Part shown: in pieces, positions 1 through 64,000 of the stretch
Numbering within the stretch: position 1 is the first letter of the stretch
Layout of the letters: each line of letters opens with the position of its first letter
NCBI RefSeq assembly: GCF_003058225.1
Contig: NZ_QBUG01000001.1
Span: 62,001-126,000, forward strand
From: Promicromonospora sp. AC04
Lineage (GTDB): Bacteria > Actinomycetota > Actinomycetes > Actinomycetales > Cellulomonadaceae
Length of the DNA: 64,000 nt
Direction of reading: 5' to 3'
Translations under genes and position numbers: made by a program
Notes under the pieces: model-generated
Told to the model about the DNA's origin: nothing
Databases searched by the model: none
Seen by the model: only the letters and a program-made list of their open reading frames with translations

Positions 1-492
1 TGGAACCAGGTCACCCCGGCCACTGCGCTCTCGACAGTCGGCAACATCTGGGGCGAGGACCTGTCGGGCTACGACCCGGACGGCCCGCTGCCCGCGCACG
101 ACCCGGTGGTGGAGGAGCTGGGCGGCGAGCGCGGCTCGGCCACCACCGGGGCGCGGACCCGCGAGATCGCCGCGCAGTGGCGGGCGCTGGCCGAGGCCGA
201 GCACCTGTCCATCCGCGAGCTGGTGGTCCGCAACAGCAGCGAGCGCGGGTTCCAGGGCACGCCCGCGGCGGTGGCCGAGGACCTGGTCCGGTGGGTGCGC
301 ACCGGCGCCGTCGACGGGTTCAACATCAGCCCGTGGATCGTGCCGTCCGGCCTCGACGACATCGTCGACAAGGTGGTCCCGGAGCTGCAGGAGCGCGGCG
401 CCTACCCGGCGTCGTACACCGGGACCACGCTGCGCGAGAACCTGGGGCTGCGCGCGCCGCTCACCCGGCGCGCCGCCGTCGGCGCGGCGTAG
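1..492 (+). CDS. LLM-class flavin-dependent monooxygenase, C-terminal part (5' end outside window)
   Basis: The reading frame is open from the first base and ends with TAG, giving the last 163 residues. The end (VRTGAVDGFNISPWIVPSGL, then a helix and LRENLGL) is the typical C-terminus of the NtaA/SnaA/DszA group of luciferase-like monooxygenases, which use FMNH2 from a separate reductase to oxidise sulfur- or nitrogen-containing organic compounds. The same ending, AVDGF...LRGSLGL, occurs in the LLM gene at 5548-6711, so the two are related. The substrate cannot be told. The link to the nearby sulfur operon is inferred from proximity; this gene is on the opposite strand. Confidence 0.88.
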   Translation, partial: WNQVTPATALSTVGNIWGEDLSGYDPDGPLPAHDPVVEELGGERGSATTGARTREIAAQWRALAEAEHLSIRELVVRNSSERGFQGTPAAVAEDLVRWVRTGAVDGFNISPWIVPSGLDDIVDKVVPELQERGAYPASYTGTTLRENLGLRAPLTRRAAVGAA

Positions 493-640
493 CCCGCGCA
501 CCGGCCAGGGGTGTCGGGCCAGGCCGCCGCCTCATAGCGGGCTGTCAGTTCTGCGTCAGGACGAGCGCAGGCAACGTTCGTAAGTTCTCCTCGTTGAGCA
601 GCACCGCGCACGACCCTCGTGCCCAACGAAGGAGACATAC

Positions 641-1627
641 ATGGCCCGCATACCGGAACCCCCCGTTCCCTCGCAGTCCGGCCTGAGCTATCAGGGCAGG
701 CCACTGCCCAGGCCGGACGACGAGGTGGTCGACCAGGGCCTGTCGTTCGACGTCGGGACCCTCGTCAGCCGGCGGCGCGTCCTGTCGCTGCTCGGGGTCG
801 GCATCGGGGCCGTCGGGCTGGCCGCCTGCGGCGCGTCCGACCCGACCGGGACGTCAAGCTCCGCGGCGACGACGTCGGACGGCGAGATCCCCGACGAGAC
901 CGCCGGCCCCTACCCGGGCGACGGCTCCAACGGCCCGGACGTGCTGGAGGAGACCGGGATCGTCCGCAGCGACATCCGCTCGAGCATCGGCGGGGGCGCC
1001 ACCGCCGCCGGTGTGCCGATGACCCTCACGCTGACCCTCCTGGACATGGCGAACGACGACGCCCCGTTCCAGGACGTCGCCGTCTATGTCTGGCACTGCG
1101 ACGCCGCCGGCGGCTACTCGATGTACTCCGAGGGCCTGGAGGACGAGACGTACCTGCGCGGTGTCCAGGTCACCGACTCCGACGGCGTCGCGACCTGGAC
1201 GTCGATCTTCCCGGCCTGCTACACCGGCCGCTGGCCGCACATCCACTTCGAGGTCTACCCGGACGTGGGCTCGATCGACGACTCGACCAACGCGATCGCC
1301 ACCTCGCAGGTCGCGCTGCCCGAGGACGTGGCCCGCACCGTGTACGCCCTGGACGAGTACGCCGGCTCGACCGAGAACCTCGACCAGGTCACCCTCGACA
1401 CCGACAACGTCTTCAGCGACGACGGCGGAGAGCTGCAGCTGGCCACCGTGTCCGGCGACGCCGACTCCGGTTACACGGTGGCGCTCACCGTCCGCGTGGA
1501 CACCGCCACGGAGCCCACCGGTGGCGCGGCGCCGGGCGGTGGGGGCGGGGCCGGTGGCGGTGGCGGGGAGCCGCCGTCGGGCGGTCCGTCCGGCGAGCCG
1601 CCGTCGGGCGCGCCGCCGGAGGGGTGA
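641..1627 (+). CDS. Exported intradiol dioxygenase-like lipoprotein
   Basis: 328 residues. The N-terminus has a twin-arginine-like motif (SRRRVLSLLG, residues 43-52), a hydrophobic stretch and a lipobox LAAC with Cys63, so the protein is probably exported folded by Tat and lipid-anchored. The body (about 80-285) is the protocatechuate/catechol 1,2-dioxygenase beta-sandwich: WHCDAAGGYSMY at about 150, then ACYTGRWPHIHFEVY at about 192, which carries the expected Tyr, His and His ligands of non-haem Fe(III). The last 40 residues are Gly/Pro-rich and low complexity. A strong ribosome binding site (GAAGGAGA) precedes the ATG. Family members open catechol-type rings; an extracellular role on lignin-derived aromatics or an unknown surface role is inference. 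Confidence 0.88.
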   Translation: MARIPEPPVPSQSGLSYQGRPLPRPDDEVVDQGLSFDVGTLVSRRRVLSLLGVGIGAVGLAACGASDPTGTSSSAATTSDGEIPDETAGPYPGDGSNGPDVLEETGIVRSDIRSSIGGGATAAGVPMTLTLTLLDMANDDAPFQDVAVYVWHCDAAGGYSMYSEGLEDETYLRGVQVTDSDGVATWTSIFPACYTGRWPHIHFEVYPDVGSIDDSTNAIATSQVALPEDVARTVYALDEYAGSTENLDQVTLDTDNVFSDDGGELQLATVSGDADSGYTVALTVRVDTATEPTGGAAPGGGGGAGGGGGEPPSGGPSGEPPSGAPPEG

Positions 1628-1659
1628 CCTGCGGGGCCGTCGAACGTATCCGGTGCGGC

Positions 1660-1740
1660 GTCGGCAGTTTGCATCACAAACACGGCAGTTTGCATCGAGG
1701 TCGGTCCAGGCCTGGACCGACCTCGATGCAAACTGCCGAC
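1660..1740. repeat. Long palindrome with duplicated left arm (probable bidirectional terminator)
   Basis: Bases 1683-1738 form a perfect 56 bp palindrome (28 bp arms, axis at 1710/1711). A second copy of the outer left arm, gtcggcagtttgcatc, lies at 1660-1675 and can pair over 16 bp with 1725-1740, so two hairpins compete for one right arm. It sits between convergent genes and has no T tract. Confidence 0.8.
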
Positions 1741-1797
1741 AGCACAGGAGACTGCCGACCCGGACGACCTTGGCTCCGCAGGCCCGGTCGTGCTGGG

Positions 1798-2316
1798 TCA
1801 GAGGCGTTTCTCGAAGCAGATGCTCGACTCCGCCGGGTAGGGCGGGTAGGGGTCGATCCGGGTCCAGCCCTCGCGCTCGTACAGCGCCACCGCCTCGGGC
1901 TGGCGGGTCCCGGTCTGCAGGCGCAGCACCTCGATCCCCCGGTCGCGCGCGGAGCGTTCGACGGCGGCCAGCACGTCCGCGGCCAGGCCTCGACGGCGGT
2001 GGGTCGGCCGCACGAACATGCGCTTGACCTCGTGGACCACCTCGGGATGGCCGGCGGTGCCGCCCAGCCGGCGCAGCGATCCGGTGGCGACCGCCTGCAC
2101 GCCGTCCAGGGCGATCCAGGTCACGAGGATCTCCTCCGACGTCGGGACGGCGCTCAGCCCGCCCGGCTCGGCCGGGGCGAACAGCCGGGCGCGCTGCTCC
2201 CACAGCTCGGCGTAGCGCGGGGCGAGATCGCTGGTCATGGCCTCGCGCAGCTCGACGGCGCGCGGGTCGTCCCACGTGGTGGCGACCCAGGTCGGGTCCG
2301 AGACGATCACCGACAA
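1798..2316 (-). CDS. GNAT family N-acetyltransferase
   Basis: 172 residues with the GNAT fold. Motif A is clear: KRMFVRPTHRRRGLAADVL (about 101-120), with the RRRGLA loop that binds the pyrophosphate of acetyl-CoA, followed by motif B around RLQTGTRQPEAVALYEREGW. The enzyme would transfer an acetyl group to an unknown amine in the cytoplasm. It is transcribed leftward towards the 1660-1740 palindrome and is separated from the upstream LLM gene by the 14 bp tandem repeats at 2352-2426, so it may have its own promoter or be the last gene of the sulfur operon. The ATG start is the first good one. The substrate is unknown. Confidence 0.88.
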   Translation of the reverse strand: MSVIVSDPTWVATTWDDPRAVELREAMTSDLAPRYAELWEQRARLFAPAEPGGLSAVPTSEEILVTWIALDGVQAVATGSLRRLGGTAGHPEVVHEVKRMFVRPTHRRRGLAADVLAAVERSARDRGIEVLRLQTGTRQPEAVALYEREGWTRIDPYPPYPAESSICFEKRL

Positions 2317-2351
2317 GGCGGTGCTCCTTCCGGTCTACTCAGGACGGTCTG

Positions 2352-2426
2352 CTCAGCGCCGCCGGCTCAGCGCCGCCGGCTCAGCACCGTCGGCTCAGCA
2401 CCGCCGGCTCAGCACCGCCGGCTCAG
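2352..2426. repeat. 14-bp tandem repeat, five units
   Basis: Five head-to-tail copies of ctcagcgccgccgg or ctcagcaccgccgg (period 14, with ctcag at 2352, 2366, 2380, 2394, 2408) and a sixth partial copy at 2422. The TGA stop of the LLM gene lies in the last ctcag, so the array starts right at the end of the coding region and fills the gap to the GNAT gene. Confidence 0.9.
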
Positions 2427-3760
2427 AACGCGCGCAGGTTGGCCCGCAGCCCGCCGTCGGCCCACTCCGTGCGGAGGATGCCGCGGCGGCGCAGGATCGG
2501 GACCAGCTCGTCGAGGGTGCGGTGCACGGTGACCGGGTGCAGGTCGCCCCACAGCAGCACGCCGTCGTTGCCCCACTCCCCCAGCTCCTCGATCAGGTCG
2601 GCCAGCTCGCCGGCCGTGCCGACCCAGCCCGAGCGGTCGGCGATCCGGCCGAGACGAGCGAGGCCACCGAGCAGCCCGCGCAGCGGTGTGGTGGCGAGGT
2701 CGTGGTCGCCAACCAGCCGCCGGATCGAGCCGTGCGAGACGTGGTCGCCGAACAGCCCCGTGGGCAGCGGCTTGTCGAGGTCGAGCGCCGTCAGGTCGGT
2801 CTCCAGGTCGCTCGACTGCTGCTCGGCGATCCGCAGCAGCGTGGCGTCGTCCGGGTTCGCGGACCCGGCCACCAGCCGGTCCGCCTCCTCGGGGCTCGAC
2901 ACGAGCACCGGCTTGATCGCGAACAGGACCTTCACGTGGTCGAGCGCCCGCCCGGCCGCGCGGGCCGCCGCGTGGACCTTGGCCCGGTGGTCGCGCACGC
3001 TCCGCTCGGTCAGCGGCGCGAGCGCGAGCTGGACGTCGCTGTTCGCCCCGGCGAACGCCAGCCCCCGGCCCGACCCGCCGGGCGAGACGATCACGGGCTC
3101 GCCGCCCGAGCCGTCGTCGAACGGGAGGGCGTTGAGCGGGCCGTCGAACGCGTAGTGCTCGCCCCGGTGCCGCACCGGGCGCAGCAGGCTCCCGTCGACG
3201 TACCGGCCGCCGACCCCGTCGGTGCCCGGGTCGGCGATGAGCGCACCGTCGTCCCAGGACCGCCACAGCGAGCGGACGCCGTCGAGCCACTCCTCGGCGC
3301 GGTCGTACGCGACGTCGTGCCCCAGCGGGGGCGCGGCGGAGAAGTGGCGGGCGCTGCCCGTGTCGGTCACGAGGTTGAGCCCGAGCCGGCCGCCCGACAG
3401 GTGCTGGAGCGTCGCGAGCTGCCGCGCCCCGGTGTACGGCAGCACGGCGGCCGGGTTCACGGTGGGCACGACGCCGAGGTGCCGCGTGGCGGCGAACAGG
3501 TACGGGGCCAGCAGCAGCGGGTCGTGCTTGGGGCCGCCGAACGCCTGCCGCACGCGCAGGTCGATCGTCTCGGGGTTCCCGAGCGAGGGCGCGTCCTCGA
3601 TGATCAGGAGGTCGACGCCCGCCTGCTCCAGCGCGCGGGCGGACTCGACGTAGAGGTCGGGCCGGGTCCAGTCGTAGTTCCAGTCCAGGTAGTCGTGGCC
3701 CCAGCCGTGCGGCCCGAAGCCGCGGGCCAGGAACCAGCCCAGGTGCTGCTGGCGGGTCAT
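2423..3760 (-). CDS. LLM-class flavin-dependent monooxygenase (NtaA/SnaA/DszA-like)
   Basis: 445 residues, starting MTRQQHLGWFLARGFGPHGW. This is a full-length member of the bacterial-luciferase-like TIM-barrel monooxygenases: an N-terminal barrel strand, the LLIIEDAPS segment, and AFGGPKHDPLLLAPYLFAAT followed by LGVVPTVNP, as in the nitrilotriacetate/pristinamycin/dibenzothiophene-sulfone monooxygenase group. It needs reduced FMN. Its ATG overlaps the stop of the metY-like gene by 4 bases (ATGA), so the two are translationally coupled. The neighbours (sulfhydrylase, rhodanese, another LLM enzyme) and the SAM-IV leader suggest release of sulfur from an organosulfur compound such as an alkylsulfonate or sulfone. 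The exact substrate is not visible. Confidence 0.88.
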   Translation of the reverse strand: MTRQQHLGWFLARGFGPHGWGHDYLDWNYDWTRPDLYVESARALEQAGVDLLIIEDAPSLGNPETIDLRVRQAFGGPKHDPLLLAPYLFAATRHLGVVPTVNPAAVLPYTGARQLATLQHLSGGRLGLNLVTDTGSARHFSAAPPLGHDVAYDRAEEWLDGVRSLWRSWDDGALIADPGTDGVGGRYVDGSLLRPVRHRGEHYAFDGPLNALPFDDGSGGEPVIVSPGGSGRGLAFAGANSDVQLALAPLTERSVRDHRAKVHAAARAAGRALDHVKVLFAIKPVLVSSPEEADRLVAGSANPDDATLLRIAEQQSSDLETDLTALDLDKPLPTGLFGDHVSHGSIRRLVGDHDLATTPLRGLLGGLARLGRIADRSGWVGTAGELADLIEELGEWGNDGVLLWGDLHPVTVHRTLDELVPILRRRGILRTEWADGGLRANLRAF

Positions 3761-5124
3761 GGTGTCTCCTTGCGTGCGGTGCCGACGGGCGTGGTGCCGA
3801 CGGGTGCGGCGCCGACGGCGGCCCTGCGAACCGCCGCGAGCGCCCGCTCGAGGTCCGCGATCAGGTCGGGCAGGTCCTCGACGCCGATCGACAGCCGCAG
3901 GGTGCCCGGGTGGACGCCGGCGGCGGCCCGCTCGGCGGGGGTGCGCAGCACGTGGCTCGTGCTCTCGGGGTGCAGCACGAGCGAGCGGACGTCGCCGATG
4001 TGGGTCATGTGCGTGAAGACCTGGACGGCCTCGACGAAGGCCCGGGCCGCGGGGGCGCCGTCGTGCAGGGTGAAGGTGAAGACGGAGCCCTGGCCGTCGG
4101 GCAGGTAGCGCTTGGCCAGGGCGTGCGACGGGCTCGAGTCGAGCCCGGAGTAGTCCACCGATGCCACCTCCTGCCGGAACGCCAGCCACCGCGCGACCTC
4201 CAGCGCCGACGCGCTCTGCCGCGCCACCCGCAGCGACAGGGTCTCGATGCCCTGCCCCACGAGGAACGCGTTCAGCGGGGACGGCGTCGGACCGAACCGC
4301 GGCGCCACGGTCTCGCGCAGGTACGCCAGGCGTGCCCGCCCGCCGTGCCGTTCGGCCAGGCTGGGCCCGCCGGTGCGCGACGGCGCCACCAGGTGCGGGT
4401 ACAGCGCGCCGGCGGCCTGGGGATCGAACGTCCCGGAGTCGACGACGACGCCGCCCAGCACCGAGCCGTGACCCGCCAGGAACTTGCTGGCGGAGTGCAC
4501 CACGACGTCGGCCCCGTGCTCGATCGGGCGCAGCAGGTACGGCGTGGCGAGCGTGTTGTCCACGACGAGCGCCAGCCCGTGGGCGTGCGCGACGTCGGCC
4601 ACGGCGGCGAGGTCGGGCAGGTCGTTGCGCGCGTTCGGGATGGACTCCAGGAACAGCACGCGGGTCTCGGGCCGGATCGCGCGCTCCCACGCGGCCGGGT
4701 CGGTGGCGTCGTCGACGAAGTCGGCCTCGATGCCCAGCCGGGGCAGGTTCTCCAGGAGCAGCCCGCGCGTGCCCTCGTACAGGCTGGCGGCGGCGAGCAC
4801 GCGCTGCCCGGCCGCGACCAGGCCGAGCAGGGCGACCGTGACGGCCGCCTGCCCGCTGGCCACGAACAGGGCGTCCGCGCCGCCTTCGAGCGCGGCGATC
4901 CGCTGCTCGACGGCGGCGGTGGTCGGGTTGCCGGTGCGCGTGTAGGCGAACCCCTCCCCGGCGCCGAAGTGGCCGCCGGCCTGCTCCCACTCCTCGAACT
5001 CGAACCCTGCCGTCAGGTAGACCGGCGTCGCGCGCGGTATCACGCGGCCCGACGGCGCGGCGCCGTGCGGACCGCCGTCGCGCCCGGGATCCCCGTGCAC
5101 CTGCCGGGTGGCGAACCCGGTCAT
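3757..5124 (-). CDS. metY: O-acetylhomoserine/O-acetylserine sulfhydrylase, MetY type (PLP-dependent)
   Basis: 455 residues of the Cys/Met-metabolism PLP-dependent family (fold type I). TRQVHGD and YLTAGFEFE at the start, YTRTGNPTTAAVEQRIAALE near residue 70, and HSASKFLAGHG with the PLP-binding lysine near residue 215 are characteristic. The enzyme would make homocysteine (or cysteine) from an O-acetylated amino acid and sulfide. The start MTGFATRQVHG is chosen because its ATG overlaps the rhodanese stop by 4 bases. The 3' end overlaps the next gene by 4 bases. A SAM-IV riboswitch upstream of the operon fits a methionine-pathway gene. A cystathionine gamma-synthase-like activity is possible, but the length and the RTGNPT motif favour MetY. 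Confidence 0.88.
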   Translation of the reverse strand: MTGFATRQVHGDPGRDGGPHGAAPSGRVIPRATPVYLTAGFEFEEWEQAGGHFGAGEGFAYTRTGNPTTAAVEQRIAALEGGADALFVASGQAAVTVALLGLVAAGQRVLAAASLYEGTRGLLLENLPRLGIEADFVDDATDPAAWERAIRPETRVLFLESIPNARNDLPDLAAVADVAHAHGLALVVDNTLATPYLLRPIEHGADVVVHSASKFLAGHGSVLGGVVVDSGTFDPQAAGALYPHLVAPSRTGGPSLAERHGGRARLAYLRETVAPRFGPTPSPLNAFLVGQGIETLSLRVARQSASALEVARWLAFRQEVASVDYSGLDSSPSHALAKRYLPDGQGSVFTFTLHDGAPAARAFVEAVQVFTHMTHIGDVRSLVLHPESTSHVLRTPAERAAAGVHPGTLRLSIGVEDLPDLIADLERALAAVRRAAVGAAPVGTTPVGTARKETP

Positions 5125-5474
5125 GGCGCGGGGCTCGGCTCGGCCTCGGTCGCGGGCAGCCCGGCCTCCTTCCAGGCGGGGAACCCGCCGTCGACGTGCG
5201 AGACGTCGGTGTAGCCGCGCGCGGCGAGCGCCTCGGCGACCGGGCCGGAACCGTTGACCGAGCCGCACACGATCACGACGGGCGTGTCGAGCTTGATCGC
5301 GGGGTTGTCGGACGGCCCGAACAGCGCGTCGAGGTTGTCGCGGTCCGCGAGGGTGGCGCCGGGTATCTCGCCCGACGACGCCCGGCCCGCTGCCGAGCGG
5401 ACGTCGATCAGCAGGGCGCCGCCGGCGACCTTGGCGCCCGCGGTCTCGGGGGTCTGCAGCTCAGGGGTGGTCAT
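5121..5474 (-). CDS. Rhodanese-like sulfurtransferase, single domain
   Basis: 117 residues. One rhodanese domain: LLIDVRSAAG (about 21-30), the conserved GEIPGA, then the active-site loop VIVCGSVNGS with Cys70, and the closing HVDGGFPAWKEAGLP. Cys70 would carry a persulfide, moving sulfane sulfur between donors and acceptors in the cytoplasm. A good ribosome binding site (GAGGGAGA) precedes the ATG. It lies 73 bases after the LLM gene and overlaps metY by 4 bases, so it is the second structural gene of the SAM/cysteine-controlled operon. It could process sulfite or sulfide released by the monooxygenases (inference). Confidence 0.9.
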   Translation of the reverse strand: MTTPELQTPETAGAKVAGGALLIDVRSAAGRASSGEIPGATLADRDNLDALFGPSDNPAIKLDTPVVIVCGSVNGSGPVAEALAARGYTDVSHVDGGFPAWKEAGLPATEAEPSPAP

Positions 5475-5547
5475 GATGTTCTCCCTCGGGATTGGTGTGC
5501 TGTCTGGATGCGGTGCTGCGCGGACGGGGCTGCGCGGACGGGGTTCG

Positions 5548-6711
5548 TCAGGCGCTCAGGAGCCGGCCCGTCGGCAGCGCCCGGGACTCGGTCTCGACGT
5601 CGGACAGCCCGAGCGAGCCCCGCAGCGTCGTCGCCGACCGCTCGGTGCGGTACAGGCCGGCGTGCTGGAGGGCGGGCACGAGGTGGTCGGTGATCGTGTC
5701 GAGGTCCGAGCTGAGCGAGGACGGCTGCAGCAGGAACCCGTCGACGGCGCCGACCCCGGTCCAGTCCGCGATGAGAGTCGCCAGCTCGTTCGGCGTGTCG
5801 GCGACGACGAGCCCGCCGCCCATGGACTCCCTGCCCTCGAGCGCCTCGACGAGCTCCAGCCGCGCCCGGGCGCTGGCCCGCTCGGCCGCGAGCACCACGT
5901 AGGCCTCGGCGAGCACGCGCACGTCCTCGGGATCGCGCCCGGCGGACAGGGCCGAGTCCCGCACGAGCCGGCGCAGCCGGACCGCGTGCGCGGCGTCGGT
6001 CACGGCGATCCGCGCGATGTCGGCGGTGCGTCCGGCCAGCGCGGCACTGGCATCGGAGCGCACGCGCACGACTACCGGCGGGGGCACCTGAGGCAGCGTG
6101 TCGCCGCCGCCGGCCGGGCGGCCGCGGACGGCGAAGCGGATGCCGTCGTGGTCGACGCGGAACCGGCCCTCAGCGTCGAGCTCGACCGCCCCGGACCCGG
6201 TGCCGGGCCGGCCGGTCCAGACCTGGGTCACGGACCGGATGCCCAGCTCGACGCGGGCGGCCCACGCCTCGTCGGGCTCGGGGAGCGTGCCCTGCCGGAC
6301 GGCCTGCCAGCCGGCCCGGCCGCTGCTCGCCCGGTCGATGCTGCTCAGGGCGACGGCGGCGTGGGCCGCCTCGACGTGCACGGTGTCGACGGCGGCCACG
6401 AGGCCGACTCCGGCCGTGACCCGCGCGGCGCGGGCAGCTGCGACGGCCGTGTCGAGCCGGCCGGTCACCTGGCTGCGCCCGGGGTGGAGCAGGAAACCCT
6501 CGTCGAGGCTGACGAAGTCGAGCAGGCCGCGGTCGGCGGTCCGCACCAGGTGGAGGAAGCGCTCGCCGTCGAACGGCCGGGGCGCGACCGGGCCGCGGGC
6601 ACGGTGGGCGCCCGGTCGGGCGCCGGCGGAGGTGAGGTCCACCCCGAGCACGACGGGACGGGACAGGGGGCCGGTGGAGGAGAGGGACGTGGGCTGCGAC
6701 GGGTACGGCAC
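5548..6711 (-). CDS. LLM-class flavin-dependent monooxygenase
   Basis: 387 residues from the GTG at 6711, chosen because CGGAG stands 7 bases before it and because the family usually begins only about 20 residues before RPVVLGVDLT. An upstream GTG at 6774 would add 21 residues. It shows the TIM-barrel layout of LLM monooxygenases: FLHLVRTADRGLLDFVSLDE, RVTAGVGLVAAVDTVHVEAA, and the C-terminal GVGAVDGFLLQPS segment shared with the gene at 1-492. The SRTNLVV-like flavin segment is less clear than in the 2423-3760 gene. It is the first structural gene after the riboswitch and cysteine-rich leader ORF. The likely role is oxidation of a sulfur compound (inference from context). Confidence 0.82.
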   Translation of the reverse strand: MPYPSQPTSLSSTGPLSRPVVLGVDLTSAGARPGAHRARGPVAPRPFDGERFLHLVRTADRGLLDFVSLDEGFLLHPGRSQVTGRLDTAVAAARAARVTAGVGLVAAVDTVHVEAAHAAVALSSIDRASSGRAGWQAVRQGTLPEPDEAWAARVELGIRSVTQVWTGRPGTGSGAVELDAEGRFRVDHDGIRFAVRGRPAGGGDTLPQVPPPVVVRVRSDASAALAGRTADIARIAVTDAAHAVRLRRLVRDSALSAGRDPEDVRVLAEAYVVLAAERASARARLELVEALEGRESMGGGLVVADTPNELATLIADWTGVGAVDGFLLQPSSLSSDLDTITDHLVPALQHAGLYRTERSATTLRGSLGLSDVETESRALPTGRLLSA

Positions 6712-6898
6712 GGCGGGGCTCCGTTCGAGCTGCGGCTGCGCGACGACGCCCGGAGGACCCGGCCGGCGGCGCACCGATGGTGCGCGACGGCGTTCATGGG
6801 TCGCCCGGGGGCGTGGCTGCCGGGGGCAGGCGAGAGACGTCCGGTCAGGAACGTGAGGGCCGGGTTCGGCCGGGGCTCGGCACGTGACGCCGAGGTGT

Positions 6899-6915
6899 GG
6901 TCCGAGTGGCGGACC
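6899..6915 (-). promoter_or_regulatory. Short hairpin after the leader ORF (possible attenuator element)
   Basis: On the plus strand ggtccg at 6899-6904 pairs with cggacc at 6910-6915, with a 5-base loop. It lies 36 bases past the stop of the cysteine-rich leader ORF, inside a G+C-rich leader of about 240 bases before the LLM gene. A role in attenuation is inference. Confidence 0.3.
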
Positions 6916-6950
6916 GGGCAGGGCCGGTCAGCGGGTCGGGTCTGCCGCTG

Positions 6951-7064
6951 TCAGCGACAGGAACAGTGACAACACATGCCTTCGCGCGGGGCAGCACCAA
7001 CCCGCGCGGAGACGTTCCAGGACGGCAGGGACACGTGGACGGCGGGGGCAGCGCTCCGGGTCAT
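6951..7064 (-). CDS. Cysteine-rich leader peptide (putative attenuator uORF)
   Basis: 37 residues, beginning MTRSAAPAVHV and ending REGMCCHCSCR before TGA. Four of the last seven residues are cysteine (TGT TGT CAC TGT TCC TGT CGC). The ATG has a strong Shine-Dalgarno (GGTGAGGAGAACGACG), so it is very probably translated. It lies between a SAM-IV riboswitch and the first gene of a sulfur operon. Short ORFs with polycysteine tracts are known in mycobacteria as cysteine-responsive attenuators, where slow translation at Cys codons changes downstream expression. That this ORF works the same way is inference; ORF, ribosome binding site and Cys tract are seen directly. A shorter version, MCCHCSCR, could also start in frame at 6977. 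Confidence 0.8.
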   Translation of the reverse strand: MTRSAAPAVHVSLPSWNVSARVGAAPREGMCCHCSCR

Positions 7065-7081
7065 CGTCGTTCTCCTCACCT

Positions 7082-7099
7082 GCTCGCCCATCGGCGAGC
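7082..7099 (-). promoter_or_regulatory. Hairpin next to leader-ORF ribosome binding site (putative riboswitch expression platform)
   Basis: In the transcript GCTCGCC, a 4-base loop and GGCGAGC form a 7 bp stem. It follows the SAM-IV aptamer and ends just before the GGTGAGGAG ribosome binding site of the cysteine-rich ORF. It could couple aptamer state to translation of that ORF (inference). Confidence 0.45.
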
Positions 7100-7107
7100 G
7101 ACGCGTG

Positions 7108-7212
7108 TTGTCATCCGCCGGACGGCGGCCGACCTGGTCCTCACCCGGGGCACCCACCCGCGCGGGGGGTTGCCGTCCGACCAGCCGGGGCTTTGCGTCG
7201 GAGCTCATGACC
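7108..7212 (-). ncRNA. SAM-IV riboswitch aptamer
   Basis: Read on the minus strand from 7212, the segment matches the SAM-IV consensus as I know it: ggtcatgag, then caaagccccggct, the joining segment ggcaaccccccgcg, then gggtgccccgggtga and gaccaggtcg, followed by a small ccgcc/ggcgg hairpin. SAM-IV RNAs are found in Actinomycetota upstream of methionine and sulfur genes and repress when S-adenosylmethionine is abundant. It lies downstream of a good promoter and upstream of an LLM-rhodanese-metY-LLM operon, the expected genomic setting. The 3' boundary is approximate. A covariance-model search (Rfam SAM-IV) would settle it. Confidence 0.9.
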
Positions 7213-7233
7213 TGCCGAGGCTTTCTACACCTT

Positions 7234-7243
7234 TCCGATCGGA
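7234..7243. promoter_or_regulatory. Palindrome tccgatcgga between promoter and riboswitch (possible operator)
   Basis: A perfect 10 bp palindrome, about 22-31 bases after the predicted transcription start of the sulfur operon. It could be the site of a repressor acting on top of the riboswitch. No regulator is assigned. Confidence 0.3.
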
Positions 7244-7270
7244 TAAGTGCGGTTGATCTCGATGTCACAG

Positions 7271-7299
7271 AAGATACGAATGGAACCCATCGAAGTCAA
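7271..7299 (-). promoter_or_regulatory. Sigma70-type promoter of the sulfur operon
   Basis: On the minus strand TTGACT (7299-7294) and TATCTT (7276-7271) are separated by exactly 17 bases. The predicted start near 7264 puts the SAM-IV aptamer about 50 bases into the transcript. It is in a local A/T-richer pocket, unlike its surroundings. Confidence 0.7.
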
Positions 7300-7384
7300 T
7301 AATCTTTGCCCGGATCTCACATACCGGAACAACGTCTCGCTACGGAACGCCGGGCCGCGCCGCATGCCTCCAGGAAGACAGTTG

Positions 7385-7445
7385 GCGAGCGGAGTGTGTT
7401 GCGCTGCGTAGACGTTGTCTACGCAGCGCAACACACTCCGCTCGC
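7385..7445. terminator. Perfect 29-bp-arm palindrome (terminator of mannosidase operon)
   Basis: Arms 7385-7413 and 7417-7445 are perfectly complementary with a 3-base loop (gtt). It lies 39 bases after the stop of the GH92 gene and upstream of the sulfur operon promoter. No T tract follows, so it would be an I-shaped actinobacterial terminator. Confidence 0.75.
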
Positions 7446-7483
7446 GCATCCGTTCTCCGGCGGGCGCCCCGACCCGACGGCGT

Positions 7484-10400
7484 TTAGCTCGCGAGCAGTT
7501 CCACCTGCGCGAGGACGCCTTCGTCGAGCAGCTCCAGGCGGAGGCCCGTCAACGGGGCGGGCTCGTCGAGCACGAACGGCCGCAGCTGGCCCGGCCACGG
7601 CCAGTGCTCGCCGGTGCGCTCGTCGAGCACACGCCCGTCGTCCGTGACCAGGCGCCACGCCGACGGCGGCCGGCCCTCGCCCGCAGCCGACGACGTCAGC
7701 GTGTAGGCGCGGAGCGCGGCACCTGGCGGAACTTCGTCGGAGGGCCGCCACTCGAGCGAACCGGTCACCTCGACCGACGTCGTCAGGTCGCCGTCCGTCA
7801 GGCGCGGCAGGGGTCCACGGGCGCCGTGCCAGCTGCCGTCGGCCCGCTGCCACGGACCTGCGGGCGCCACGTCAGAATCGCCCGACGACGGCACGCCCCA
7901 GCGCGTCGGCGTCCCGGACAGGGCGAACCGCAGGGCCGCTCCCCCGACCAGGTCGCGATTGTCGATCGACGGCGTGGTGACGGCTCGGACGGCGGCCGCA
8001 TCGGCACCCGCGCCGTCACCCGCACCGCCCGACACGTCGAGGCCCGCCACGTACCAGTGGTCTGCAGCGCCCGGCGCCTCGATCACGAGGTCGCCGTCGG
8101 GGCGGTGCACCACCGTCCGCTCGAAGAGCGGCGAGGTGACCGCCCAGCGCGGCGACCCGATCTCCAGGGGGTACAGGCCGAGGGCCGAGAGGACGTACCA
8201 GGCCGACATCTCGCCGTTGTCCTCGTCGCCGTGGTAGCCCTGCCCGATCTCGTTGCCGGTCCACAGCCGCGCCAGGATCTCGCGGACGGTCTCCTGCGTG
8301 CGGTCCGGCCGCCCGGCGAACAGCCACGCGTACGGGATGTGGTGCGACACCTGGTTGGACTGCCCGAGCTGGCCCAGCCGCACGTCGCGCGCCTCGAACA
8401 TCTCGTGGATCGCGGACCCGTAGGTCCCGGGCTTGTCCGCCCGCTCGGGGGTGGCGAAGAACCGGTCGAGCAGCCGCTCCAGCCCGTCGGGGCCGCCGTG
8501 CAGCCTGGCCAGGCCTGCGCCGTCGTGCACAGGGTGGAACAGGAAGTTCCAGGCGTCGGACTCGGTGTAGTCGCCGCCCCACTCGTCCGGGTCGAACGCC
8601 GCGGCGTCCGGCCCCGTGGCGTCCGACCCCGCGACGGCGGCGGCCCCCGACCCGAACGCCCCGTCCCGGCCGCGCCCCCGGAAGAACCCCGTCTCCGGGT
8701 CGAAGAGGTGCACGTACCCGAGCGCGCTCTGCCGGAGGTAGGCGGCCTCGTCCCGCAGCTGGCGCCGTCGGCCGTCCGGCGTGCCGGGCGCGTCCGCGAG
8801 CGCCTCGGCCATGCGCGCCAGCCCGGCGTCGTTGATGTAGCCCTCGAGGCTCCAGGACACCGACTCCTCGACGTCGCGCGGCACCCAGCCGTTCGTGAGC
8901 GCGAAGTCCTGGCCCTTGCGGCCCACGCCGGACCGGGTGGGCAGGGCGGTGGCGTTGCGCAGCCCGGCGTCGTAGGTGGCCAGCGGGTCGGGCAGGTCCA
9001 CGCCGCGCAGGTACAGGTCGGCGAACGCGACGTCGGACGACGTGCCGGTCATCAGGTCCGCGTAACCCGGCGACGACCACCGGGCGACCCAGCCGCCCTC
9101 GCGGTACTGCTGCACGAACCCGTCCGCGAGCCGCGCCGCGACCTCCGGGTAGAGCAGAGCGTAGGCCGGCCAGCAGGTGCGGTAGGTGTCCCAGAACCCG
9201 TGGTTCACGAACATCTCGCCGGGTACGACGGGCGCGCCGTCGAGCACGGGCGAGGCGTGCACGGGCGCGCCGTCGGCCCCCACCTCCGTGTAGGAGGACG
9301 GGTACAGGTTCAGACGGTAGAGGTTCGACCAGAGCGTGACCTGCTGCTCCTCGGTGGCGCCCTCGACGTCGAGCACGCCGAGGCGCTCCTCCCACTGCGC
9401 GCGGGCGCGCTCGGCGACCTCGTCGAAGGTCCCGGCCGCCTCCCGCTCCAGGGCCCGCCAGGCGAGGTCCTCGCTGATGTACGACGTCGCCACGCGCACC
9501 TCGACCGTGCGGCCCGCCTCCGCGTCGGGTCCAGCCGTCGTGTCAGGCCCAGCATCAGGTCCAGCGGCGGGCCTTTCCACGGGGTCGAGCGCCACGGTCG
9601 CGTAGGTGGCGTGGTCCCGCCCGCGGGCGCGGCCCGTGCGCAGCACCGGGCGGGAGATCCGGCCCACCACGTACATGCGGCTGCGGCCCACCGACAGCGC
9701 GCTGCCGTGATCGCTCCAGCCGGTGAACGTGCCGTCGTCGTGCACCGTCACGGCCACGGGCGCGCCGTCGGCGCCGGTGTCGCTCACGGCGTCGATCAGC
9801 AGATGGCCCGTCGCGGCCCCGGGCGGGAAGGTGAAGCGCAGGACGCCGCCGTGGTCGGACGCCGCGACGGCAACGCGGGCGCCGCCGTCCAGGTCCACGG
9901 TGTACAGGTGCGGCCGGGCGATCTCGTCGTCGTGCGAGAACCCGATCGCGCGGGCCGCCAGGGCCGCGTCGGGGACGTCCTCGCCGCCGGCGGTAACGGT
10001 GGAGCCGTCGCCGGAGCCGCCCCCGGAGTCGACGCCGGATCCGCCGTCAGCCCGCGCCGGGACCAGGTGGAACGCGAGCTGGTCGCGGTCCCCCATCCAG
10101 GGGCTCGGCTCGTGCGAGATGCCGACGCCCTGCAGGCGCGGCCGGTTGTCCGGCCCGTTGTGGGCGGCCCACGAGTACAGCCAGCGGTCCGACGACGCGT
10201 CGGTCAGCGGCACCCACATCGTGAACCCGTTCGGCACCGCCGCCGCGGGCACCGTGTTCCCGCGCGAGTACGCGCTGGAGGAATGGGTGCCCCGCCGGGT
10301 GTCCACGAGGTCGGTGCGGCCGGTGATCGCGCGCGCCTGGCGCGGCCCGACCGTCACGGCGTCGAGCCACACCTCGCTGCGCCCGCCGTGCGGCGGTGCG

Positions 10401-10813
10401 GTCACGACGGCGGCCGCGCGCACGCGGCGCCCCGGCGCCCGCTCGGCCACCGGGCCCAGGTCCACGCGGACCAGGTTCCAGTGGTCGGGCACCAGGATCC
10501 GCGCCTCCCCCTGCCCGACGGCGGTCGCGGGCATGCCGTGCTGGTCCCGCAGCTCGCGCCCGGGCCCGGTCTGCGAGAGCCACTTCCCGTCGTCGAGCAG
10601 CAGGTCGACAGCCACGTAGGTCGCCCGGTACGTGAGCTCCTCGTCGAGCACCGGCAGCAGGGTGTAGCGCAGCTCCGTGCCGGCCTCGACCGGCACGTCC
10701 AGCCCGTCGAGGACCACGGTGCGGCCGGCGCCGTCGTGCCGTACCAGGTGGGCGTCCTCGCTGGTCAGCCCGACGCCGGGCCGGCCGGCCGGGACGTGCG
10801 CCGGGCCCGTCAT
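7484..10813 (-). CDS. GH92 family alpha-mannosidase, cytoplasmic
   Basis: 1109 residues. The GH92 core is clear: RGTHSSSAYSRGNTVPAA near 240, FTMWVPLTDASSD, GVGISHEPSPWMGD, the NHGFWDTYRTCWPAYALLYP segment, and GDEDNGEMSAWYVLSALG near 864, which holds the conserved acidic residues of the Ca2+-dependent inverting exo-mannosidases. An extra N-terminal beta domain (about 1-220) and a C-terminal discoidin-like domain (last 150 residues) flank it. There is no signal peptide, so it acts in the cytoplasm on imported mannosides. The ATG overlaps the LacI gene stop by 4 bases (ATGA). It is the last gene of the binding protein-permease-permease-LacI-GH92 operon. The linkage specificity (1,2, 1,3, 1,4 or 1,6) cannot be read from sequence. 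Confidence 0.9.
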   Translation of the reverse strand: MTGPAHVPAGRPGVGLTSEDAHLVRHDGAGRTVVLDGLDVPVEAGTELRYTLLPVLDEELTYRATYVAVDLLLDDGKWLSQTGPGRELRDQHGMPATAVGQGEARILVPDHWNLVRVDLGPVAERAPGRRVRAAAVVTAPPHGGRSEVWLDAVTVGPRQARAITGRTDLVDTRRGTHSSSAYSRGNTVPAAAVPNGFTMWVPLTDASSDRWLYSWAAHNGPDNRPRLQGVGISHEPSPWMGDRDQLAFHLVPARADGGSGVDSGGGSGDGSTVTAGGEDVPDAALAARAIGFSHDDEIARPHLYTVDLDGGARVAVAASDHGGVLRFTFPPGAATGHLLIDAVSDTGADGAPVAVTVHDDGTFTGWSDHGSALSVGRSRMYVVGRISRPVLRTGRARGRDHATYATVALDPVERPAAGPDAGPDTTAGPDAEAGRTVEVRVATSYISEDLAWRALEREAAGTFDEVAERARAQWEERLGVLDVEGATEEQQVTLWSNLYRLNLYPSSYTEVGADGAPVHASPVLDGAPVVPGEMFVNHGFWDTYRTCWPAYALLYPEVAARLADGFVQQYREGGWVARWSSPGYADLMTGTSSDVAFADLYLRGVDLPDPLATYDAGLRNATALPTRSGVGRKGQDFALTNGWVPRDVEESVSWSLEGYINDAGLARMAEALADAPGTPDGRRRQLRDEAAYLRQSALGYVHLFDPETGFFRGRGRDGAFGSGAAAVAGSDATGPDAAAFDPDEWGGDYTESDAWNFLFHPVHDGAGLARLHGGPDGLERLLDRFFATPERADKPGTYGSAIHEMFEARDVRLGQLGQSNQVSHHIPYAWLFAGRPDRTQETVREILARLWTGNEIGQGYHGDEDNGEMSAWYVLSALGLYPLEIGSPRWAVTSPLFERTVVHRPDGDLVIEAPGAADHWYVAGLDVSGGAGDGAGADAAAVRAVTTPSIDNRDLVGGAALRFALSGTPTRWGVPSSGDSDVAPAGPWQRADGSWHGARGPLPRLTDGDLTTSVEVTGSLEWRPSDEVPPGAALRAYTLTSSAAGEGRPPSAWRLVTDDGRVLDERTGEHWPWPGQLRPFVLDEPAPLTGLRLELLDEGVLAQVELLAS

Positions 10814-11859
10814 GCGGCGCCCCCAGGGACCGGTCCCGTGCTGCCGCGCACGGTCAGCTCGGGCGTGGGCGCACCCACGACGTCGGGCACGCGCTCCCCG
10901 CGCACCAGCGACAGTGTCGTCGCCGCCACGAGCTCGCCGAGCTCGAACGTGTCCCGGGTCATCGCGGTGAGCGGCGGGTGCGCGAGGCGCACGAGCTCGG
11001 AGTCGTCGAAGGAGGCGACCGAGACGTCGCCAGGCACGCTGAGCCCGGCCTCGGCCAGGACGGTGACGCCCGCGAGCGCGGCGACGTCGGAGTCGTACAC
11101 GATGGCAGTGGGCCTTTCGTCGCGGGCCAGGAGGGCCCGGGTGGCTGCCGCGGCCTCGTCCTGCGAGAAGTCCGTCGGCACGGTGGTGACGTGCAGGCCG
11201 AGCCGGGACCCGGCGTCGTGCAGCGCGGCGACCCTGCGCGCGGAGTGGACGTAGGCGGGGATGCCGCCCACGTGACCGACCTGCACGTGCCCCAGCGCAG
11301 CCAGGTGCTCGGCGAGCGCGGTCATGGCGGCATGGTCGTCGGCGAACACCGCGGGGACCGGTCCGGGCGTGCCGTCGCCGCCGACCAGCACGGCGGGCAG
11401 GCCCATCCGGACGAGCTCCTCGGGGCGTGGGTCGTCCTGCTCGAGGTCGAGCACGACGACGCCGTCGGTGCGCCGCTCGGCGGCCCAGCGGCGGTAGACG
11501 TCGAGCTCGGCGGACATGTCCTCGACCACGAGCAGCTGGAGGGCCACGAGGTCGGTCGACAGCCGCGCCTGCAGCCCCGAGACGAGCTGGGCGAAGAACG
11601 GCTCGACGCCCAGCGTCCGCGCCGGCCGCGCGACGACCAGCCCGACCGTGTCGGCCCGCCGTCCGCCCAGCGCACGGGCGGCGACGTTCGGCCGCCACCC
11701 CAGCTCGGCGACGGCGGCCAGGATGCGGGCCCTGGTCTGCTCGCTGATGCCGGGGCGGTCGTTCAGCGCGAACGAGACCGCCGTCGGGGAGACGCCGGCA
11801 CGTGCGGCGATGTCGGCGATGGTGGGCCGACGGCCAGGGCGTTCGGAAGCCTGCGTCAC
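10810..11859 (-). CDS. LacI/GalR family transcriptional regulator
   Basis: 349 residues. The N-terminal helix-turn-helix TIADIAARAGVSPTAVSFAL (about 13-32) and hinge helix WRPNVAARALGGRR are followed by a periplasmic-binding-protein-like sensor domain (DTVGLVVARP to the end). The start is the GTG at 11859, which overlaps the permease stop (GTGA). As part of the mannoside transport operon it is the likely local repressor. The perfect CTAAAGCGCTTTAG palindrome at 15049-15062, in front of the binding-protein gene, is its probable operator. The inducer would be mannose or a manno-oligosaccharide (inference). Confidence 0.9.
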   Translation of the reverse strand: MTQASERPGRRPTIADIAARAGVSPTAVSFALNDRPGISEQTRARILAAVAELGWRPNVAARALGGRRADTVGLVVARPARTLGVEPFFAQLVSGLQARLSTDLVALQLLVVEDMSAELDVYRRWAAERRTDGVVVLDLEQDDPRPEELVRMGLPAVLVGGDGTPGPVPAVFADDHAAMTALAEHLAALGHVQVGHVGGIPAYVHSARRVAALHDAGSRLGLHVTTVPTDFSQDEAAAATRALLARDERPTAIVYDSDVAALAGVTVLAEAGLSVPGDVSVASFDDSELVRLAHPPLTAMTRDTFELGELVAATTLSLVRGERVPDVVGAPTPELTVRGSTGPVPGGAA

Positions 11860-12749
11860 CCCTTGATCGCCCCCTCGTCGACGCCGCGGAAGAAGTACCG
11901 CTGCAGTGCCGCGAAGAACACCACGATGGGGATGAACGCGATCATGGTTCCCGCGGCCACGACGCGCGGGTTGTTCGTGAACGTCCCGGACAGGTACTCC
12001 AGGCCCACCGTGAGCGTGAACTTGTTCGGCGTGGTCAGGACGATCAGCGGCCAGAGGAAGTCGTCCCACGCACCGATGAACGAGAAGATCGCGATGACGG
12101 CGAGCATGCCCAGGACGTTGGGCACGCCCACGTGCAGCAGCCGCTGCCAGGCGTTGGCCCCGTCCACTATCGCCGCCTCGTCCAGCTCCTTCGGGATCGC
12201 CGCGAACGCCGTGCGCATCAGCAGCACGTTGAGCATGCCGATCGCGCCCGGCAGGGCGACGCCGAGCAGCGTGTCGGCGAGCCCGAGCTGCCGGATCGTC
12301 AGGTACTGCGCAACGATCGTGGCCTCGCCCGGCAGGAGCATCGTCAGCAGGATCGCCCCCAGCACGAGCCGGACGCCGCGGAACCGCAGCCGCGCCAGGG
12401 CGTACCCGGCCATGGTGGCGCCGACGATGTTGCCGAGCACCACGATCCCGGCCACCACTATCGAGTTCCCGGCGAACCCCAGGATCGGGACGGTCTGGAA
12501 CGCCTTCACGTAGTTGTCGAACGTGGGGCTGCTCGGCAGGAAGCTCGGGTTGGCGGTGTAGATGTCCTCGCCGGCGCCCTTGAGCGAGGTGGACAGCTGC
12601 CACAGGAACGGGCCGAGCGTGATGAAGAGCACCACGACCAGCAGCGCGTACCGCAGCACCACCTCGCGGGTCGACGGCGTCGCGAACCCCCGCGATCCGG
12701 TGCGCGACGTGACCGTGCCTGACGTGACCGTGCCTGACATGACCTCCAT
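11856..12749 (-). CDS. Sugar ABC transporter permease (MalG/CUT1 type)
   Basis: 297 residues with six predicted membrane helices. The permease EAA loop is visible as ELDEAAIVDGANAWQRLLHV followed by GVPNVLG. The C-terminus YFFRGVDEGAIKG is typical of MalG-type CUT1 permeases. The start MEVMSGTV at 12749 is preceded by GGGAGGGAC and shares one base with the stop of the partner permease (TGATG). It pairs with the product of 12749-13705 to form the membrane channel. No ATPase is encoded nearby, as is common in actinobacteria where a shared MsiK-like ATPase serves many importers (known of the group; inferred here). Confidence 0.92.
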   Translation of the reverse strand: MEVMSGTVTSGTVTSRTGSRGFATPSTREVVLRYALLVVVLFITLGPFLWQLSTSLKGAGEDIYTANPSFLPSSPTFDNYVKAFQTVPILGFAGNSIVVAGIVVLGNIVGATMAGYALARLRFRGVRLVLGAILLTMLLPGEATIVAQYLTIRQLGLADTLLGVALPGAIGMLNVLLMRTAFAAIPKELDEAAIVDGANAWQRLLHVGVPNVLGMLAVIAIFSFIGAWDDFLWPLIVLTTPNKFTLTVGLEYLSGTFTNNPRVVAAGTMIAFIPIVVFFAALQRYFFRGVDEGAIKG

Positions 12750-13705
12750 CAGTCCCTCCCCCGGTTGATCCGCGCGATCACCAGCAGCGGGCCGAGCGTG
12801 ATGACGAACAGCAGCAGCGAGAGCGCCGACGCGTACCCCAGGTTGCCGCTGAACCCGCGCGCGTACATCTGGATGAGCATGACCACCGAGACGTCGGCCC
12901 CGCCGACGCCGCCCGTGCCGTTGGTCAGGATGTAGAGCTCGGCGAACACACGCAGCGCGGAGACGGTGATCATGACCGACACCAGCAGCATGGTGTTGCG
13001 CACGCCCGGGATCGTGATGGACCAGAACCGGCGCAGCGCCCCCGCCCCGTCGACGGCGGCGGCCTCGTGCAGCTCGCGCGGCACACCGCCCAGCGCCGAC
13101 AGGTAGATCACCATGTAGTAGCCGAGGCCCTTCCAGACGGTCAGGCTGATCGCGCTGAACAGGACGAGCCAGCGGTCCGTGAGGAACGGGACCGCGTCGG
13201 TGATGAAACCCAGGTTCAGCGCCATCGCGTTGATGATGCCGCGGTCGTCGAGCAGCCAGCCCCAGATGAGGGCGACCACCACGGCCGAGGCCACCACCGG
13301 TGTGTAGAACGCGGTGCGGAAGAACGCGATGCCCGGCAGCTTCTTCTCCACGAGCACAGCCAGCCCCAGCGGCGCGAGCAGCAGGAACGGCACGCACACG
13401 AGCATGTAGACGATCGAGTTGACCAGTGCCGTGGCGAGCTGGGCGTCGCTGAGCATGCGCTCGAAGTTCGCGAACCCGACGAGCTCACCGCCCGAGAGCA
13501 CCCGCACGTTCGTGAACGCCAGGAAGAAGGCGTTCGCCGTCGGCCACAGGTTGAACGCGAGCAGGAACAGCACTGCCGGCGCCACGAGCAGCCACGGCGT
13601 GAACCAGGCGTGGGTCCGCACGGCGTGGGCCCGCACGGTGGGCGTGCGGGGCGCGGGGTGCGGGACCCGGCCCCGACGGGTCCGGATCCCGCGCACCGTC
13701 GTCAC
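12749..13705 (-). CDS. Sugar ABC transporter permease (MalF/CUT1 type)
   Basis: 318 residues. After a 40-residue basic N-terminus, six membrane helices start at FTPWLLVAPAVLFLLAFNLW. The EAA loop is LHEAAAVDGAGALRRFWSIT. The start is the GTG at 13705, overlapping the binding-protein stop by 4 bases (GTGA). It forms a heterodimer with the MalG-type partner encoded directly downstream. The long basic N-terminal tail before the first helix is a normal variation for this family. Confidence 0.9.
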   Translation of the reverse strand: MTTVRGIRTRRGRVPHPAPRTPTVRAHAVRTHAWFTPWLLVAPAVLFLLAFNLWPTANAFFLAFTNVRVLSGGELVGFANFERMLSDAQLATALVNSIVYMLVCVPFLLLAPLGLAVLVEKKLPGIAFFRTAFYTPVVASAVVVALIWGWLLDDRGIINAMALNLGFITDAVPFLTDRWLVLFSAISLTVWKGLGYYMVIYLSALGGVPRELHEAAAVDGAGALRRFWSITIPGVRNTMLLVSVMITVSALRVFAELYILTNGTGGVGGADVSVVMLIQMYARGFSGNLGYASALSLLLFVITLGPLLVIARINRGRD

Positions 13706-14985
13706 TGGTCGGCGAGCAGCTTGTTGCACTCTTCGACCGCCGCGTCGAGGGCCTCCTGCGAGGTCTTGTCGCCGGCGATCGCCGCCGCGAACTGCTGGTT
13801 GATGATGGTGGTCATCGCCTCGTTGACCTCCACCGGCTGCAGCACCTGCGCGGTGGTGAGGTTGCTGAACGCGATCGCCTTGGCGTCGCCCTGCGGAGTG
13901 TCGTCGCTCTCGGCGAGCTCGGGGTTCTCCTGCGAGGCCGTCGTGGACGGGAAGACGCCGGGCACCTCGGTCGAGAACGCCTCCTGGTTGGCGGCGTTCG
14001 TCACGAACCGGGCCAGCGCGACCGCCGTCGGCAGGTTCTTGGACTGGTTCGAGACCGACAGGCCCTGCACGTACAGCGGGGTGGTGCCCATGTACGGCGA
14101 CGAGGTGATCTTGCCGTCCAGCGACGGGTTGTTCTCCAGCACGCTGTTGATGAAGTTGCCGCCACCCGTGGACCAGGCGACCTTGCCCTCGGTGAACAGC
14201 TGGCTGTTGCCGAGGTAGGCGTCGGTGAGCACGTCGTCGGGCATGAGGCCGTCGGCGTACGCGTCGCGGTAGACGTCGAGCAGCTCCGCCGCCTCGGGCG
14301 TGTTGAAGACGAGCTCGGTACCGTCGTCGGACAGCACCGGCAGGCCCTCGGCCGCGAAGTCGCCCAGGCCGGGCTTGCGGCTCATGAGGTACTCGCCGGT
14401 CTCGTCCTTCATGGTCCGCGCCTGCGCGACGAGCTCGTCGAGGCTCGTGGGCGGCGTCGCCGGGTCGAGTCCCGCCTTCTCGAACATCTCGGTGTTCCAG
14501 TAGTTCAGGTCCGTGGTCAGGTACCACGGGAAGCCGAACGTGCCGTCGATGCCCCCGTACTGGTACGCCTCCAGCGCGCCGGGCACGTAGGTGTCCTCGA
14601 CCGTGTCGTCCACGGTGGTGACGTCGGTGAGCAGGCCCTCGCGCGCCAGCGAGAGCGCGAAGTCCGGCGGCAGGTTCGTCACGTCGGGCAGCTCGCCCGC
14701 CGCGGCCTGCGAGAGGACCTTCTCCGAGTAGCCGTCGCCCGGCTGGTCCAGCCAGGTCACCTCGGTGCCCGGGTACTCCTCCTCGAAGTCGGCGATGACG
14801 CCCTCGACGTACTCGGTGAAGTTGGGCTTGAGCGCCCAGGTCTGCAGCGTGACCTCACCGGTCACATCACCCGAGGCGTCCGCCCCGGTATCGCTCTCTG
14901 TGCCCGCGCCGTTGAGGGCACAGCCGCCCAAGGCGGCCAGCACGGTCAGGGCGGCTCCCGCAGCCCCGATCCTCCGGATCTTCAT
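13702..14985 (-). CDS. Sugar ABC transporter substrate-binding lipoprotein
   Basis: 427 residues of the extracellular solute-binding family 1. The signal peptide MKIRRIGAAGAALTVLAALG ends in a lipobox with Cys22, so it is anchored to the outer face of the membrane. The mature part starts with an acidic Ser/Asp linker and continues VTLQTWALKPNFTEYVEGV, the usual first strand and helix. The start at 14985 is chosen because of the GGAAGG ribosome binding site and the signal peptide; an in-frame ATG at 15009 lacks these. It delivers the ligand to the two permeases encoded downstream. Flanking GH92 and GH38 genes indicate an alpha-mannoside ligand (inference). Confidence 0.92.
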   Translation of the reverse strand: MKIRRIGAAGAALTVLAALGGCALNGAGTESDTGADASGDVTGEVTLQTWALKPNFTEYVEGVIADFEEEYPGTEVTWLDQPGDGYSEKVLSQAAAGELPDVTNLPPDFALSLAREGLLTDVTTVDDTVEDTYVPGALEAYQYGGIDGTFGFPWYLTTDLNYWNTEMFEKAGLDPATPPTSLDELVAQARTMKDETGEYLMSRKPGLGDFAAEGLPVLSDDGTELVFNTPEAAELLDVYRDAYADGLMPDDVLTDAYLGNSQLFTEGKVAWSTGGGNFINSVLENNPSLDGKITSSPYMGTTPLYVQGLSVSNQSKNLPTAVALARFVTNAANQEAFSTEVPGVFPSTTASQENPELAESDDTPQGDAKAIAFSNLTTAQVLQPVEVNEAMTTIINQQFAAAIAGDKTSQEALDAAVEECNKLLADQ

Positions 14986-15048
14986 GACAGTTCCTTCCAG
15001 CAGATGCATCGTCGCGTCCTGGGGTACATGCCGTCGCTTCGACGCCGA

Positions 15049-15062
15049 CTAAAGCGCTTTAG
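15049..15062. promoter_or_regulatory. LacI-type operator CTAAAGCGCTTTAG
   Basis: A perfect 14 bp palindrome of the form bound by LacI-family regulators, 64 bases upstream of the binding-protein ATG. A TTGACA box on the minus strand at 15098-15093, with a weak -10 (CACGCT) at 15075-15070, would place the transcription start at the operator. Confidence 0.7.
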
Positions 15063-15069
15063 CATCGAC

Positions 15070-15098
15070 AGCGTGCCGCGTGACCCAGCTGGTGTCAA
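15070..15098 (-). promoter_or_regulatory. Putative promoter of mannoside transport operon
   Basis: TTGACA at 15098-15093 is a perfect -35. Seventeen bases later CACGCT is a poor -10, so the -10 assignment is uncertain. The operator directly downstream supports it. Confidence 0.45.
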
Positions 15099-15116
15099 GG
15101 TCTTGGCAGATGGCCG

Positions 15117-15208
15117 GGCGAGTGCAGACTTTGCCGCACCCGTGACCGGTGACAGCAGACTTTGTTGCGGAAAGGCACCCTGTATCCGCAACGAAGTCTG
15201 CACTCGCC
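15117..15208. repeat. Palindrome with duplicated left arm, between GH38 gene and ABC promoter
   Basis: Left arm copy 1 (ggcgagtgcagactt, 15117-15131) pairs perfectly with 15194-15208. Left arm copy 2 (gcagactttgttgcgga, 15155-15171) pairs with 15185-15201 with one mismatch. Both need the same right arm. The layout matches the repeat at 1660-1740. Confidence 0.75.
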
Positions 15209-15236
15209 GAGCTGGCCTGCGACAAGGTCTGCAGCC

Positions 15237-15281
15237 GGCCGGGCCACCAGGGGACAGGACATGGCCCCTGGTGGCCCGGCC
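15237..15281. terminator. Terminator of the GH38 gene
   Basis: Perfect 17 bp arms (ggccgggccaccagggg at 15237-15253, its complement at 15265-15281) around an 11-base loop, 10 bases after the GH38 stop. Confidence 0.75.
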
Positions 15282-15290
15282 TTTCCGTGA

Positions 15291-18200
15291 TCAGGCCAGT
15301 GTGAACCGCAGGGTGCGGACCTCGAACGGGGACAGGGTCAGGTCCACGCCGTCGCCGTCGGCCGCTAGGGTCACCTCCGCCAAATCGTCCTCGATGAGGC
15401 TCACCTCGCGGGCTGCCGTGACCGGCGCCGCAACCGTGACGGTGCCCGACGCGCGGCGCCCCAGCGCCTCGTAGACCCGCACCACGAGGTCACCCGACCG
15501 GTCGTCGGCGAGCTTGACCGCCGACAGCGTGACGCCGCCGGCCACGCCGACCAGCGGCTCGACGCCGGTCGCGCCGCGCAGCTCGCGCGGGCGCGCGCCG
15601 AACGTCGCCCCGGCCTCGGTCGCCGCGGCTGTGTCCGCGCCGACCACCAGGCCGTACCGGTGCGTCTGGATCCCCTGGTCGGTCTCCGGGTCGGGGAACC
15701 GCGGCGCACGCAGCAGCGACAGGCGCACGGTCGTCGTGACGTCGGGCGCGCCCGGCGCCGGCGCCACGCCGCCGTCGGACACCTCACGGGTCACGTCGTA
15801 GGCGTACGACGAGTCGTTGACGAGGCCGACGCCGAAGCCCGGCTCCTCCGCGAGCAGCCACTTGTGCATGGACACCTCGAACTTGGCGGCCTCCCAGCTC
15901 GTGTTGGTGTGCGTGACCCGCTTGTGGAAGCCGAACTGGGTCTCGGCGGCGACATGCTCAGCGCGCACGTCGAGCGGGAAGGCGACCTTGAGGAACTTCT
16001 CGGCCTCGTGCCAGTCGGTCTGCATGGCGACCTCGAGGGTCCGGCTGCCCGGCGCGAGCGTGATCGTCTGCTCCACGCTGGAGGCCGAGAACTGCCGGCG
16101 CACCGTGACCACTGCCACGCCGTCGTCCACCGTCGCGGTGACCTTCTCGGCCTCGCGCAGGTCGGTCACCGAGTTGCGGTAGAACCGGTCCACGTCCCAG
16201 GCGTCCCACTTGTTCGGGAAGTCCTGGTGCAGCTGCAGCACGTTCGCCTCGCGCCCGGGCGCCACCGCGTCGCGCCCGGTGGCCAGGTCGATCGCGGACG
16301 TCACGTGGCCGACGGCGTCCAGGGTGACCCGGACGAGGTCGTTCGCCAGGACGAGGCCGCCGTCGGGCAGCTCGGTCAGGGTGCTCGACGCCGCCGTCGG
16401 GCCAGCGGCCAGGGCAACGCCCAGCGCGGGCACCCCTGCCTGGGCGAACACGGCGGGGTTGGCCCGCAGGGCCGTGTCCCCCTCGCCCACCAGGGTGCGC
16501 AGGGAGCGCTCGATGATCTCCTGCGCGCCCGCGGTGATCGCCGCGTGCTGCGCCACGGCCTCGCGGTGCACCCAGGCGATGGACGTGCCGGGCAGGATGT
16601 CGTGGAACTGGAGCAGCAGGATCTGCTGCCACAGGGCGTCGAGCTCGTCGTACGGGTAGTCCGCCCCGGTCCGGGCCGACGCCGTCGCCGCCCACGCCTC
16701 CGCCTCGACCAGGAGCTGCTCGTTGCGGCGGTTGCCCTGCTTGGTCTTGTGCTGCGAGGTCAAAGTGGCCCGGTGCAGCTCCAGGTAGAGCTCGCCCACC
16801 CAGACAGCGCTGTCACCCGTGCCGGCCGCGGTCAGCTCCTCGCGAGCGCGCTCGAAGAACGCGTCCGGGTGCTCCCAGCGGACCTTCGCGCTGCCCTCGA
16901 GATCGGCCAGCCGCTTGGCCCGGCCGGTCATCTCCCGGGTGGTGCCGCCGCCGCCGTCGCCCCACCCGACGGGCGCGATCGAGCCCGTGGCGCGCCGCGA
17001 CTCGCGGAACTGGTGGGTCGCCTTGGCGATCTCCTCGCCCGAGAGCTGCGAGTTGTACGTGTCCATGGGCGGGAAGTGCGTCAGCACTCGCGAGCCGTCG
17101 ATGCCCTCCCACCAGAACGTGTGGTGCGGGAACACGTTGACCTGGTTCCACGAGATCTTCTGCGTGAAGAACCAGTCGAACCCGGCGCGGCGCACCAGCT
17201 GCGGCAGGGCCGGCGAGTAGCCGAACGAGTCCGGCAGCCACACGCCGTGCGACCGCAGGCCGAACTCCCGCTCGAAGAACCGCTGCCCCTGCGAGAACTG
17301 GCGCGCGAGCGCCTCGCCCGAGGGCATCACGGTGTCGGACTCGACCCACATGCCGCCCAGCGGCAGGAAGCGCCCGGACGCCACTGCGTCCTTGATCCGG
17401 GCCCACACCTCGGGCCGGTGCTCCTTGACCCAGGCGTACTGCTGCGCTGACGACATGCCGTACACGAAGTCGTCGGTGCGCTCGATGAGGTCCGCCATGG
17501 ACGACGTCGTGCGCGCGACCTTGCGGATCGTCTCCCGCACCGGCCACAGCCAGGCGGAGTCGATGTGCGCGTGCCCGACGGCGGAGATCTCGTGGGCGCT
17601 CGGCTCCGCCGGGCTGGCGAGCACGTCCGCGAGCGCCGCCCGGGCGGCCGCTGCCGTCTCGGGGATGCGCTGCAGGTCGAGCACGTCGAGGGCGTCGTCG
17701 AGCGCCTGGAGCACCCGCATGCGGCGCGGGCCGGTGGGCAGCTCGGCCTGCAGCTCGAGCAGCACCTCGATGTCGAGCGCGAGGTCGTGCACCTCGGTCT
17801 CGAAGATCGCGAGGTCCATGCGCCGGGTCGTGTACAGGGGGCGCGGGGACGCGGTGGCGGTGTCGCCCTCCTGGGTCACCAGGAAGGGGTGGTAGTCGAG
17901 CAGCACGGGGTTCGACGCCGCCTCCAGGAGCAGCTCGACCCGCTCGCCGCCGGTCGCGGCGTCGGACACCGGGACGTGCTGGTTGCGGGGGTTGATCGAC
18001 TTCACCGGGCTGCCGTCCGGGCGGTACACCAGCGCCTCGCACTGGAAGCCGGGCATGTTCTTGTCGAAGCCCAGGTCCACCACCGCTTCCACGGTCCGTC
18101 CGGCCCACTCGGCGGGCACCGCGCCCGTCAGCCGGAACCAGGTGGTGCCCCAGGCGGGGCCCCACGGCGTGCCCACCTCGTAGGGTTCCATCGCGAGGGC

Positions 18201-18347
18201 CAGGCCCTCAGCAGGGGGGATCGGCTCCCCCGGCAGGACGTGCCACTCGACGTCGAGCGGTACGGACGTCCCGTGGACCGCCGGCCAGATGCGCTCCGTC
18301 AGCACGCGCGTCGCGCGCCCGGTGGTCAGTGTGATGTCGTCATGCAT
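15291..18347 (-). CDS. GH38 family alpha-mannosidase, cytoplasmic
   Basis: 1018 residues, the usual size of bacterial GH38 enzymes. Catalytic motifs are intact: HAHIDSAWLWPVRET near 260 (zinc ligands His and Asp), GVWLPDSFGYS near 369 (Asp nucleophile, also zinc ligand), and LQFHDILPGTS near 580 (zinc-binding His). The C-terminal half is the all-beta mannosidase region, ending FEVRTLRFTLA. The start MHDDITL at 18347 follows GGAGG with 8 bases spacing. There is no signal peptide, so it works on imported mannosides together with the GH92 enzyme. It is a separate transcript upstream of the ABC operon, ended by the 15237-15281 hairpin. Confidence 0.93.
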   Translation of the reverse strand: MHDDITLTTGRATRVLTERIWPAVHGTSVPLDVEWHVLPGEPIPPAEGLALAMEPYEVGTPWGPAWGTTWFRLTGAVPAEWAGRTVEAVVDLGFDKNMPGFQCEALVYRPDGSPVKSINPRNQHVPVSDAATGGERVELLLEAASNPVLLDYHPFLVTQEGDTATASPRPLYTTRRMDLAIFETEVHDLALDIEVLLELQAELPTGPRRMRVLQALDDALDVLDLQRIPETAAAARAALADVLASPAEPSAHEISAVGHAHIDSAWLWPVRETIRKVARTTSSMADLIERTDDFVYGMSSAQQYAWVKEHRPEVWARIKDAVASGRFLPLGGMWVESDTVMPSGEALARQFSQGQRFFEREFGLRSHGVWLPDSFGYSPALPQLVRRAGFDWFFTQKISWNQVNVFPHHTFWWEGIDGSRVLTHFPPMDTYNSQLSGEEIAKATHQFRESRRATGSIAPVGWGDGGGGTTREMTGRAKRLADLEGSAKVRWEHPDAFFERAREELTAAGTGDSAVWVGELYLELHRATLTSQHKTKQGNRRNEQLLVEAEAWAATASARTGADYPYDELDALWQQILLLQFHDILPGTSIAWVHREAVAQHAAITAGAQEIIERSLRTLVGEGDTALRANPAVFAQAGVPALGVALAAGPTAASSTLTELPDGGLVLANDLVRVTLDAVGHVTSAIDLATGRDAVAPGREANVLQLHQDFPNKWDAWDVDRFYRNSVTDLREAEKVTATVDDGVAVVTVRRQFSASSVEQTITLAPGSRTLEVAMQTDWHEAEKFLKVAFPLDVRAEHVAAETQFGFHKRVTHTNTSWEAAKFEVSMHKWLLAEEPGFGVGLVNDSSYAYDVTREVSDGGVAPAPGAPDVTTTVRLSLLRAPRFPDPETDQGIQTHRYGLVVGADTAAATEAGATFGARPRELRGATGVEPLVGVAGGVTLSAVKLADDRSGDLVVRVYEALGRRASGTVTVAAPVTAAREVSLIEDDLAEVTLAADGDGVDLTLSPFEVRTLRFTLA

Positions 18348-18442
18348 CGAAAGGGCCTCCCCCGTGTCACCGTTGAACGGACGCAGGCTAGCCCAGACTC
18401 GATGTTCACCCGCACCCCTGCCGGGATGGAAAGATGGTCTCC

Positions 18443-18820
18443 ATGAGCACCACCGATGAGACCCCCGCCGGCATCGACGCTCCGGTAGGCGCTGACCAGG
18501 CCACACGCGATATCGCCGAGGTCGCGGCCGTCGAGGTCATCACGACCGCCGCTGTCCACCTGATGAGCGCCGCCGCCGTGAAGTGCGGCCTTGCCGAGGG
18601 TGACGACGCCGAGGAGCTCAAGGACCTCGACGAGGCCCGCAAGCTGATCACGGCGCTGGCAGCGCTCGTGGTCGCGAGCGCACCCGACATCGGCAACCAG
18701 CACGCCCGCTCGCTGCGCGACGGCCTGCGCAGCCTCCAGCTCGCGTTCCGGGAGGCGTCGGTGATCCCCGACGAGCCCGGCGAGGGGCCGGGCGAGAAGT
18801 ACACGGGCTCCGTCGTCTGA
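18443..18820 (+). CDS. DUF1844 family protein
   Basis: 125 residues. The conserved DUF1844 helices are visible: VEVITTAAVHLMSAAAVKCGL, then DLDEARKLITALAALV and NQHARSLRDGLRSLQLAFRE. The second ATG (MSTTDE) is chosen because GGAAAG then stands 9 bases before it; an in-frame ATG is 9 bases upstream. In many actinobacteria this gene sits beside sseB and infC. Here it is the first gene of a rightward three-gene unit, diverging from the GH38 gene, and shares one base with the next ORF (TGATG). Its function is unknown. Confidence 0.85.
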   Translation: MSTTDETPAGIDAPVGADQATRDIAEVAAVEVITTAAVHLMSAAAVKCGLAEGDDAEELKDLDEARKLITALAALVVASAPDIGNQHARSLRDGLRSLQLAFREASVIPDEPGEGPGEKYTGSVV

Positions 18821-19368
18821 TGACCGAGGCTCCCGTCGTGGCGGCACCCGGTCCTGCACGGGAACCGGGGCCGCGTCGTGGTTCACGCGTGCTCGCGATC
18901 GTCCTGGTGGCGACGATCGCCGTCGGCGCCTACCTGTGGCTCACCACGGTGCGCTGGCAGAGCACCTCCGCCGAGTGGGAGGAGAAGGCGCACGGGTACG
19001 CCGAGGAGGTGGCCTCGCTGCGGATGCAGCTCGACGGCGCCAACTCGGAGCTGCAGGCCGCCCGGGACCAGCTGTCCACGGCGACCGCGCGCATCACCGA
19101 CCTCGCGAACGAGAAGGCCCAGCTGGGTGACGAGAACGTCGCCTCGGAGCAGTACCTCAACTACCAGACGCAGGTCAGCGCGGCCGCGGCGACCGTGGCC
19201 TCCGCGCTCGGGCAGTGCGTGTCGGGCCAGGAGCAGCTCGTCGGCTACCTCAAGGACGCCGACCAGTACGAGCCCTCGGACCTGAGCCGCTACGAGCGGG
19301 AGGTCAACGCGCTGTGCGCCGACGCCGAGGACGCCAACGAGGCGCTGCAGAAGGAGCTGCGCCCGTGA
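18820..19368 (+). CDS. Membrane-anchored coiled-coil protein of unknown function
   Basis: 182 residues. A Pro/Arg-rich cytoplasmic start (1-22), one membrane helix (about 23-42, RVLAIVLVATIAVGAYLWL), then a charged region with heptad-like spacing (about 48-105) that should form a coiled coil, and an outer domain with two cysteines (GQCVSGQ and NALCADAE) that could form a disulfide. The protein is probably anchored with its C-terminus outside. It is coupled to the DUF1844 gene upstream (TGATG) and to the protease downstream (GTGA). I do not recognise a family; a partner or sensor for the neighbouring protease is only a guess from gene order. Confidence 0.8.
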   Translation: MTEAPVVAAPGPAREPGPRRGSRVLAIVLVATIAVGAYLWLTTVRWQSTSAEWEEKAHGYAEEVASLRMQLDGANSELQAARDQLSTATARITDLANEKAQLGDENVASEQYLNYQTQVSAAAATVASALGQCVSGQEQLVGYLKDADQYEPSDLSRYEREVNALCADAEDANEALQKELRP

Positions 19369-20114
19369 GGTGGCCGGCCCGTTCGCTCGCGCGCCGGGCG
19401 CTCGTCGCCGGAGTGCTCGTCCTGACCGGGTCGCTGGGCGGCTGCGGCGTGCTGCCGCCCCTGCCGGAGCCGGTGCCTGCCGACATCGTGCCGTCCGCGC
19501 CGGCGGACCTGTCCCCCGCGGCCGGCGGCGACGCCCTGAGCCCCGACGGGTTCGACGCCGTGGAGCGCATGGCGGTCCGCATCCGCAACGTGGGCTGCGA
19601 GGAGCTCTCGACGGGCTCCGGCTTCGCGATCGACGAGCACACGCTGATCACGAACAAGCACGTGGTCTCCGACTCGAAGGACCTCGAGGTCAGCACCTAC
19701 GACGGGCACGACATCACCGTCGGCACCACCGCGACGGCGGGCCTCGCGGACCTCGCCGTGGTCCGCACCACCGATCCCCTGCCGTCGTTCCCGGAGCTGG
19801 CGAAGGCCGACCCGGAGCCCGGCGATCCCGTCACCGTGGTGGGCTACCCCGCGGGCGGTGAGCTCACCGTGACGCAGGGCGAGGTCATCAGCACCACGCG
19901 CGACCCCCTGAACGCGAACCTCGGCGAGGTGCTGCTCACGGACGCGCCCGTCGAGCCCGGGTCGTCCGGGTCGGCGGCGCTGGACGCCAAGGGGCGGGTG
20001 ATCGGCGTCGTCTACGCCAAGACGGCCGACGACAACAGCCTGCTCGTGCCCCTGTCGACGCTCCAGGACGTGCTGGCCGACGACACGGCGTTCACCCCGG
20101 CGAAGGGCTGCTGA
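19365..20114 (+). CDS. Trypsin-like serine protease, lipoprotein
   Basis: 249 residues. The N-terminus has arginines, a hydrophobic stretch and the lipobox LGGC (Cys27). A Pro-rich linker follows, then an S1 chymotrypsin-fold domain: LITNKHVV with His near 98, AGLADLAVVRT with Asp near 131, and EPGSSGSAALD with Ser near 200, so the catalytic triad is complete. There is no PDZ domain, so it is shorter than HtrA. The GTG start overlaps the previous gene (GTGA). It would act on the outer face of the membrane, possibly in protein quality control or regulated cleavage (inference). Confidence 0.87.
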   Translation: MRWPARSLARRALVAGVLVLTGSLGGCGVLPPLPEPVPADIVPSAPADLSPAAGGDALSPDGFDAVERMAVRIRNVGCEELSTGSGFAIDEHTLITNKHVVSDSKDLEVSTYDGHDITVGTTATAGLADLAVVRTTDPLPSFPELAKADPEPGDPVTVVGYPAGGELTVTQGEVISTTRDPLNANLGEVLLTDAPVEPGSSGSAALDAKGRVIGVVYAKTADDNSLLVPLSTLQDVLADDTAFTPAKGC

Positions 20115-20124
20115 GCGCGGTAGC

Positions 20125-20853
20125 TCAGCGGGCCGCGCCGATCCTCAGCTCCAGCGAGTCCACGCGCGACGAGATCACCTCTGACGCCGCCAGCCGGGCG
20201 TTGACCTGGGCCAGCACCGCGTCGAGCCCGGCCCGGTCCAGGCCCGGGTTCAGACCGAGCACCACCGCCACCTCGGCCTTGCGGCCCGGCTCGGCGTGCG
20301 CCCGGACCACGTGCTGCACCGGCGCCGCCGCCACGGCCACCTCCGACGCGACCTCGGGGTCCACGACGATCCCGTCCTCGTGCGGCACGAGCGCCGGCCG
20401 CCACTCCTGCCCCTGGGCCAGCGCCCACACGGCGGGCCGCGGGACGAGCGCCGTCGACGGCCCCGCGGGGTCCACGACGATCAGCGCCCAGTTCTCGTTC
20501 ACCGCCGACAGCGCGGCGCGCGACGCCTCGACCGGCACCGGCCGCGCGTCGGCCCGCCAGGCCTGCATGGTCGCAACGGAGGTGAACACGGGCAGGGCCC
20601 GGCGGCCGTCCGGCGCCTCCAGCGCCACGACGCCGGAGGACGCCTCCTTGTCGACGACCAGCCCGTCCGGGTTCTGCTCGACGACGCCGGCCTCGGCCAG
20701 GACCGGCACCAGCACCCGGGTCTCGGCCAGCCGCGCGACGACGTCGCGCAGCGGGACCGTCCCGGTCGAGTGGCCCTCCAGCAGGCGGGTCAGCTCGGCG
20801 TCGGCCGAACCGTCGTCGCCCGCGAACTGGCTGGACGGCTGGATGGACTTCAC
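20125..20853 (-). CDS. SseB family protein
   Basis: 242 residues. The SseB N-terminal domain is recognisable: [30 protein letters not shown], then [26 protein letters not shown]. The C-terminal part ([20 protein letters not shown] onwards) is the companion domain found in actinobacterial members. The function is unknown. The GTG start overlaps the priA stop by 4 bases (GTGA), the standard priA-sseB pairing in actinobacteria. It converges on the protease gene, and a small gctgag/ctcagc hairpin lies between the two stops. Confidence 0.87.
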
Positions 20854-21608
20854 TTGGCGGCCTCGTGCCCTGCGGCCTCGTCGCCCGGGCGGCCGGCGAC
20901 GTCGAGCGCCTCGGGGAGCGTGAACGCGCCCGCGTACAGGGCCTTGCCGACCACGGCGCCCTCGATGGTGCCCAGGGCGCGAAGCGCCCGCAGGTCGTCG
21001 AGCGAGGAGATGCCGCCCGAGGCGACGACGTGCGCGGGGGTGCGCGCGGCGACGTCGGACAGCAGGTCGACGTTGGGGCCGCGCAGCGTGCCGTCCTTGG
21101 TCACGTCGGTGACCACGTAGCGGGCGCAGCCGGCCTCGTCGAGGCGGCCGAGGACCTCCCAGAGGTCGCCGCCCTCCTTGGTCCAGCCGCGCGCGGCGAG
21201 CGTGGTGCCCCGCACGTCGAGGCCGACGGCGACGCGGTCGCCGTGCTCGGCGATGACCTTGGCCGTCCAGGCCGGGTCCTCCAGGGCGGCGGTGCCGAGG
21301 TTGACGCGGCGGGCGCCGGTGGCCAGGGCGCGCTCCAGCGACTCGTCGTCGCGGATGCCGCCCGACAGCTCGACCTGCACGTCCAGCTCTCCGACCACCC
21401 GGGCCAGCAGCTCCGCGTTGGAACCGCGCCCGAAGGCCGCGTCGAGGTCTACGAGGTGCACCCACTCGGCGCCGCCGGACTGCCAGTCCAGGGCGGCGGT
21501 CAGCGGGTCCCCGTACGAGGTCTCCGAGCCGGCCTCCCCCTGTACGAGGCGGACGGCCTGGCCGTCGGCCACGTCGACGGCGGGCAGAAGGACGAGTCGG
21601 TCGGTCAT
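20850..21608 (-). CDS. priA: Bifunctional HisA/TrpF isomerase PriA
   Basis: 252-residue (beta-alpha)8 barrel of the HisA/HisF family. [18 protein letters not shown] supplies the first catalytic Asp (residue 12), [17 protein letters not shown] and [16 protein letters not shown] follow, and [14 protein letters not shown] carries the second catalytic Asp. In actinobacteria this enzyme isomerises both ProFAR (histidine) and phosphoribosylanthranilate (tryptophan). That dual role is taken from the family; no separate trpF is in the window. A good ribosome binding site (TTGGAGAGAC) precedes the ATG. It is separated from hisH by a strong hairpin (21638-21692), so it may have its own promoter. Confidence 0.92.
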
Positions 21609-21637
21609 GTCTCTCCAAGTTCGTATCTGTCTTCGTC

Positions 21638-21692
21638 GAGTGCTGGATCTTCGCCCTTCCGGGGCGTCCGGGAGGGCGAAGATCCAGCACTC
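21638..21692. terminator. 20-bp-arm hairpin between hisH and priA
   Basis: gagtgctggatcttcgccct (21638-21657) pairs perfectly with 21673-21692, and the 15-base loop contains further ccgg/ccgg pairing. It lies 27 bases after the hisH stop and 30 bases before the priA start. Confidence 0.75.
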
Positions 21693-21718
21693 AACGGTGT
21701 GGTGCTGAACGGGCGGGG

Positions 21719-22363
21719 CTAGGCGAGGGTTCGGACCCAGTTCTCCAGGAGGTGGGATCCCGCATCGCCCGACTTTTCCGGGTGGAACTGGGTTGCCGCC
21801 AGGGGGCCGTCCTCGACGGCCGCGACGAAGCGGCCGCCGTGGTCGGCCCAGGTGACCTTCGGCGGCGAGAAGATCCCCACCGCGTTCTCGTCGTAGCCCT
21901 TGGTGAACGTCTGGGCGGCGTACGAGTGCACGAAGTAGAACCGCTCGTCGGCGATCCCCTTGAAGAGGACCGAGTCCTCGGGCGCCTCGACCGGTGACCA
22001 GCCCATGTGCGGCACGACGGGGGCGTGCAGCCGCTCTACGACGCCGGGCCACTCACCGATGCCGTCGGTGCGCTCGCCGTGCTCCACCCCGGCGTCGAAC
22101 ATGACCTGCATGCCCACGCAGATGCCGAGGACCGGCCGGTTGCCGGCCAGCCGCCGGCCGACCACCTCGTGCCCGCGCACGGCCGTGAGCCCCGCCATGC
22201 ACGCGGCGAACGCGCCGACGCCGGGCACCACGAGGCCGTCCGCGTCCTGCGCGACGGCCCGCTCGGCGGTCAGCGTCACGTCCGCGCCCACCCGCTCCAG
22301 GGAGCGGACGGCGGACCGGACGTTGCCGAAGCCGTAGTCGAGGACGACGACGCGTGCGCCCAC
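21719..22363 (-). CDS. hisH: Imidazole glycerol phosphate synthase, glutaminase subunit HisH
   Basis: 214 residues, class I glutamine amidotransferase. [20 protein letters not shown] at the start, [14 protein letters not shown] with the nucleophile Cys82, and [13 protein letters not shown] with the His-Glu pair are all present. It releases ammonia from glutamine and passes it to HisF, which is not in the window. The start is the GTG at 22363, two bases after the stop of the preceding gene, so they are coupled. Confidence 0.93.
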
Positions 22364-22365
22364 GC

Positions 22366-22968
22366 TCAGGCCCCGTCCTTGCTGTCCTGGCCGGGCTCGC
22401 CCTTGCCCAGGCCCTTGCGGGCCTTGCGCGCCGCGGAGGTCAGCATCCGCACCGCCTTGAACTTGCTGATCGAGGTCGAGCCGACCACACCGACGGCGTC
22501 GGCCACCGTCGTGGCGCCGGTCAGGAGGTCGACCACGGACTCTGGCGCGCCGCCCAGCACGAGGCCGGGGGCGAGCTCGTCGCCGCGGACGCCGTCGGTG
22601 AACCGGACCGCCGTCATCTGCTCGCCCGTGCGGGTGATCAGGACGAGCGGGACACCTCGCACGAGCTGGGAGATCGCTGCCGCGGCCTGATCGGGCGCGT
22701 CCCCCGCGAGGTCCTTCAGGACGCCGACGGCGCCGACCGGGGTGGGCACCGCGTCCAGGTCGAGCTGCGCCAGCGAGCTGGCCGCCGCGAGCGGTTCCGC
22801 GCCGGCGATCTGCGTGATGAGCGCCGCGAACTCGGGCTGGCCGTCGCCGGTCAGGGACGACAGGTCGTCCGGGATCTCGAGGCTGTCGAAATCGAAGTCG
22901 GGCAGGTCGTCGCCGGGAGGCGTGCTGCTGTTGAACCCGTCGTTCTCGGGCCTGGGGCTGTCGGACAT
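22366..22968 (-). CDS. Uncharacterised protein inside the his operon
   Basis: 200 residues. The acidic, Pro/Asp-rich N-terminus (about 1-45) is probably disordered. The middle ([19 protein letters not shown] to [20 protein letters not shown]) looks like a small mixed alpha/beta fold, and the C-terminus is a basic helix ([20 protein letters not shown]). There is no signal peptide or membrane helix. It sits between hisB (5 bases upstream) and hisH (2 bases downstream) and is therefore co-translated with histidine genes. I do not recognise a family; the basic tail could contact nucleic acid or membrane, which is a guess. Confidence 0.75.
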
Positions 22969-22973
22969 GGCTG

Positions 22974-23573
22974 CTAGAGCGCACCCTTCGTGGACGGGAT
23001 GCCGTCGACCCGCGGGTCGACGGCGACGGCGGCGCGCAGCGCACGCGCCAGCGCCTTGAACTGAGCTTCGACGATGTGGTGCGGGTCGCGGCCCGAGAGC
23101 ACCCGCACGTGCAGGCAGATGCCCGCGTGGTGCGCTATCGACTCCAGCACGTGCCGCGTCAGCGACCCCGTGAAGTGGCCGCCGATGAGGTGGTACTCCT
23201 GGCCCGCGGGCTCGCCCTCGTGCACCAGGTACGGCCTGCCCGACACGTCCACGACGGCCTGGGCGAGCGCCTCGTCGAGCGGGACGAGCGCGTCGCCGAA
23301 CCGCGAGATGCCGGCCTTGTCGCCGAGCGCCTGGCGCAGCGCCTCGCCGATGCTGATGGCGACGTCCTCCACCGTGTGGTGGACGTCGATGTGGGTGTCG
23401 CCGGTCGCCTGCACGGTGAGATCGATCAGCGAGTGCTTGCCGAGCGCCGTGAGCATGTGGTCGTAGAACGGCACGCTCGTGCTGATCTCGGTGCGCCCGG
23501 TGCCGTCGAGGTCGAGCTCGACCAGCACCTTCGACTCGGAGGTGGCGCGCTCCACGCGTGCTGTCCTGCTCAT
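22974..23573 (-). CDS. hisB: Imidazoleglycerol-phosphate dehydratase HisB
   Basis: 199 residues, the monofunctional length. The paired metal-binding motifs are present: [17 protein letters not shown] in the first half and [14 protein letters not shown] plus [17 protein letters not shown] in the second. It dehydrates imidazoleglycerol phosphate to imidazoleacetol phosphate using Mn2+. The ATG overlaps the hisC stop by 4 bases. Confidence 0.95.
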
Positions 23574-24772
23574 GCCTCTTCCTCTCCCTGCAAGACCTCG
23601 GTGAGCGCCGCGCGGAAGGCGGCCATCTCGGCGGACGTGCCGATGGACACCCGCAGCCAGCCGTCGGGGCCGGTCTCGCGGATCAGTACCCCGCGGTCGA
23701 GCAGCCCCTGCCAGACGGCGTGCCGGTCGCCGAACGTACCGAACAGCACGAAGTTGGCGTCGGTGTCCGCGACGTCGAACGGCAGGCCGTCCGGGAGCCG
23801 CTGCTCGCGCAGCCAGGTCACCGTCGCGTCGCGCTCGGCGCGCAGTGTCGCCACCTGCGCCATGAGCGACTCGCGGTGGCGCAGCGCCGCGCCGGCCGCG
23901 GCCTGCGTGATGGCGCTCAGGTGGTACGGCAGGCGCACGATCCGCAGCGCGTCCACGAAGGCGGTCGAGGCGACCAGGTACCCGAGCCGGGCGCCGGCCG
24001 CGGCGAACGCCTTGGACATGGTGCGCGAGACGGCCAGGTTCGGGTATCGCTCCAGCAGCGCCACCGCGGACGGTGTGCCGGGGCGCCGGAACTCGGCGTA
24101 CGCCTCGTCGACCACGACGACGGGGTGCGCCCCGTCGATGTCCACGGTGAGCGCGGCCTCGCAGACCGCCTCGATGGTGGCCGTCGGCAGCGCCGTGCCG
24201 GTCGGGTTGTTGGGGCTCGCCAGCAGGATCACCGAGGGACCTACCTCGCGGATCGCCTCTGCGGCGTAGGCCGGGTCGAGCGTGAAGTCGTCCTCCCGGC
24301 GGCCGACCAGCCAGTTGGTGTGCGTGTCGCGCGCGTACTCGGGGTACATCGAGTAGGTCGGCGCGAACGACAGGGCCGTGCGGCCCGGGCCGCCGAAGGC
24401 CTGCAGCACGTGCAGCATGACCTCGTTGGACCCGTTCGCGGCCCAGACGTCGAGGTGCTCCAGGTGGACGCCGGTCTCCATCTCGAGGTAGTCCGCCAGG
24501 TCCTGGCGCAGGGCCGTGGCCTCGCGGTCCGGGTAGCGGTTCATCCCGCGGGCGGCGCGCGCCACCTCCTCGGCGATGGTCGCGACCACGTCCTCGCCGG
24601 GCGGGTAGGGGTTCTCGTTGACGTTCAGCAGCACCGGGACGTCGAGCTGCGGCGCGCCGTACGGCACCTCGTCCGCCAGCTCGGGGCGCAGCGGCAGGCG
24701 CACCGAGGGCGCCGAGACACTGTCCGCGGTGCCGTCCTCAGTGCCGTGCTGGTCGACGGCGTGGGTCATCAC
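23570..24772 (-). CDS. hisC: Histidinol-phosphate aminotransferase HisC
   Basis: 400 residues, PLP fold type [21 protein letters not shown] near the N-terminus, [32 protein letters not shown] and [19 protein letters not shown] (PLP lysine) are typical HisC motifs. It converts imidazoleacetol phosphate to histidinol phosphate. Two adjacent in-frame ATG codons (24772 and 24769) are equally likely starts, and neither has a strong ribosome binding site. It is the first gene of the leftward his unit; hisD, normally upstream, is elsewhere (30315-31640). Confidence 0.93.
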
Positions 24773-24851
24773 CGGACCAGTCTACGAACCGCGCGGCACC
24801 GAGCCGGTGCGAGTCCGCCCACCGGGCGCGTGGGACTGGTCACCTGCCCGG

Positions 24852-27380
24852 TCACCGCACGGCCAGCACGAACGGGTACACCGCTGCCGCACCGGCCTGG
24901 CGCAGCAGCCGGGAGGCGACCGTGAGCGTCCAGCCCGAGTCGGTGTAGTCGTCCACCAGCAGCACCGACCGGCCCGGCAGCCCGCGGAGCGCGCCCTCGC
25001 CGAGCTGCAGCTGCAGGCGCCGGGCTACGCCCGCGAGGCGCATCGCGGAGTTCAGGTCGTGCCGGCCGGCCTGCTCCTGCCCGGCGACGGGACCGATCGC
25101 CCCGATCATCGGCACGCCCAGGTACTTCGCCAGCCCCGTGGCCAGGTGGTAAGACATCTGCGGCCGCGTAATAGAACGGACCGCCACGACTGCCTCGATC
25201 ACGAGCGGGCCGGGCTCGGCGACGCCGTCGCCGGTCTCGCCCTCGCCCGACCCGCTGGGCTCGGTGGCCCCGGTTGCCGGGCGGAGTGCGTCCCACTCGT
25301 CCAGCACCCGCGCGGCGGCTCGGCGCAGCGGCACGGGCAGCTCGCCGTCGCTCGCGCCGGGGGCGAGCAGGTCGCGCAGCGGGCCCGACCAGCCGAGGCC
25401 GTCGAGTCGGGCGACGGCCCGTCCCGGCTCGGCCAGCTCGGCGGGCGGGATCTTGCCCTTGAGGTCGAGCCCGATGGAGGCCAGGCCGGTGGGCCACATC
25501 TTGCGGGACTCGACCTCGACACCCGGTCGGTCCATCTCCGCGCGTGCGGCGGCGACCGCCTCGGCGTCGGGCGCCTCGGGCAGGTCCATGGCGCCGCACC
25601 GGTCGCAGCGGCCGCACTCCCAGCCCGGCGTCAGATCCGGGTCGTCGAGCTGAGCCCGCAGGTACGCCATGCGGCAGCCCTGGGTGCTGACGTAGTCGAC
25701 CATCGCCTGCTGCTCGGCGGCCCGGGTGGCGGCGACCCGGGCGTACCGGTCGGCGTCGTAGGCCCACTGCTGCCCGGTGGCCTCCCAGCCGCCGCGCACG
25801 CGCTGGACCGCGCCGTCGACGTCGAGCACCTTGAGCATGGTCTCCAGGCGCGAGCGGCGCAGGTCCACCTGCGTCTCCAGCGCCGCCGTCGACATGGTGC
25901 CGCCGCGGGCCAGGGCGTCGAGAGTTACCCGCACCTGCCCCTCGGCGGGGAAGGCCTGCGCGCCGAACCAGTCCCAGATCGCCTTGTCCTCGACACCGGG
26001 GAGCAGCACCACCAGCGCCTGGTCGACGCCACGGCCCGCACGACCCACCTGCTGGTAGTACGCGATGGGCGACGACGGTGCGCCCAGGTGCACCACGAAC
26101 GCCAGGTCCGGCTTGTCGAAGCCCATCCCCAGCGCGGACGTCGCGACCAGCGCCTTGACCTCGTTGTTCTTGAGGTCGGCCTCGAGCTGCTCGCGCTGCG
26201 CCGGCTCGGTCCGGCCGGTGTACGCGGCGACCCCGAGGCCGTAGCCGCGCAGCTGCTCGGCGACCTGCTCCGCCGCCGACACGGTGAGGCAGTAGACGAT
26301 GCCGGAGCCCTCGATGTCCTGCAGCGCCTCGGCCAGCCACGCCACCCGGGTCGGCTGGTCGCCGAGCTCCAGCACCGCCAGGTGCAGCGACTCACGGTCG
26401 AGCCCGCCCCGGAGCACCAGCACGTCCTCGCTCGCGCCGTCGCCGTGCACGGCGAGCTGCTCGGCCACGTCCTGCGTGACGCGCTCGTTGGCGGTCGCCG
26501 TCGTGGCGAGCACGGGGATGCCCGCCGGCAGGTCGGCCAGGAGCGTGCGGATCCGCCGGTAGTCCGGGCGGAAGTCGTGGCCCCAGTCGGAGATGCAGTG
26601 CGCCTCGTCGATGACCACGAGGCCGGCGTCGGCCGCGAGTCGCGGCAGCACCTCGTCCCGGAAGCCCGGGTTGTTCAGACGCTCCGGCGAGCACAGCAGC
26701 ACGTCCACCTCGCCGCGCGCGATCGACTCGTGCACCTCGTCCCACTCGGTCATGTTCGCCGAGTTGATGGTCACTGCCCGGATGCCCGCGCGCGAGGCCG
26801 CCGCGATCTGGTCGCGCATGAGCGCCAGCAGGGGCGACACGATCACCGTGGGGCCGGCGCCCCGGGCTCGCAGCAGCCTGGTCGCCACGAAGTACACCGC
26901 CGACTTGCCCCACCCGGTGCGCTGCACCACGAGCGCCCGGCGGTGAAACGCCGCCAGCGCCTCGATGGCGGTCCACTGGTCGTCGCGCAACCGGGCGTCG
27001 TCGCGGCCCACCAGCTCGCGCAGCGCGGACTCGGCCTCCTCGCGCAAGGCAGAGCCGGGCGAGGCCGCGGGAACCGGGCGGGCGGCCGGCTCGGGCACCG
27101 CGAGCGCCTCCTCCTGCTCAACCGCCTCAGCGAGACCAGTCGCCGGAGCCGCCGGAGCCGGGGCCGGGGCCCGCCGTGGTGCCGCCGCGGCCTCCGCAGC
27201 CGCGGCCGCGGCACCCTCGTCCAGCAGGCCGCGCAGCATCTGCAGCTTCGCGGCCTGCGCCTCCGGTGTGTTCCGTGCGGACGGCGGCGGCGACGGCTCG
27301 CCGACGTCGGTCAGGAACGCCGCGTCGTCCGGCGGCTCCTCCACATTGAAGGGAAGGTCTGCGAAGGGGTCCTTGGTCAC
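24852..27380 (-). CDS. RecQ-like DNA helicase fused to a phosphoribosyltransferase domain
   Basis: About 842 residues from the GTG at 27380 (VTKDPFADLPF). An N-terminal Ala/Pro-rich region (to about 120) precedes the RecQ helicase core: VVQRTGWGKSAVYFV (Walker A, near 158), VVIDEAHCISDWGHDFRPDY (DEAH, near 263), LVATSALGMGFDKPDL and QQVGRAGRG (motifs V-VI). Zinc-binding cysteines follow in QGCRMAYLRAQ and WECGRCDRCGAMD. The last 200 residues form a PRTase domain with the PRPP loop SVLLVDDYTDSGWT near 805, as in ComF. This helicase-PRTase architecture is known in actinobacteria; the PRTase substrate and the reason for the fusion are not. An upstream GTG at 27428 would add 16 residues. Confidence 0.9.
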   Translation of the reverse strand: MTKDPFADLPFNVEEPPDDAAFLTDVGEPSPPPSARNTPEAQAAKLQMLRGLLDEGAAAAAAEAAAAPRRAPAPAPAAPATGLAEAVEQEEALAVPEPAARPVPAASPGSALREEAESALRELVGRDDARLRDDQWTAIEALAAFHRRALVVQRTGWGKSAVYFVATRLLRARGAGPTVIVSPLLALMRDQIAAASRAGIRAVTINSANMTEWDEVHESIARGEVDVLLCSPERLNNPGFRDEVLPRLAADAGLVVIDEAHCISDWGHDFRPDYRRIRTLLADLPAGIPVLATTATANERVTQDVAEQLAVHGDGASEDVLVLRGGLDRESLHLAVLELGDQPTRVAWLAEALQDIEGSGIVYCLTVSAAEQVAEQLRGYGLGVAAYTGRTEPAQREQLEADLKNNEVKALVATSALGMGFDKPDLAFVVHLGAPSSPIAYYQQVGRAGRGVDQALVVLLPGVEDKAIWDWFGAQAFPAEGQVRVTLDALARGGTMSTAALETQVDLRRSRLETMLKVLDVDGAVQRVRGGWEATGQQWAYDADRYARVAATRAAEQQAMVDYVSTQGCRMAYLRAQLDDPDLTPGWECGRCDRCGAMDLPEAPDAEAVAAARAEMDRPGVEVESRKMWPTGLASIGLDLKGKIPPAELAEPGRAVARLDGLGWSGPLRDLLAPGASDGELPVPLRRAAARVLDEWDALRPATGATEPSGSGEGETGDGVAEPGPLVIEAVVAVRSITRPQMSYHLATGLAKYLGVPMIGAIGPVAGQEQAGRHDLNSAMRLAGVARRLQLQLGEGALRGLPGRSVLLVDDYTDSGWTLTVASRLLRQAGAAAVYPFVLAVR

Positions 27381-27420
27381 GTCATCGATCCTATGAGCAC
27401 CCACCGACACCGCGAGCGGG

Positions 27421-27429
27421 TTATCCACA
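27421..27429 (+). promoter_or_regulatory. Perfect DnaA-box consensus TTATCCACA
   Basis: TTATCCACA lies in the 80-base gap between the divergent recQ-like and methyltransferase genes. It is a single site, so it is not an origin. It could bind DnaA as a regulatory or titration site, or be chance. Confidence 0.35.
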
Positions 27430-27460
27430 GATGCGGCGACGGATCCTTAGAATCCTGCCC

Positions 27461-28138
27461 ATGACCTCCACGACGGATGAGCCGGACCCGCAAGCAGCTC
27501 AGGAAACACGTCGCGCGAACCTCCTGGCGTACTACGACGCCGAGTCCGCCGACCGGGCCCGGCGACCGATCCCGGACTGGCGCACGGCGGCACAGCGGAA
27601 GTACCTCGCCCGGCTCACCGACGAGCGGCGGCGCACCGTGCTGGAGATCGGCTGCGGCCCGGGCCGAGACGGCCAGGTGATCGCAGCGGCTGGTTTCGAG
27701 TACACCGGGACGGATCTCTCGCCCGGCATGGTCGAGGTCGCCCGCGCGGCGGGCCTGGACGCGCGGGTCGCATCGGCCACCGACCTGCCGTTCGCCGACC
27801 ACAGCTTTGATGCCGCATGGTCGATGAGCACCCTGATGCACCTCGATGACACCGAGCTCGACCAGGCGTTGGCCGAGGTCACCCGCGTGCTCGTCCCCGG
27901 CGGGCTGTTCGCGGTCGGGATGTGGGGCGGGGCGGAGCTGACCGTCGGGCACCTGGCCGAGCCCGGCCAGGACTACGGGCCGCCCCGCTACTTTCACCGC
28001 CGCACCGACGCAGTGGTCCGCGAGCGCCTCGGCGAGCGCGGCGACATCGAGACCTGGTGGACGCGGCCGAGCGGCCCGGGCAGCAGCCACCGCTATCAGT
28101 ACGCCGTCGTGCGCAGTCTGAGCGTGTCGGGCGGGTAG
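27461..28138 (+). CDS. Class I SAM-dependent methyltransferase
   Basis: 225 residues. Rossmann methyltransferase core with motif I VLEIGCGPGRDGQVI near 60, YTGTDLSPGMVEVA (post I), FDAAWSMSTLMHL (motif II) and LVPGGLFAVGMWGG (motif III). The segment NLLAYYDAESADRARRPIPDW before the core is like the small-molecule methyltransferases of the UbiE/Tam type. The start at 27461 is chosen over an in-frame ATG at 27431 because the latter adds only a short basic extension. The substrate is unknown. It diverges from the recQ-like gene and ends at a bidirectional hairpin. Confidence 0.87.
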   Translation: MTSTTDEPDPQAAQETRRANLLAYYDAESADRARRPIPDWRTAAQRKYLARLTDERRRTVLEIGCGPGRDGQVIAAAGFEYTGTDLSPGMVEVARAAGLDARVASATDLPFADHSFDAAWSMSTLMHLDDTELDQALAEVTRVLVPGGLFAVGMWGGAELTVGHLAEPGQDYGPPRYFHRRTDAVVRERLGERGDIETWWTRPSGPGSSHRYQYAVVRSLSVSGG

Positions 28139-28163
28139 GCAGGAAGCCCTGCCTGCCCGCCCG
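28128..28163. terminator. Bidirectional terminator hairpin
   Basis: cgggcgggtaggcagg at 28128-28143 pairs with 28148-28163 with one mismatch and a 4-base loop, between the convergent methyltransferase and chitinase genes. It overlaps the methyltransferase stop. Confidence 0.7.
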
Positions 28164-28176
28164 GCACTGCTTGCGG

Positions 28177-29490
28177 CTACCGCCCCTGCAGGGACCTCAC
28201 GTTGTCGCCGAAGGTCCAGCCCAGCGACCCGTCCCAGTTGATGGACCAGGTCATGAGTCCCTTCAGCGCCCCGTTGTACGAGCCGTACGCCTGGCTCACC
28301 AGGGACGGCGCCATGTACCCGCCGCCGGCACCCTGCTGGGCGGGCAGGCCGGGCACCTGCTTCTCGTAGGGCACGCGGATAGTCGTGCCCTGGATGACGA
28401 GCCCGTCGTCGAGGCAGTCGGTCTGCGCCTGGAAGCCGGCGACGGTCCCGGCCGCGTAGGAGTTGCCCGAGCAGTCGTACATGGACCCGTTGTAGTACTG
28501 CATGTTGAGCCACCAGAGCCGGCCGTTGTCGGCGTACTTCTTGATGATCGGCAGGTAGGAGCCCCAGATCGAGCCGTAGACGACGCTGCCCCCGGTGACG
28601 TACGCGGTCTCGGGCGCCATCGTCAGGCCGAACCCGGCGGGCATCCCCGCGAGCACCCCGTCGATGATCCGCATCAGGTTGGCCTGCGACGTCGAGAGCT
28701 GGGTGATGGAGCCGCTGCCCGTCAGGCCCGTCTCGATGTCGATGTCGATGCCGTCGAAGTTGTACTCCTGCAGGATCGGCACGATCGTCTCGACGAACCG
28801 GTCCGCGACGGCCTGCGAGGACAGGTCGATCCCGGCGGTGGCGCCGCCGATCGACATCAGGATCGTCAGGCCGCTCTCCTTCGCGGCGCACATCTCGTCG
28901 GGCGTCGGCACCCGCACGCCGGAGTCCATGCCGTCCTCCCACAGCACCGTGCCGTCGGACCGGATCACGGGGAACGCGAGGGTCGCCACGTTGTAGCCGT
29001 GCTGGGTGATGCGCGAGTCCGTGATCGGGACCCAGCCCATTCCGGGGTGCACGCCGTTGCTCGCGCCGTCCCAGTTCTCCCAGTAGCCCTGCAGCACCTT
29101 GCCCGACGGACGCGGCCGCTGGCTGCAGTCGGTGGGCGTCGGCTCCGGGTCCGGGGTCGGGTCCGTGGGATCGGGCGTCGGGTCGGTGGGATCGGGGTCC
29201 GGCTCGGTGGCGCACGCGCCGTCGTCGGTCCAGAGACTCGGTGTGGTGTCGGGGGTCCAGCCCGCGCCGACGTGCGCGGTGTGCGCCACCAGGGCGGTGT
29301 AGGCCCGGCCGCGGTGCGTCACGTGCGCGCCGACGGCGTAGGTGCTGCCCTCCGACCATGCGGATGCCGAACAGTCGGCTGCCGCGGCCTGCGCCACCGG
29401 CCCGGTCTGCGCGACAACAGCCGGTATCGCCAGTCCGGTGACGAGCAGGGCGGCGACGCCTGCCGCCAGGAACGTTGTACGCCGTCTCAT
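28177..29490 (-). CDS. Secreted GH18 chitinase with chitin-binding module
   Basis: 437 residues. Signal peptide MRRRTTFLAAG...PVAQAAA (about 1-37), then a CBM5/12-type module (SAWSEGSTYAVGAHVTHRGR to SLWTDDGAC, about 41-86), an Asp/Pro/Thr repeat linker, and a GH18 barrel. The catalytic DxxDxDxE motif is FDGIDIDIE near 245; LMSIGGATAG precedes it and GLMTWSINWDGS ends the barrel. It hydrolyses beta-1,4-linked N-acetylglucosamine outside the cell. The start is fixed by GAGGAG and the signal peptide; an earlier in-frame start at 29586 would bury the signal. It is monocistronic, with a terminator at 28128-28163. Confidence 0.94.
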   Translation of the reverse strand: MRRRTTFLAAGVAALLVTGLAIPAVVAQTGPVAQAAAADCSASAWSEGSTYAVGAHVTHRGRAYTALVAHTAHVGAGWTPDTTPSLWTDDGACATEPDPDPTDPTPDPTDPTPDPEPTPTDCSQRPRPSGKVLQGYWENWDGASNGVHPGMGWVPITDSRITQHGYNVATLAFPVIRSDGTVLWEDGMDSGVRVPTPDEMCAAKESGLTILMSIGGATAGIDLSSQAVADRFVETIVPILQEYNFDGIDIDIETGLTGSGSITQLSTSQANLMRIIDGVLAGMPAGFGLTMAPETAYVTGGSVVYGSIWGSYLPIIKKYADNGRLWWLNMQYYNGSMYDCSGNSYAAGTVAGFQAQTDCLDDGLVIQGTTIRVPYEKQVPGLPAQQGAGGGYMAPSLVSQAYGSYNGALKGLMTWSINWDGSLGWTFGDNVRSLQGR

Positions 29491-29621
29491 GGCACTCCTC
29501 AGGGCCGGGACATTTGTCAGGAACGCTAGCCAAATACCCGACCCCAGGAAATACGGGGAACCCACAACCCGACCACACAGCGACACCAGGCGCGCAGCCC
29601 GGCCCGACCTAGACTCACGGC

Positions 29622-30026
29622 GTGATCCGACTCAACCCCGAGCAGCTCGTCTTCGTCACCGAGCGCCATCTCGCGACCCTCACCACCCTGCGCCCCGACG
29701 GGACGCCGCACGTGGTCCCGGTGGCCTTCACCTGGGACGCCGACGCCGGGGTCGCGCGGATCACCACCAACCGCTCGTCGGTCAAGGCCCGCAACGCCGC
29801 CCCCCTGCCCGACGGCAGCGCCCCGCGCACCGCCCTCTGCCAGCACGCGGGCGGCCGGTGGATCACGCTGGAGGGCACCATCGCCGTCAGCGAGGACACG
29901 GCCGAGATCGCCGACGCCGTCGCGCGGTACGCGCGCCGCTACCGCCCGCTGGAGCCGAACCCGGAGCGCATCGTGCTGCGCGTGACGGTCGACAAGGTAA
30001 TGGCTTCCACGTACATGGCGTCCTGA
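29622..30026 (+). CDS. PPOX-class F420-dependent oxidoreductase-like protein
   Basis: 134 residues. The split beta-barrel of the pyridoxamine-oxidase-like F420/flavin family is clear: HLATLTTLRPDGTPHVVPVAF at the start, RITTNRSSVKARNA, then CQHAGGRWITLEGTIAVSED and the ending RYRPLEPNPERIVLRVTVDK. Members of the Rv1155 group reduce small molecules with coenzyme F420 or FMN. The actual substrate is unknown. The start is the GTG at 29622. It is divergent from the chitinase and convergent with the S4 gene. Confidence 0.88.
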   Translation: MIRLNPEQLVFVTERHLATLTTLRPDGTPHVVPVAFTWDADAGVARITTNRSSVKARNAAPLPDGSAPRTALCQHAGGRWITLEGTIAVSEDTAEIADAVARYARRYRPLEPNPERIVLRVTVDKVMASTYMAS

Positions 30027-30038
30027 CCCAGGACTCGG

Positions 30039-30278
30039 TCAGGCGACGACTGCCGCCTCTTCGCCCGCGGGCATCAGCACGCTCACCACGTCGCCGCGCA
30101 CGAGCTGCCGGCCGCGGCGGGTCTCGACCTCGCCGTTGACCCGCACCTCGCCGTCGGCGATCAGGTCGCGGGCCTGCGCGCCGTCCTCGGCGAGGTCGGC
30201 GAGCTTCAGGAACTGGCCCAGGCGGATGACGTCGTCGCGGATCGGGACCTCGGGAACAGCCTCAGAGTTGGACACCAC
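30039..30278 (-). CDS. Small S4 RNA-binding domain protein
   Basis: 79 residues consisting of one S4 domain: IRLGQFLKLADLAEDGAQAR, DLIADGEVRVNGEVETRRGR, QLVRGDVVSV, matching the YbcJ/RqcP-like small S4 group that binds RNA, often ribosomal or tRNA. GTG at 30278 is preferred because GGAG stands 8 bases before it; a second GTG follows directly. It diverges from hisD with 36 bases between starts, so the two promoters overlap. Confidence 0.88.
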   Translation of the reverse strand: MVSNSEAVPEVPIRDDVIRLGQFLKLADLAEDGAQARDLIADGEVRVNGEVETRRGRQLVRGDVVSVLMPAGEEAAVVA

Positions 30279-30314
30279 AGCATTGTCTCCCGCCTGCCGC
30301 CATAGACTGGCCGG

Positions 30315-31640
30315 GTGATCCAACGCATCGACCTGCGCGGCCGGTCCCTGGGCCGCCGCGCCCTCCTCGACGTCCTGCCCCGTGCCGAGGTCGGAGTGGA
30401 CGAGGCCATCCATGTGGTCGAGCCCCTCCTGCGCCAGGTCCGCGAGGGCGGCGCGGCCGCGCTGCGCGAGATCGCGCTGCGGCTCGACGGGATCGCGCCC
30501 GAACACCTGCGGGTTCCCGCCGCCGCCCTGACCGGCGCCCTGGAGAGCCTGACGCCGCTGGTGCGGGCGGGCCTGGAGGAGTCCATCCGCCGCGTGCGCC
30601 GGGTGCACGCCGAGCAGCTCCCCGCCGACCACGTGACCGAGCTCGCGCCGGGCGCCGTCGTGCGACAGCGCTGGATCCCGGTCCAGCGCGTCGGCCTGTA
30701 CGCGCCGGGCGGGCTGGCGGTGTACCCGTCGTCGGTGGTGATGAACGTCGTCGCAGCGCAGGAGGCGGGCGTGCGCGGCCTCGCCGTGGCGTCCCCGCCG
30801 CAGAAGGACAACGGCGGACTGCCGCACCCGACCATCCTCGCGGCGTGCGCCCTGCTCGGCGTGGACGAGGTCTACGCGGTGGGCGGCGCGCAGGCCGTCG
30901 CGATGTTCGCGTTCGGGGCCGCGGGCACCGAGCCGCAGGACGGCGAGACCCTGTGCGAGCCCGTCGACGTCATCACCGGCCCCGGCAACGTGTATGTCGC
31001 CGCCGCGAAGCGGCTGGTGCGCGGCATCGTCGGGATCGACGCCGAGGCCGGACCCACCGAGATCGCCGTCCTCGCGGACGGCACCGCCGACGCCGGGCAC
31101 GTGGCCCTCGACCTCATCAGCCAGGCCGAGCACGACCCGATGGCCGCGTCCGTGCTGGTCACGGACTCGGTCGAGCTCGCGGCCGCGGTCGAGGCCCGGG
31201 TCCTGGACCTCGCCTCGGCCACCAAGCACTCCACCCGCGTGGCGCGCGCCCTGGACGGCCCGCAGTCCGCGATAGTCCTGGTGGACGACATCGACGCCGG
31301 GCTCGCCGTCGTCAACGCCTACGGCGCGGAGCACCTCGAGATCCAGACGGCCGACGCCGCCCGGGTAGCCGCGCGCGTGCACAGCGCGGGCGCGATCTTC
31401 GTGGGCCCGTGGTCGCCGGTCTCGCTGGGCGACTACATGGCCGGGTCCAACCACGTGCTGCCGACCGGGGGCACCGCGCACTTCGCGAGCGGCCTGGGCG
31501 TGCACAGCTTCCTCAAGTCGGTGCAGCAGGTCGAGTACACGCGCGACGCCCTGGAGGAGCTAGCCGACCGCATCGTAGCGGTGGCCAACGACGAGGACCT
31601 CCCGGCCCACGGCGAGGCCGTGCGCGGCCGGTTCCACTAG
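30315..31640 (+). CDS. hisD: Histidinol dehydrogenase HisD
   Basis: 441 residues, normal length. [61 protein letters not shown] and [14 protein letters not shown] (zinc and catalytic His region) are the family signature. It carries out the last two NAD-dependent steps of histidine synthesis. The start is the GTG at 30315. It normally heads the hisD-hisC-hisB-hisH-priA operon of actinobacteria but here lies about 5.5 kb from hisC on the opposite strand. Confidence 0.95.
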
Positions 31641-31670
31641 CCCGGCCACCTCGCACGTTCGAAACCTGAG

Positions 31671-31704
31671 CTTCTCCGCTCCGGACCCGTCCGGAGCGGA
31701 GAAG
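31671..31704. terminator. Bidirectional terminator between hisD and cupin gene
   Basis: cttctccgctccgga (31671-31685) pairs perfectly with 31690-31704 around the loop cccg, between two convergent genes. Confidence 0.8.
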
Positions 31705-31710
31705 TCTGCC

Positions 31711-32166
31711 TCAGACCGCCGGCCGCGGCGCGCGCAGGTGGGCGCGCTCGGTCAGCTCCTCCTCGTCGACCAGCTCCAGCATCGGCTTGCCCGGCGCGCA
31801 CACCATCGTCACCACGAACTCGGTCCGGGCGTCCGGCAGCGCGTTGCCGTCCTGGTAGTGGATGACGTCGCCGCCCGGCTCCCAGAACGTCCCGCCGGCC
31901 TCGACGACGCGCTCCGGCTCACCCTCGAGCTCGAACCGCACCGCGCCCCTGATGACGTACCCGAAGGCGGGCCCCGAGTGGCGGTGCGGAGGAGTCCCCG
32001 GGTCGCCCGGCCCCCACTCGACATGGATGGTCATCGCCGAGGCGCCGTCGGGCACGGTGATCGGCGAGGCGTCCTGCAGCATCGTGGCCGCGGTCTTCCA
32101 GCCCTCCGACCCCGTGTGCTCGCCGGTCGCGTGCACGTGGGCCGCGTGGTTCTCTGACACCGTCAT
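31711..32166 (-). CDS. Cupin-domain protein
   Basis: 151 residues. A single cupin barrel: motif 1 GTPPHRHSGPAFGYVIRG contributes His residues to a metal site, followed by RFELEGEPERVVEAGGTFWE and motif 2 around PGGDVIHYQDG. The start at 32166 (MTVSENHAAHVH) follows GGAAGG. Single-domain cupins of this type bind a metal and small ligands and may act as isomerase, dioxygenase or sensor; the activity cannot be assigned. It diverges from the subtilase gene with about 210 bases between, which contain no other ORF I trust. Confidence 0.85.
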   Translation of the reverse strand: MTVSENHAAHVHATGEHTGSEGWKTAATMLQDASPITVPDGASAMTIHVEWGPGDPGTPPHRHSGPAFGYVIRGAVRFELEGEPERVVEAGGTFWEPGGDVIHYQDGNALPDARTEFVVTMVCAPGKPMLELVDEEELTERAHLRAPRPAV

Positions 32167-32375
32167 CTGCTGCACCTTCCGTAGGTTCTCGTCTCCCTGT
32201 GATGACCGGGTGCCGCGCGTATCTGTGACAGGAGTGAGTCTGTGACCGGAATGGCCACTACCGGGGTGAATCCTGTACGGAAGCATTGACACGACCCGCG
32301 ACGTACGCGAGGAATGTCCAAGCACCTGCTCGCGCTCGTACCACCGCCATCGCTGCCGTACCGAGGGAGCCGTAG

Positions 32376-35300
32376 ATGTCGCACCGGTCCAGAACGCCCC
32401 TGCTCGCCATAGCGGCTGTAACGGCATTAGCGGCGGCGTTCGCGCCGGCCGCCGTCGCGGTCACACCCTTCGCTCCGCCGGCCGCGGACAAGGTCGACCC
32501 GCGTGACCTCCTCGCCGAGGACCTCGTGCCGGCCGAGACCACCCCGCAGCCCGGCGTCGAGCGGACGCCGAACGTGCAGAAGCTGGCGCTCGGCCGCGGC
32601 ACCGCGGAGCGCACCTACCTGATCCGGCTGGCCGAGGCCGCCGTGCCCACCTATGACGGCGGCGTCGCCGGCCTGGACGCCACCACGCCCCGGGCCGGCC
32701 GGACGCTCGACCCGTCTGCCCCCCGGGTACGCGAGTACACCGAGTTCCTCGAGGCGGAGCAGGACGACTTCGTCACCCGCATGGAACGCACCCTGGGGCA
32801 CGACGTCGAGGTGCCGTTCACCTACCAGTTCGCCGTCAACGGCGTCTCGGCAGTCCTGACGCCGGAGGAGGCAGCAGAGGTCGCTCAGGACCCCGCCGTC
32901 GCGTACATCGCGCTCGACAAGGAGCACGAGCTGCACACGGACGCCGGTCCGGCCTGGAGCAACGCCGACGCGCTGTGGAACGCCGTCGAGGAGCTCGACC
33001 TGCCGGAGAACTACCAGGGCGAGGGTGTCGTGATCGGCACCATCGACACCGGCATCCACCCCTCCAGCCCCTCGTTCGCCGAGACCGGTGACGACGGCTA
33101 CACCCACACCAACCCGCTCGGCGCGGGCAACTACCTGGGCGTCTGCGACCCGGCGAACACCGACCAGTACGACCCCGACTTCCCGTGCAACGGCAAGCTC
33201 ATCGGCGCCTACGGGTTCCTGAGCGCCACCGACAAGAGCGCGCTGGACGAGGACGGGCACGGCTCGCACACGGGCTCGACGTCGGGTGGCAACGTCGTCG
33301 ACGACGTGACGCCGACCGCCCCTGAGGGCACGAACCCGCCGACGTTCGACATCTCCGGCGTCGCCCCGCACGCGAACGTCATCAGCTACCGGGGCTGCTG
33401 CACCACCTCGGGCCTGACGGCCTCGATCGACCAGGCGATCGCCGACGGCGTCGACGTCATCAACTACTCGATCGGCTCGCCCTCGCCGTCGGACCTGTGG
33501 AACGACTTCGACGCGCTCGGGTTCCTCAACGCGCGCGCCGCGGGCATCTTCGTGGCCACCTCGAACGGCAACGAGGGCCCCGGGTTCGCCACCACCGGCT
33601 CCCCCGCCGACGCCCCGTGGCTGACGTCCGTGGGCGCCTCGACGCACAACCGGCACGCGCTGAACGGCCTCACGAACCTGACCAGCAGCGCGGGCACCCT
33701 GCCCGACCTGACCGGCAAGTCCGTGACCGGGCCCCTGCCCGCCACGGCGATCATCGACGCGGGCGCCGTGGGCGACCCGCAGTGCACCACGACCACTGGC
33801 CACGAGGCGGACTACGCCGACAAGATCGTTGTCTGTGCCCGCGGCGGCAACGGCCGCGTGGCGAAGTCGTCCAACGTGGCGGCGCAGGGCGCCACCGGCT
33901 TCGTGCTGACGAACGACCAGGTCAACGCGGGCTCCCTGCTCGGTGACGCGTTCGCCGTCCCCGGCGTCGCGATCAGCTACGCCGACGGCGAGACGCTGCG
34001 GGCCTGGCTGGCCGAGGGCTCCGGCCACACCGGCGCGATCTCCGGCACCGCGTTCACCATCGACGACGCCCGCGGCGACACCATGGCCAGCTTCTCCTCG
34101 CGCGGCCCCAACCGGGCGGTCGACACGATAGTGCCGTCCATCACCGCGCCCGGCGTCGACATCCTCGCCGCGTACGGCGTCGCTGAGGGCGCCTACGACC
34201 ACGTCGAGTACGGCATCATCTCGGGCACCTCGATGTCCAGCCCGCACGTGGCCGGCGCAGGCGCCCTGCTCACGCAGGCCCGCCCGAGCTGGACCCCCGC
34301 CCAGCAGCAGTCGGCGCTCATGACCACCGCGCGCACCAGCGTGGTGGACTTCGACGGCTCGGCAGCCACCCCGTACGAACAGGGCAGCGGCCACATCGAC
34401 ATCGGGGCCGCCGCGCAGGCGGGCCTGCTGTTCGACGAGACCGGTGCGAACTACCTGGCCGCCGACCCGGAGGCGGGCGGCGACCCCAAGACGCTCAACC
34501 TGCCGTCCTTCGCCGACGGCCAGTGCCTCGCCACCTGCTCGTGGGAGCGGACGGCGGTCGCACCGGCGTCCGCACCGGCCGACGTCACGTGGACGGCGTC
34601 CGCGGTGACCGACGACGGGCTGTCGCTGGACGTGGCGCTCTCGCAGGCCACGGTGTCGCCCGGCGACTCGATCGGCATCTCCGTCGCGGCGGACGTGGCC
34701 GACGCCCCCGAGGGCGAGACGCTGTTCGGGCGCATCACGCTCACCCCGAGCAACCCCGACGTCCCGGCGGTGACCCTGCCGGTCGCCGTCGTCCCGTCCG
34801 GGGCGATCCTGCCCGACGAGATCGACATCACCACGCGCCGGAACACCGGCTCGCAGTCCGTGACCGACATCCGCTCCATCGCGGTCAGTGACTTCACCGG
34901 CTCGGTGCAGGGCTTGGTGGCGGCCGACCTCCACGAGGGCTCCCTCAGCCAGGACCCGACGAACGGCTCGCCGTACGACGACCTGAGCCAGGTCGAGGTC
35001 ACCACCCTGGAGGTGCCCGCCGACGCGGCGCGGCTCGTCGCGGAGATCACCGCGGCCGAGGCGCCGGACCTCGACATGTTCGTGGGCACCGGCGACACAC
35101 CGAGCGCCGCGACCGAGGTGTGCGCATCCGCGACGTCGTCCGCCGCCGAGGCCTGCGACATCCCCGACCCGGAGGCCGGGACGTGGTGGGTGCTGGTCCA
35201 GAACTGGACCGGCACCGCGAACCAGCCGGACGCGCACACGCTGGCCACCGCCGTCGTCCCGTCCGAGGACCTCGGCAACGCCGGCGTGGCCGGCCCCGAG

Positions 35301-36905
35301 GGCGAGGTGCCCGTGGGCGACCCGTACGACGTCCGGGTGCACTGGAACCTGCCCGACGCCGCCGAGGGCGACCTGTTCTTCGGCACCGCGGTGCTCGGCA
35401 GCTCGCCGGACACCCCGGGCGACATCGGCGAGATCCCGGTCCGCCTGGCCCGCATGGCCGACGACGTGACCAAGACCGCGTCCGTGGCCGAGGCGGGGAT
35501 CGGCGACACGATCGGGTACGACATCTCCGTCGCGCCCAACGTGACGCCGGAGGATCTCACCTACACGGTCACCGACACGGTGCCCGACGGGCTCACCATC
35601 GACCCCGAGTCGGTGACCGCGGGCGGCGTGGTCGACGGGCAGACCATCACGTGGGAGGTCGACATGCCCACGCAGGTGGGCGCGGTGGGCGCCTACGAGG
35701 CCTCCACACCCGCGGACGATCCGCAGTGCGCGGCGTGGGCCGGGTTCCTCGACCTGGGTTCGGTCGGCATCGGGTTCAGTCCGCTCGACGGCGACAGCCA
35801 GGCCATCAACGCGTTCGCGAACATCGGCCCGTTCCCGCACTACGCCGACCAGTCGCCGAACCTCACCGTCTCCGACGACGGCCTGATCACCATCGCCGGC
35901 GGGTACGGCGGCGAGCCGTGGGTCCCGCAGTCGCTGCCGGCCGCGGCGGCCCCGAACGGCGTCATCGCGCCGCTCTGGTCCGACCTCGAGCTGTCGTTGG
36001 CGAACGACCGGGGCGTGCGGCTGGCCACCTCCGGTGGCCAGGTCGCGGTGGTTCAGTGGGACGACCCATTCCCCTTCGGCGGCGACCCGGCCGACCTGTC
36101 CAACTCCGTGGGGACCTTCCAGGCCTGGATCTACAACACGGTGGCGGACGACCGACCGGAGATCACGTTCGAGTACGGCGACCTCGGGACGCTGCCCGAG
36201 CTGGCCACCATCGGGATCGAGAACCTCGCGGGGACCCTCGGCACCGCCGTGGTGAACGCGGGCGACCCGGCCGCGGCCCTGACCGAGGGCGGCAGCGTCT
36301 GCCTCGACTACATAGGGCCGGACGTCGACCCGGCCACCCTGTCGTACGAGGTCACGGTGGACCCTGACGCGATCACCGGCACGTACACCAACGCCGCCGA
36401 GCACGTCACGTCCGACCCGTTCGACGAGCCCGCCGTGGCGTCGGCCGACGTCGCCGTGTCCGGCCTGGCACCGTGCGACGAGGTGCTGACCGGCCGGCAG
36501 AACGGCCGCATCGCCGTCACGGAGGGCACCACCTGCGTGGACGACGCCACGGTGGTAGGCCAGATCACCGTGTCCGACGGCGCGGGACTCCGCGTCACCG
36601 ACTCGCGGCTCACCGCGCTGGTCCGCGCCACGGAAGCGTCCGAGGTCCGCGTGTGCGACACGCGGCTCACGGGCACGCTGACCGTGAGCCGGAGCTCGGG
36701 GGTCACGATCGGCGACCCGGCGGCCGAGTGCGGGGGCAACCAGGTGACCGGCCCGGTCACCGTCTCCCGGTCCGAGGGTCCCGTGATCGGGGGCAACCGG
36801 ATCACCGGGGTGCTCACGTGCCTCAGCAACGACCCGCCGCCCAACAACAACGGCTCGCCCAACACGGTCCGGGGCAAGCAGCTCGGCCAGTGCAAGGACC
36901 TGTGA
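32376..36905 (+). CDS. Large secreted subtilisin-like (S8) serine protease
   Basis: 1509 residues. Signal peptide (about 1-27), inhibitor-I9-like propeptide (FLEAEQDDFVTRMERTLG to VAYIALDKEHEL), then an S8 domain with the complete triad: VVIGTIDTGIHP (Asp near 224), DEDGHGSHTGSTSGG (His near 293), ATSNGNEGPG (oxyanion Asn) and ISGTSMSSPHVAGAGALL (Ser near 619). A PA domain is inserted between His and Ser (about 445-560). A fibronectin-like region, a DUF11-like repeat (TKTASVAEAGIGDTIGYDIS) and a C-terminal beta-helix-like region follow. There is no sorting signal, so it is freely secreted or held by its C-terminal repeats. The likely role is degradation of extracellular protein. Confidence 0.93.
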   Translation: MSHRSRTPLLAIAAVTALAAAFAPAAVAVTPFAPPAADKVDPRDLLAEDLVPAETTPQPGVERTPNVQKLALGRGTAERTYLIRLAEAAVPTYDGGVAGLDATTPRAGRTLDPSAPRVREYTEFLEAEQDDFVTRMERTLGHDVEVPFTYQFAVNGVSAVLTPEEAAEVAQDPAVAYIALDKEHELHTDAGPAWSNADALWNAVEELDLPENYQGEGVVIGTIDTGIHPSSPSFAETGDDGYTHTNPLGAGNYLGVCDPANTDQYDPDFPCNGKLIGAYGFLSATDKSALDEDGHGSHTGSTSGGNVVDDVTPTAPEGTNPPTFDISGVAPHANVISYRGCCTTSGLTASIDQAIADGVDVINYSIGSPSPSDLWNDFDALGFLNARAAGIFVATSNGNEGPGFATTGSPADAPWLTSVGASTHNRHALNGLTNLTSSAGTLPDLTGKSVTGPLPATAIIDAGAVGDPQCTTTTGHEADYADKIVVCARGGNGRVAKSSNVAAQGATGFVLTNDQVNAGSLLGDAFAVPGVAISYADGETLRAWLAEGSGHTGAISGTAFTIDDARGDTMASFSSRGPNRAVDTIVPSITAPGVDILAAYGVAEGAYDHVEYGIISGTSMSSPHVAGAGALLTQARPSWTPAQQQSALMTTARTSVVDFDGSAATPYEQGSGHIDIGAAAQAGLLFDETGANYLAADPEAGGDPKTLNLPSFADGQCLATCSWERTAVAPASAPADVTWTASAVTDDGLSLDVALSQATVSPGDSIGISVAADVADAPEGETLFGRITLTPSNPDVPAVTLPVAVVPSGAILPDEIDITTRRNTGSQSVTDIRSIAVSDFTGSVQGLVAADLHEGSLSQDPTNGSPYDDLSQVEVTTLEVPADAARLVAEITAAEAPDLDMFVGTGDTPSAATEVCASATSSAAEACDIPDPEAGTWWVLVQNWTGTANQPDAHTLATAVVPSEDLGNAGVAGPEGEVPVGDPYDVRVHWNLPDAAEGDLFFGTAVLGSSPDTPGDIGEIPVRLARMADDVTKTASVAEAGIGDTIGYDISVAPNVTPEDLTYTVTDTVPDGLTIDPESVTAGGVVDGQTITWEVDMPTQVGAVGAYEASTPADDPQCAAWAGFLDLGSVGIGFSPLDGDSQAINAFANIGPFPHYADQSPNLTVSDDGLITIAGGYGGEPWVPQSLPAAAAPNGVIAPLWSDLELSLANDRGVRLATSGGQVAVVQWDDPFPFGGDPADLSNSVGTFQAWIYNTVADDRPEITFEYGDLGTLPELATIGIENLAGTLGTAVVNAGDPAAALTEGGSVCLDYIGPDVDPATLSYEVTVDPDAITGTYTNAAEHVTSDPFDEPAVASADVAVSGLAPCDEVLTGRQNGRIAVTEGTTCVDDATVVGQITVSDGAGLRVTDSRLTALVRATEASEVRVCDTRLTGTLTVSRSSGVTIGDPAAECGGNQVTGPVTVSRSEGPVIGGNRITGVLTCLSNDPPPNNNGSPNTVRGKQLGQCKDL

Positions 36906-36920
36906 CGCACTGACCCTCTG

Positions 36921-36958
36921 ACGGCAGCGGCGCCGCTCCCCCTGGGGGCGGCACCGTT
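36921..36958. terminator. Terminator-like hairpin after the subtilase gene
   Basis: An imperfect G+C-rich inverted repeat (gcggcgccgctcccc against ggggcggcaccg, with a bulge) 15 bases after the stop. The rest of the gap up to 37178 holds no convincing gene. Confidence 0.5.
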
Positions 36959-37178
36959 GTCGTGTCGGATGCGCTCGGCCGTGTCCGTGATGCTCTCGTG
37001 TCGGCACGGGGAGGTGGATGCTCAGGGGCGCACCGCGGCGCCGGCCCTGCCGGTCCGGATCAGGACGTCTTTCACGAGCTGACCGTCGAACGCTCCTGGT
37101 CCCCGGACCGTGTTGAGCAGTGGTGGCAGGGCGCGCTGGTACGGGAGCTGCTCGGCTGAAGCGGCTGAAACGACCCGC

Positions 37179-37673
37179 TCAGAAACCGAACGTCAAGACG
37201 CGCGGCACCTCGGTGCCGTGGCGCCCGGCGTCGTGCACGGCGCGCAGCACTACCGCCTCGTGCGGAACGAGTGGCTCCGGGAGGGCGACGAACGGGAACC
37301 AGGCCAGGTCCGCCGCCTTGTCGGGCTCCTGGATCGACGGGGTCCCGGTCCAGCGGGTTACCTCGAACATGAAGTCGACCCGCTGCTCGATCGTGGGCCC
37401 GCCCGGTTCGCCGCGGTGCAGCACCGTCAGCGGCCGGACGTCGTCGGGCGCCACGACCACGCCGAGCTCCTCATGGGCCTCACGCACTGCGGCGTCGATG
37501 ACCGACTCGCCCTCCTCGACGTGGCCTGCGGCCGCGCAGGCCCAGAACCCGTCGCGGTAGCCGGTGCCCTGCCGCAGCTGGAGCAGCACCTGACCCTCGC
37601 GCCGGAAGAAGAGGTAGGCGGCCGGTACCAGCGAGAAGTGCACGTGGTCGCCCTCGCTGTAGCGGTCGGTCAC
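37179..37673 (-). CDS. NUDIX hydrolase
   Basis: 164 residues. The Nudix box is complete: GHVEEGESVIDAAVREAHEE followed by LGV (about 50-72), with the REAHEE metal-binding acidic residues intact. VLLQLRQGTGYRDGFWACAA before it and PDKAADLAWFPF after it fit the MutT/ADP-sugar branch. It cleaves a nucleoside diphosphate linked to something else; the substrate is unknown. The ATG overlaps the dnaE stop by 4 bases, so it is translated with the replicative polymerase. A house-cleaning role towards damaged nucleotides would fit that coupling (inference). Confidence 0.9.
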   Translation of the reverse strand: MTDRYSEGDHVHFSLVPAAYLFFRREGQVLLQLRQGTGYRDGFWACAAAGHVEEGESVIDAAVREAHEELGVVVAPDDVRPLTVLHRGEPGGPTIEQRVDFMFEVTRWTGTPSIQEPDKAADLAWFPFVALPEPLVPHEAVVLRAVHDAGRHGTEVPRVLTFGF

Positions 37674-40600
37674 GACAGGCAGCCCTGCCCGAGCAGCGCC
37701 TTGAGATCGCCGAACAGCGCCGGCGACTTCTCCACGCGCAGGCTGTCGGCGGCCCGGACCACCGTCCGCTTACCGGGCTCGGCAACCGCGACGTGCACCT
37801 CCGCCGAACCGGGGTGCGTGGCGAGCACCTCGCGCAGCCGGATCATGACCGGCTCAACGGCCCGGCTGTGCGGCACGGTCACGGCCAGCGGCGAGTCGGA
37901 CCCGACCGTGATGTCCGGCAGAGCCACCTCCATGGCCTGCAGCTGCATCGACTCGTCGCGACGGCGCACCTTGCCGCGCAGCACCACCACCTGGTCCTCA
38001 GCGAGCATGGTCGAGTACGCAAGGTAGGTCTCGCCGAAGAACATGACCTCGACGGCACCCTCCAGATCCTCGACGGTCACGGCGGCCCACGGGTTGCCGT
38101 TCTTGCTCATCTTGCGCTGCACCGAGGTGAGCAGGCCGGCCACGGTGACCACCGAGTTGTCCGGGCGGTGCTCGTCGGTGAGCAGCGAGGCGATCGAGGT
38201 GTCGGCGGCCCGCTGCAGCACGTGCTCCAGCCCGGACAGCGGGTGGTCGCTGACGTACAGGCCGAGCATCTCGCGCTCGAACTGCAGCTTCTGCTTCTTC
38301 TCCCAGTCCGGCAGGTCCGGGACCTCGACGGAGAAGCCCATCCCCGCCTCGTCGTCGCCCGCGCCGCCGAAGTCCGCGAACAAGTCGAACTGACCCTCGG
38401 CCTCCTTGCGCTTCACGCCGATCACGGAGTCGACGGCCTGCTCGTGGACCACGAGCAGCGAGCGCCGCGTGTGCCCGAGCGAGTCGAACGCACCGGCCTT
38501 GATGAGCGACTCGATGGTGCGCTTGTTGCAGACGGGCGCGGGGACCTTGTCGAGGAAGTCCTGGAACGACGTGAAGGCGCCCTTGGCCTCCCGGCTCTCC
38601 ACAATCGCGTCGACGACGTTGCGGCCGACGTTCCGCACGCCGGTGAGCCCGAAGCGGATGTCGCCCTTGACCGCCGTGAACTTGGCGGCGGAGTCGTTGA
38701 CGTCCGGCGGGAGCACCGTGATGCCCATGCGGCGGCACTCGTTGAGGTAGAGCGCCATCTTGTCCTTGTTGTCGCCCACCGACTGCAGCAGCCCCGCCAT
38801 GTACTCGGCGGGGTAGTTCGCCTTGAGGTAGGCGGTCCAGTAGGCGACGAGGCCGTAGCCGGCGGAGTGCGCCTTGTTGAAGGCGTAGCCGGCGAACGGG
38901 ACCAGCGTGTCCCAGACCGCCTTGATCGCTCCGGCGCTGTACCCCTTCTCCTTGGCGCCCTTCTCGAAGTTGACGTACTCCTTGGCCAGCACCTCGGGCT
39001 TCTTCTTGCCCATGGCGCGGCGGAGCAGGTCGGCCTGGCCGAGCGAGTAGCCGGCCATGATCTGGGCGGCGCGCTGCACCTGCTCCTGGTAGACGATCAG
39101 GCCGTAGGTCTCGTCGAGGATCTCCGCGAACGGCTCGACGACCTCGGAGTGGATCGCCTCGATCTGCTGCTGCTTGTTCTTGCGCAGCGCGTAGTTGATG
39201 TGCGAGTTCATGCCCATCGGCCCGGGCCGGTACAGGGCGATGACGGCGGAGACGTCCTCGAAGTTGTCGGGCCGCATCTGCCGCAGCAGGGATCGCATGG
39301 CGCCGCCGTCGAGCTGGAACACGCCGAGCGTGTTGCCGCTGGCGAGCAGCTCGTAGGTGGGCTTGTCGTCGAGCGCCACCTTCTCGATGTCGATCGGGTC
39401 CTTGCCGTTCATCACGATGTTCTCGAGCGCGTCGTCGAGGATCGTGAGGTTCCGCAGACCGAGGAAGTCCATCTTGATCAGGCCGAGGCCCTCGGACGTC
39501 GGGTAGTCGAACTGCGTGATGATCGCGCCGTCCTGCGGGCGCTTCATGATCGGGATGATGTCGATCAGCGGGTCGCTCGACATGATCACGCCGGCCGCGT
39601 GCACGCCCCACTGGCGCTTCAGACCCTCGATACCGCGCGCGAGCTCCACCACGCGCTGGGCCTCGGGGTCGGCCTCGTGCACCTGGCGGAACTCGGCCGC
39701 CTCGGAGTACCGCTTGTCCTTCGGGTCGAAGATGCCGCTCAGCGAGATGTCCTTGCCCATGACGGCGGGCGGCATGGCCTTGGTGAGCTTCTCCCCCATG
39801 GCGTACGGCATGCCGAGCAGCCGGGCGGAGTCCTTGAGGGCCTGCTTGGCCTTGATGGTGCCGTAGGTGACGATCTGGGCCACGCGGTCGTCGCCGTACT
39901 TCTCCGTGACGTACCGGATGGCCTCGCCGCGCCGACGTTCGTCGAAGTCGACGTCGACGTCGGGCATGGAGACGCGCTCCGGGTTGAGGAAGCGCTCGAA
40001 GATCAGGCCGTGCTCCAGCGGGTCCAGCTCGGTGATGCCCATCAGGTAGGACACCATCGACCCTGCGGCCGAACCACGCCCCGGCCCCACCCGGATGCCC
40101 TGGTCCTTGGACCAGTTGATGAAGTCGGCGACCACGAGGAAGTACCCCGGGAAGCCCATCTGGATGATGACCTCGACCTCGTAGTCGGCCTGCTTGCGCA
40201 CCGCGTCCGAGTAGCCGTTCGGGTACCGGCGCAGCAGGCCCGCCTCGACCTCCTTGATGAACCAGGAGATCTCGTCCTCGCCGTCCGGCACGGGGAAGCG
40301 CGGCATGTAGTTGGCCGAGGTGTCGAACGAGACCTCGCACTGCTCGGCGATGAGCAGCGTGTTGTCGCACGCCTCGGGAAGCTCCTTGAAGACCTTGCGC
40401 ATCTCGGCGGCGGACTTCACGTAGTAGCCCGAGCCGTCGAACTTGAAGCGGTTCGGGTCGTCCAGCGTGGAGCCGGAGTTGATCGCCAGCAGCGCCTCCT
40501 GGCTGGTCGAGTCCTCCTCACGCACGTAGTGCAGGTCGTTCGTGGCCACCAGCTTGGCGCCGATGACCTTGGACAGCTCGAGTAGCTCCTTGGTCACCCG

Positions 40601-41221
40601 GGTCTCGATGTCGAGCCCGTGGTCCATCAGCTCGACGTAGTAGTTCTCCTTGCCGAAGATCTCCTGCAGCTCACCCGCATACCGGACCGCCTCGTCCCAC
40701 TGCCCGAGCCGCAGCCGCGTCTGGATCTCGCCCGACGGGCAGCCGGTGGTGGCGATGAGCCCGTCGGAGTACCGCTCCAGCAGCTCCCGGTCCATCCGGG
40801 GCCACTTGCCCATCTGGCCCTCCAGGGAGGCCAGGGAGGACGCCCGGAACAGGTTGTGCATACCGGTGTTGTTCTTGCTCAGCAGCGTCATGTGGGTGTA
40901 CGCGCCGCGCGCGGAGACGTCGTCGGACTCCTGGCCCGCCTCGCCGTAGCGCACACGCGTCTGGTCGAACCGGCTGGTGCCCGGCGTGACGTACGCCTCG
41001 ACGCCGATGATCGGCTTGATGCCCACCTTCTGCGCCTGCGCCCAGAACTCGTGCGCACCGAACAGGTACCCGTGGTCGGTCGTCGCGATGGCGTGCTGGC
41101 CCTGCCGCGCGACCTCCTCCATGAGGTCGCCGATCCGCGCCGCACCGTCCAGCATCGAGAACTCGGTGTGGACGTGGAGGTGGACGAAGTCGTCGCTCTT
41201 CGAAGCGGTGGCGGTGGGCAT
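37670..41221 (-). CDS. dnaE: DNA polymerase III alpha subunit DnaE
   Basis: 1183 residues, the length of DnaE1. N-terminal PHP domain (FVHLHVHTEFSMLDGAARI, residues 12-30), palm with MPDVDVDFDERRRGEAIRYV carrying the catalytic aspartates and KMDFLGLRNLTILDDAL, then tandem helix-hairpin-helix and an OB fold near the C-terminus (VTVAGLLTSVQRKMSKNG). It is the replicative polymerase catalytic subunit. The start MPTATASKSDD is chosen because the extension to 41251 is not conserved-looking and AGGA stands before 41221. It follows rluD in the lspA-rluD-dnaE order common in actinobacteria. Confidence 0.96.
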   Translation of the reverse strand: MPTATASKSDDFVHLHVHTEFSMLDGAARIGDLMEEVARQGQHAIATTDHGYLFGAHEFWAQAQKVGIKPIIGVEAYVTPGTSRFDQTRVRYGEAGQESDDVSARGAYTHMTLLSKNNTGMHNLFRASSLASLEGQMGKWPRMDRELLERYSDGLIATTGCPSGEIQTRLRLGQWDEAVRYAGELQEIFGKENYYVELMDHGLDIETRVTKELLELSKVIGAKLVATNDLHYVREEDSTSQEALLAINSGSTLDDPNRFKFDGSGYYVKSAAEMRKVFKELPEACDNTLLIAEQCEVSFDTSANYMPRFPVPDGEDEISWFIKEVEAGLLRRYPNGYSDAVRKQADYEVEVIIQMGFPGYFLVVADFINWSKDQGIRVGPGRGSAAGSMVSYLMGITELDPLEHGLIFERFLNPERVSMPDVDVDFDERRRGEAIRYVTEKYGDDRVAQIVTYGTIKAKQALKDSARLLGMPYAMGEKLTKAMPPAVMGKDISLSGIFDPKDKRYSEAAEFRQVHEADPEAQRVVELARGIEGLKRQWGVHAAGVIMSSDPLIDIIPIMKRPQDGAIITQFDYPTSEGLGLIKMDFLGLRNLTILDDALENIVMNGKDPIDIEKVALDDKPTYELLASGNTLGVFQLDGGAMRSLLRQMRPDNFEDVSAVIALYRPGPMGMNSHINYALRKNKQQQIEAIHSEVVEPFAEILDETYGLIVYQEQVQRAAQIMAGYSLGQADLLRRAMGKKKPEVLAKEYVNFEKGAKEKGYSAGAIKAVWDTLVPFAGYAFNKAHSAGYGLVAYWTAYLKANYPAEYMAGLLQSVGDNKDKMALYLNECRRMGITVLPPDVNDSAAKFTAVKGDIRFGLTGVRNVGRNVVDAIVESREAKGAFTSFQDFLDKVPAPVCNKRTIESLIKAGAFDSLGHTRRSLLVVHEQAVDSVIGVKRKEAEGQFDLFADFGGAGDDEAGMGFSVEVPDLPDWEKKQKLQFEREMLGLYVSDHPLSGLEHVLQRAADTSIASLLTDEHRPDNSVVTVAGLLTSVQRKMSKNGNPWAAVTVEDLEGAVEVMFFGETYLAYSTMLAEDQVVVLRGKVRRRDESMQLQAMEVALPDITVGSDSPLAVTVPHSRAVEPVMIRLREVLATHPGSAEVHVAVAEPGKRTVVRAADSLRVEKSPALFGDLKALLGQGCLS

Positions 41222-41305
41222 GCCGTCGATCCTATGACGGCTGTCCGACACTCAAAGCACCCCGCTCGGCGTTCCGCGTTCTGCTTCGAAAGGAGCCGAC
41301 AGGGC

Positions 41306-41317
41306 AGATGCAAACTG
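41306..41317. repeat. Solitary copy of a palindrome arm (agatgcaaactg)
   Basis: The bases cagatgcaaactgc between dnaE and rluD repeat 12 bases of the right arm of the 1660-1740 palindrome (gatgcaaactgc). A chance match of that length is unlikely in 64 kb. No partner arm is seen nearby. Confidence 0.4.
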
Positions 41318-42247
41318 CTACTTGTACGCGCCCCGCACCACGTCGAGCGCGGCCTCCAGATCGGCCGGATACGGCGACTCCACCTCGATCCAGCGCCCCG
41401 TCGTCGGATGCTCGAAGCCCAGCCGGTGCGCGTGCAGCCACTGCCTGGTCAGCCCCACCTTGGAGGCCAGCACGGGGTCCGCGCCGTAGGTGAGATCCCC
41501 CACGAGCGGATGGCGCAGCGCCGCGAAGTGCACCCGGATCTGGTGGGTGCGCCCGGTCTCCAGGTGCACCTCCAGCAGCGAGGCCGCCGACAGCATCTCG
41601 AGCGTCTCGTAGTGCGTCACCGAAGGCTTGCCGTCCGCGGTCACCGCGAACTTCCAGTCCGAGCTGGGGTGCCGGCCGATCGGCGCGTCGATGGTGCCCG
41701 ACGTCGGGTCCGGGTGCCCCTGGGCGAGCGCGTGGTAGACCTTGTCGACGGTGCGCTCCTTGAAGGCGCGCTTGAGGCCCGTGTACGCGAGCTCCGACTT
41801 CGCCACGACCATCAGGCCGGAGGTCCCGACGTCGAGCCGGTGCACGATCCCCTGCCGCTCCGCGGCACCCGACGTCGACACGCGGTAGCCCGCTGCGATG
41901 AGTGCCCCGACCACGGTGGGTCCGGTCCAGCCCGGCGACGGGTGCGCCGCCACGCCGACCGGCTTGTCGATCACGACCAGGTCGTCGTCGTCGTACACGA
42001 TGCCCATGCCGGGCACGGGCTCCGCCACCACCTCGACGGCGGGGCGTTCCTCCGGCATGTCCACCTCGAGCCAGCCGCCCGGCACGACCCGGTCCGACTT
42101 GCCCACCTGGCGCCCGTCGAGGCGCACGGCGCCCGCCTCCGCGAGCTCCGCCGCGCGCGTCCGGGAGAAGCCGAGCATCCGGGCCAGCGCGGCGTCGACG
42201 CGGTCGCCCGCCAGCCCGTCAGGGACGGGCAGCGTCCGCAGCGCCAT
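41318..42247 (-). CDS. rluD: Ribosomal large-subunit pseudouridine synthase, RluD family
   Basis: 309 residues. N-terminal S4 domain ([20 protein letters not shown]), then the RluA/RluD catalytic domain with [19 protein letters not shown], whose Asp (near 139) is the nucleophile, and [19 protein letters not shown] and DLTYGAD. It converts uridines to pseudouridine, in 23S rRNA by family analogy. It shares one base with the lspA stop (TGATG), the usual lspA-rluD pair. Confidence 0.92.
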
Positions 42248-42915
42248 CAGGCCGAGTCGCCCTGGGCGGCATCCGGCTTGCCGGCCGGCTTGACAGCGGA
42301 CTCGTCGACGGGCGCCTCATCGCGCTCGTCGGCCGGCTTCTCAGCAGGCTCCTCGCCCGTGTGGCGCTTGCCGTCCAAACCGATCCCCCGCAGGGACAGC
42401 AGCGCGATCAGCACGGCCGCGCCGACGACGGCGATGTCCGCCACGTTGCCCACGAAGAAGCCCGCGTAGTCGATGAAGTCCACGACGTGGCCGCGCGCGA
42501 ACCCCGGTTCCCGCGCCAGGCGGTCCACGAGGTTCCCGACGGCGCCACCGAGCAGCAGGCCGAGCGCGACGGCCCAGCCCCGCGACCCGAGCCGCCCGAT
42601 CGCTCGGACGATGAAGACCACGACGACCACCACCACGATGGTCAGGATCCAGGTGTAGCCCGACGCGATCGACAGCGCGGCACCCGGGTTGTAGATCAGG
42701 CGCAGCTGCAGCAGCTCGCCCACGAGCGGGATCGGGGCACCGTCAACGGACAGGGCGGACTCGGCCCACCACTTGGTCAGCTGGTCGGCGGCCAGGACGA
42801 AGGCCGCGAGCACGCCGGTCCAGACAACAAGCACACGGCTGCCCGACGGCGGGGGCGTGGCTGCGGGACTCGTCTCGTCACCGGCCACGGCGGAGGGTTC
42901 AGCGGGAGTAGACAT
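42247..42915 (-). CDS. lspA: Lipoprotein signal peptidase II
   Basis: 222 residues with four membrane helices. The two catalytic aspartates are in [11 protein letters not shown] (near 130) and [11 protein letters not shown] (near 155), and ADQLTKWW and IYNPGAALS are the other family motifs. It removes signal peptides from prolipoproteins such as those at 641-1627, 13702-14985 and 19365-20114. The hydrophilic tail of about 45 residues rich in Lys, Asp, Glu and Pro after the last helix is longer than in E. coli and probably cytoplasmic. Confidence 0.94.
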
Positions 42916-43059
42916 CAGGCAAAGTCTCCCATGCCGCGGACCGTACCGGGCCCGGCCGTCGGCTCGGCCCCGAGCACAAGGCCGCGCCGCGCCTCTCGAA
43001 CCAGCAATACGGGGAGTCGGCGGACAAGATACAGAAAGCGGTATGGGTGCGCAAAAGCA

Positions 43060-43097
43060 GTGAGGCCCTTTCCCGGAAATCCGGGAAAGGGCCTCAC
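43060..43097. terminator. Terminator of the small secreted-protein gene
   Basis: gtgaggccctttcccgg (43060-43076) pairs perfectly with 43081-43097 around the loop aaat. On the minus strand it follows the secreted-protein stop by 55 bases. Confidence 0.8.
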
Positions 43098-43152
43098 CTG
43101 GTGCGAGACTATCGCCGCGTCACCGCACGGCGACAATCAATTGACGCGTGCG

Positions 43153-43749
43153 TCAGTTGCAGGCCGCGTAGCCGGTCACGTTACCCGTGTTGAACAGGTT
43201 GAACGGGCCGTCCCAGTGCCACGGGGCGACACACCAGTTGTTGAGGACGTTGACCGAACCGTCGCCCCCGAGCTCGGTGTCGCCGTCGTTGCAGGCCTGG
43301 TAGTCCGTCAGGTTCGCGGTGCTACCAACGTTGCCCGGGCCCTCCCAGTACCAGGGAGCGACGCAGACGTCGTTCAGCGCGTTGAAGCTGCCGTCGCTCT
43401 CGATCTCGACGACCTCACCGGCGGTGGCGACCTCCTCGGGAACCATCGCACCGTCGACGCCCACCGGGGCGTCCGTGGTGCCGTAGCCCTCGAGCACGTC
43501 CAGGGCGCCGTCGGCGCCGACGACGCCCAGCGGGTTCGTGGTGCCGAGCACGTCGGCGGCGTCGGCAGCGCTCGTGGCGCCGTCGACCAGGTCCGTCGCG
43601 CTGCCGGCGGAGGGTGCGCTGATCAGCTCGGGGGTGTCGCCCCCCGGCATCACCATCGCGCTCGCACCCGATGCCGCGGCGACGACCAGACCGGCCGACA
43701 TGACCACGGCTGCCCCTGCACGGCAGGTTGCACGGAATCCTCGGATCAT
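43153..43749 (-). CDS. Small secreted protein with two Cys/Trp-rich repeats, function unknown
   Basis: 198 residues. A signal peptide (MIRGFRATCRAGAAVVMSAG to ASGASA, about 1-31) is followed by a low-complexity Ala/Gly/Asp region, then two tandem C-terminal repeats: VCVAPWYWEGPGNVGSTANL ending DYQACN, and WCVAPWHWDGPFNLFNTGNV ending GYAACN. Each repeat has two cysteines and two tryptophans, suggesting a small disulfide-bonded surface module. The start is fixed by GGGGGAAAACACA before the ATG. It lies between traR-like and lspA genes, which are usually adjacent, so it may be an insertion. I do not recognise the family; a chaplin- or rodlin-like surface role is only a thought. Confidence 0.82.
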   Translation of the reverse strand: MIRGFRATCRAGAAVVMSAGLVVAAASGASAMVMPGGDTPELISAPSAGSATDLVDGATSAADAADVLGTTNPLGVVGADGALDVLEGYGTTDAPVGVDGAMVPEEVATAGEVVEIESDGSFNALNDVCVAPWYWEGPGNVGSTANLTDYQACNDGDTELGGDGSVNVLNNWCVAPWHWDGPFNLFNTGNVTGYAACN

Positions 43750-43788
43750 TGTGTTTTCCCCCTTGATATAGCTCTGACGAAATAGCGA

Positions 43789-43810
43789 TGAACCACACAC
43801 GTGTGGTTCA
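43789..43810. promoter_or_regulatory. Inverted repeat tgaaccacac-ac-gtgtggttca upstream of secreted protein
   Basis: Two perfect 10 bp arms with a 2 bp centre, 40 bases upstream of the ATG. It overlaps the position expected for a -35, with TATATC (43770-43765 on the minus strand) as possible -10. This is a likely regulator binding site; the regulator is unknown. Confidence 0.5.
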
Positions 43811-44004
43811 CCTGCATGAGCATCGATGGAGAAATTCACCCTGTCAATCGGAGCGTGACCCGGCGCACGACACGGGCGTGGAATGAAACAAGACATTCCA
43901 GGATCGAACTCCCCGGCAATGCGCCAGGAATACCCGTAACTCAGACATCACAGGGTTGATATCCGGTTCAGGATCGCGCGCGGCGCCGATGCCACGCCTG
44001 CCAC

Positions 44005-44472
44005 TCAGGCCCCGCGGCGCTCCTCGCGCGCCTTGGCCTCGACCGACAGCGTGGCCCTCGGGAAGGCCTGCAGCCGCGCCTTGCCGATCGGCAGGTCCGT
44101 GAGCTCGCACGTGGCGTAGGTGCCCTTGCGGATGCGGTCGAGCGCGTGGTTCGTCTGGTCCAGGAGGTCACGCATGTTGTTGACCAGCGTCAGCTCCTGC
44201 TCGCGCTCCAGGGCGCTCGAACCGTAGTCGGCCTGGTCGTCGCCCGCGCCGTCGCCCGAGTTCCGCAACAGGTCCGACAGCTCCCTGTCAGCGGCGTGCA
44301 GCTCACGCTCCAGCCGCTCCTTGTCCTCGAGGAGCAGCGCGGCCAGCTCTTCGGCCTCACGCACGGTCCAGGGCTCCTCACCGTCCCGGACGGGAAACCT
44401 CTTCACGTCACGTGTCAGGTTCGGGAACTCCTGCTTGATCGCGGCCCTCGTAGCAGTCGAGATCTTGGTCAT
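44005..44472 (-). CDS. TraR/DksA-type protein with degenerate zinc finger
   Basis: 155 residues. A long helical hairpin (EAEELAALLLEDKERLEREL to NNMRDLLDQTNHALDRIRKG) is followed by the DksA-type finger region YATCELTDLPIGKARLQAFP. Only the first of the usual four zinc cysteines is kept (C, then T, A and S replace the others). Proteins of this family bind the RNA polymerase secondary channel or are related to RbpA/CarD-like regulators; whether this one does is not known. The start at 44472 follows GAAGGGGA. It stands downstream of divIVA, as is common in actinobacteria. Confidence 0.85.
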   Translation of the reverse strand: MTKISTATRAAIKQEFPNLTRDVKRFPVRDGEEPWTVREAEELAALLLEDKERLERELHAADRELSDLLRNSGDGAGDDQADYGSSALEREQELTLVNNMRDLLDQTNHALDRIRKGTYATCELTDLPIGKARLQAFPRATLSVEAKAREERRGA

Positions 44473-44659
44473 GGGTTCCCCTTCGCGGTCGCCCCCGGTG
44501 GTCAAGTGCACGAAGCGTAAGCACATGCGGCCATACGCACAACGGGGCACGCCGATGTGGCGTGCCCCAATCATGTGGGCGCATGGCATGTCGCGCGCGG
44601 CGGCCGGCCGTGAGGTGGGGACACCCGGCCGCCGTGCTCGACAAAGTGAGACTCTGCCG

Positions 44660-45301
44660 TCAGATTCCCTGGGCCATCTCGGCCGGCCGGCCGGACTGCT
44701 GGTTGTTCCGCGGCGGCAGGGCCGATCCACGTGCGTCCAGGTCGCCCAGCAGGTTCTGCAGGAAGCTCTTCAGCCGCGTGCGGTAGTCGCGCTCGAACAG
44801 GCGCAGCTCGTCGATCTTGCGCTCCAGCAGCGAACGCTCCTGCTCGAGCTGGGAGAGCGTGCGGTGGGACGTCTCCTCGGCGTCGCGCACGATGCGCGCA
44901 CCCTCGGTCTTGGCCTCCGTGATGAGGCGGTCGCCCTCCTCCTGGCCGGAGCGCACGTAGTCGTCGTGCAGCTTCTGGGCCAGCTGGAGCATCCCGGTCG
45001 CCGACTCGGGCTCCGGGCCGTTGCCCTTGGGGCCGGCGGGACCTGTCGGCATGACGGGCGCCGCGACCGGTGCGGCCTGCGAGCGAGCGGGGGCCGCGGC
45101 GTCGTTGCGCGACAGCTCCGCGATACGCCGCTCCGCTGCCGCGACCTTCTGCCGGAGCCCCTCGTTCTCCTCCTGGACGTTGGTCAGGGTCCGCACGACC
45201 TCGTCGAGGAAGTCGTCGACCTCCTCGACGTCGTAGCCCTCGCGGAACTTCGTCGCGGAGAACTTCTTGTTGAGGATGTCCTCTGCAGTAAGCAGTGCCA
45301 T
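44660..45301 (-). CDS. divIVA: Polar growth / division protein DivIVA (Wag31)
   Basis: 213 residues. The N-terminal DivIVA domain is typical: LTAEDILNKKFSATKFREGY DVEEVDDFLDEVV (about 4-37), which binds curved membrane. A Pro/Ala linker follows, then a long coiled coil (LAQKLHDDYVRSGQEEGDRL to LFERDYRTRLKSFLQNLLGD). It organises polar cell-wall growth in actinobacteria and is essential in several. The ribosome binding site GAGGTGA fixes the start. It is downstream of sepF and yggT in the standard order. Confidence 0.93.
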   Translation of the reverse strand: MALLTAEDILNKKFSATKFREGYDVEEVDDFLDEVVRTLTNVQEENEGLRQKVAAAERRIAELSRNDAAAPARSQAAPVAAPVMPTGPAGPKGNGPEPESATGMLQLAQKLHDDYVRSGQEEGDRLITEAKTEGARIVRDAEETSHRTLSQLEQERSLLERKIDELRLFERDYRTRLKSFLQNLLGDLDARGSALPPRNNQQSGRPAEMAQGI

Positions 45302-45565
45302 CGTGTCACCTCGAAAGTTAGAACGTAGGAACGCAGATCTCGGACGTCGGAGCTGCCCAGCTGCGCGCCCTCCGTCGAAGCCCACGGTAGCGGACGACAT
45401 CGGCGCGGGACACCGGGAGCACCTCCGGGCACGATTTCCTCACAGAGTGTGCCGCGTCACCCCAGGCCATATCCATGCCCCGGTCAATGTTTTCGCGCGT
45501 CCGGCGGCCAGACGCCGATCGGGCCCGCCTTGAACCCGCACAGATTCAACACGTGACCGGCGACC

Positions 45566-45844
45566 CTAGAGCTGGCCGATCAGCGACGAGAGCAGCGAGA
45601 CGCCGAAGAACAGGACGATGAACGCCAGGTCCAGCTGAACCTGCCCCAGCCGCAGCGGCGGGATCAGGCGGCGCAGAAACCTCAGCGGTGGGTCGGTGAC
45701 GGTGTAGATCGCCTCCGCGACCACGAGCAGCACGCCACGTGGCCGCCAGTCCCGAGCAAAGAACTGTACCCAGTCGAAGATGAGCCGTCCGATGAGGAAC
45801 AGCAGGAAGAGCCACAGCACGAAGCCGATGAAGTCCCAGATCAC
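45566..45844 (-). CDS. YggT family membrane protein
   Basis: About 92 residues with two membrane segments (FIGFVLWLFLLFLIGRLIFD and LDLAFIVLFFGVSLLSSLIG) around the conserved loop TDPPLRFLRRLIPPLRLGQV, the YggT signature. The start is taken as the GTG at 45844 (VIWDFIGF). No Shine-Dalgarno is seen, but TTAGAT stands 8 bases before it, so it may be leaderless; a GTG at 45901 would add 19 residues. Its place between sepF and divIVA is conserved in Gram-positives, and it is linked to cell shape and division. The gap 45302-45565 downstream shows no gene. Confidence 0.85.
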   Translation of the reverse strand: MIWDFIGFVLWLFLLFLIGRLIFDWVQFFARDWRPRGVLLVVAEAIYTVTDPPLRFLRRLIPPLRLGQVQLDLAFIVLFFGVSLLSSLIGQL

Positions 45845-45914
45845 GAAGGACAATCTAACGCGTCCGGACCGGAAAACGCGTGAAGCGCCAGTGGTGGACA
45901 AGCGCAGAGACGGA

Positions 45915-45958
45915 CATGGGTGAGGGACGACCGCAGCAGCGGCCGCCCCTCACCCATG
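45915..45958. terminator. Terminator of sepF
   Basis: catgggtgagggacgaccgc (45915-45934) pairs with 45939-45958 with two mismatches, loop agca, 15 bases after the sepF stop. Confidence 0.65.
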
Positions 45959-45973
45959 GTCTCGTGTGTCGGG

Positions 45974-46444
45974 TCAGCTCTGGTTGTAGAAGCCGCCGCG
46001 TCCGTTCGGCTTCTCAGTGGGCGCCTGCTCCTCGGCCGCGATCTCCACGTGCTCGGGGGAGAGCAGGAAGACCTTGTTGGTCACCCGCTCGATCGAGCCG
46101 TGCAGACCGAAGATCAGGCCGGCGGAGAAGTCGACCAGGCGCTTGGCATCGGCGTCGTCCATGTCGGAGAGGTTCATGATGACGGGGGTTCCGGCGCGGA
46201 AGGCCTCGCCGATGCTCCGTGCGTCGTTGTACGACCGCGGGTGCACCGTCGTGATGCGGCGCAGCTCCGAGGAGGACAGGGCCTCACGGGGCACACCGTC
46301 GCGGTGCAACGGCGTGACCTGTGCGTGCCGGTGATCCTCCACGTTTTCCTCCAGGCCCTCGTCGTACTCGTCGAGGTACTCCTGCTCGCCCTGATCGTCG
46401 GCGAGGCCCAGATACAGCATGGTCTTGCGAAGCGCTCCGGCCAT
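45974..46444 (-). CDS. sepF: Cell division protein SepF
   Basis: 156 residues. The N-terminal membrane-targeting helix is [18 protein letters not shown] flexible acidic linker is followed by the SepF core, [20 protein letters not shown] to [34 protein letters not shown], ending [11 protein letters not shown]. SepF anchors FtsZ to the membrane and in actinobacteria, which lack FtsA, is the main anchor. The ribosome binding site GGAGAATGAGCG fixes the start. The 268-base gap upstream contains an A/T-rich palindrome but no yggS gene. Confidence 0.94.
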
Positions 46445-46594
46445 CGCTCATTCTCCGTTCGTCGCCTGCTGTGCGTCCTTCTGTCCGTGTCCAGCGGGCC
46501 CGTACAACAGGTCCGACCTTGACCCCTGATCGAGGTCGCCTTGGCAAAAGTAGCCCGGCGCAATCCGACCCGGAAGTGCGACACGCCGTGCCAC

Positions 46595-46617
46595 GAACAA
46601 CTTTGCCAAAGTTGTTC
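46595..46617. promoter_or_regulatory. A/T-rich palindrome gaacaactttg-c-caaagttgttc between pgeF and sepF
   Basis: Perfect 11 bp arms with a single central base, in an unusually A/T-rich gap. It could be an operator for sepF or a weak terminator of the ftsZ-pgeF transcript. A related single half (ttggcaaaag) lies at about 46542-46551. Confidence 0.5.
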
Positions 46618-46712
46618 AGCGATTGCTCGTTAAAAACGACATCTGTGTGATTTCGCAGGTCAGAAGGGCATTATCGGCGTGTCGCGAGGTCGCCGGACGC
46701 GGGCGTGGACGG

Positions 46713-47507
46713 TCAGCGGAGCGCGACGATGCCGGCTTGCCGCCCCGTGGTGGTGCCGGCCGCGCTCGCGCGGCGGTGCGAGAACAGCTCCGGGTCCTCG
46801 AGCGTGCAGCGCTCGACGCGCGTCGCCACGACGCCCCGCGCAGCGAGCTGCGCGACCACCCCGGACGGCAGGTCCAGGCCGGGCGTGCCATCGCTCGTCG
46901 TCGCGAAGGCCTCGGGTACGGCCGCGGCCACCTCGTCACGCATCGCGGCCGGCACCTCGTAGCACCGCCCGCACACCGCGGGCCCGACGGCGGCGCGCAC
47001 GCGCGCGGGGTCGGCGCCCCGAGCGACCAGCGCGTCCAGGGCGCGGTGCACCACGCCGGCCAGGACGCCCTTGCGTCCCGCGTGCGCGACCCCGACGACC
47101 CGCGCTTCCGGGTCGGCCAGCAGCACCGGCACACAGTCCGCGACCAGGACGCCGAGGCCCAGTCCGCGCTCCGAGGTGACGAGCGCGTCGCCCTCCCCCG
47201 CCGACCCCGGCGGTCGGCGGCCGGCCCACAGCGCGCGCTCGGCAGCACCCAGCTCGAGCACGACGTCACCGTGCACCTGGGTGGCGAACGCCACCGGCGC
47301 GCCGAGCCGTTCGGCGGCCAGGGAACGGTTGACCGCCACCCGCGCCGCGTCGTCGGACACGTTCAGGCCGAGGTTCAGGCCGCCGCCACCGCCCGACGTC
47401 GACCACGGGGCGGGCGAGACGCCGCCCGCGCCGGTCGTGAAGAAGGCGTGCACCCCGTCGCCGAGATCGACGGGGTGCACGCCTGCAAGGATCCGGGTGT
47501 CGCTCAC
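46713..47507 (-). CDS. pgeF: PgeF/YfiH family (DUF152, laccase-domain) protein
   Basis: 264 residues. The zinc-site signature is present: FATQVHGDVVLE (His), GVLVADCVPVLLADP (Cys) and GVAHAGRKGVLAGVVHRALD (His), with CGRCYEVPAAM later. Members act as peptidoglycan editing factor (keeping serine out of the stem peptide) and as purine nucleoside phosphorylases (LACC1 relatives). The gene lies 22 bases after ftsZ, its usual place. The start is the GTG at 47507; a clear Shine-Dalgarno is lacking, so it may be translated by coupling to ftsZ. Confidence 0.9.
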   Translation of the reverse strand: MSDTRILAGVHPVDLGDGVHAFFTTGAGGVSPAPWSTSGGGGGLNLGLNVSDDAARVAVNRSLAAERLGAPVAFATQVHGDVVLELGAAERALWAGRRPPGSAGEGDALVTSERGLGLGVLVADCVPVLLADPEARVVGVAHAGRKGVLAGVVHRALDALVARGADPARVRAAVGPAVCGRCYEVPAAMRDEVAAAVPEAFATTSDGTPGLDLPSGVVAQLAARGVVATRVERCTLEDPELFSHRRASAAGTTTGRQAGIVALR

Positions 47508-47529
47508 GAGTGTGAGGGTACCCGGCCGA

Positions 47530-48879
47530 TCACTTCAGGAAGTCGGGGACGTCCAGGTCCTCCGACGACCGGCGCGGGTTCTCGTCGTACAGCGGCGGGA
47601 CCTCGACGCGCTCGCCGTTCTCGCGCGTGACCTCCTGCCGGTTGAACGAGCCCTGCACCACGACGGCCGGCTCGTCCAGCGTGCGCGGCACGTCGTCCGA
47701 ACCCTCGTCGTCGATCACGCGCGGCAGCGTCGACACCGGGGCCGGCTGGTGCGTCGGCGGGACCGACGGCGGCATGCCGTTCACGCCGTGCTGCTCGGGG
47801 GCGCGACGGGCTGCGTCCGACATGTCGGGCAGCGGGACCGGCGCCGTCGCGGGGCTGCGCGTAGCCACCGCACCGGCCCCGACCGCGCCCGACACCTGAC
47901 CGAGCGCCCGGCTGTCCTTGCGCTCCTTGGGCAGGCCGCCGTCGAAGCCCGCGGCGATGACGGTGACCCGCACCTCGTCGCCCAGCGCGTCGTCGATAAC
48001 CGTACCGAAGATGATGTTCGCCTCCGGGTGCGCGGCCTCCTGCACCAGGCGCGCGGCCTCGTGGACCTCGAAGAGGCCGAGGTCGCTGCCACCCTGGATG
48101 GAGAGCAGCACGCCGTGGGCGCCGTCGATCGACGCCTCGAGCAGCGGCGAGGAGATCGCCAGCTCGGCGGCCTGCACCGCGCGGTCCTCGCCCCGTGCCG
48201 AGCCGATGCCCATGAGCGCCGAGCCCGCCCCCTGCATGACCGACTTCACGTCCGCGAAGTCCAGGTTGATCAGGCCGGGGGTGGTGATGAGGTCCGTGAT
48301 GCCCTGCACACCGGAGTGCAGGACCTGGTCGGCAGAGTGGAACGCCGCGATCGCGGACACGTTCCGGTCCGACATCGACAGGAGCCGGTCGTTCGGGATG
48401 ACGATCAGCGTGTCGACCTCGTCGCGGAGGTTCTCGATGCCGCTGTCGGCCTGCACGGCGCGACGGCGGCCCTCGAACGTGAACGGACGCGTCACGACGC
48501 CGACGGTCAGCGCGCCGAGCGCGCGAGCGATCCGCGCCACGACAGGGGCGCCGCCCGTGCCGGTACCGCCGCCCTCGCCCGCGGTGACGAAGACCATGTC
48601 GGCGCCGCGCAGGACGTCCTCGATCTCCTCGGCGTGGTCCTCGGCGGCCTTCTTGCCCACCTCCGGGTCCGCGCCGGCACCGAGGCCGCGCGTGAGCTCA
48701 CGCCCGACGTCCAGCTTGACGTCGGCGTCCGACATCAGGAGCGCCTGCGCGTCTGTGTTGATCGCGATGAACTCGACGCCCTTGAGGCCGACCTCGATCA
48801 TGCGGTTGACGGCGTTCACACCACCGCCGCCGATGCCGACCACCTTGATCACTGCCAGGTAGTTCTGCGGAGTTGCCAC
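47530..48879 (-). CDS. ftsZ: Cell division GTPase FtsZ
   Basis: 449 residues. GTP-binding motif [15 protein letters not shown] near 106, N-terminal [18 protein letters not shown]7 loop region [14 protein letters not shown] and the C-terminal conserved peptide DLDVPDFLK that contacts SepF. A linker of about 120 residues joins core and tail. The start is the GTG at 48879 after AAAGGCGACGAC. It polymerises to form the Z ring. It is preceded by a 209-base gap with a palindrome (49014-49040), so ftsZ probably has its own promoter besides read-through from ftsQ. Confidence 0.97.
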
Positions 48880-49013
48880 GTCGTCGCCTTTCGATTCGGG
48901 TCCCGAGTCCCGACTCTCATCCCTCCCAAGTCTCAGGCTGAGGTAGAGGGTTAGAGTTATGTCAGGTTGCTGCTGAGTTCGACGGTAGGTGTGCCGCCGG
49001 GGTGTGTCGAAGA

Positions 49014-49040
49014 CATCGTTGCGCGTGTCGCGCAACGATG
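49014..49040. promoter_or_regulatory. Palindrome upstream of ftsZ
   Basis: catcgttgcgcg and cgcgcaacgatg, perfect 12 bp arms with loop tgt, 135 bases before ftsZ and 48 bases after the ftsQ stop. It may be the ftsQ-side terminator or an mRNA-processing or regulatory element. Confidence 0.5.
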
Positions 49041-49088
49041 CACGCGAGAAATCACACCGATGTCATTCCGAGGTCGTGCGGACCCGGC

Positions 49089-50117
49089 TCAGTGCGTGAC
49101 CGGCAGGTCGGGCGACGACACGTCGATGGTCATCGCCGACGGCTCCGCCCGCAGCAGCGTCTGGGCGACCTTGATCTTGAGCGGCACCTGCGCGCCGCTC
49201 CCCCACCGGATCACGCGCCCGTCGGCAAGGGTCGTGCGCACGTCGTCCTGGGTCGCCGCGCTCACCGTCTGCATGTCGGCCGCAAGCTTCGGCGGCAGGG
49301 CGCCCAGCACGGCGAGCGCCGCGTCCAGTGCGCGCCGGCCGGCCTCGGCGTCGGAGAGCGATACCACTATCGAGGGCAGGTCGTCCGGGACGTCCTCCGC
49401 CGTGCCGACGCGCACGCCCTCGGCGTCCATCAGGGCGTAGACGTCGCCCGGCTGCGGCACCGCGGCGACCGGCTCGCGCGCCGTGAGGGCCACCTCCAGC
49501 CCGTCCGGCCAGGTCCGCGTGATCCGGACGTTCTTGACCGCGTTCATCGCGAGGATCTCCTCGCGCAGGCCCACCGTGTCGATCCGCGGCAGCGGCACGC
49601 CCGCCTCGTCGGTCACGGCCTCGCGCACCTGCCCGACGTCGACGGTGGTGCCCTGTTCCGACACCCGCACCTGCTCCGGGTCGAGCGCGAACAGCGGCGA
49701 GAAGAACGTCACCCACACCAGCCCCGCCAAGACCGCGGCGGTCATCGTCGTCCAGCCGATCCGGCGCCACACGCGGTAGCGGGCCATCGCGGTGCGCTCG
49801 GCGAGGCGGTCGGCAAGCTGGTCCGAGACCACGTCGTCGCGAAGGCCCGACGGCGTCGCACGGCCGGCTTCGGGACGGCTCGCCGGGGGCTGCGTCCGGG
49901 CCGGTCGCTGCTGGACGGACCGCGGCTCGGCCGGATGCCGCTGCGCGGACGTCCTCCGGCCGGGCCGGCCCGGCTCAGGAGCCCGAGCGTCGGGCTCCTG
50001 AGCCTGCGGAGCTCGGGCCTTCGCCTCCCGAGCCGTGGTTCCCTGCTGTGCCGAGCCCTGGTCCGCCGGGCGCGGCCGTGCCGTGCCCGCGGCGCGAGGG
50101 CGCGCGGGCGGCCGCAT
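49089..50117 (-). CDS. ftsQ: Cell division protein FtsQ
   Basis: 342 residues. A long Pro/Ala/Arg-rich cytoplasmic tail (about 1-115), one membrane helix (about 122-142, WTTMTAAVLAGLVWVTFF), a POTRA domain (LFALDPEQVRVSEQGTTVDV to LTAREPVAAV) and the FtsQ beta domain. It links early and late division proteins as part of FtsQLB. The ATG shares one base with the murC stop (TGATG). The cytoplasmic tail is longer than in most bacteria, but this is common in actinobacteria. Confidence 0.9.
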   Translation of the reverse strand: MRPPARPRAAGTARPRPADQGSAQQGTTAREAKARAPQAQEPDARAPEPGRPGRRTSAQRHPAEPRSVQQRPARTQPPASRPEAGRATPSGLRDDVVSDQLADRLAERTAMARYRVWRRIGWTTMTAAVLAGLVWVTFFSPLFALDPEQVRVSEQGTTVDVGQVREAVTDEAGVPLPRIDTVGLREEILAMNAVKNVRITRTWPDGLEVALTAREPVAAVPQPGDVYALMDAEGVRVGTAEDVPDDLPSIVVSLSDAEAGRRALDAALAVLGALPPKLAADMQTVSAATQDDVRTTLADGRVIRWGSGAQVPLKIKVAQTLLRAEPSAMTIDVSSPDLPVTH

Positions 50118-51655
50118 CAGTCCTCGCCCAGCCCCGAGGTAGAAGTACGAGCACCAGTGGCAGAACCTCCCGCGACGAGGCCCGCCACGCGGCCCGCCAG
50201 GCGCGCCAGCACGGCGGGGCCGAGCTGGGTCACGTCGCCCGCGCCCACCGTGAGCACCACGTCGCCCGGCCGGGCGAGGTCGGCGATCACGTGCGCGGCG
50301 TCCAGCCGGTCCTGCACCGCGTAGGCGGCGCCGTGGCCGGTCATCAGGTCGACGATCGTGTTCGGCGTGACCGACGGGTCCAGCTCCTCGCGCGCCCCGT
50401 AGATGCCCGTGACCACTACCTCGTCGGCCGCCGACAGCTCCGCGGCGAACCGGTCGGCGAAGATCCTCGTGCGCGAGTAGAGGTGCGGCTGGAACAGGAC
50501 GAGCACGCGCCCGCCGTCGGCGATCTCGCGGGCCGCCGTGACGATGGCCCGGATCTCCGTGGGGTGGTGCGCGTAGTCGTCGATGACGCGTACGCCGTCG
50601 GCCACGCCCTTCTCCTCGAAGCGGCGGCCCGTGCCGACGAACGCCTCGACCCCGGCGACCGCCTGCTCGGGCGATACGCCCAGCTTCACCGAGGCGATGA
50701 CGGCGGCCGTCGCGTTGAGCACGTTGTGCTTGCCCGGGACCGACAGCCGCATCGGGATGCCCGGCACGTTGCCGGACACGCCTGCGCCGTCGGCCACCTG
50801 CTCGTTGGTGCCCAGGATGTCGCCGCGCAGCACCGCCGTCGTGCCCTCGGGCGTGGTGGAGATGTCCGTGACCCGCACGCGTGCGGTGTCGTTGGTGCCG
50901 TAGGTGATGACGTGGCCGCCCGTGGCGCAGATGGTGGCGCCCACCGAGAGCGAGCCCTCGTCGTCGGCGCAGGCGATGAGCCAGCCCTCGGGCACCAGCC
51001 GGCGCGCGAACCGGATGAACGCCCCGTTGAACGCCTCCGGGGTGCCGTAGTGGTCCAGGTGGTCGGCCTCGACGTTGGTCACCACCGCGATGGTGGGCGT
51101 GTAGTTGAGGAACGAGCCGTCCGACTCGTCGGCCTCGGCCACGAGCACGTCGGACGTGCCCAGGTGGCCGCCCGGCGTCGACCCGTTGGCGGTACGCACG
51201 GTGCTGCCGATCGCGTACGACGGGTCCCAGCCCGCCTCGCGCAGGATCGTCGCGATCATCGCCGACGTCGTCGTCTTGCCGTGCGCGCCGGCGACGGCGA
51301 CGCCGCGCGACCCCTCCATGAGGGCGGCCAGCGCCTGCGAGCGGTGCAGGACGTTGAGGCGACGGGCCCGGGCGGCGGAGAGCTCCGGGTTGTCCTCGTG
51401 CACCGCGCTGGAGATCACCACGGAGTCGACACCCGTGAGGTGCGCCGGGTCGTGGCCGACCCACACCTGGATGCCCTCGGCCCGCAGTGCCTCCAGGGTC
51501 TCCGACTCGGCCGCGTCGGAGCCCTGCACGGACACCCCGTGCCCGGCGAGCAGGCGGGCGACGACGGACATGCCGGCCCCGCCTATGCCGATCATGTGGA
51601 CGCGGCCGAGCTTCGCGACCTGATCCGTCATCTGATCCGTGACCGTGGTGCTCAT
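50117..51655 (-). CDS. murC: UDP-N-acetylmuramate-L-alanine ligase MurC
   Basis: 512 residues. VHMIGIGGAGMSVVARLLAG at the N-terminus, Mur ligase P-loop VAGAHGKTTTSAMIATIL near 116, EADESDGSFLNYTPTIAVVT, and the C-terminal VIDDYAHHPTEIRAIVTAAR. It adds L-alanine to UDP-MurNAc. It overlaps murG by 4 bases (ATGA) and ftsQ by 1. Confidence 0.96.
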   Translation of the reverse strand: MSTTVTDQMTDQVAKLGRVHMIGIGGAGMSVVARLLAGHGVSVQGSDAAESETLEALRAEGIQVWVGHDPAHLTGVDSVVISSAVHEDNPELSAARARRLNVLHRSQALAALMEGSRGVAVAGAHGKTTTSAMIATILREAGWDPSYAIGSTVRTANGSTPGGHLGTSDVLVAEADESDGSFLNYTPTIAVVTNVEADHLDHYGTPEAFNGAFIRFARRLVPEGWLIACADDEGSLSVGATICATGGHVITYGTNDTARVRVTDISTTPEGTTAVLRGDILGTNEQVADGAGVSGNVPGIPMRLSVPGKHNVLNATAAVIASVKLGVSPEQAVAGVEAFVGTGRRFEEKGVADGVRVIDDYAHHPTEIRAIVTAAREIADGGRVLVLFQPHLYSRTRIFADRFAAELSAADEVVVTGIYGAREELDPSVTPNTIVDLMTGHGAAYAVQDRLDAAHVIADLARPGDVVLTVGAGDVTQLGPAVLARLAGRVAGLVAGGSATGARTSTSGLGED

Positions 51656-52809
51656 GACCTGACCTCCGAGGTGTCGTTACCTGCTGACCGTACGGCTTGC
51701 TCGACGAGATCGACGACGCGTGCCGCGCCGTCGCTGGTGCCGGCCGACCCTGCGGCCTTCGCCATGACACCGAGCCGCTCGCGGTCCGCAAGCAGCGTGG
51801 GAACGTTCGTGGACACCCACGCGGGGGTGAGGTCGGCGTCGTCCACCAGCAGACCGCCGCCCGCCTCCACCAGCGGGGCCGCGTTGAGGCGCTGCTCGCC
51901 GTTGCCGATGGGCAGCGGCACGTAGATCGCGGGGATGCCGAGCGCGGCGTGCTCGGCCACCGAGCCCGCGCCGGAGCGGCAGAGCACCAGGTCGGCCACC
52001 GCGTAGGCGAGCTCCATCTGCTCGAGGTACTCGCGAACCTGGTACCGGCGCTCGTCGACGGCGGAGGCGGCGACGGTCTCGCGCACCTCGTCGCCCTTGC
52101 CCTTGCCGGTCAGGTGCAGCACCTGCGCACCCGTCGCGAGGATCTGGGCCGCGGCGCCCGACACCGCGCGGTTCAGGTTCAGCGCACCCGAGGAGCCGCC
52201 GGTGACGACGAGGGTCGGCAGTGCGGGGTCCAGGCCGAGCTCGGCGGCGGCCCGGGCCCGCACGCCCGCGGCGTCGGCCTCCCGCGCCTGCACGAGGGCA
52301 GCGATGGCCTGCCGCAGCGGCAGGCCCGTGAGGACGCCGCCGCGCAGCGGCGTCCCGGCGAAGGTGAGGCCCACGCGGGCCGCCCAGCGGGCGCCGAGCC
52401 GGTTGGCCAGGCCGGGCCGGGCGTTCTGCTCGTGGATCACGATCGGCACGCCCTTGCGCTTGGCCGCGAGGTAGGCCGGGGTGGCGACGTACCCGCCGAA
52501 CCCGATCACGGCCTGCGCGTCGATCTCGTCGATGGCGTCCTCCGCGGCCTTCACCGCGGCCGCCAGCCTGCCCGGCAGCCGCAGCAGCTCGGGGCTCGGG
52601 CGGCGGGGCATCGGCACGCGCGGGATGGGCCGCAGCTCGTAGCCGCGGGCGGGCACGAGCTCGGCCTCCAGGCCGGTCGTGGTGCCGAGCACGAGCACGC
52701 GCGCGCCGGGCTCCCGGCGCCGCACCTCGTCGGCCACCGCGAGCAGGGGGTTCACGTGGCCCGCGGTGCCGCCTCCGGCGAGCACCACCGACACAACTGC
52801 TGAGCTCAT
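51652..52809 (-). CDS. murG: N-acetylglucosaminyltransferase MurG
   Basis: 385 residues, GT28. VVLAGGGTAGHVNPLLAVAD at the start is the MurG G-loop, VIGFGGYVATPAYLAAKRKG and VIHEQNARPGLANRLGARWA follow, and LVLCRSGAGSVAEHAALGIP with YVPLPIGNGEQ forms the donor site. It makes lipid II from lipid I on the inner face of the membrane. ATG at 52809 is preferred over the adjacent one at 52812 for its spacing to GAGAAGG. Confidence 0.95.
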   Translation of the reverse strand: MSSAVVSVVLAGGGTAGHVNPLLAVADEVRRREPGARVLVLGTTTGLEAELVPARGYELRPIPRVPMPRRPSPELLRLPGRLAAAVKAAEDAIDEIDAQAVIGFGGYVATPAYLAAKRKGVPIVIHEQNARPGLANRLGARWAARVGLTFAGTPLRGGVLTGLPLRQAIAALVQAREADAAGVRARAAAELGLDPALPTLVVTGGSSGALNLNRAVSGAAAQILATGAQVLHLTGKGKGDEVRETVAASAVDERRYQVREYLEQMELAYAVADLVLCRSGAGSVAEHAALGIPAIYVPLPIGNGEQRLNAAPLVEAGGGLLVDDADLTPAWVSTNVPTLLADRERLGVMAKAAGSAGTSDGAARVVDLVEQAVRSAGNDTSEVRS

Positions 52810-52918
52810 CATCACCTTCTCGTCGCCGCCCGGGCGTGCCGCCCAGGCGAATCGGGTACGGCCAGCTGCGGGATCTGCGTGCAGGATCTCGTCACAGATG
52901 GAGCCGTTGTGCACATTT

Positions 52919-54151
52919 CTACCGTCTCCGGACCGCTCCGCCCAGCACGGCCAGTGGCTTGCGGACGACGCTACCGCGTGCAGCGAGTGCCTTGGCAGCC
53001 CCCGGCTCCGTCCGGGCGAACGATATGACCATCCCGAGCGCGGCCATCGTGGTGATCAGGGCCGAACCACCGGCCGACACCAGCGGCAGCGGCACGCCGA
53101 TCACCGGCAGCACCCCGATCACCACGCCGATGTTCACGAACGCCTGGCCCACGATCCAGCAGCCGACGGCGGCAGTGGTCACCTTGACGAACGGGTCCTT
53201 GTGCCGCTGGATCACGCGGCTCATCGCCAGCCCCAGCACGGCGAACAACGCGAGCACCAGCACCGTGCCGAACAGGCCGAGCTCCTCGCCGATGACGGCG
53301 AAGATGAAGTCGTTGTGCGCCTCGGGCAGGTAGTTCCACTTCTCGCGGCTCCCGCCCAGGCCCACGCCCCACAGCCCGCCGGTGCCCAGCCCGAACAGTC
53401 CGTGCAGCGACTGGTAGCACTCCGACGACGTGTCGCACTCGGCGCCGTACGTCGCGATGATGCGCCGCAGCCGGTCCCCGGAGGACTGCTGCACGATGAA
53501 CACGTACCCCACGACGAACGCCGCGAGCGCGCCGCCGAGCCCCATCAGGGACATCGGCACGCCGGCCACGAAGAAGGCCCCCGCCACCAGCAGGCCCATC
53601 ACGAGCGCCGTGCCCAGGTCTCCCCCGCCGAGCACCAGCCCGAGGACCACCACGGCGCCCGGGACCGCCGGGAGGATCGCGTGGGACCAGCTGCCCAGCA
53701 GCGCCTGCTTGCGGCCCAGCACGGTGCCGAGCCAGACGGCGAGCGCGAGCTTGGCCAGCTCCGACGGCTGGAACGAGAACGGGCCCAGCGACAGCCAGTT
53801 CTGCTGGCCGTTCCTGATCTCGCCCAGGAAGATCACCGCGACGAGCAGCACCAGGGCCACGACGAGCCCGGGCAGCGCGAGCCGCTTGTACCAGCGGACC
53901 GGCAGGTGCGCGGCGACCAGGAGCACGGGCAGCCCCATCAGCGCGTACTGCGCCTGGACCAGGAACGCCGCGTACGGGGACTCGCCCTCGGCGATAGACG
54001 TCACCGTCGAGCTGGACAGCACCATGATCAGCCCGATCACGGTCAGCAGGCCCGTGGTGCCCACCAAGAGGTAGTAGCTGGTCACCGTCGAGTTCCACTG
54101 GCCGAGCCACGGGCGCTCGGGAGCGCTGCGGCTCGTGCTCGTCGTGGCCAT
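52919..54151 (-). CDS. ftsW: Peptidoglycan glycosyltransferase FtsW (SEDS)
   Basis: 410 residues with about ten membrane helices. SEDS motifs are present: FSFQPSELAKLALAVWLG, LVLGGGDLGTALVMGLLVAG, EAHNDFIFAVIGEELGLFG and LPLVSAGGSALITTMAALG. It polymerises lipid II at the septum with its partner PBP (FtsI), which is not in this window. Strong ribosome binding site GGGAGGGGTAGGG before the ATG. It is placed in the middle of the dcw cluster as usual. Confidence 0.95.
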   Translation of the reverse strand: MATTSTSRSAPERPWLGQWNSTVTSYYLLVGTTGLLTVIGLIMVLSSSTVTSIAEGESPYAAFLVQAQYALMGLPVLLVAAHLPVRWYKRLALPGLVVALVLLVAVIFLGEIRNGQQNWLSLGPFSFQPSELAKLALAVWLGTVLGRKQALLGSWSHAILPAVPGAVVVLGLVLGGGDLGTALVMGLLVAGAFFVAGVPMSLMGLGGALAAFVVGYVFIVQQSSGDRLRRIIATYGAECDTSSECYQSLHGLFGLGTGGLWGVGLGGSREKWNYLPEAHNDFIFAVIGEELGLFGTVLVLALFAVLGLAMSRVIQRHKDPFVKVTTAAVGCWIVGQAFVNIGVVIGVLPVIGVPLPLVSAGGSALITTMAALGMVISFARTEPGAAKALAARGSVVRKPLAVLGGAVRRR

Positions 54152-54193
54152 CCCTACCCCTCCCGCGGCTCAGCGAGCAGCTCACCGAGCGGC

Positions 54194-55696
54194 TCAACGA
54201 GTGGTGAGCTCACGCACCACGTGTACGAACTCCTCGCCGCGCTGGGCGTACGAGACGAACTGGTCCTGCGACGCGCCCGCCGGGGCCAGCAGCACGGTGT
54301 CCCCTGGCTGTGCCAGGTCCCGCGCCGCGTCGACCGCCCGCCGCATCACCGTCTCAGTGTCACCGGGATCGATCACGACGACCGGGATCTGCGGCGCGTG
54401 TCGGGCCAGCGTGTCAGCCAGCGGGCGGGGGTCGGCACCGATGACGACGGCGGCGCGCATCCGGTCTGCACGGGACGACACGAGCTCGTCGAACGTGGCG
54501 CCCTTGGCCAGGCCGCCCGCGATCCACACAACCGTGCCGTGGGCGAAGCCCGCCAGCGACGCAGCGGCGGAGTGGGTGTTCGTCGCCTTCGAGTCGTTCA
54601 CGTACGTGACGCCTGCCGCCTCCGCCACGCGCTGGATGCGGTGGTCGCTGGGACCGAAGGACCGCAGCCCGTCGCGGACGGCGGCCGCGGGCACGCCGTG
54701 CGCGCGGGCCAGGGCGGCGGCGGCCAGGGCGTCCGCCACGATGTGCGTCGGCACGACGCCGTTGTGGTCGCCCAGCTGCTTCAGGTCGGCGAGGGTGCCG
54801 AGCTCCGCGGCGCTCTTGCGGCGGTCGGGGTCGTCGTCGGCGGCGTGGAAGGCGCGGTCCACCAGGACGTCGTCGACCAGACCGAGGTCGCCGGGGCTCG
54901 GGGTGCCGGCCACGAAGCCGACGGCGCGCGCGCCCTCGACGACGTCCGCCTCGCGCACCAGTTCCTCGGTCTTCGGGTCCGCCACGTTGTAGACGCACGC
55001 CACCTGGACGCGTTCGTAGATGCGGCCCTTGTCGCGGGTGTAGGCGTCGATCGTGCCGTGCCAGTCGAGGTGGTCGGGCGAGACGTTCAGGACGGCGCCC
55101 GCCTCCAGCGACATCGTGTGCGTGAAGTGGAGCTGGAAGCTCGACAGCTCCACCGCCACGACGTCGAGCGTGGGGTCGAGGGCCGCCTCCACGAGGGACC
55201 GGCCGACGTTCCCGACGGCGGCGGTGCGCAGGCCCGCCGCCCGCAGGATCGCGGCCAGCATCTCGACGGTGGTGGTCTTGCCGTTGGACCCGGTGATGCC
55301 GAGCCACTGGGCGGGCCGGTCCGTGCCCAGGCGGTCGACACGCAGGCGCCACGCGAGCTCGACCTCGCTCCACACGGGCACGCCCGCGGCGAGCGCCGCC
55401 GCGATCACGGGGTGGTGCGGTGCGAAGCCCGGCGAGGCGACCAGGAGGTCGGCCTGGGCCAGCACGGCCGCCGCGGCGTCGGCGTCGAGGCCGCGGTGGT
55501 CGGCGTCGTCGGCCTTGTCGTCGACCGTGACCAGGTCGGCCACTCGGGGTGCCAGCACACGCTGGAGCGAGCGTCCGGTGACGCCGAGGCCCGCCAGGAC
55601 GACGCGGGCGTCGGACAGGGGGACGCGGGGCTCGACCGTCCCGTACGCGTCGCCGGAGGAGTCGCCGGACGGGTCGAGGCCGGGAGCCTCGGTCAC
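54194..55696 (-). CDS. murD: UDP-N-acetylmuramoylalanine-D-glutamate ligase MurD
   Basis: 500 residues. [20 protein letters not shown], the P-loop [58 protein letters not shown] and [20 protein letters not shown] are typical MurD. It adds D-glutamate. The start is the GTG at 55696, overlapping the mraY stop (GTGA); it includes an N-terminal extension of about 27 Ser/Asp-rich residues before the Rossmann strand. Confidence 0.95.
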
Positions 55697-56775
55697 GAGG
55701 CGACCCACTCGGCGTAGAAGATGCCCATGCCCAGGCCCGCGAACAGGCCGGCGATCAGCCAGAACCGGATGACGATGGTGACCTCGCCCCATCCGGAGAG
55801 CTCGAAGTGATGGTGCAGCGGCGTCATCTTGAACACCCGCCTGCCCGTGAGCTTGAAGGAGCTGACCTGGATCACCACGGACGAGACGACGAGCACGAAC
55901 AGGCCGCCGATGATCACGGCCAGCAGCTCCGTGCGGCTCAGGATCGACAGGCCGGCCAGGGCGCCGCCCAGGGCGAGCGAGCCGGTGTCGCCCATGAAGA
56001 TCTTGGCGGGGTTGGCGTTCCACCACAGGAAGCCGACGCACGCGCCGGTCACGGCGGCGGCGACGATGGCGAGGTCCTGCGGGTCGCGCACCTCGTAGCA
56101 GCGCGGTCCCGCTGTGGCGACGAACTGGCAGGACTGGTTGAGCTGCCAGATGCCGACCAGCACGTACGCGCCGAACGTGATGATCGAGACGCCGGTGGCC
56201 AGGCCGTCAAGACCGTCGGTGATGTTGACCGCGTTGGACCACGCCGACACGAGGAGGTTGGCCCAGATCACGAAGAGGATGAGGCCGACGGTCGCGCCGG
56301 CGAACGCCAGGTCGAACTCGGTGTCGCGCAGAAACGAGATCTTGGTGGAGGCCGGGGTGCGCGAGTTCTCGTTGGGGAACTGCAGCGCGAGCACGGCGAA
56401 CGAGATGCCGACGATGCCCTGGCCGATCAGCTTGGCGCGCGGGGTCAGGCCGAGGGACCGCTGCTTGCGGATCTTGGTGAAGTCGTCGAGGAAGCCGATC
56501 AGGCCCAGGCCCGCCATGAGGTAGAGCGCGAGCAGCGCCGAGACGCTCGGCAGCCGGCCGGACACGAGCATCGACGCCGCGACGCCGAACATGGTCGCCG
56601 CGATGATGACGACGCCGCCCATCTGGGGCGTGCCACGCTTGATGAAGTGCCCGGTGGGGCCGTCCTGCCGGACGAACTGGCCGTAGTTCTTGTGGACCAG
56701 GAACCGGATGAAGACCGGCGTGCCCAGCAGGGCGACGAGCAGCGCCACTGCGGCGCTGACCAGGATCGCGATCAC
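55693..56775 (-). CDS. mraY: Phospho-MurNAc-pentapeptide transferase MraY
   Basis: 360 residues with about ten membrane helices. [40 protein letters not shown] (aspartates of the active site), [31 protein letters not shown] and [13 protein letters not shown] are the family motifs. It makes lipid I from UDP-MurNAc-pentapeptide and undecaprenyl phosphate. Its ATG overlaps the murF stop by 4 bases. Confidence 0.96.
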
Positions 56776-58250
56776 TTGTTGTTGTCCTCTGTGGTCTTGA
56801 CCATCGACAGGTGGTCCCCGAGCTCCCAGAGCCCGGAGTCGTGCGACGACTTGACGAGCACGACGTCACCGGGCTCGAGCGACTCGTCCAGCAGCGTGCG
56901 GGCGGCGTCCAGGTCGGGCACGAAGATCGACTCCGATCCCCAGGACCCCTCCTGCATGGCTCCCTCGTGGATGTGGTAGGCGCCGTCGCCCACCACCACG
57001 AGCTGCTTGATGTTCAGACGCACCACGAGGCGGCCGATCTCGTCGTGCGCGGCGCGCGCGCCGTCGCCGAGCTCGCGCATCTCGCCGAGCACGGCGACCG
57101 AGCGGCGTGTCCGGCCGGCCATGACGGCGAGCGTGCGCAGGCCGGCCTTCATCGAGTCCGGGTTCGCGTTGTACGCGTCGTCGATCACGGTGACGCCGTC
57201 GGGCCGCTCGGTGACGGCCATCCGGTGCGGGCTGCGGGCGGTGGCCGCCGAGAGCCGCTCCGCGACGTCCGGCACGGACACCCCGAGGCGTAGCGCGACT
57301 GTCGCGGCCGCCAGCGCGTTGCTCACGTGGTGCGGCCCGACGAGCTGGAGCGCGACGTCGGCGCGCTGCTCGCCGGCCCCGTCGGCACCGCCGAGGCGGG
57401 CGACGCGGAGCGTGAAGCTCGCCCGGCCGGCGCCGTCGACGGAGATGTCCTCGGCGCGGACGTCGGCGGTCGGGATGGTGCCGAACGTCTGCAGGGTGGT
57501 GCCGGGGGCTACCTGGCCCGCCATGGCGGCGACCCGCAGGTCGTCGGCGTTGAGCACCACCGAGCCGCCGTCCACGACGCCGGAGACCATCTCGGCCTTG
57601 GTCTTCGCGATGGCCTCGACGCTGCCGAAGTAGCCGACGTGCGCGACGCCGACAGCCAGCACGACGCCGACGTCGGGCGGCGCGATGCGCGTGAGGTAGG
57701 CGATGTTGCCCACCCGGTCCGCGCCCATCTCGAGCACCAGGTAGCGCGTGGCGGCGGTGACGCGCAGGACCGTCAGCGGCAGGCCGATCTCGTTGTTGAA
57801 CGAGCCCTTGGGGACGATGATCGCGTTCTCGCCCTCGCCCGCCTCCGGGGCGAGGAGCTGGCCGAGCAGGTCCTTGGTGGTGGTCTTGCCGACCGAGCCG
57901 GTGACGGCCACGACCTTCGGGACGCCGGGCGTGCCGCCGTCGGCTCCGCCGCGGACCTTCGCGAGGACGTACCGGGCGAGCTCGCCCAGGGCCGCCCGCG
58001 GGTCGTCGACGACGACGGTCGGCAGTCCATCCAGCTCACGGGCCGCGAGCACGAGTGCGGCGCCGGACTCGACCGCGGTGGCCGCGAAGTCGTGCCCGTC
58101 GACCCGCTCGCCCGGCAGCGCCACGAAGAGCGCACCTGGGCCGGCCTGGCGCGAGTCGACGATCACCGTCCCGGTGACCGTCACGTCCGGGTCGGCGTGC
58201 AGCCGCCCGCCGGTGGCTGCGGCGACCTGTGCCGCAGTCAGCTCGATCAT
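56772..58250 (-). CDS. murF: UDP-MurNAc-tripeptide-D-Ala-D-Ala ligase MurF
   Basis: 492 residues. [20 protein letters not shown], the P-loop [60 protein letters not shown] and [20 protein letters not shown] are characteristic. It attaches the D-Ala-D-Ala dipeptide. Overlaps by 4 bases on both sides show tight coupling with murE and mraY. Confidence 0.96.
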
Positions 58251-59866
58251 GCCTGTGTCGTCCTCTCCTGCGTGGGGTCCTGCTGGCTCTGCCCGCTCCG
58301 GGCCGCCAGCGCGGCGCGCGCCTCGACGCGGTCGTCGAGCACGTGGTCCACGCCCGCGATCTCCTGGACGGTCTCGTGCCCGCGGCCTGCCACCAGCACG
58401 GTGTCGTCCGGGCCGGCCGCGAGGATCGCGGTGCGGATGGCATCCGCGCGCGGGGCGACCTCGTGGACCTCAACGGTACGCGAGCCGTCGTCGTCCACGG
58501 TCTCGACGGTGCCGCCCGGCGCGGCGACGCCGGTCCCGGCCAGGACCTCGGTCCGCACCTTGGCGGGGTCCTCGTCGTGCGGGTCGTCGTCCGTGACGTA
58601 GACGACGTCGGCGCCGCGCACCGCCGCCGCGCCCATGAAGGGGCGCTTGCCGGGGTCGCGGTCGCCCGTGGCGCCGAAGACGACGGCGAGCCGGCCCGCC
58701 GTCGTCGGGCGCAGGGCCGCGAGGGAGAGCTCCAGGGCCTCGGTGTTGTGCGCGAAGTCCACGACCACGCGCGGGGCCGTGGCCAGCACCTCCATGCGGC
58801 CGGGCACCGTGGCGCTCAGGCCGTCGGCGGCCGCCAGCGCGTCGGTGACGTCGCGGATGTCCGAGCCGCCCTCCAGCACCATCGCGACAGCGAGGGCCGC
58901 GTTGGCCACGTTGTAGCCGCCCGGCAGCGAGGTGGAGGTGCGCAGCGTGCGCCCGTCGTGATGCGTCAGCGTGAAGGCGGACCCGGTGCCGTGCGGCGCG
59001 ACGTCGGTCACGACCCAGTCGGCGGCCTTGCCCGGCAGGGTGGTGAGCGTCGCGACCGGGATCTGGGCCTCGTTCGCCATGCGGTCGCCCCAGGCGTCGT
59101 CGACGGTGACGACGCCGCGGCGGGCGCGGGCGGGTGTGAACAGGTCGGACTTGGTGGCGAAGTAGGACTCGAAGTCGCCGTGGAAGTCCAGGTGGTCCTG
59201 GGTCAGGTTGGTGAACCCGGCGACGCCGAAGACGATGCCGTCCACGCGGTGCTGCGCCAGGGCGTGGGAGGAGACCTCCATGGCCAGGGTGCGTACGTGG
59301 TCCTCGCGCATCGCGGCGAGCAGCGCCTGGAGGTCGGCGGCCTCGGGCGTGGTGAGCGTGCTGGCGATGACCCGGTCCCCGGAGCGCGTCTCGACGGTGC
59401 CGATCAGGCCGCCGATCCAGCCCAGCGCCCGCAGCAGGTGGTCGAGCTGGTAGGTCGTGGTGGTCTTGCCGTTGGTGCCGGTGATGCCGAAGGTCATCAG
59501 GTCCTCGGCGGGGTTGCCCAGCACCCAGGCGGCGACCTGGCCGAGGATGCCGCGGGGGTCCTCGGCGACGAGCACCGGGGTGGTGCTGCCGGCCCCGATC
59601 AGCTCGGCCCCGCGCGCGTCCGTGAGGATCGCGGTGGCCCCGCGCCCGACGGCGTCCGCGGCGAACTGCGCACCGTGCGCGCGGGCGCCGGGCAGGGCCA
59701 CGAAGAGGTCCCCCGGCTGCGCGACCCGGTTGTCCGAGGCGACGCAGGTGACCGTGGCGTCAGCGGCGTGACCTGGGGCGATGGTGAGGCCGAAGGCGAC
59801 GGCGAGGTCCGAGACCTGGCGCGCTGTCGTGGCGGCCGGTCGGATCCGGTCGATCGGGGATGTCAC
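58247..59866 (-). CDS. murE: UDP-MurNAc-L-Ala-D-Glu ligase MurE, non-DAP type
   Basis: 539 residues. P-loop GITGTNGKTTTTYQLDHLLR, STLTTPEAADLQALLAAMRE, FTNLTQDHLDFHGDFESYFA and VVFGATGDRDPGKRPFMGAA identify MurE. The amino-acid specificity loop reads VTDDDPHDEDP, where diaminopimelate-adding enzymes have DNPR. The arginine that holds DAP is missing, so the third residue is probably L-lysine or L-ornithine (inference from family knowledge), consistent with Micrococcales. The start is the GTG at 59866 (VTSPIDRIRP), without a clear Shine-Dalgarno. It is the first dcw gene in the window; ftsI is not upstream. Confidence 0.93.
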   Translation of the reverse strand: MTSPIDRIRPAATTARQVSDLAVAFGLTIAPGHAADATVTCVASDNRVAQPGDLFVALPGARAHGAQFAADAVGRGATAILTDARGAELIGAGSTTPVLVAEDPRGILGQVAAWVLGNPAEDLMTFGITGTNGKTTTTYQLDHLLRALGWIGGLIGTVETRSGDRVIASTLTTPEAADLQALLAAMREDHVRTLAMEVSSHALAQHRVDGIVFGVAGFTNLTQDHLDFHGDFESYFATKSDLFTPARARRGVVTVDDAWGDRMANEAQIPVATLTTLPGKAADWVVTDVAPHGTGSAFTLTHHDGRTLRTSTSLPGGYNVANAALAVAMVLEGGSDIRDVTDALAAADGLSATVPGRMEVLATAPRVVVDFAHNTEALELSLAALRPTTAGRLAVVFGATGDRDPGKRPFMGAAAVRGADVVYVTDDDPHDEDPAKVRTEVLAGTGVAAPGGTVETVDDDGSRTVEVHEVAPRADAIRTAILAAGPDDTVLVAGRGHETVQEIAGVDHVLDDRVEARAALAARSGQSQQDPTQERTTQA

Positions 59867-60117
59867 GGAGAAGAACCTACCGTCTCGCGGGGGTGGGTCT
59901 CGTCCTGGGTGTGGGCCTTGGGTGGTGGTTGTGGGGTGGTCCGGTATCACCCGCCACCCGTTGTACGACATCACCCGCGGATGGGGCAGCCAGGCCATTA
60001 TGAGGAATTTCTGGCCAGCGACATCAACCGATTAGCTCGAACGCGCGCATATCATTCCACTAACAGATTTTCCCACAATGAATCACACCCTCCATGACAG
60101 ATCAAGAGATTTAGGAC
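59867..60117. other. A/T-rich gap between murE and the immunity-like gene
   Basis: 251 bases without a convincing gene. The murE-proximal half is G+C-rich and holds direct repeats of atcacccgc (about 59945 and 59969). From about 60000 the base composition turns A/T-rich, marking the likely edge of the acquired RHS segment. A murE promoter should lie here, but I cannot assign it. Confidence 0.5.
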
Positions 60118-60510
60118 TCATTCATCAGACGCCTCGATGGTGACGCCATATATCCGCTGAACGTCCGCCGCAAACTCAGCACCGGCACGAGCCGGCACGC
60201 GGGCCTTCCACCACGGAGAACCCTCACGAACAACGGGACCAAGAAGCTCCCGAAATTGCGAGTCCGCAACCAAGATCTGCGCGCCAATTGAAGCCCACCC
60301 ATCCACCGACGCCAACTCAGAACTGACCATCGCGCGTTCCAGATCTTCGCGCACCAACAGTTCCGCCTCATACTCGTAAAGGTCTCCGCCGTAACCAGCC
60401 TCGACCTCATCCACGAGAGTCTGCCAAGCTTCGACGAATCCGAGCATTGACCAATTTGACCTCCGACCCGTCGGAGCCACAACCCTTCTAAAAGAATCAT
60501 CTAATCGCAT
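60118..60510 (-). CDS. Probable immunity protein of the RHS toxin
   Basis: 130 residues, acidic, no signal or membrane segment. It starts 12 bases after the RHS toxin stop and has a perfect ribosome binding site (AAAGGAGGTCATGT). Small size, location right behind the toxin and low G+C are what is expected of a cognate immunity gene in a polymorphic toxin system. I do not recognise the family; the sequence has helical segments (FVEAWQTLVDEVEAGYGGDL, LLVREDLERAMVSSELASVD). Its function as antitoxin to the neighbouring C-terminal domain is inferred from position alone. Confidence 0.75.
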   Translation of the reverse strand: MRLDDSFRRVVAPTGRRSNWSMLGFVEAWQTLVDEVEAGYGGDLYEYEAELLVREDLERAMVSSELASVDGWASIGAQILVADSQFRELLGPVVREGSPWWKARVPARAGAEFAADVQRIYGVTIEASDE

Positions 60511-60522
60511 ACATGACCTCCT

Positions 60523-63500
60523 TTACTGGCCCAAGTAATACTGCACGGGATCGCCATCCGGTCTGAAGAAAGTTCGGATAGTTCCGTCCTGTGACCGCAC
60601 ACCAAAGTATCCTGTCCTCGGGTCGACCCGCAAAACATCGGTTCCTCGTGTCTTCTCCATGACACCATCCGGCAAGCTTCCACCCATCAAATCACGCGCG
60701 GCGGCACGATACTGAGTGAATGAGCCCAGTTCAGGCATGTCAGCACCTCCAGGCTTTGGCCTCGCTGAACCATTCGGGCCGAGAACAACGCCCAAGACAT
60801 GCTTGGAGTAGTGCTTGAAAGCGAGCTCACGAGACGCAAAATCTCCGACCCGCACAAGCCCCGCGCCCCTCCCCGTTCCCTTGACGCTGACAGCGCTGAC
60901 GATGGCGACGCTTGCAAGGCCAGCGCCTTCGGCAACGTCTCCCGCAGCGAAGGCACCGCCAATTTCTTGCGCGTCGGCCTTGGTGCCCTCGACAGTTGCC
61001 TGGGGCATTCCGACGAGCATGGAGGCGTACTCGTCACATTCGGCCAGTAGATCGAACACACATGCCAAGTACTGACCGGTAAAGGCGTCGAGGCCATCAA
61101 TCATCTTGAGCCACTGCCGGTCTGCTCCGGCGTCGAATTCGTCCAACAAGCCTGGGTAGTGAAGTGGCTCTTCTTCGCCCGGGCAGAGGAGAAGTACCTT
61201 GCACCAGTCGATGGTGGTGTTGTCAACAACGTCTTCGGGACCAGGTCCGGCCGGGGGCGCCGTCCCGCCACCGCTAGAGCGTTCGCCGCGAAGGTAATCC
61301 TGGGAACTTGAGTCGCTGAAGCCCACGCCGTCCTGGTGCCAAGGGCGCGGCTCAAGGCCGTCGGGGTCCCAATATGTAGTGGGGTTGTTGTTGCCGTAGG
61401 AGTACCCGTTCCACTGCTCCGGGTCGGTCAGGTCCATGACCGGGTCCACACTTAGGAACCTGCCAATGGTCTCGTCGTACCAGCGGGCTCCCACCAACGT
61501 CAGGCCCGTGGACTCGTCGCGGACCTTGCCCAGGAACTCGTGGTCACCCGGCGCCGAGACCCCACCCCGCTGCTCACCGAATGGCAGCGTGTAGTGCTTG
61601 TCCACGCTCGTGGTGGTCCAGTTGGTGTTGTGCACCGACGCCAGCGGGGTGCCGTGCGGGTCGTTGATCAGCGACGTGACACCGCCGAGCCCGTTCGCGG
61701 TCCGCATCGCCACGGTCTGCCCGGCGAAGCTGTAGTACCGCGCCGCGGTGACCGTGCCGTTGGCGGCCTTGGTGATCTCCTGCCCACCGAGATACACCGT
61801 GACCGACCCGTCCGGAGCAGTCCGCACGAGACGGTCCCCTTCAGCGGAGTACAGGTTCCGACCGCCGGCAGTCGTCGTCGTGCCGGTGCCACGGTCAGGC
61901 CCGATACCAGAAGACTGGTCGCCATCCGTGTCGTCGTCCCCAGAGCCGGGCTCGGGTTCCGCATACACGGTTGTGGCGGTGCTGGTGGAAGCCAGCTCGC
62001 TCTCCTGATCCCACCCCAGGGACACAGCGGTGGTCAGGTAGTCGCTGTCCTGGGTCTGGGTCAGCGTCCGGCCCGCGTTGTCGTACGTGAACGACGTCCC
62101 CGAGGTCCCGCCCGGCCCGTCCGTCGTGATCGACGTGACCGCGTGCGGCCCAGCGAACTCGCCCACGTCGGTGGTGTCACCGTCCGCGTTCAGGTCTCGC
62201 GTGCCCTCGTAGGAGTAGTCCCGCGTGGTTGTCTGCCCACCATCGACGTCGCCCGCCGCGCCACGGGTCCGGTAGGTCTCGTAGGTGCGGTTGCCCAGCG
62301 AGTCGTACTCGAACGAGGACCAGTACGGCGCAGCCCCACCGAGTGCCGGGATCGACCTCGCCAGCCCGCAGTTGCCGGAGGCAGGGGTCCACGCCTCGGT
62401 CAGGCGGCGCAGCGCGTCGTATTCGTAGCACTGCCGGTCTGCGGCCCGCCCCGTGGACGTGGGTCGGTCCTTGACCGAGAGCACGTTCCCAGCTTCGTCG
62501 TACGAGTAGGTGAGATCGAGCTCGGTACCACCGATCCGTTCGCGGTCCAGCTTCACGCTCTGCAGCCGACTCGTACCGATCTCGTACCCGTAGGACACGA
62601 CAGTGCCGTAAGTGTTACCCAGGTCGAGAAAGGACAACCTGCCGTACACGTCGGTGCGGCTGCTAGCGACATAGGCACCCCACCCGAAACCACCACCCAT
62701 CCACTCAGCGACACTCGTGTCGTCGTCGTACTGGGTGGTCACGGTCTCCTTGCGCAACCCACCTGCGGCGGGATACGTGGTCGAGGCGAGCTGCCCGTCC
62801 GCGGTGTAGGTGGCCTTCTGCTCGTAGGTCCCTGTCAGACCGGCCATCGCGGTGGTGTCCGGAATGACGGTCGCCGTGCCGGTCGGGCGGTAAGCCTTGT
62901 CGAACCCGGTCACGGCCGTAACGAAATCGCCGTCCCCGTCCGCAGAGCCCGCAACTCTGGTAGAGCTCGTGACCTGGCCCTGGACAACTTGCCCCGCGTT
63001 CGCGCCGGCGTAGGACGTCAGAACGTCGTACGTCCACCTGGCGCGAACCGTGCCGGTGGCGGTGGCCTGCCGCACCGTCGTGCGGCGCCCCAGCTGGTCG
63101 TAGGCGTAGAACAGCTTCTGACCCGCGGCGTTCGTCACCGATGTGACCTGGCCTGCGACGTCGTACGCCGTGACCGTCTTCCCGGCGTCAGGATCTATGG
63201 CCTCGGTCTGCCGGCCGAGCTTGTCGTACGTGTAGGTCCAGGTGTTGTCCTCGGTGTCCAGCACCTTGGACAGCCGCCCTGCCTTGTATCGGTAGGTGGT
63301 GGTCTGCTCCTCCAGGTCGAGGACACCGGCCAGCGTGCGCACCCCCGCCTCGTCGACCGGGTCGCGCAGGAACTGGCTCATCTCGACCGTCCGCCCTCGA
63401 GCGTCGACCACCGACTGGGTCGGGGTCGCGCCGTCCGGAGGCACCACGGTGGTCGTGGCGCCGTCGTAGTGCGTGGTGGTGCGCCACTGCTCGTAGGCCG

Positions 63501-64000
63501 GGTTCGCGGGGGTGCCCGTGAACAAGACCTCGGTCCGGACCCGGCCCAAGCCGTCGTACGTGTAGACCGTGGTGGCGTCCGGTTCCACGGCCGCGCCCAC
63601 CAGGGTGGTGCTCGGGTTGCCGGTCGCGAACCAGCCCGAGGTCACGAACGAGACCCGGCCGTTCGCGTCGTACTCCGTGTCGGTGATGATCCGGCCGTTG
63701 GTCGCTTCGTCGTCCCCGTCCAGGGACTCCGTCTGCGTCTGGACCGGACGAAGCAGCCCGTCGTACAGCGCGACCGACGCGTGATAGCCGGAGCCGTCCG
63801 CGGCCAGCATCTTGGTGGTCACGGCGTTCACGCCGTTGCGCGACGTCGAGTACGCGTAGGTGACGTTCGCCGACTTGCCCTCCCGGTCCGGGTACGTCAC
63901 CGAGAGCAGGCGGCCGGCGGCGTCGTACGTCGCTGTTGTGGGCCTGTCGTTGGTGTCCTTTACCGTGGTCGGCACACCCAGGAGCGGGTGCAGCACAGTG
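60523..64000 (-). CDS. RHS/YD-repeat polymorphic toxin, C-terminal 1159 residues (5' end outside window)
   Basis: The frame is open to the window edge, so the N-terminus is missing. About 880 residues of YD/RHS repeats (TYDAAGRLLSVTYPD, YTYDGLGRVRTEV, YTYDKLGRQTEAIDPD, SFTYDNAGRTLTQT) lead to the core end DESTGLTLVGARWYDETIGR FLSVDP...NGYSYGNNNPTTYWDPDGLE. After DPDGL a variable tail of about 275 residues follows: a helical pretoxin region (VFDLLAECDEYASMLVGMPQ, a hydrophobic AGLASVAIVSAVSV) and a final domain with FKHYSKHVLG, TQYRAAARDLM, DVLRVDPRTGYFGVRSQDG and TFFRPDGDPVQYYLGQ. The last pattern resembles BECR-fold (barnase/EndoU/colicin/RelE) nuclease toxins (inference). The tail DNA is less G+C-rich than the repeats. 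The RHS shell encloses the toxin and delivers it to competing cells. Confidence 0.9.
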   Translation of the reverse strand, partial: TVLHPLLGVPTTVKDTNDRPTTATYDAAGRLLSVTYPDREGKSANVTYAYSTSRNGVNAVTTKMLAADGSGYHASVALYDGLLRPVQTQTESLDGDDEATNGRIITDTEYDANGRVSFVTSGWFATGNPSTTLVGAAVEPDATTVYTYDGLGRVRTEVLFTGTPANPAYEQWRTTTHYDGATTTVVPPDGATPTQSVVDARGRTVEMSQFLRDPVDEAGVRTLAGVLDLEEQTTTYRYKAGRLSKVLDTEDNTWTYTYDKLGRQTEAIDPDAGKTVTAYDVAGQVTSVTNAAGQKLFYAYDQLGRRTTVRQATATGTVRARWTYDVLTSYAGANAGQVVQGQVTSSTRVAGSADGDGDFVTAVTGFDKAYRPTGTATVIPDTTAMAGLTGTYEQKATYTADGQLASTTYPAAGGLRKETVTTQYDDDTSVAEWMGGGFGWGAYVASSRTDVYGRLSFLDLGNTYGTVVSYGYEIGTSRLQSVKLDRERIGGTELDLTYSYDEAGNVLSVKDRPTSTGRAADRQCYEYDALRRLTEAWTPASGNCGLARSIPALGGAAPYWSSFEYDSLGNRTYETYRTRGAAGDVDGGQTTTRDYSYEGTRDLNADGDTTDVGEFAGPHAVTSITTDGPGGTSGTSFTYDNAGRTLTQTQDSDYLTTAVSLGWDQESELASTSTATTVYAEPEPGSGDDDTDGDQSSGIGPDRGTGTTTTAGGRNLYSAEGDRLVRTAPDGSVTVYLGGQEITKAANGTVTAARYYSFAGQTVAMRTANGLGGVTSLINDPHGTPLASVHNTNWTTTSVDKHYTLPFGEQRGGVSAPGDHEFLGKVRDESTGLTLVGARWYDETIGRFLSVDPVMDLTDPEQWNGYSYGNNNPTTYWDPDGLEPRPWHQDGVGFSDSSSQDYLRGERSSGGGTAPPAGPGPEDVVDNTTIDWCKVLLLCPGEEEPLHYPGLLDEFDAGADRQWLKMIDGLDAFTGQYLACVFDLLAECDEYASMLVGMPQATVEGTKADAQEIGGAFAAGDVAEGAGLASVAIVSAVSVKGTGRGAGLVRVGDFASRELAFKHYSKHVLGVVLGPNGSARPKPGGADMPELGSFTQYRAAARDLMGGSLPDGVMEKTRGTDVLRVDPRTGYFGVRSQDGTIRTFFRPDGDPVQYYLGQ

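Follow-up and report, generated by a model that had tools for sequence, protein, structure and literature searches.

A SAM-IV riboswitch paired with a cysteine-codon leader ORF upstream of a sulfur operon in Promicromonospora and its relatives

What does a SAM-IV riboswitch control when the ORF directly behind it is a short leader ending in cysteine codons? The question is raised by a sulfur operon on the minus strand of a 64-kb stretch of DNA from Promicromonospora sp. AC04 (the window), in which all features described below lie on that strand. A scan of positions 6600 to 7520 identified a single sigma-70-like site (shuffled sequences gave a mean of 0.0, with an sd of 0.2), which is the promoter named in the original prediction for this DNA (7271 to 7299; i.e., -35 TTGACT at 7299-7294, a 17-nt spacer, and -10 TATCTT at 7276-7271); its TTGAC is invariant in the eight leader-type loci of Promicromonospora. 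The SAM-IV element proposed behind it was recovered by a covariance search as a full-length aptamer at 7212-7100 (Rfam RF00634, model positions 1-116; 89.1 bits versus a gathering score of 38). This is the sole gathering-level Rfam match in the 64-kb window, where no T-box RNA was found at its gathering score. The 3' tail of the aptamer, CAACACGCG, is presumably the strand that pairs with the P3 loop in the SAM-IV pseudoknot. Complementary stretches of loop and tail are visible in many loci, with a mean pairing (14.0) that does not clearly beat swapped (13.4; maximum, 14.7) and shuffled (13.4; maximum, 14.5) controls.

Between the aptamer and the Shine-Dalgarno (SD) site lies the expected 7-bp hairpin (7082 to 7099; GCTCGCC at 7099-7093 and GGCGAGC at 7088-7082), directly followed by a strong SD site, AGGTGAGGAG (7072 to 7081), that is identical in all eight Promicromonospora loci. 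In 67 of 69 distinct sequences, the best stem lies 12 to 23 nt upstream of the start codon, with 41 different stems and a mean score of 17.2 versus 12.4 after shuffling (p<0.05 singly in 21 of the 69). The leader ORF extends over 37 codons from an ATG at 7064 to a TGA at 6951, and its translation, MTRSAAPAVHVSLPSWNVSARVGAAPREGMCCHCSCR, ends in MCCHCSCR. All four Cys codons of this end (between 6974 and 6957) are TGT. The cysteine tract that had been proposed thus stands as a Cys-rich end and not as an uninterrupted polycysteine tract, the Cys codons being scattered among the last codons. The peptide has no match to NCBIfam models at E values up to 1. Among 10 other leaders compared with the NCBI leader-peptide models (NF042936 and NF042934), 7 have no NCBIfam match, one from Janibacter is near the cut-off (26.4 versus 27), and two from Geodermatophilaceae match weakly (18 bits).

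The order of the operon genes (i.e., luciferase-like monooxygenase, rhodanese, metY, and a second luciferase-like monooxygenase) agrees with the original prediction, to which a GNAT acetyltransferase gene can be added. The first gene, LLM1 (5548 to 6711), encodes a luciferase-like (FMN) monooxygenase without Cys (PF00296; TIGR03860 below its cut-off). It is followed by genes for a rhodanese-domain protein (5121 to 5474; PF00581), a metY-type O-acetylhomoserine/O-acetylserine sulfhydrylase without Cys (3757 to 5124; NF005872 and TIGR01326 at E values below 1e-130, yet under their curated cut-offs), and LLM2 (2423 to 3760), a luciferase-like monooxygenase by profile and structure matches, lacking Cys altogether and Met beyond the initiator, whose nearest solved structures are BdsA (5tlc) and YtnJ (1yw1). 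The GNAT gene (2316-1798), assigned by its domain match, is possibly the last gene of the operon, and its product is 37% identical over 150 residues to a GNAT protein encoded behind a SAM-IV riboswitch and leader in Modestobacter. Four of the operon proteins contain only 3 Cys or Met residues in 1,404 residues (29.6 expected; p = 5e-10). We infer that the likely role of the operon is to obtain sulfur for methionine synthesis from S-alkyl-cysteine-like compounds or other organosulfur sources.

The predicted pairing of a SAM-IV riboswitch with a short Cys-ended ORF recurs in relatives. We identified a SAM-IV riboswitch, together with a short SD-led ORF at the corresponding position, in 61 of the 87 regions upstream of LLM1 that were compared in the host family (one region per gene, excluding second pieces of split matches), and Rfam confirmed the riboswitch in all 61. 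The paired loci span 12 of the 25 genera of the family, in counts that are not weighted for relatedness (28 of the 61 are from one genus). An LLM1 fragment of genome G004, whose riboswitch and leader are those of locus L020, is outside the 87. In a further 11 regions (L082, L087, L093, L104, L115, L117, L138 to L140, L142, and L143), both modules are absent or no call could be made; L087 is cut at a contig end, and partial or low-identity matches are among these 11. The SAM-IV matches of L129 and L143 are oriented away from LLM1 and do not enter the counts, and the SAM-IV element of L070, which has an insert in the P2 region and lacks an Rfam gathering-score match, was recognized by pattern and by eye only.

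The paired leaders are SD led and 11 to 50 codons long, and, judged by eye, they have little in common beyond a Cys(-Arg) end. In the Promicromonospora alignment, likewise read by eye, length differences within the leader ORF are multiples of three. What the leaders share is at least one Cys codon near the stop, often in the order Cys-Arg-stop: of the 61, 58 have a Cys within the last 4 residues, two others (L100 and L137) have theirs further from the stop, and all 61 have one within the last 10. Shuffled DNA gave a Cys in the last four residues in about 10% of cases (maximum, 26%), in a control in which only about 31 of the 61 shuffled frames reached a stop codon inside the stretch. The frame and tail counts were made on 69 leaders (61 with and 8 without a SAM-IV riboswitch; L111, L112, and L121 are not included), in which 243 of 2,210 in-frame codons are Cys codons, compared with 96 and 38 in the other two frames. 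In these leaders of distinct DNA, 80% of the Cys codons are TGT (194 TGT versus 49 TGC); the corresponding counts are 6 TGT versus 61 TGC in the 23 gene-like ORFs of the window and 17 versus 162 in 37 SufS-like genes of the host family. Met and Cys alternate in three leaders (L134, L135, and L206), suggesting that methionine may be sensed too. The architecture, in its elements, order, conservation, codon bias, and sulfur-poor proteins, is thus well supported.

The two modules are separable. At four loci, LLM1 itself occupies the leader slot behind the SAM-IV riboswitch, and 11 loci have a Cys leader without a riboswitch in front. Counted from the riboswitch side, the ORF with its Cys codons is missing at 4 of 65 SAM-IV loci. 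Apart from these four exceptions, neither outcome named as refuting the original prediction (no SAM-IV match, or loss of the ORF and its Cys codons where the riboswitch is kept) was observed. The leader starts lie 55 to 83 nt downstream of the SAM-IV core (48 loci), and the genes behind other SAM-IV copies start at 49 to 96 nt. The layout is therefore that of a riboswitch-controlled upstream ORF (uORF), with an SD-led small ORF after the aptamer at the usual position of the regulated gene. This position, together with the natural swaps that place LLM1 in the same slot at four loci, supports gating of the leader ORF by the riboswitch. Of the series integration that was originally proposed, the arrangement and the joint retention of its parts are borne out and the gating is favored by position and swaps, while the switching itself is what we would expect from this architecture.

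On balance, we lean toward a two-input RNA regulator in series, in which SAM-IV controls initiation on the leader and the leader senses cysteine, giving the logic NOT SAM AND NOT Cys. The riboswitch would decide whether ribosomes may start on the Cys-codon leader ORF, and the leader would sense charged tRNA-Cys through its terminal, mostly TGT, Cys codons. At high SAM levels, the leader would remain untranslated and the operon off. At low SAM levels with ample cysteine, ribosomes would reach the leader stop and leave, exposing C-rich RNA, and either Rho would end transcription there or the first gene would remain shut at its weak start site. When both are low, ribosomes would stall at the terminal Cys codons of the leader, and the operon behind it would thereby stay on. 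SAM-dependent initiation, cysteine-dependent stalling, and the Rho step are the parts that we infer. The pairing probably lets many related soil bacteria scavenge sulfur only when methionine/SAM and cysteine are both short.

Searches for the RNA structures that might carry out these steps yielded neither an anti-SD nor a terminator or attenuator hairpin that holds across the family. A conserved anti-SD for the leader SD was not found in 48 distinct leader-type sequences (mean of 9.98 versus 9.67 shuffled) nor in 31 sequences that follow other SAM-IV copies (13.7 versus 13.5), and this second negative result suggests that the test may lack power. In the window, a hairpin whose loop contains the leader stop codon (6942 to 6960; CTGTCGC/GCGGCAG) could be drawn, and this stem or its GCGACAG form is present in four of seven Promicromonospora sequences and visible in some other genera. 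As a general attenuator, this hairpin was rejected: mean pairing over 62 distinct sequences was 13.7 versus 13.3 with swapped arms, and 12.1 with shuffled arms (none of 200 shuffle rounds reached 13.7). Across the family, the leader tail was not found to pair with the RNA immediately downstream of the leader. No terminator-like site occurs in 6600-7520, and the RNA from the leader to LLM1 has no unusual stability (fold z-score, -0.78). The spacer between the leader and LLM1 (6712 to 6950) is C rich and G poor (C, 48%; G, 30%) and is a candidate Rho loading region. C exceeds G in the spacer of all 64 loci at which the LLM1 start was identified (some starts are script guesses, and 5 of the 69 leaders, without a recognized start, were left out). 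Since C also exceeds G, more weakly (0.46 versus 0.31), in LLM1 coding DNA, the composition argues only weakly for Rho.

These observations have to be weighed against three other explanations. The two modules may act in parallel, the riboswitch on transcription (e.g., through Rho at or after the aptamer) and the leader as a separate cysteine sensor that opens the start of the first gene. Such independence would agree with the lack of an anti-SD for the leader SD and with the occurrence of each half alone, and translation attenuation has been cited for the cysteine genes of Mycobacterium smegmatis (in the available part of PMC13236596). We nevertheless consider parallel action rather unlikely, given that the position of the leader start matches that of genes behind other SAM-IV copies, that 6600-7520 is without an intrinsic terminator, and that the leader tail shows no family-wide pairing with the RNA just behind it.

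The two other explanations we regard as very improbable. If the leader ORF encoded a small functional protein (e.g., a metal- or thiol-binding peptide) in which the Cys residues matter as such, the retention of a Cys-containing C-terminal end would be explained; however, the peptides, of 11 to 50 residues, differ strongly between genera by eye, several loci retain a single Cys, and the strong preference for TGT over TGC is a property at the codon level and not at the protein level. If instead the riboswitch were decayed or neutral at leader-type loci, with the cysteine leader alone regulating, one could account for its loss at some loci and for the lower aptamer scores in the genus (80 to 89 bits at leader-type loci versus 97 to 109 bits at SufS-like genes) and in the family (74 to 100 bits at leader-type loci). 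All 61 copies nevertheless exceed the gathering score of 38 by a wide margin, few parts of the Promicromonospora alignment are as well conserved as the aptamer, and leader-type copies of Janibacter reach 107 to 109 bits. The series arrangement, with SAM-IV acting on a cysteine-sensing leader, remains our preferred reading.

How widely the arrangement extends was assessed at other SAM-IV copies and by a pattern scan. No such leader was seen at 28 of 30 high-scoring SAM-IV loci of the host family (L027 to L056; the script detected neither a core at L038 and L045 nor an SD-led ORF at L041 and L042) or at 13 Promicromonospora loci (L001 and L003 to L014), where a Cys-containing ORF of L011 starts inside the aptamer without an SD and was excluded from the count. 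Five further places in the genus (L015, L022, L023, L025, and L026) gave the script no core and are outside the assessed set. Beyond the family, 65 of 66 SAM-IV places (26, plus 40 of 80 more, all among the best-scoring copies) have no such leader, including 9 with no core or no SD-led ORF, and one locus of a further family (L206) has a SAM-IV riboswitch and a Cys-rich leader. Five LLM1 relatives of other families (L153 to L155, L157, and L158) have no SAM-IV core by pattern.

The scan of GTDB genomes revealed the pairing also in Geodermatophilaceae and Janibacter. It returned 53 stretches, of which 38 were judged true (SAM-IV, SD, and an ORF ending in CR*) and 15 were chance matches, many of them in other phyla. 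Rfam confirmed SAM-IV in all 21 tested of the 38, and the other 17 rest on the script pattern. Because the pattern demands TGTCGCTGA, leaders with other endings are missed. The next open frame is LLM1-like in 16 of the 17 host-family matches (none was found for L263); this result covers the host family, the script having mostly picked wrong frames in Geodermatophilaceae. The Geodermatophilaceae leaders have a single Cys (ending in ..ALCR*), which makes them a putative kind of cysteine sensor and counts against the best reading. The leader of L269 (Modestobacter altitudinis) is frameshifted relative to its relatives. A general actinobacterial device, in which a SAM-IV aptamer licenses a Cys-codon sensor ORF and not a gene, can be put forward tentatively as a modular AND-NOT gate of at least three families in two orders, which would integrate two end products of sulfur metabolism at a single ribosome start site and in which either half can be lost or bypassed.

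If the series reading is true, these loci represent a naturally occurring RNA logic gate with two inputs, the riboswitch acting on an amino-acid sensor that is itself ribosome based. Short SD-led ORFs would then stand out as probable regulatory elements wherever they follow a riboswitch, and the direct SAM-IV control assumed for some genes may in fact run through a sensor ORF. Because natural variants exist (riboswitch only, as at L070; leader only, as at L096; and both, with leaders down to 11 codons, as at L072), the mechanism is directly testable by module swaps.

Parts of this arrangement resemble known systems. Cysteine-responsive uORFs of mycobacteria were reportedly described by Canestrari et al. 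in 2020 in a paper whose title terms them leaderless, whereas the window ORF has an aptamer-bearing 5' leader and a strong SD in place of a leaderless polycysteine uORF. The mgtA leader of Salmonella combines Mg2+ sensing with the proline-codon ORF mgtL and is likewise a metabolite-responsive leader RNA with a codon-based sensor ORF, for another ligand, amino acid, and group of organisms. Cysteine leaders of Actinobacteria were reported in 2005, with their mode of regulation unknown and, in Mycobacterium, with no conserved alternative structure or terminator either (Seliverstov et al. 2005, PMC1262725, in the part available). As far as the available parts of PMC1262725 and PMC4633059 (Shell et al. 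2015) go, these leader peptides or uORFs have the same Cys codons near the stop in front of sulfur genes and likewise lack a conserved terminator hairpin; either Rho or attenuation at the level of translation has been proposed for them, and, unlike for the window leader, no riboswitch in front is described there. The literature searched contained no SAM-IV riboswitch and cysteine leader in series: the accessible portions of PMC2965389 and PMC12452182 hold nothing on the combination, and the phrase "leader peptide" is absent from those of PMC9481103 and PMC12452182.

Closer to the layout are Mbox-rv1805A (PMC12810186) and the B12 riboswitches of metE/ppe2 (PMC11260477) of Mycobacterium tuberculosis, in which a riboswitch precedes a small ORF whose translation affects the downstream gene or is regulated together with it, and for which Rho has been proposed; in the parts available of these sources, the small ORFs are not described as sensors of a second metabolite, unlike what is proposed for the window leader. 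The SAM-IV riboswitch at the cysteine desulfurase of Streptomyces lividans (PMC8079986, available in part) belongs to the same aptamer family and has a similar distance to the start codon, but no leader ORF was seen between riboswitch and gene there or at L001 and L003 to L014. The same predicted logic, off with SAM and on with amino-acid starvation, is found in the tandem of a SAM riboswitch and a T box for tRNA-Met (reviewed in PMC9481103, in the part available), where the second input is a T box binding uncharged tRNA-Met and not, as in the window, a Cys-codon ORF. Both halves of the locus are of known kinds; their combination in series has no counterpart in the papers searched.

The predicted order of promoter, SAM-IV aptamer, hairpin, Shine-Dalgarno (SD) site, and leader open reading frame (ORF) was borne out on the minus strand of the window (7299 to 6951). 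The aptamer (7212 to 7100, minus strand) matched RF00634 over its full length with 89.1 bits (cmscan; gathering score, 38), and no Rfam family besides SAM-IV reached its gathering score in the whole 64 kb. The sole promoter in a scan of 6600 to 7520 was TTGACT-17-TATCTT, on the minus strand at the upstream end of this region. The 37-codon leader ORF (7064 to 6951, minus strand) follows the SD site AGGTGAGGAG, ends in MCCHCSCR, and is separated by a 239-nt spacer from the operon, in which, as predicted, two luciferase-like monooxygenases (LLM1 and LLM2) flank a rhodanese and a metY-type sulfhydrylase; a GNAT acetyltransferase gene comes after LLM2, behind these four genes. A second SAM-IV element elsewhere in the 6.85-Mb AC04 genome (L001) lies directly before a gene, without a leader, and this gene is called SufS-like, judging from its translation. 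Just upstream of the window promoter is a perfect inverted repeat (7385 to 7445; 29-nt arms, 3-nt loop), which accounts for spurious microRNA matches in the Rfam scan and at which the terminator scan reported nothing resembling a terminator with its T run.

The pairing of riboswitch and ORF, for which the original prediction called for a search of relatives, recurs across the family. LLM1 homologs were found in 85 of 220 family genomes, and upstream DNA was taken for 87 places, in which SAM-IV was sought by pattern first, with Rfam applied to the 36 pattern-negative places and as a check to the 51 pattern-positive ones. SAM-IV with an SD-led short ORF was present at 61 of the 87 places, and Rfam confirmed the aptamer in all 61 (73.6 to 100.2 bits). 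These leader-type loci span 12 of the 25 family genera (28 of the 61 belong to one genus), and their peptides, 11 to 50 residues long, have by eye little in common besides the end. LLM1 itself takes the ORF's place behind SAM-IV in four cases (L065, L068, and L071, confirmed by Rfam, and L070, by eye), 11 have a short ORF with a Cys tail but no SAM-IV ahead of it, and the other 11 had neither module or were not assessable. All four loci with LLM1 directly behind SAM-IV belong to one genus (g24), in which L069 and L072 carry 11-codon leaders (MRRSQTRCCCR and MYRSQCRCCCR); these loci with and without a leader form a natural test pair for the leader's role. Six loci of another genus, g16 (L088, L091, L094, L096, L097, and L098), have leaders ending in CCxxGRPVVPGRVCC before LLM1 and no SAM-IV upstream. 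A second SAM-IV lies a few hundred nucleotides off on the opposite strand in L068, L073, L108, L130, L131, and L133, and such divergent pairs suggest that another regulated unit lies back to back with the first.

Within the genus, 13 genomes were searched and 26 SAM-IV places listed, of which 8 are window-type; the leader ORF is present in all 8. The genomes in which LLM1 was found were exactly these eight; the remaining five gave no match. The aptamer, hairpin arms, SD site, and first leader codons are near-invariant in the alignment, the promoter less so, and the indels within the ORF (9, 3, 15, and 12 nt) are all multiples of three. The tails vary (MCCHCSCR, MCCRCSCR, MSCRRSCR, MCCR, and CSAPGCCR), and like peptides also occur in P. 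thailandica, P. sukumoe, P. kroppenstedtii, and P. citrea.

Scanning GTDB contigs for a SAM-IV core followed by TGTCGCTGA at about 130 to 190 nt matched 53 stretches, 38 of which had the full arrangement on inspection: 17 from Promicromonospora, Cellulomonas, Oerskovia, Puerhibacterium, and a related MAG; 19 from Geodermatophilaceae (Geodermatophilus, Klenkia, Modestobacter, Blastococcus, Goekera, Trujillonella, and a family-level genome); and 2 from Janibacter. Rfam confirmed SAM-IV in all 21 loci tested (84.6 to 108.7 bits). Promicromonospora and Janibacter represent two families of Micrococcales, and Geodermatophilus belongs to Geodermatophilales. Leaders of Geodermatophilaceae and Janibacter end mostly in DLLRTDSALCR, DLVRTDSALCR, or HVDLLRVNSALCR. 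The Janibacter leader falls just short of the NCBI putative leader peptide model NF042934 (26.4 versus 27 bits), two Geodermatophilaceae leaders match it weakly, and seven other leaders tested, six from the window's family, matched no NCBIfam model. The next open frame after the leader is LLM1-like in Geodermatophilus ruber; in Modestobacter sp. Leaf380 it is a GNAT gene 37% identical to that of the window, followed by frames whose translations resemble an ABC permease and ATPase, along with a family 3 solute-binding protein. The Leaf380 locus (L262) has two SAM-IV copies on opposite strands about 7 kb apart (553 to 664 and 7238 to 7350), one before the leader and GNAT gene and the second sharing its strand with a SufS-like gene. 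In L206, from another family, SAM-IV (110 bits) occurs together with an LLM-like gene and the leader MAQAQ..TGTCCMCMCLCTMA. Of 66 SAM-IV places examined elsewhere in the order, outside the window's family, 1 had such a leader; most of the other copies immediately precede metY-, metX-, or SufS-like genes, judging from translations. No SAM-IV core was found by pattern at five LLM1 relatives of other families.

The Cys-rich ORF end, also part of the original prediction, is conserved: 58 of the 61 leaders have Cys among their last 4 residues and all 61 among their last 10, where 56 have two or more. After dinucleotide-preserving shuffling of the DNA behind the start codon, only 10% of the frames that closed had a Cys this near the end (last 4 residues), and at most 26% did so in any of 100 rounds. 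Cys codons make up 243 of 2,210 in the leader frame versus 96 and 38 in the other two frames. Of these 243 (69 leaders), 194 are TGT and 49 TGC, and in none of the 12 genera does TGC outnumber TGT, whereas the bias is opposite in 23 gene-like window ORFs (TGT 6 versus TGC 61) and in 37 SufS-like family genes (17 versus 162). Selection on the peptide does not account for the TGT preference; a minor codon at sensing positions might reflect a codon-based sensor. Met and Cys codons alternate in the leaders of L134, L135, L136, L141, and L206 (e.g., RMCMCMSTC, VMCMACMPC, and CCMCMCLC), which resemble the metL leader before metNIQ of S. lividans (RCMCRRMCAF), described there as methionine dependent (PMC8079986).

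In the stretch joining the 3' tail of the aptamer to the start codon, the 3' arm of the best stem ends 12 to 23 nt before the start in 67 of 69 distinct sequences; there are 41 different stems. The stems scored 17.2 on average, whereas shuffles averaged 12.4 and no shuffle mean exceeded 13.4; 21 of the 69 sequences reached P < 0.05 singly. By reading, L070 has a similar hairpin before LLM1; the SAM-IV tail at SufS-like genes is mostly GCGCGG(GG) and can pair with a downstream C run, and that of leader-type loci is mostly (G)ACGCG, without overlap with the hairpin. Neither class had an SD pairing partner better than shuffles. Our guess is that on SAM binding the folded aptamer and hairpin would close the leader start by steric nearness to the SD site.

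The window's leader region has no intrinsic terminator, and its leader-to-operon RNA has no unusual fold. Wherever an LLM1 start was identified (64 of 64 loci), C is abundant and G scarce in the spacer (means, C 0.51 and G 0.29); the corresponding values are C 0.35 and G 0.36 over the 180 nt preceding the leader and C 0.46 and G 0.31 over the first 240 nt of the LLM1 gene. In many genera, the position ahead of the LLM1 start holds a GAACGGA-like motif instead of the usual GGAGG site (e.g., window 6725 to 6711). Since the Cys codons lie at the ORF end, a ribosome waiting on them would shield the stop codon and the RNA immediately downstream. Exclusion of Rho by a ribosome is known for tna. The ribosome's position over the leader stop fits that case and the Rho exclusion proposed in 2005 for cysteine leaders (PMC1262725). 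A possible alternative to Rho exclusion is the translation attenuation cited for M. smegmatis (PMC13236596). An untranslated leader would leave the operon off under Rho exclusion and translation attenuation alike, so that a riboswitch closing the leader would yield NOT SAM AND NOT Cys with no further parts.

LLM1, rhodanese, metY, and LLM2 (window 2423 to 6711) together contain 3 Cys or Met in 1,404 residues, start codons excluded, versus 29.6 expected from 20 other gene-like window ORFs (P = 5e-10), at least one of which has none either; over 23 LLM1 orthologs, 2 Cys codons were counted. So low a sulfur content is consistent with expression under sulfur starvation. Directly behind LLM2 and before the GNAT gene, a unit of 14 nt is repeated in tandem about five times (GCTCAGCACCGCCG; 2338 to 2426), and a perfect palindrome with 28-nt arms and no loop (CGGCAGTTTGCATCGAGG..; 1683 to 1738) is accompanied by a related 16-nt inverted pair (1660 to 1675/1725 to 1740). 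The nearest PDB structures to LLM2 are BdsA and YtnJ. B. subtilis clusters of acetyltransferase, FMN monooxygenase, and deacetylase are described as recovering cysteine from S-modified cysteines (PMC12757645); the window unit is similar in part, with monooxygenases and GNAT in common and metY being extra. By this analogy, an S-modified cysteine-like substrate may be guessed for the operon.

Among the matches listed from the open-licence PMC literature, none was found to describe a SAM-IV riboswitch combined in series with a cysteine leader. Cys codons near a leader stop have been described (PMC1262725, PMC4633059), as have riboswitches controlling upstream ORFs (PMC12810186, PMC11260477), and SAM plus tRNA-Met logic by T boxes has been predicted (PMC9481103).
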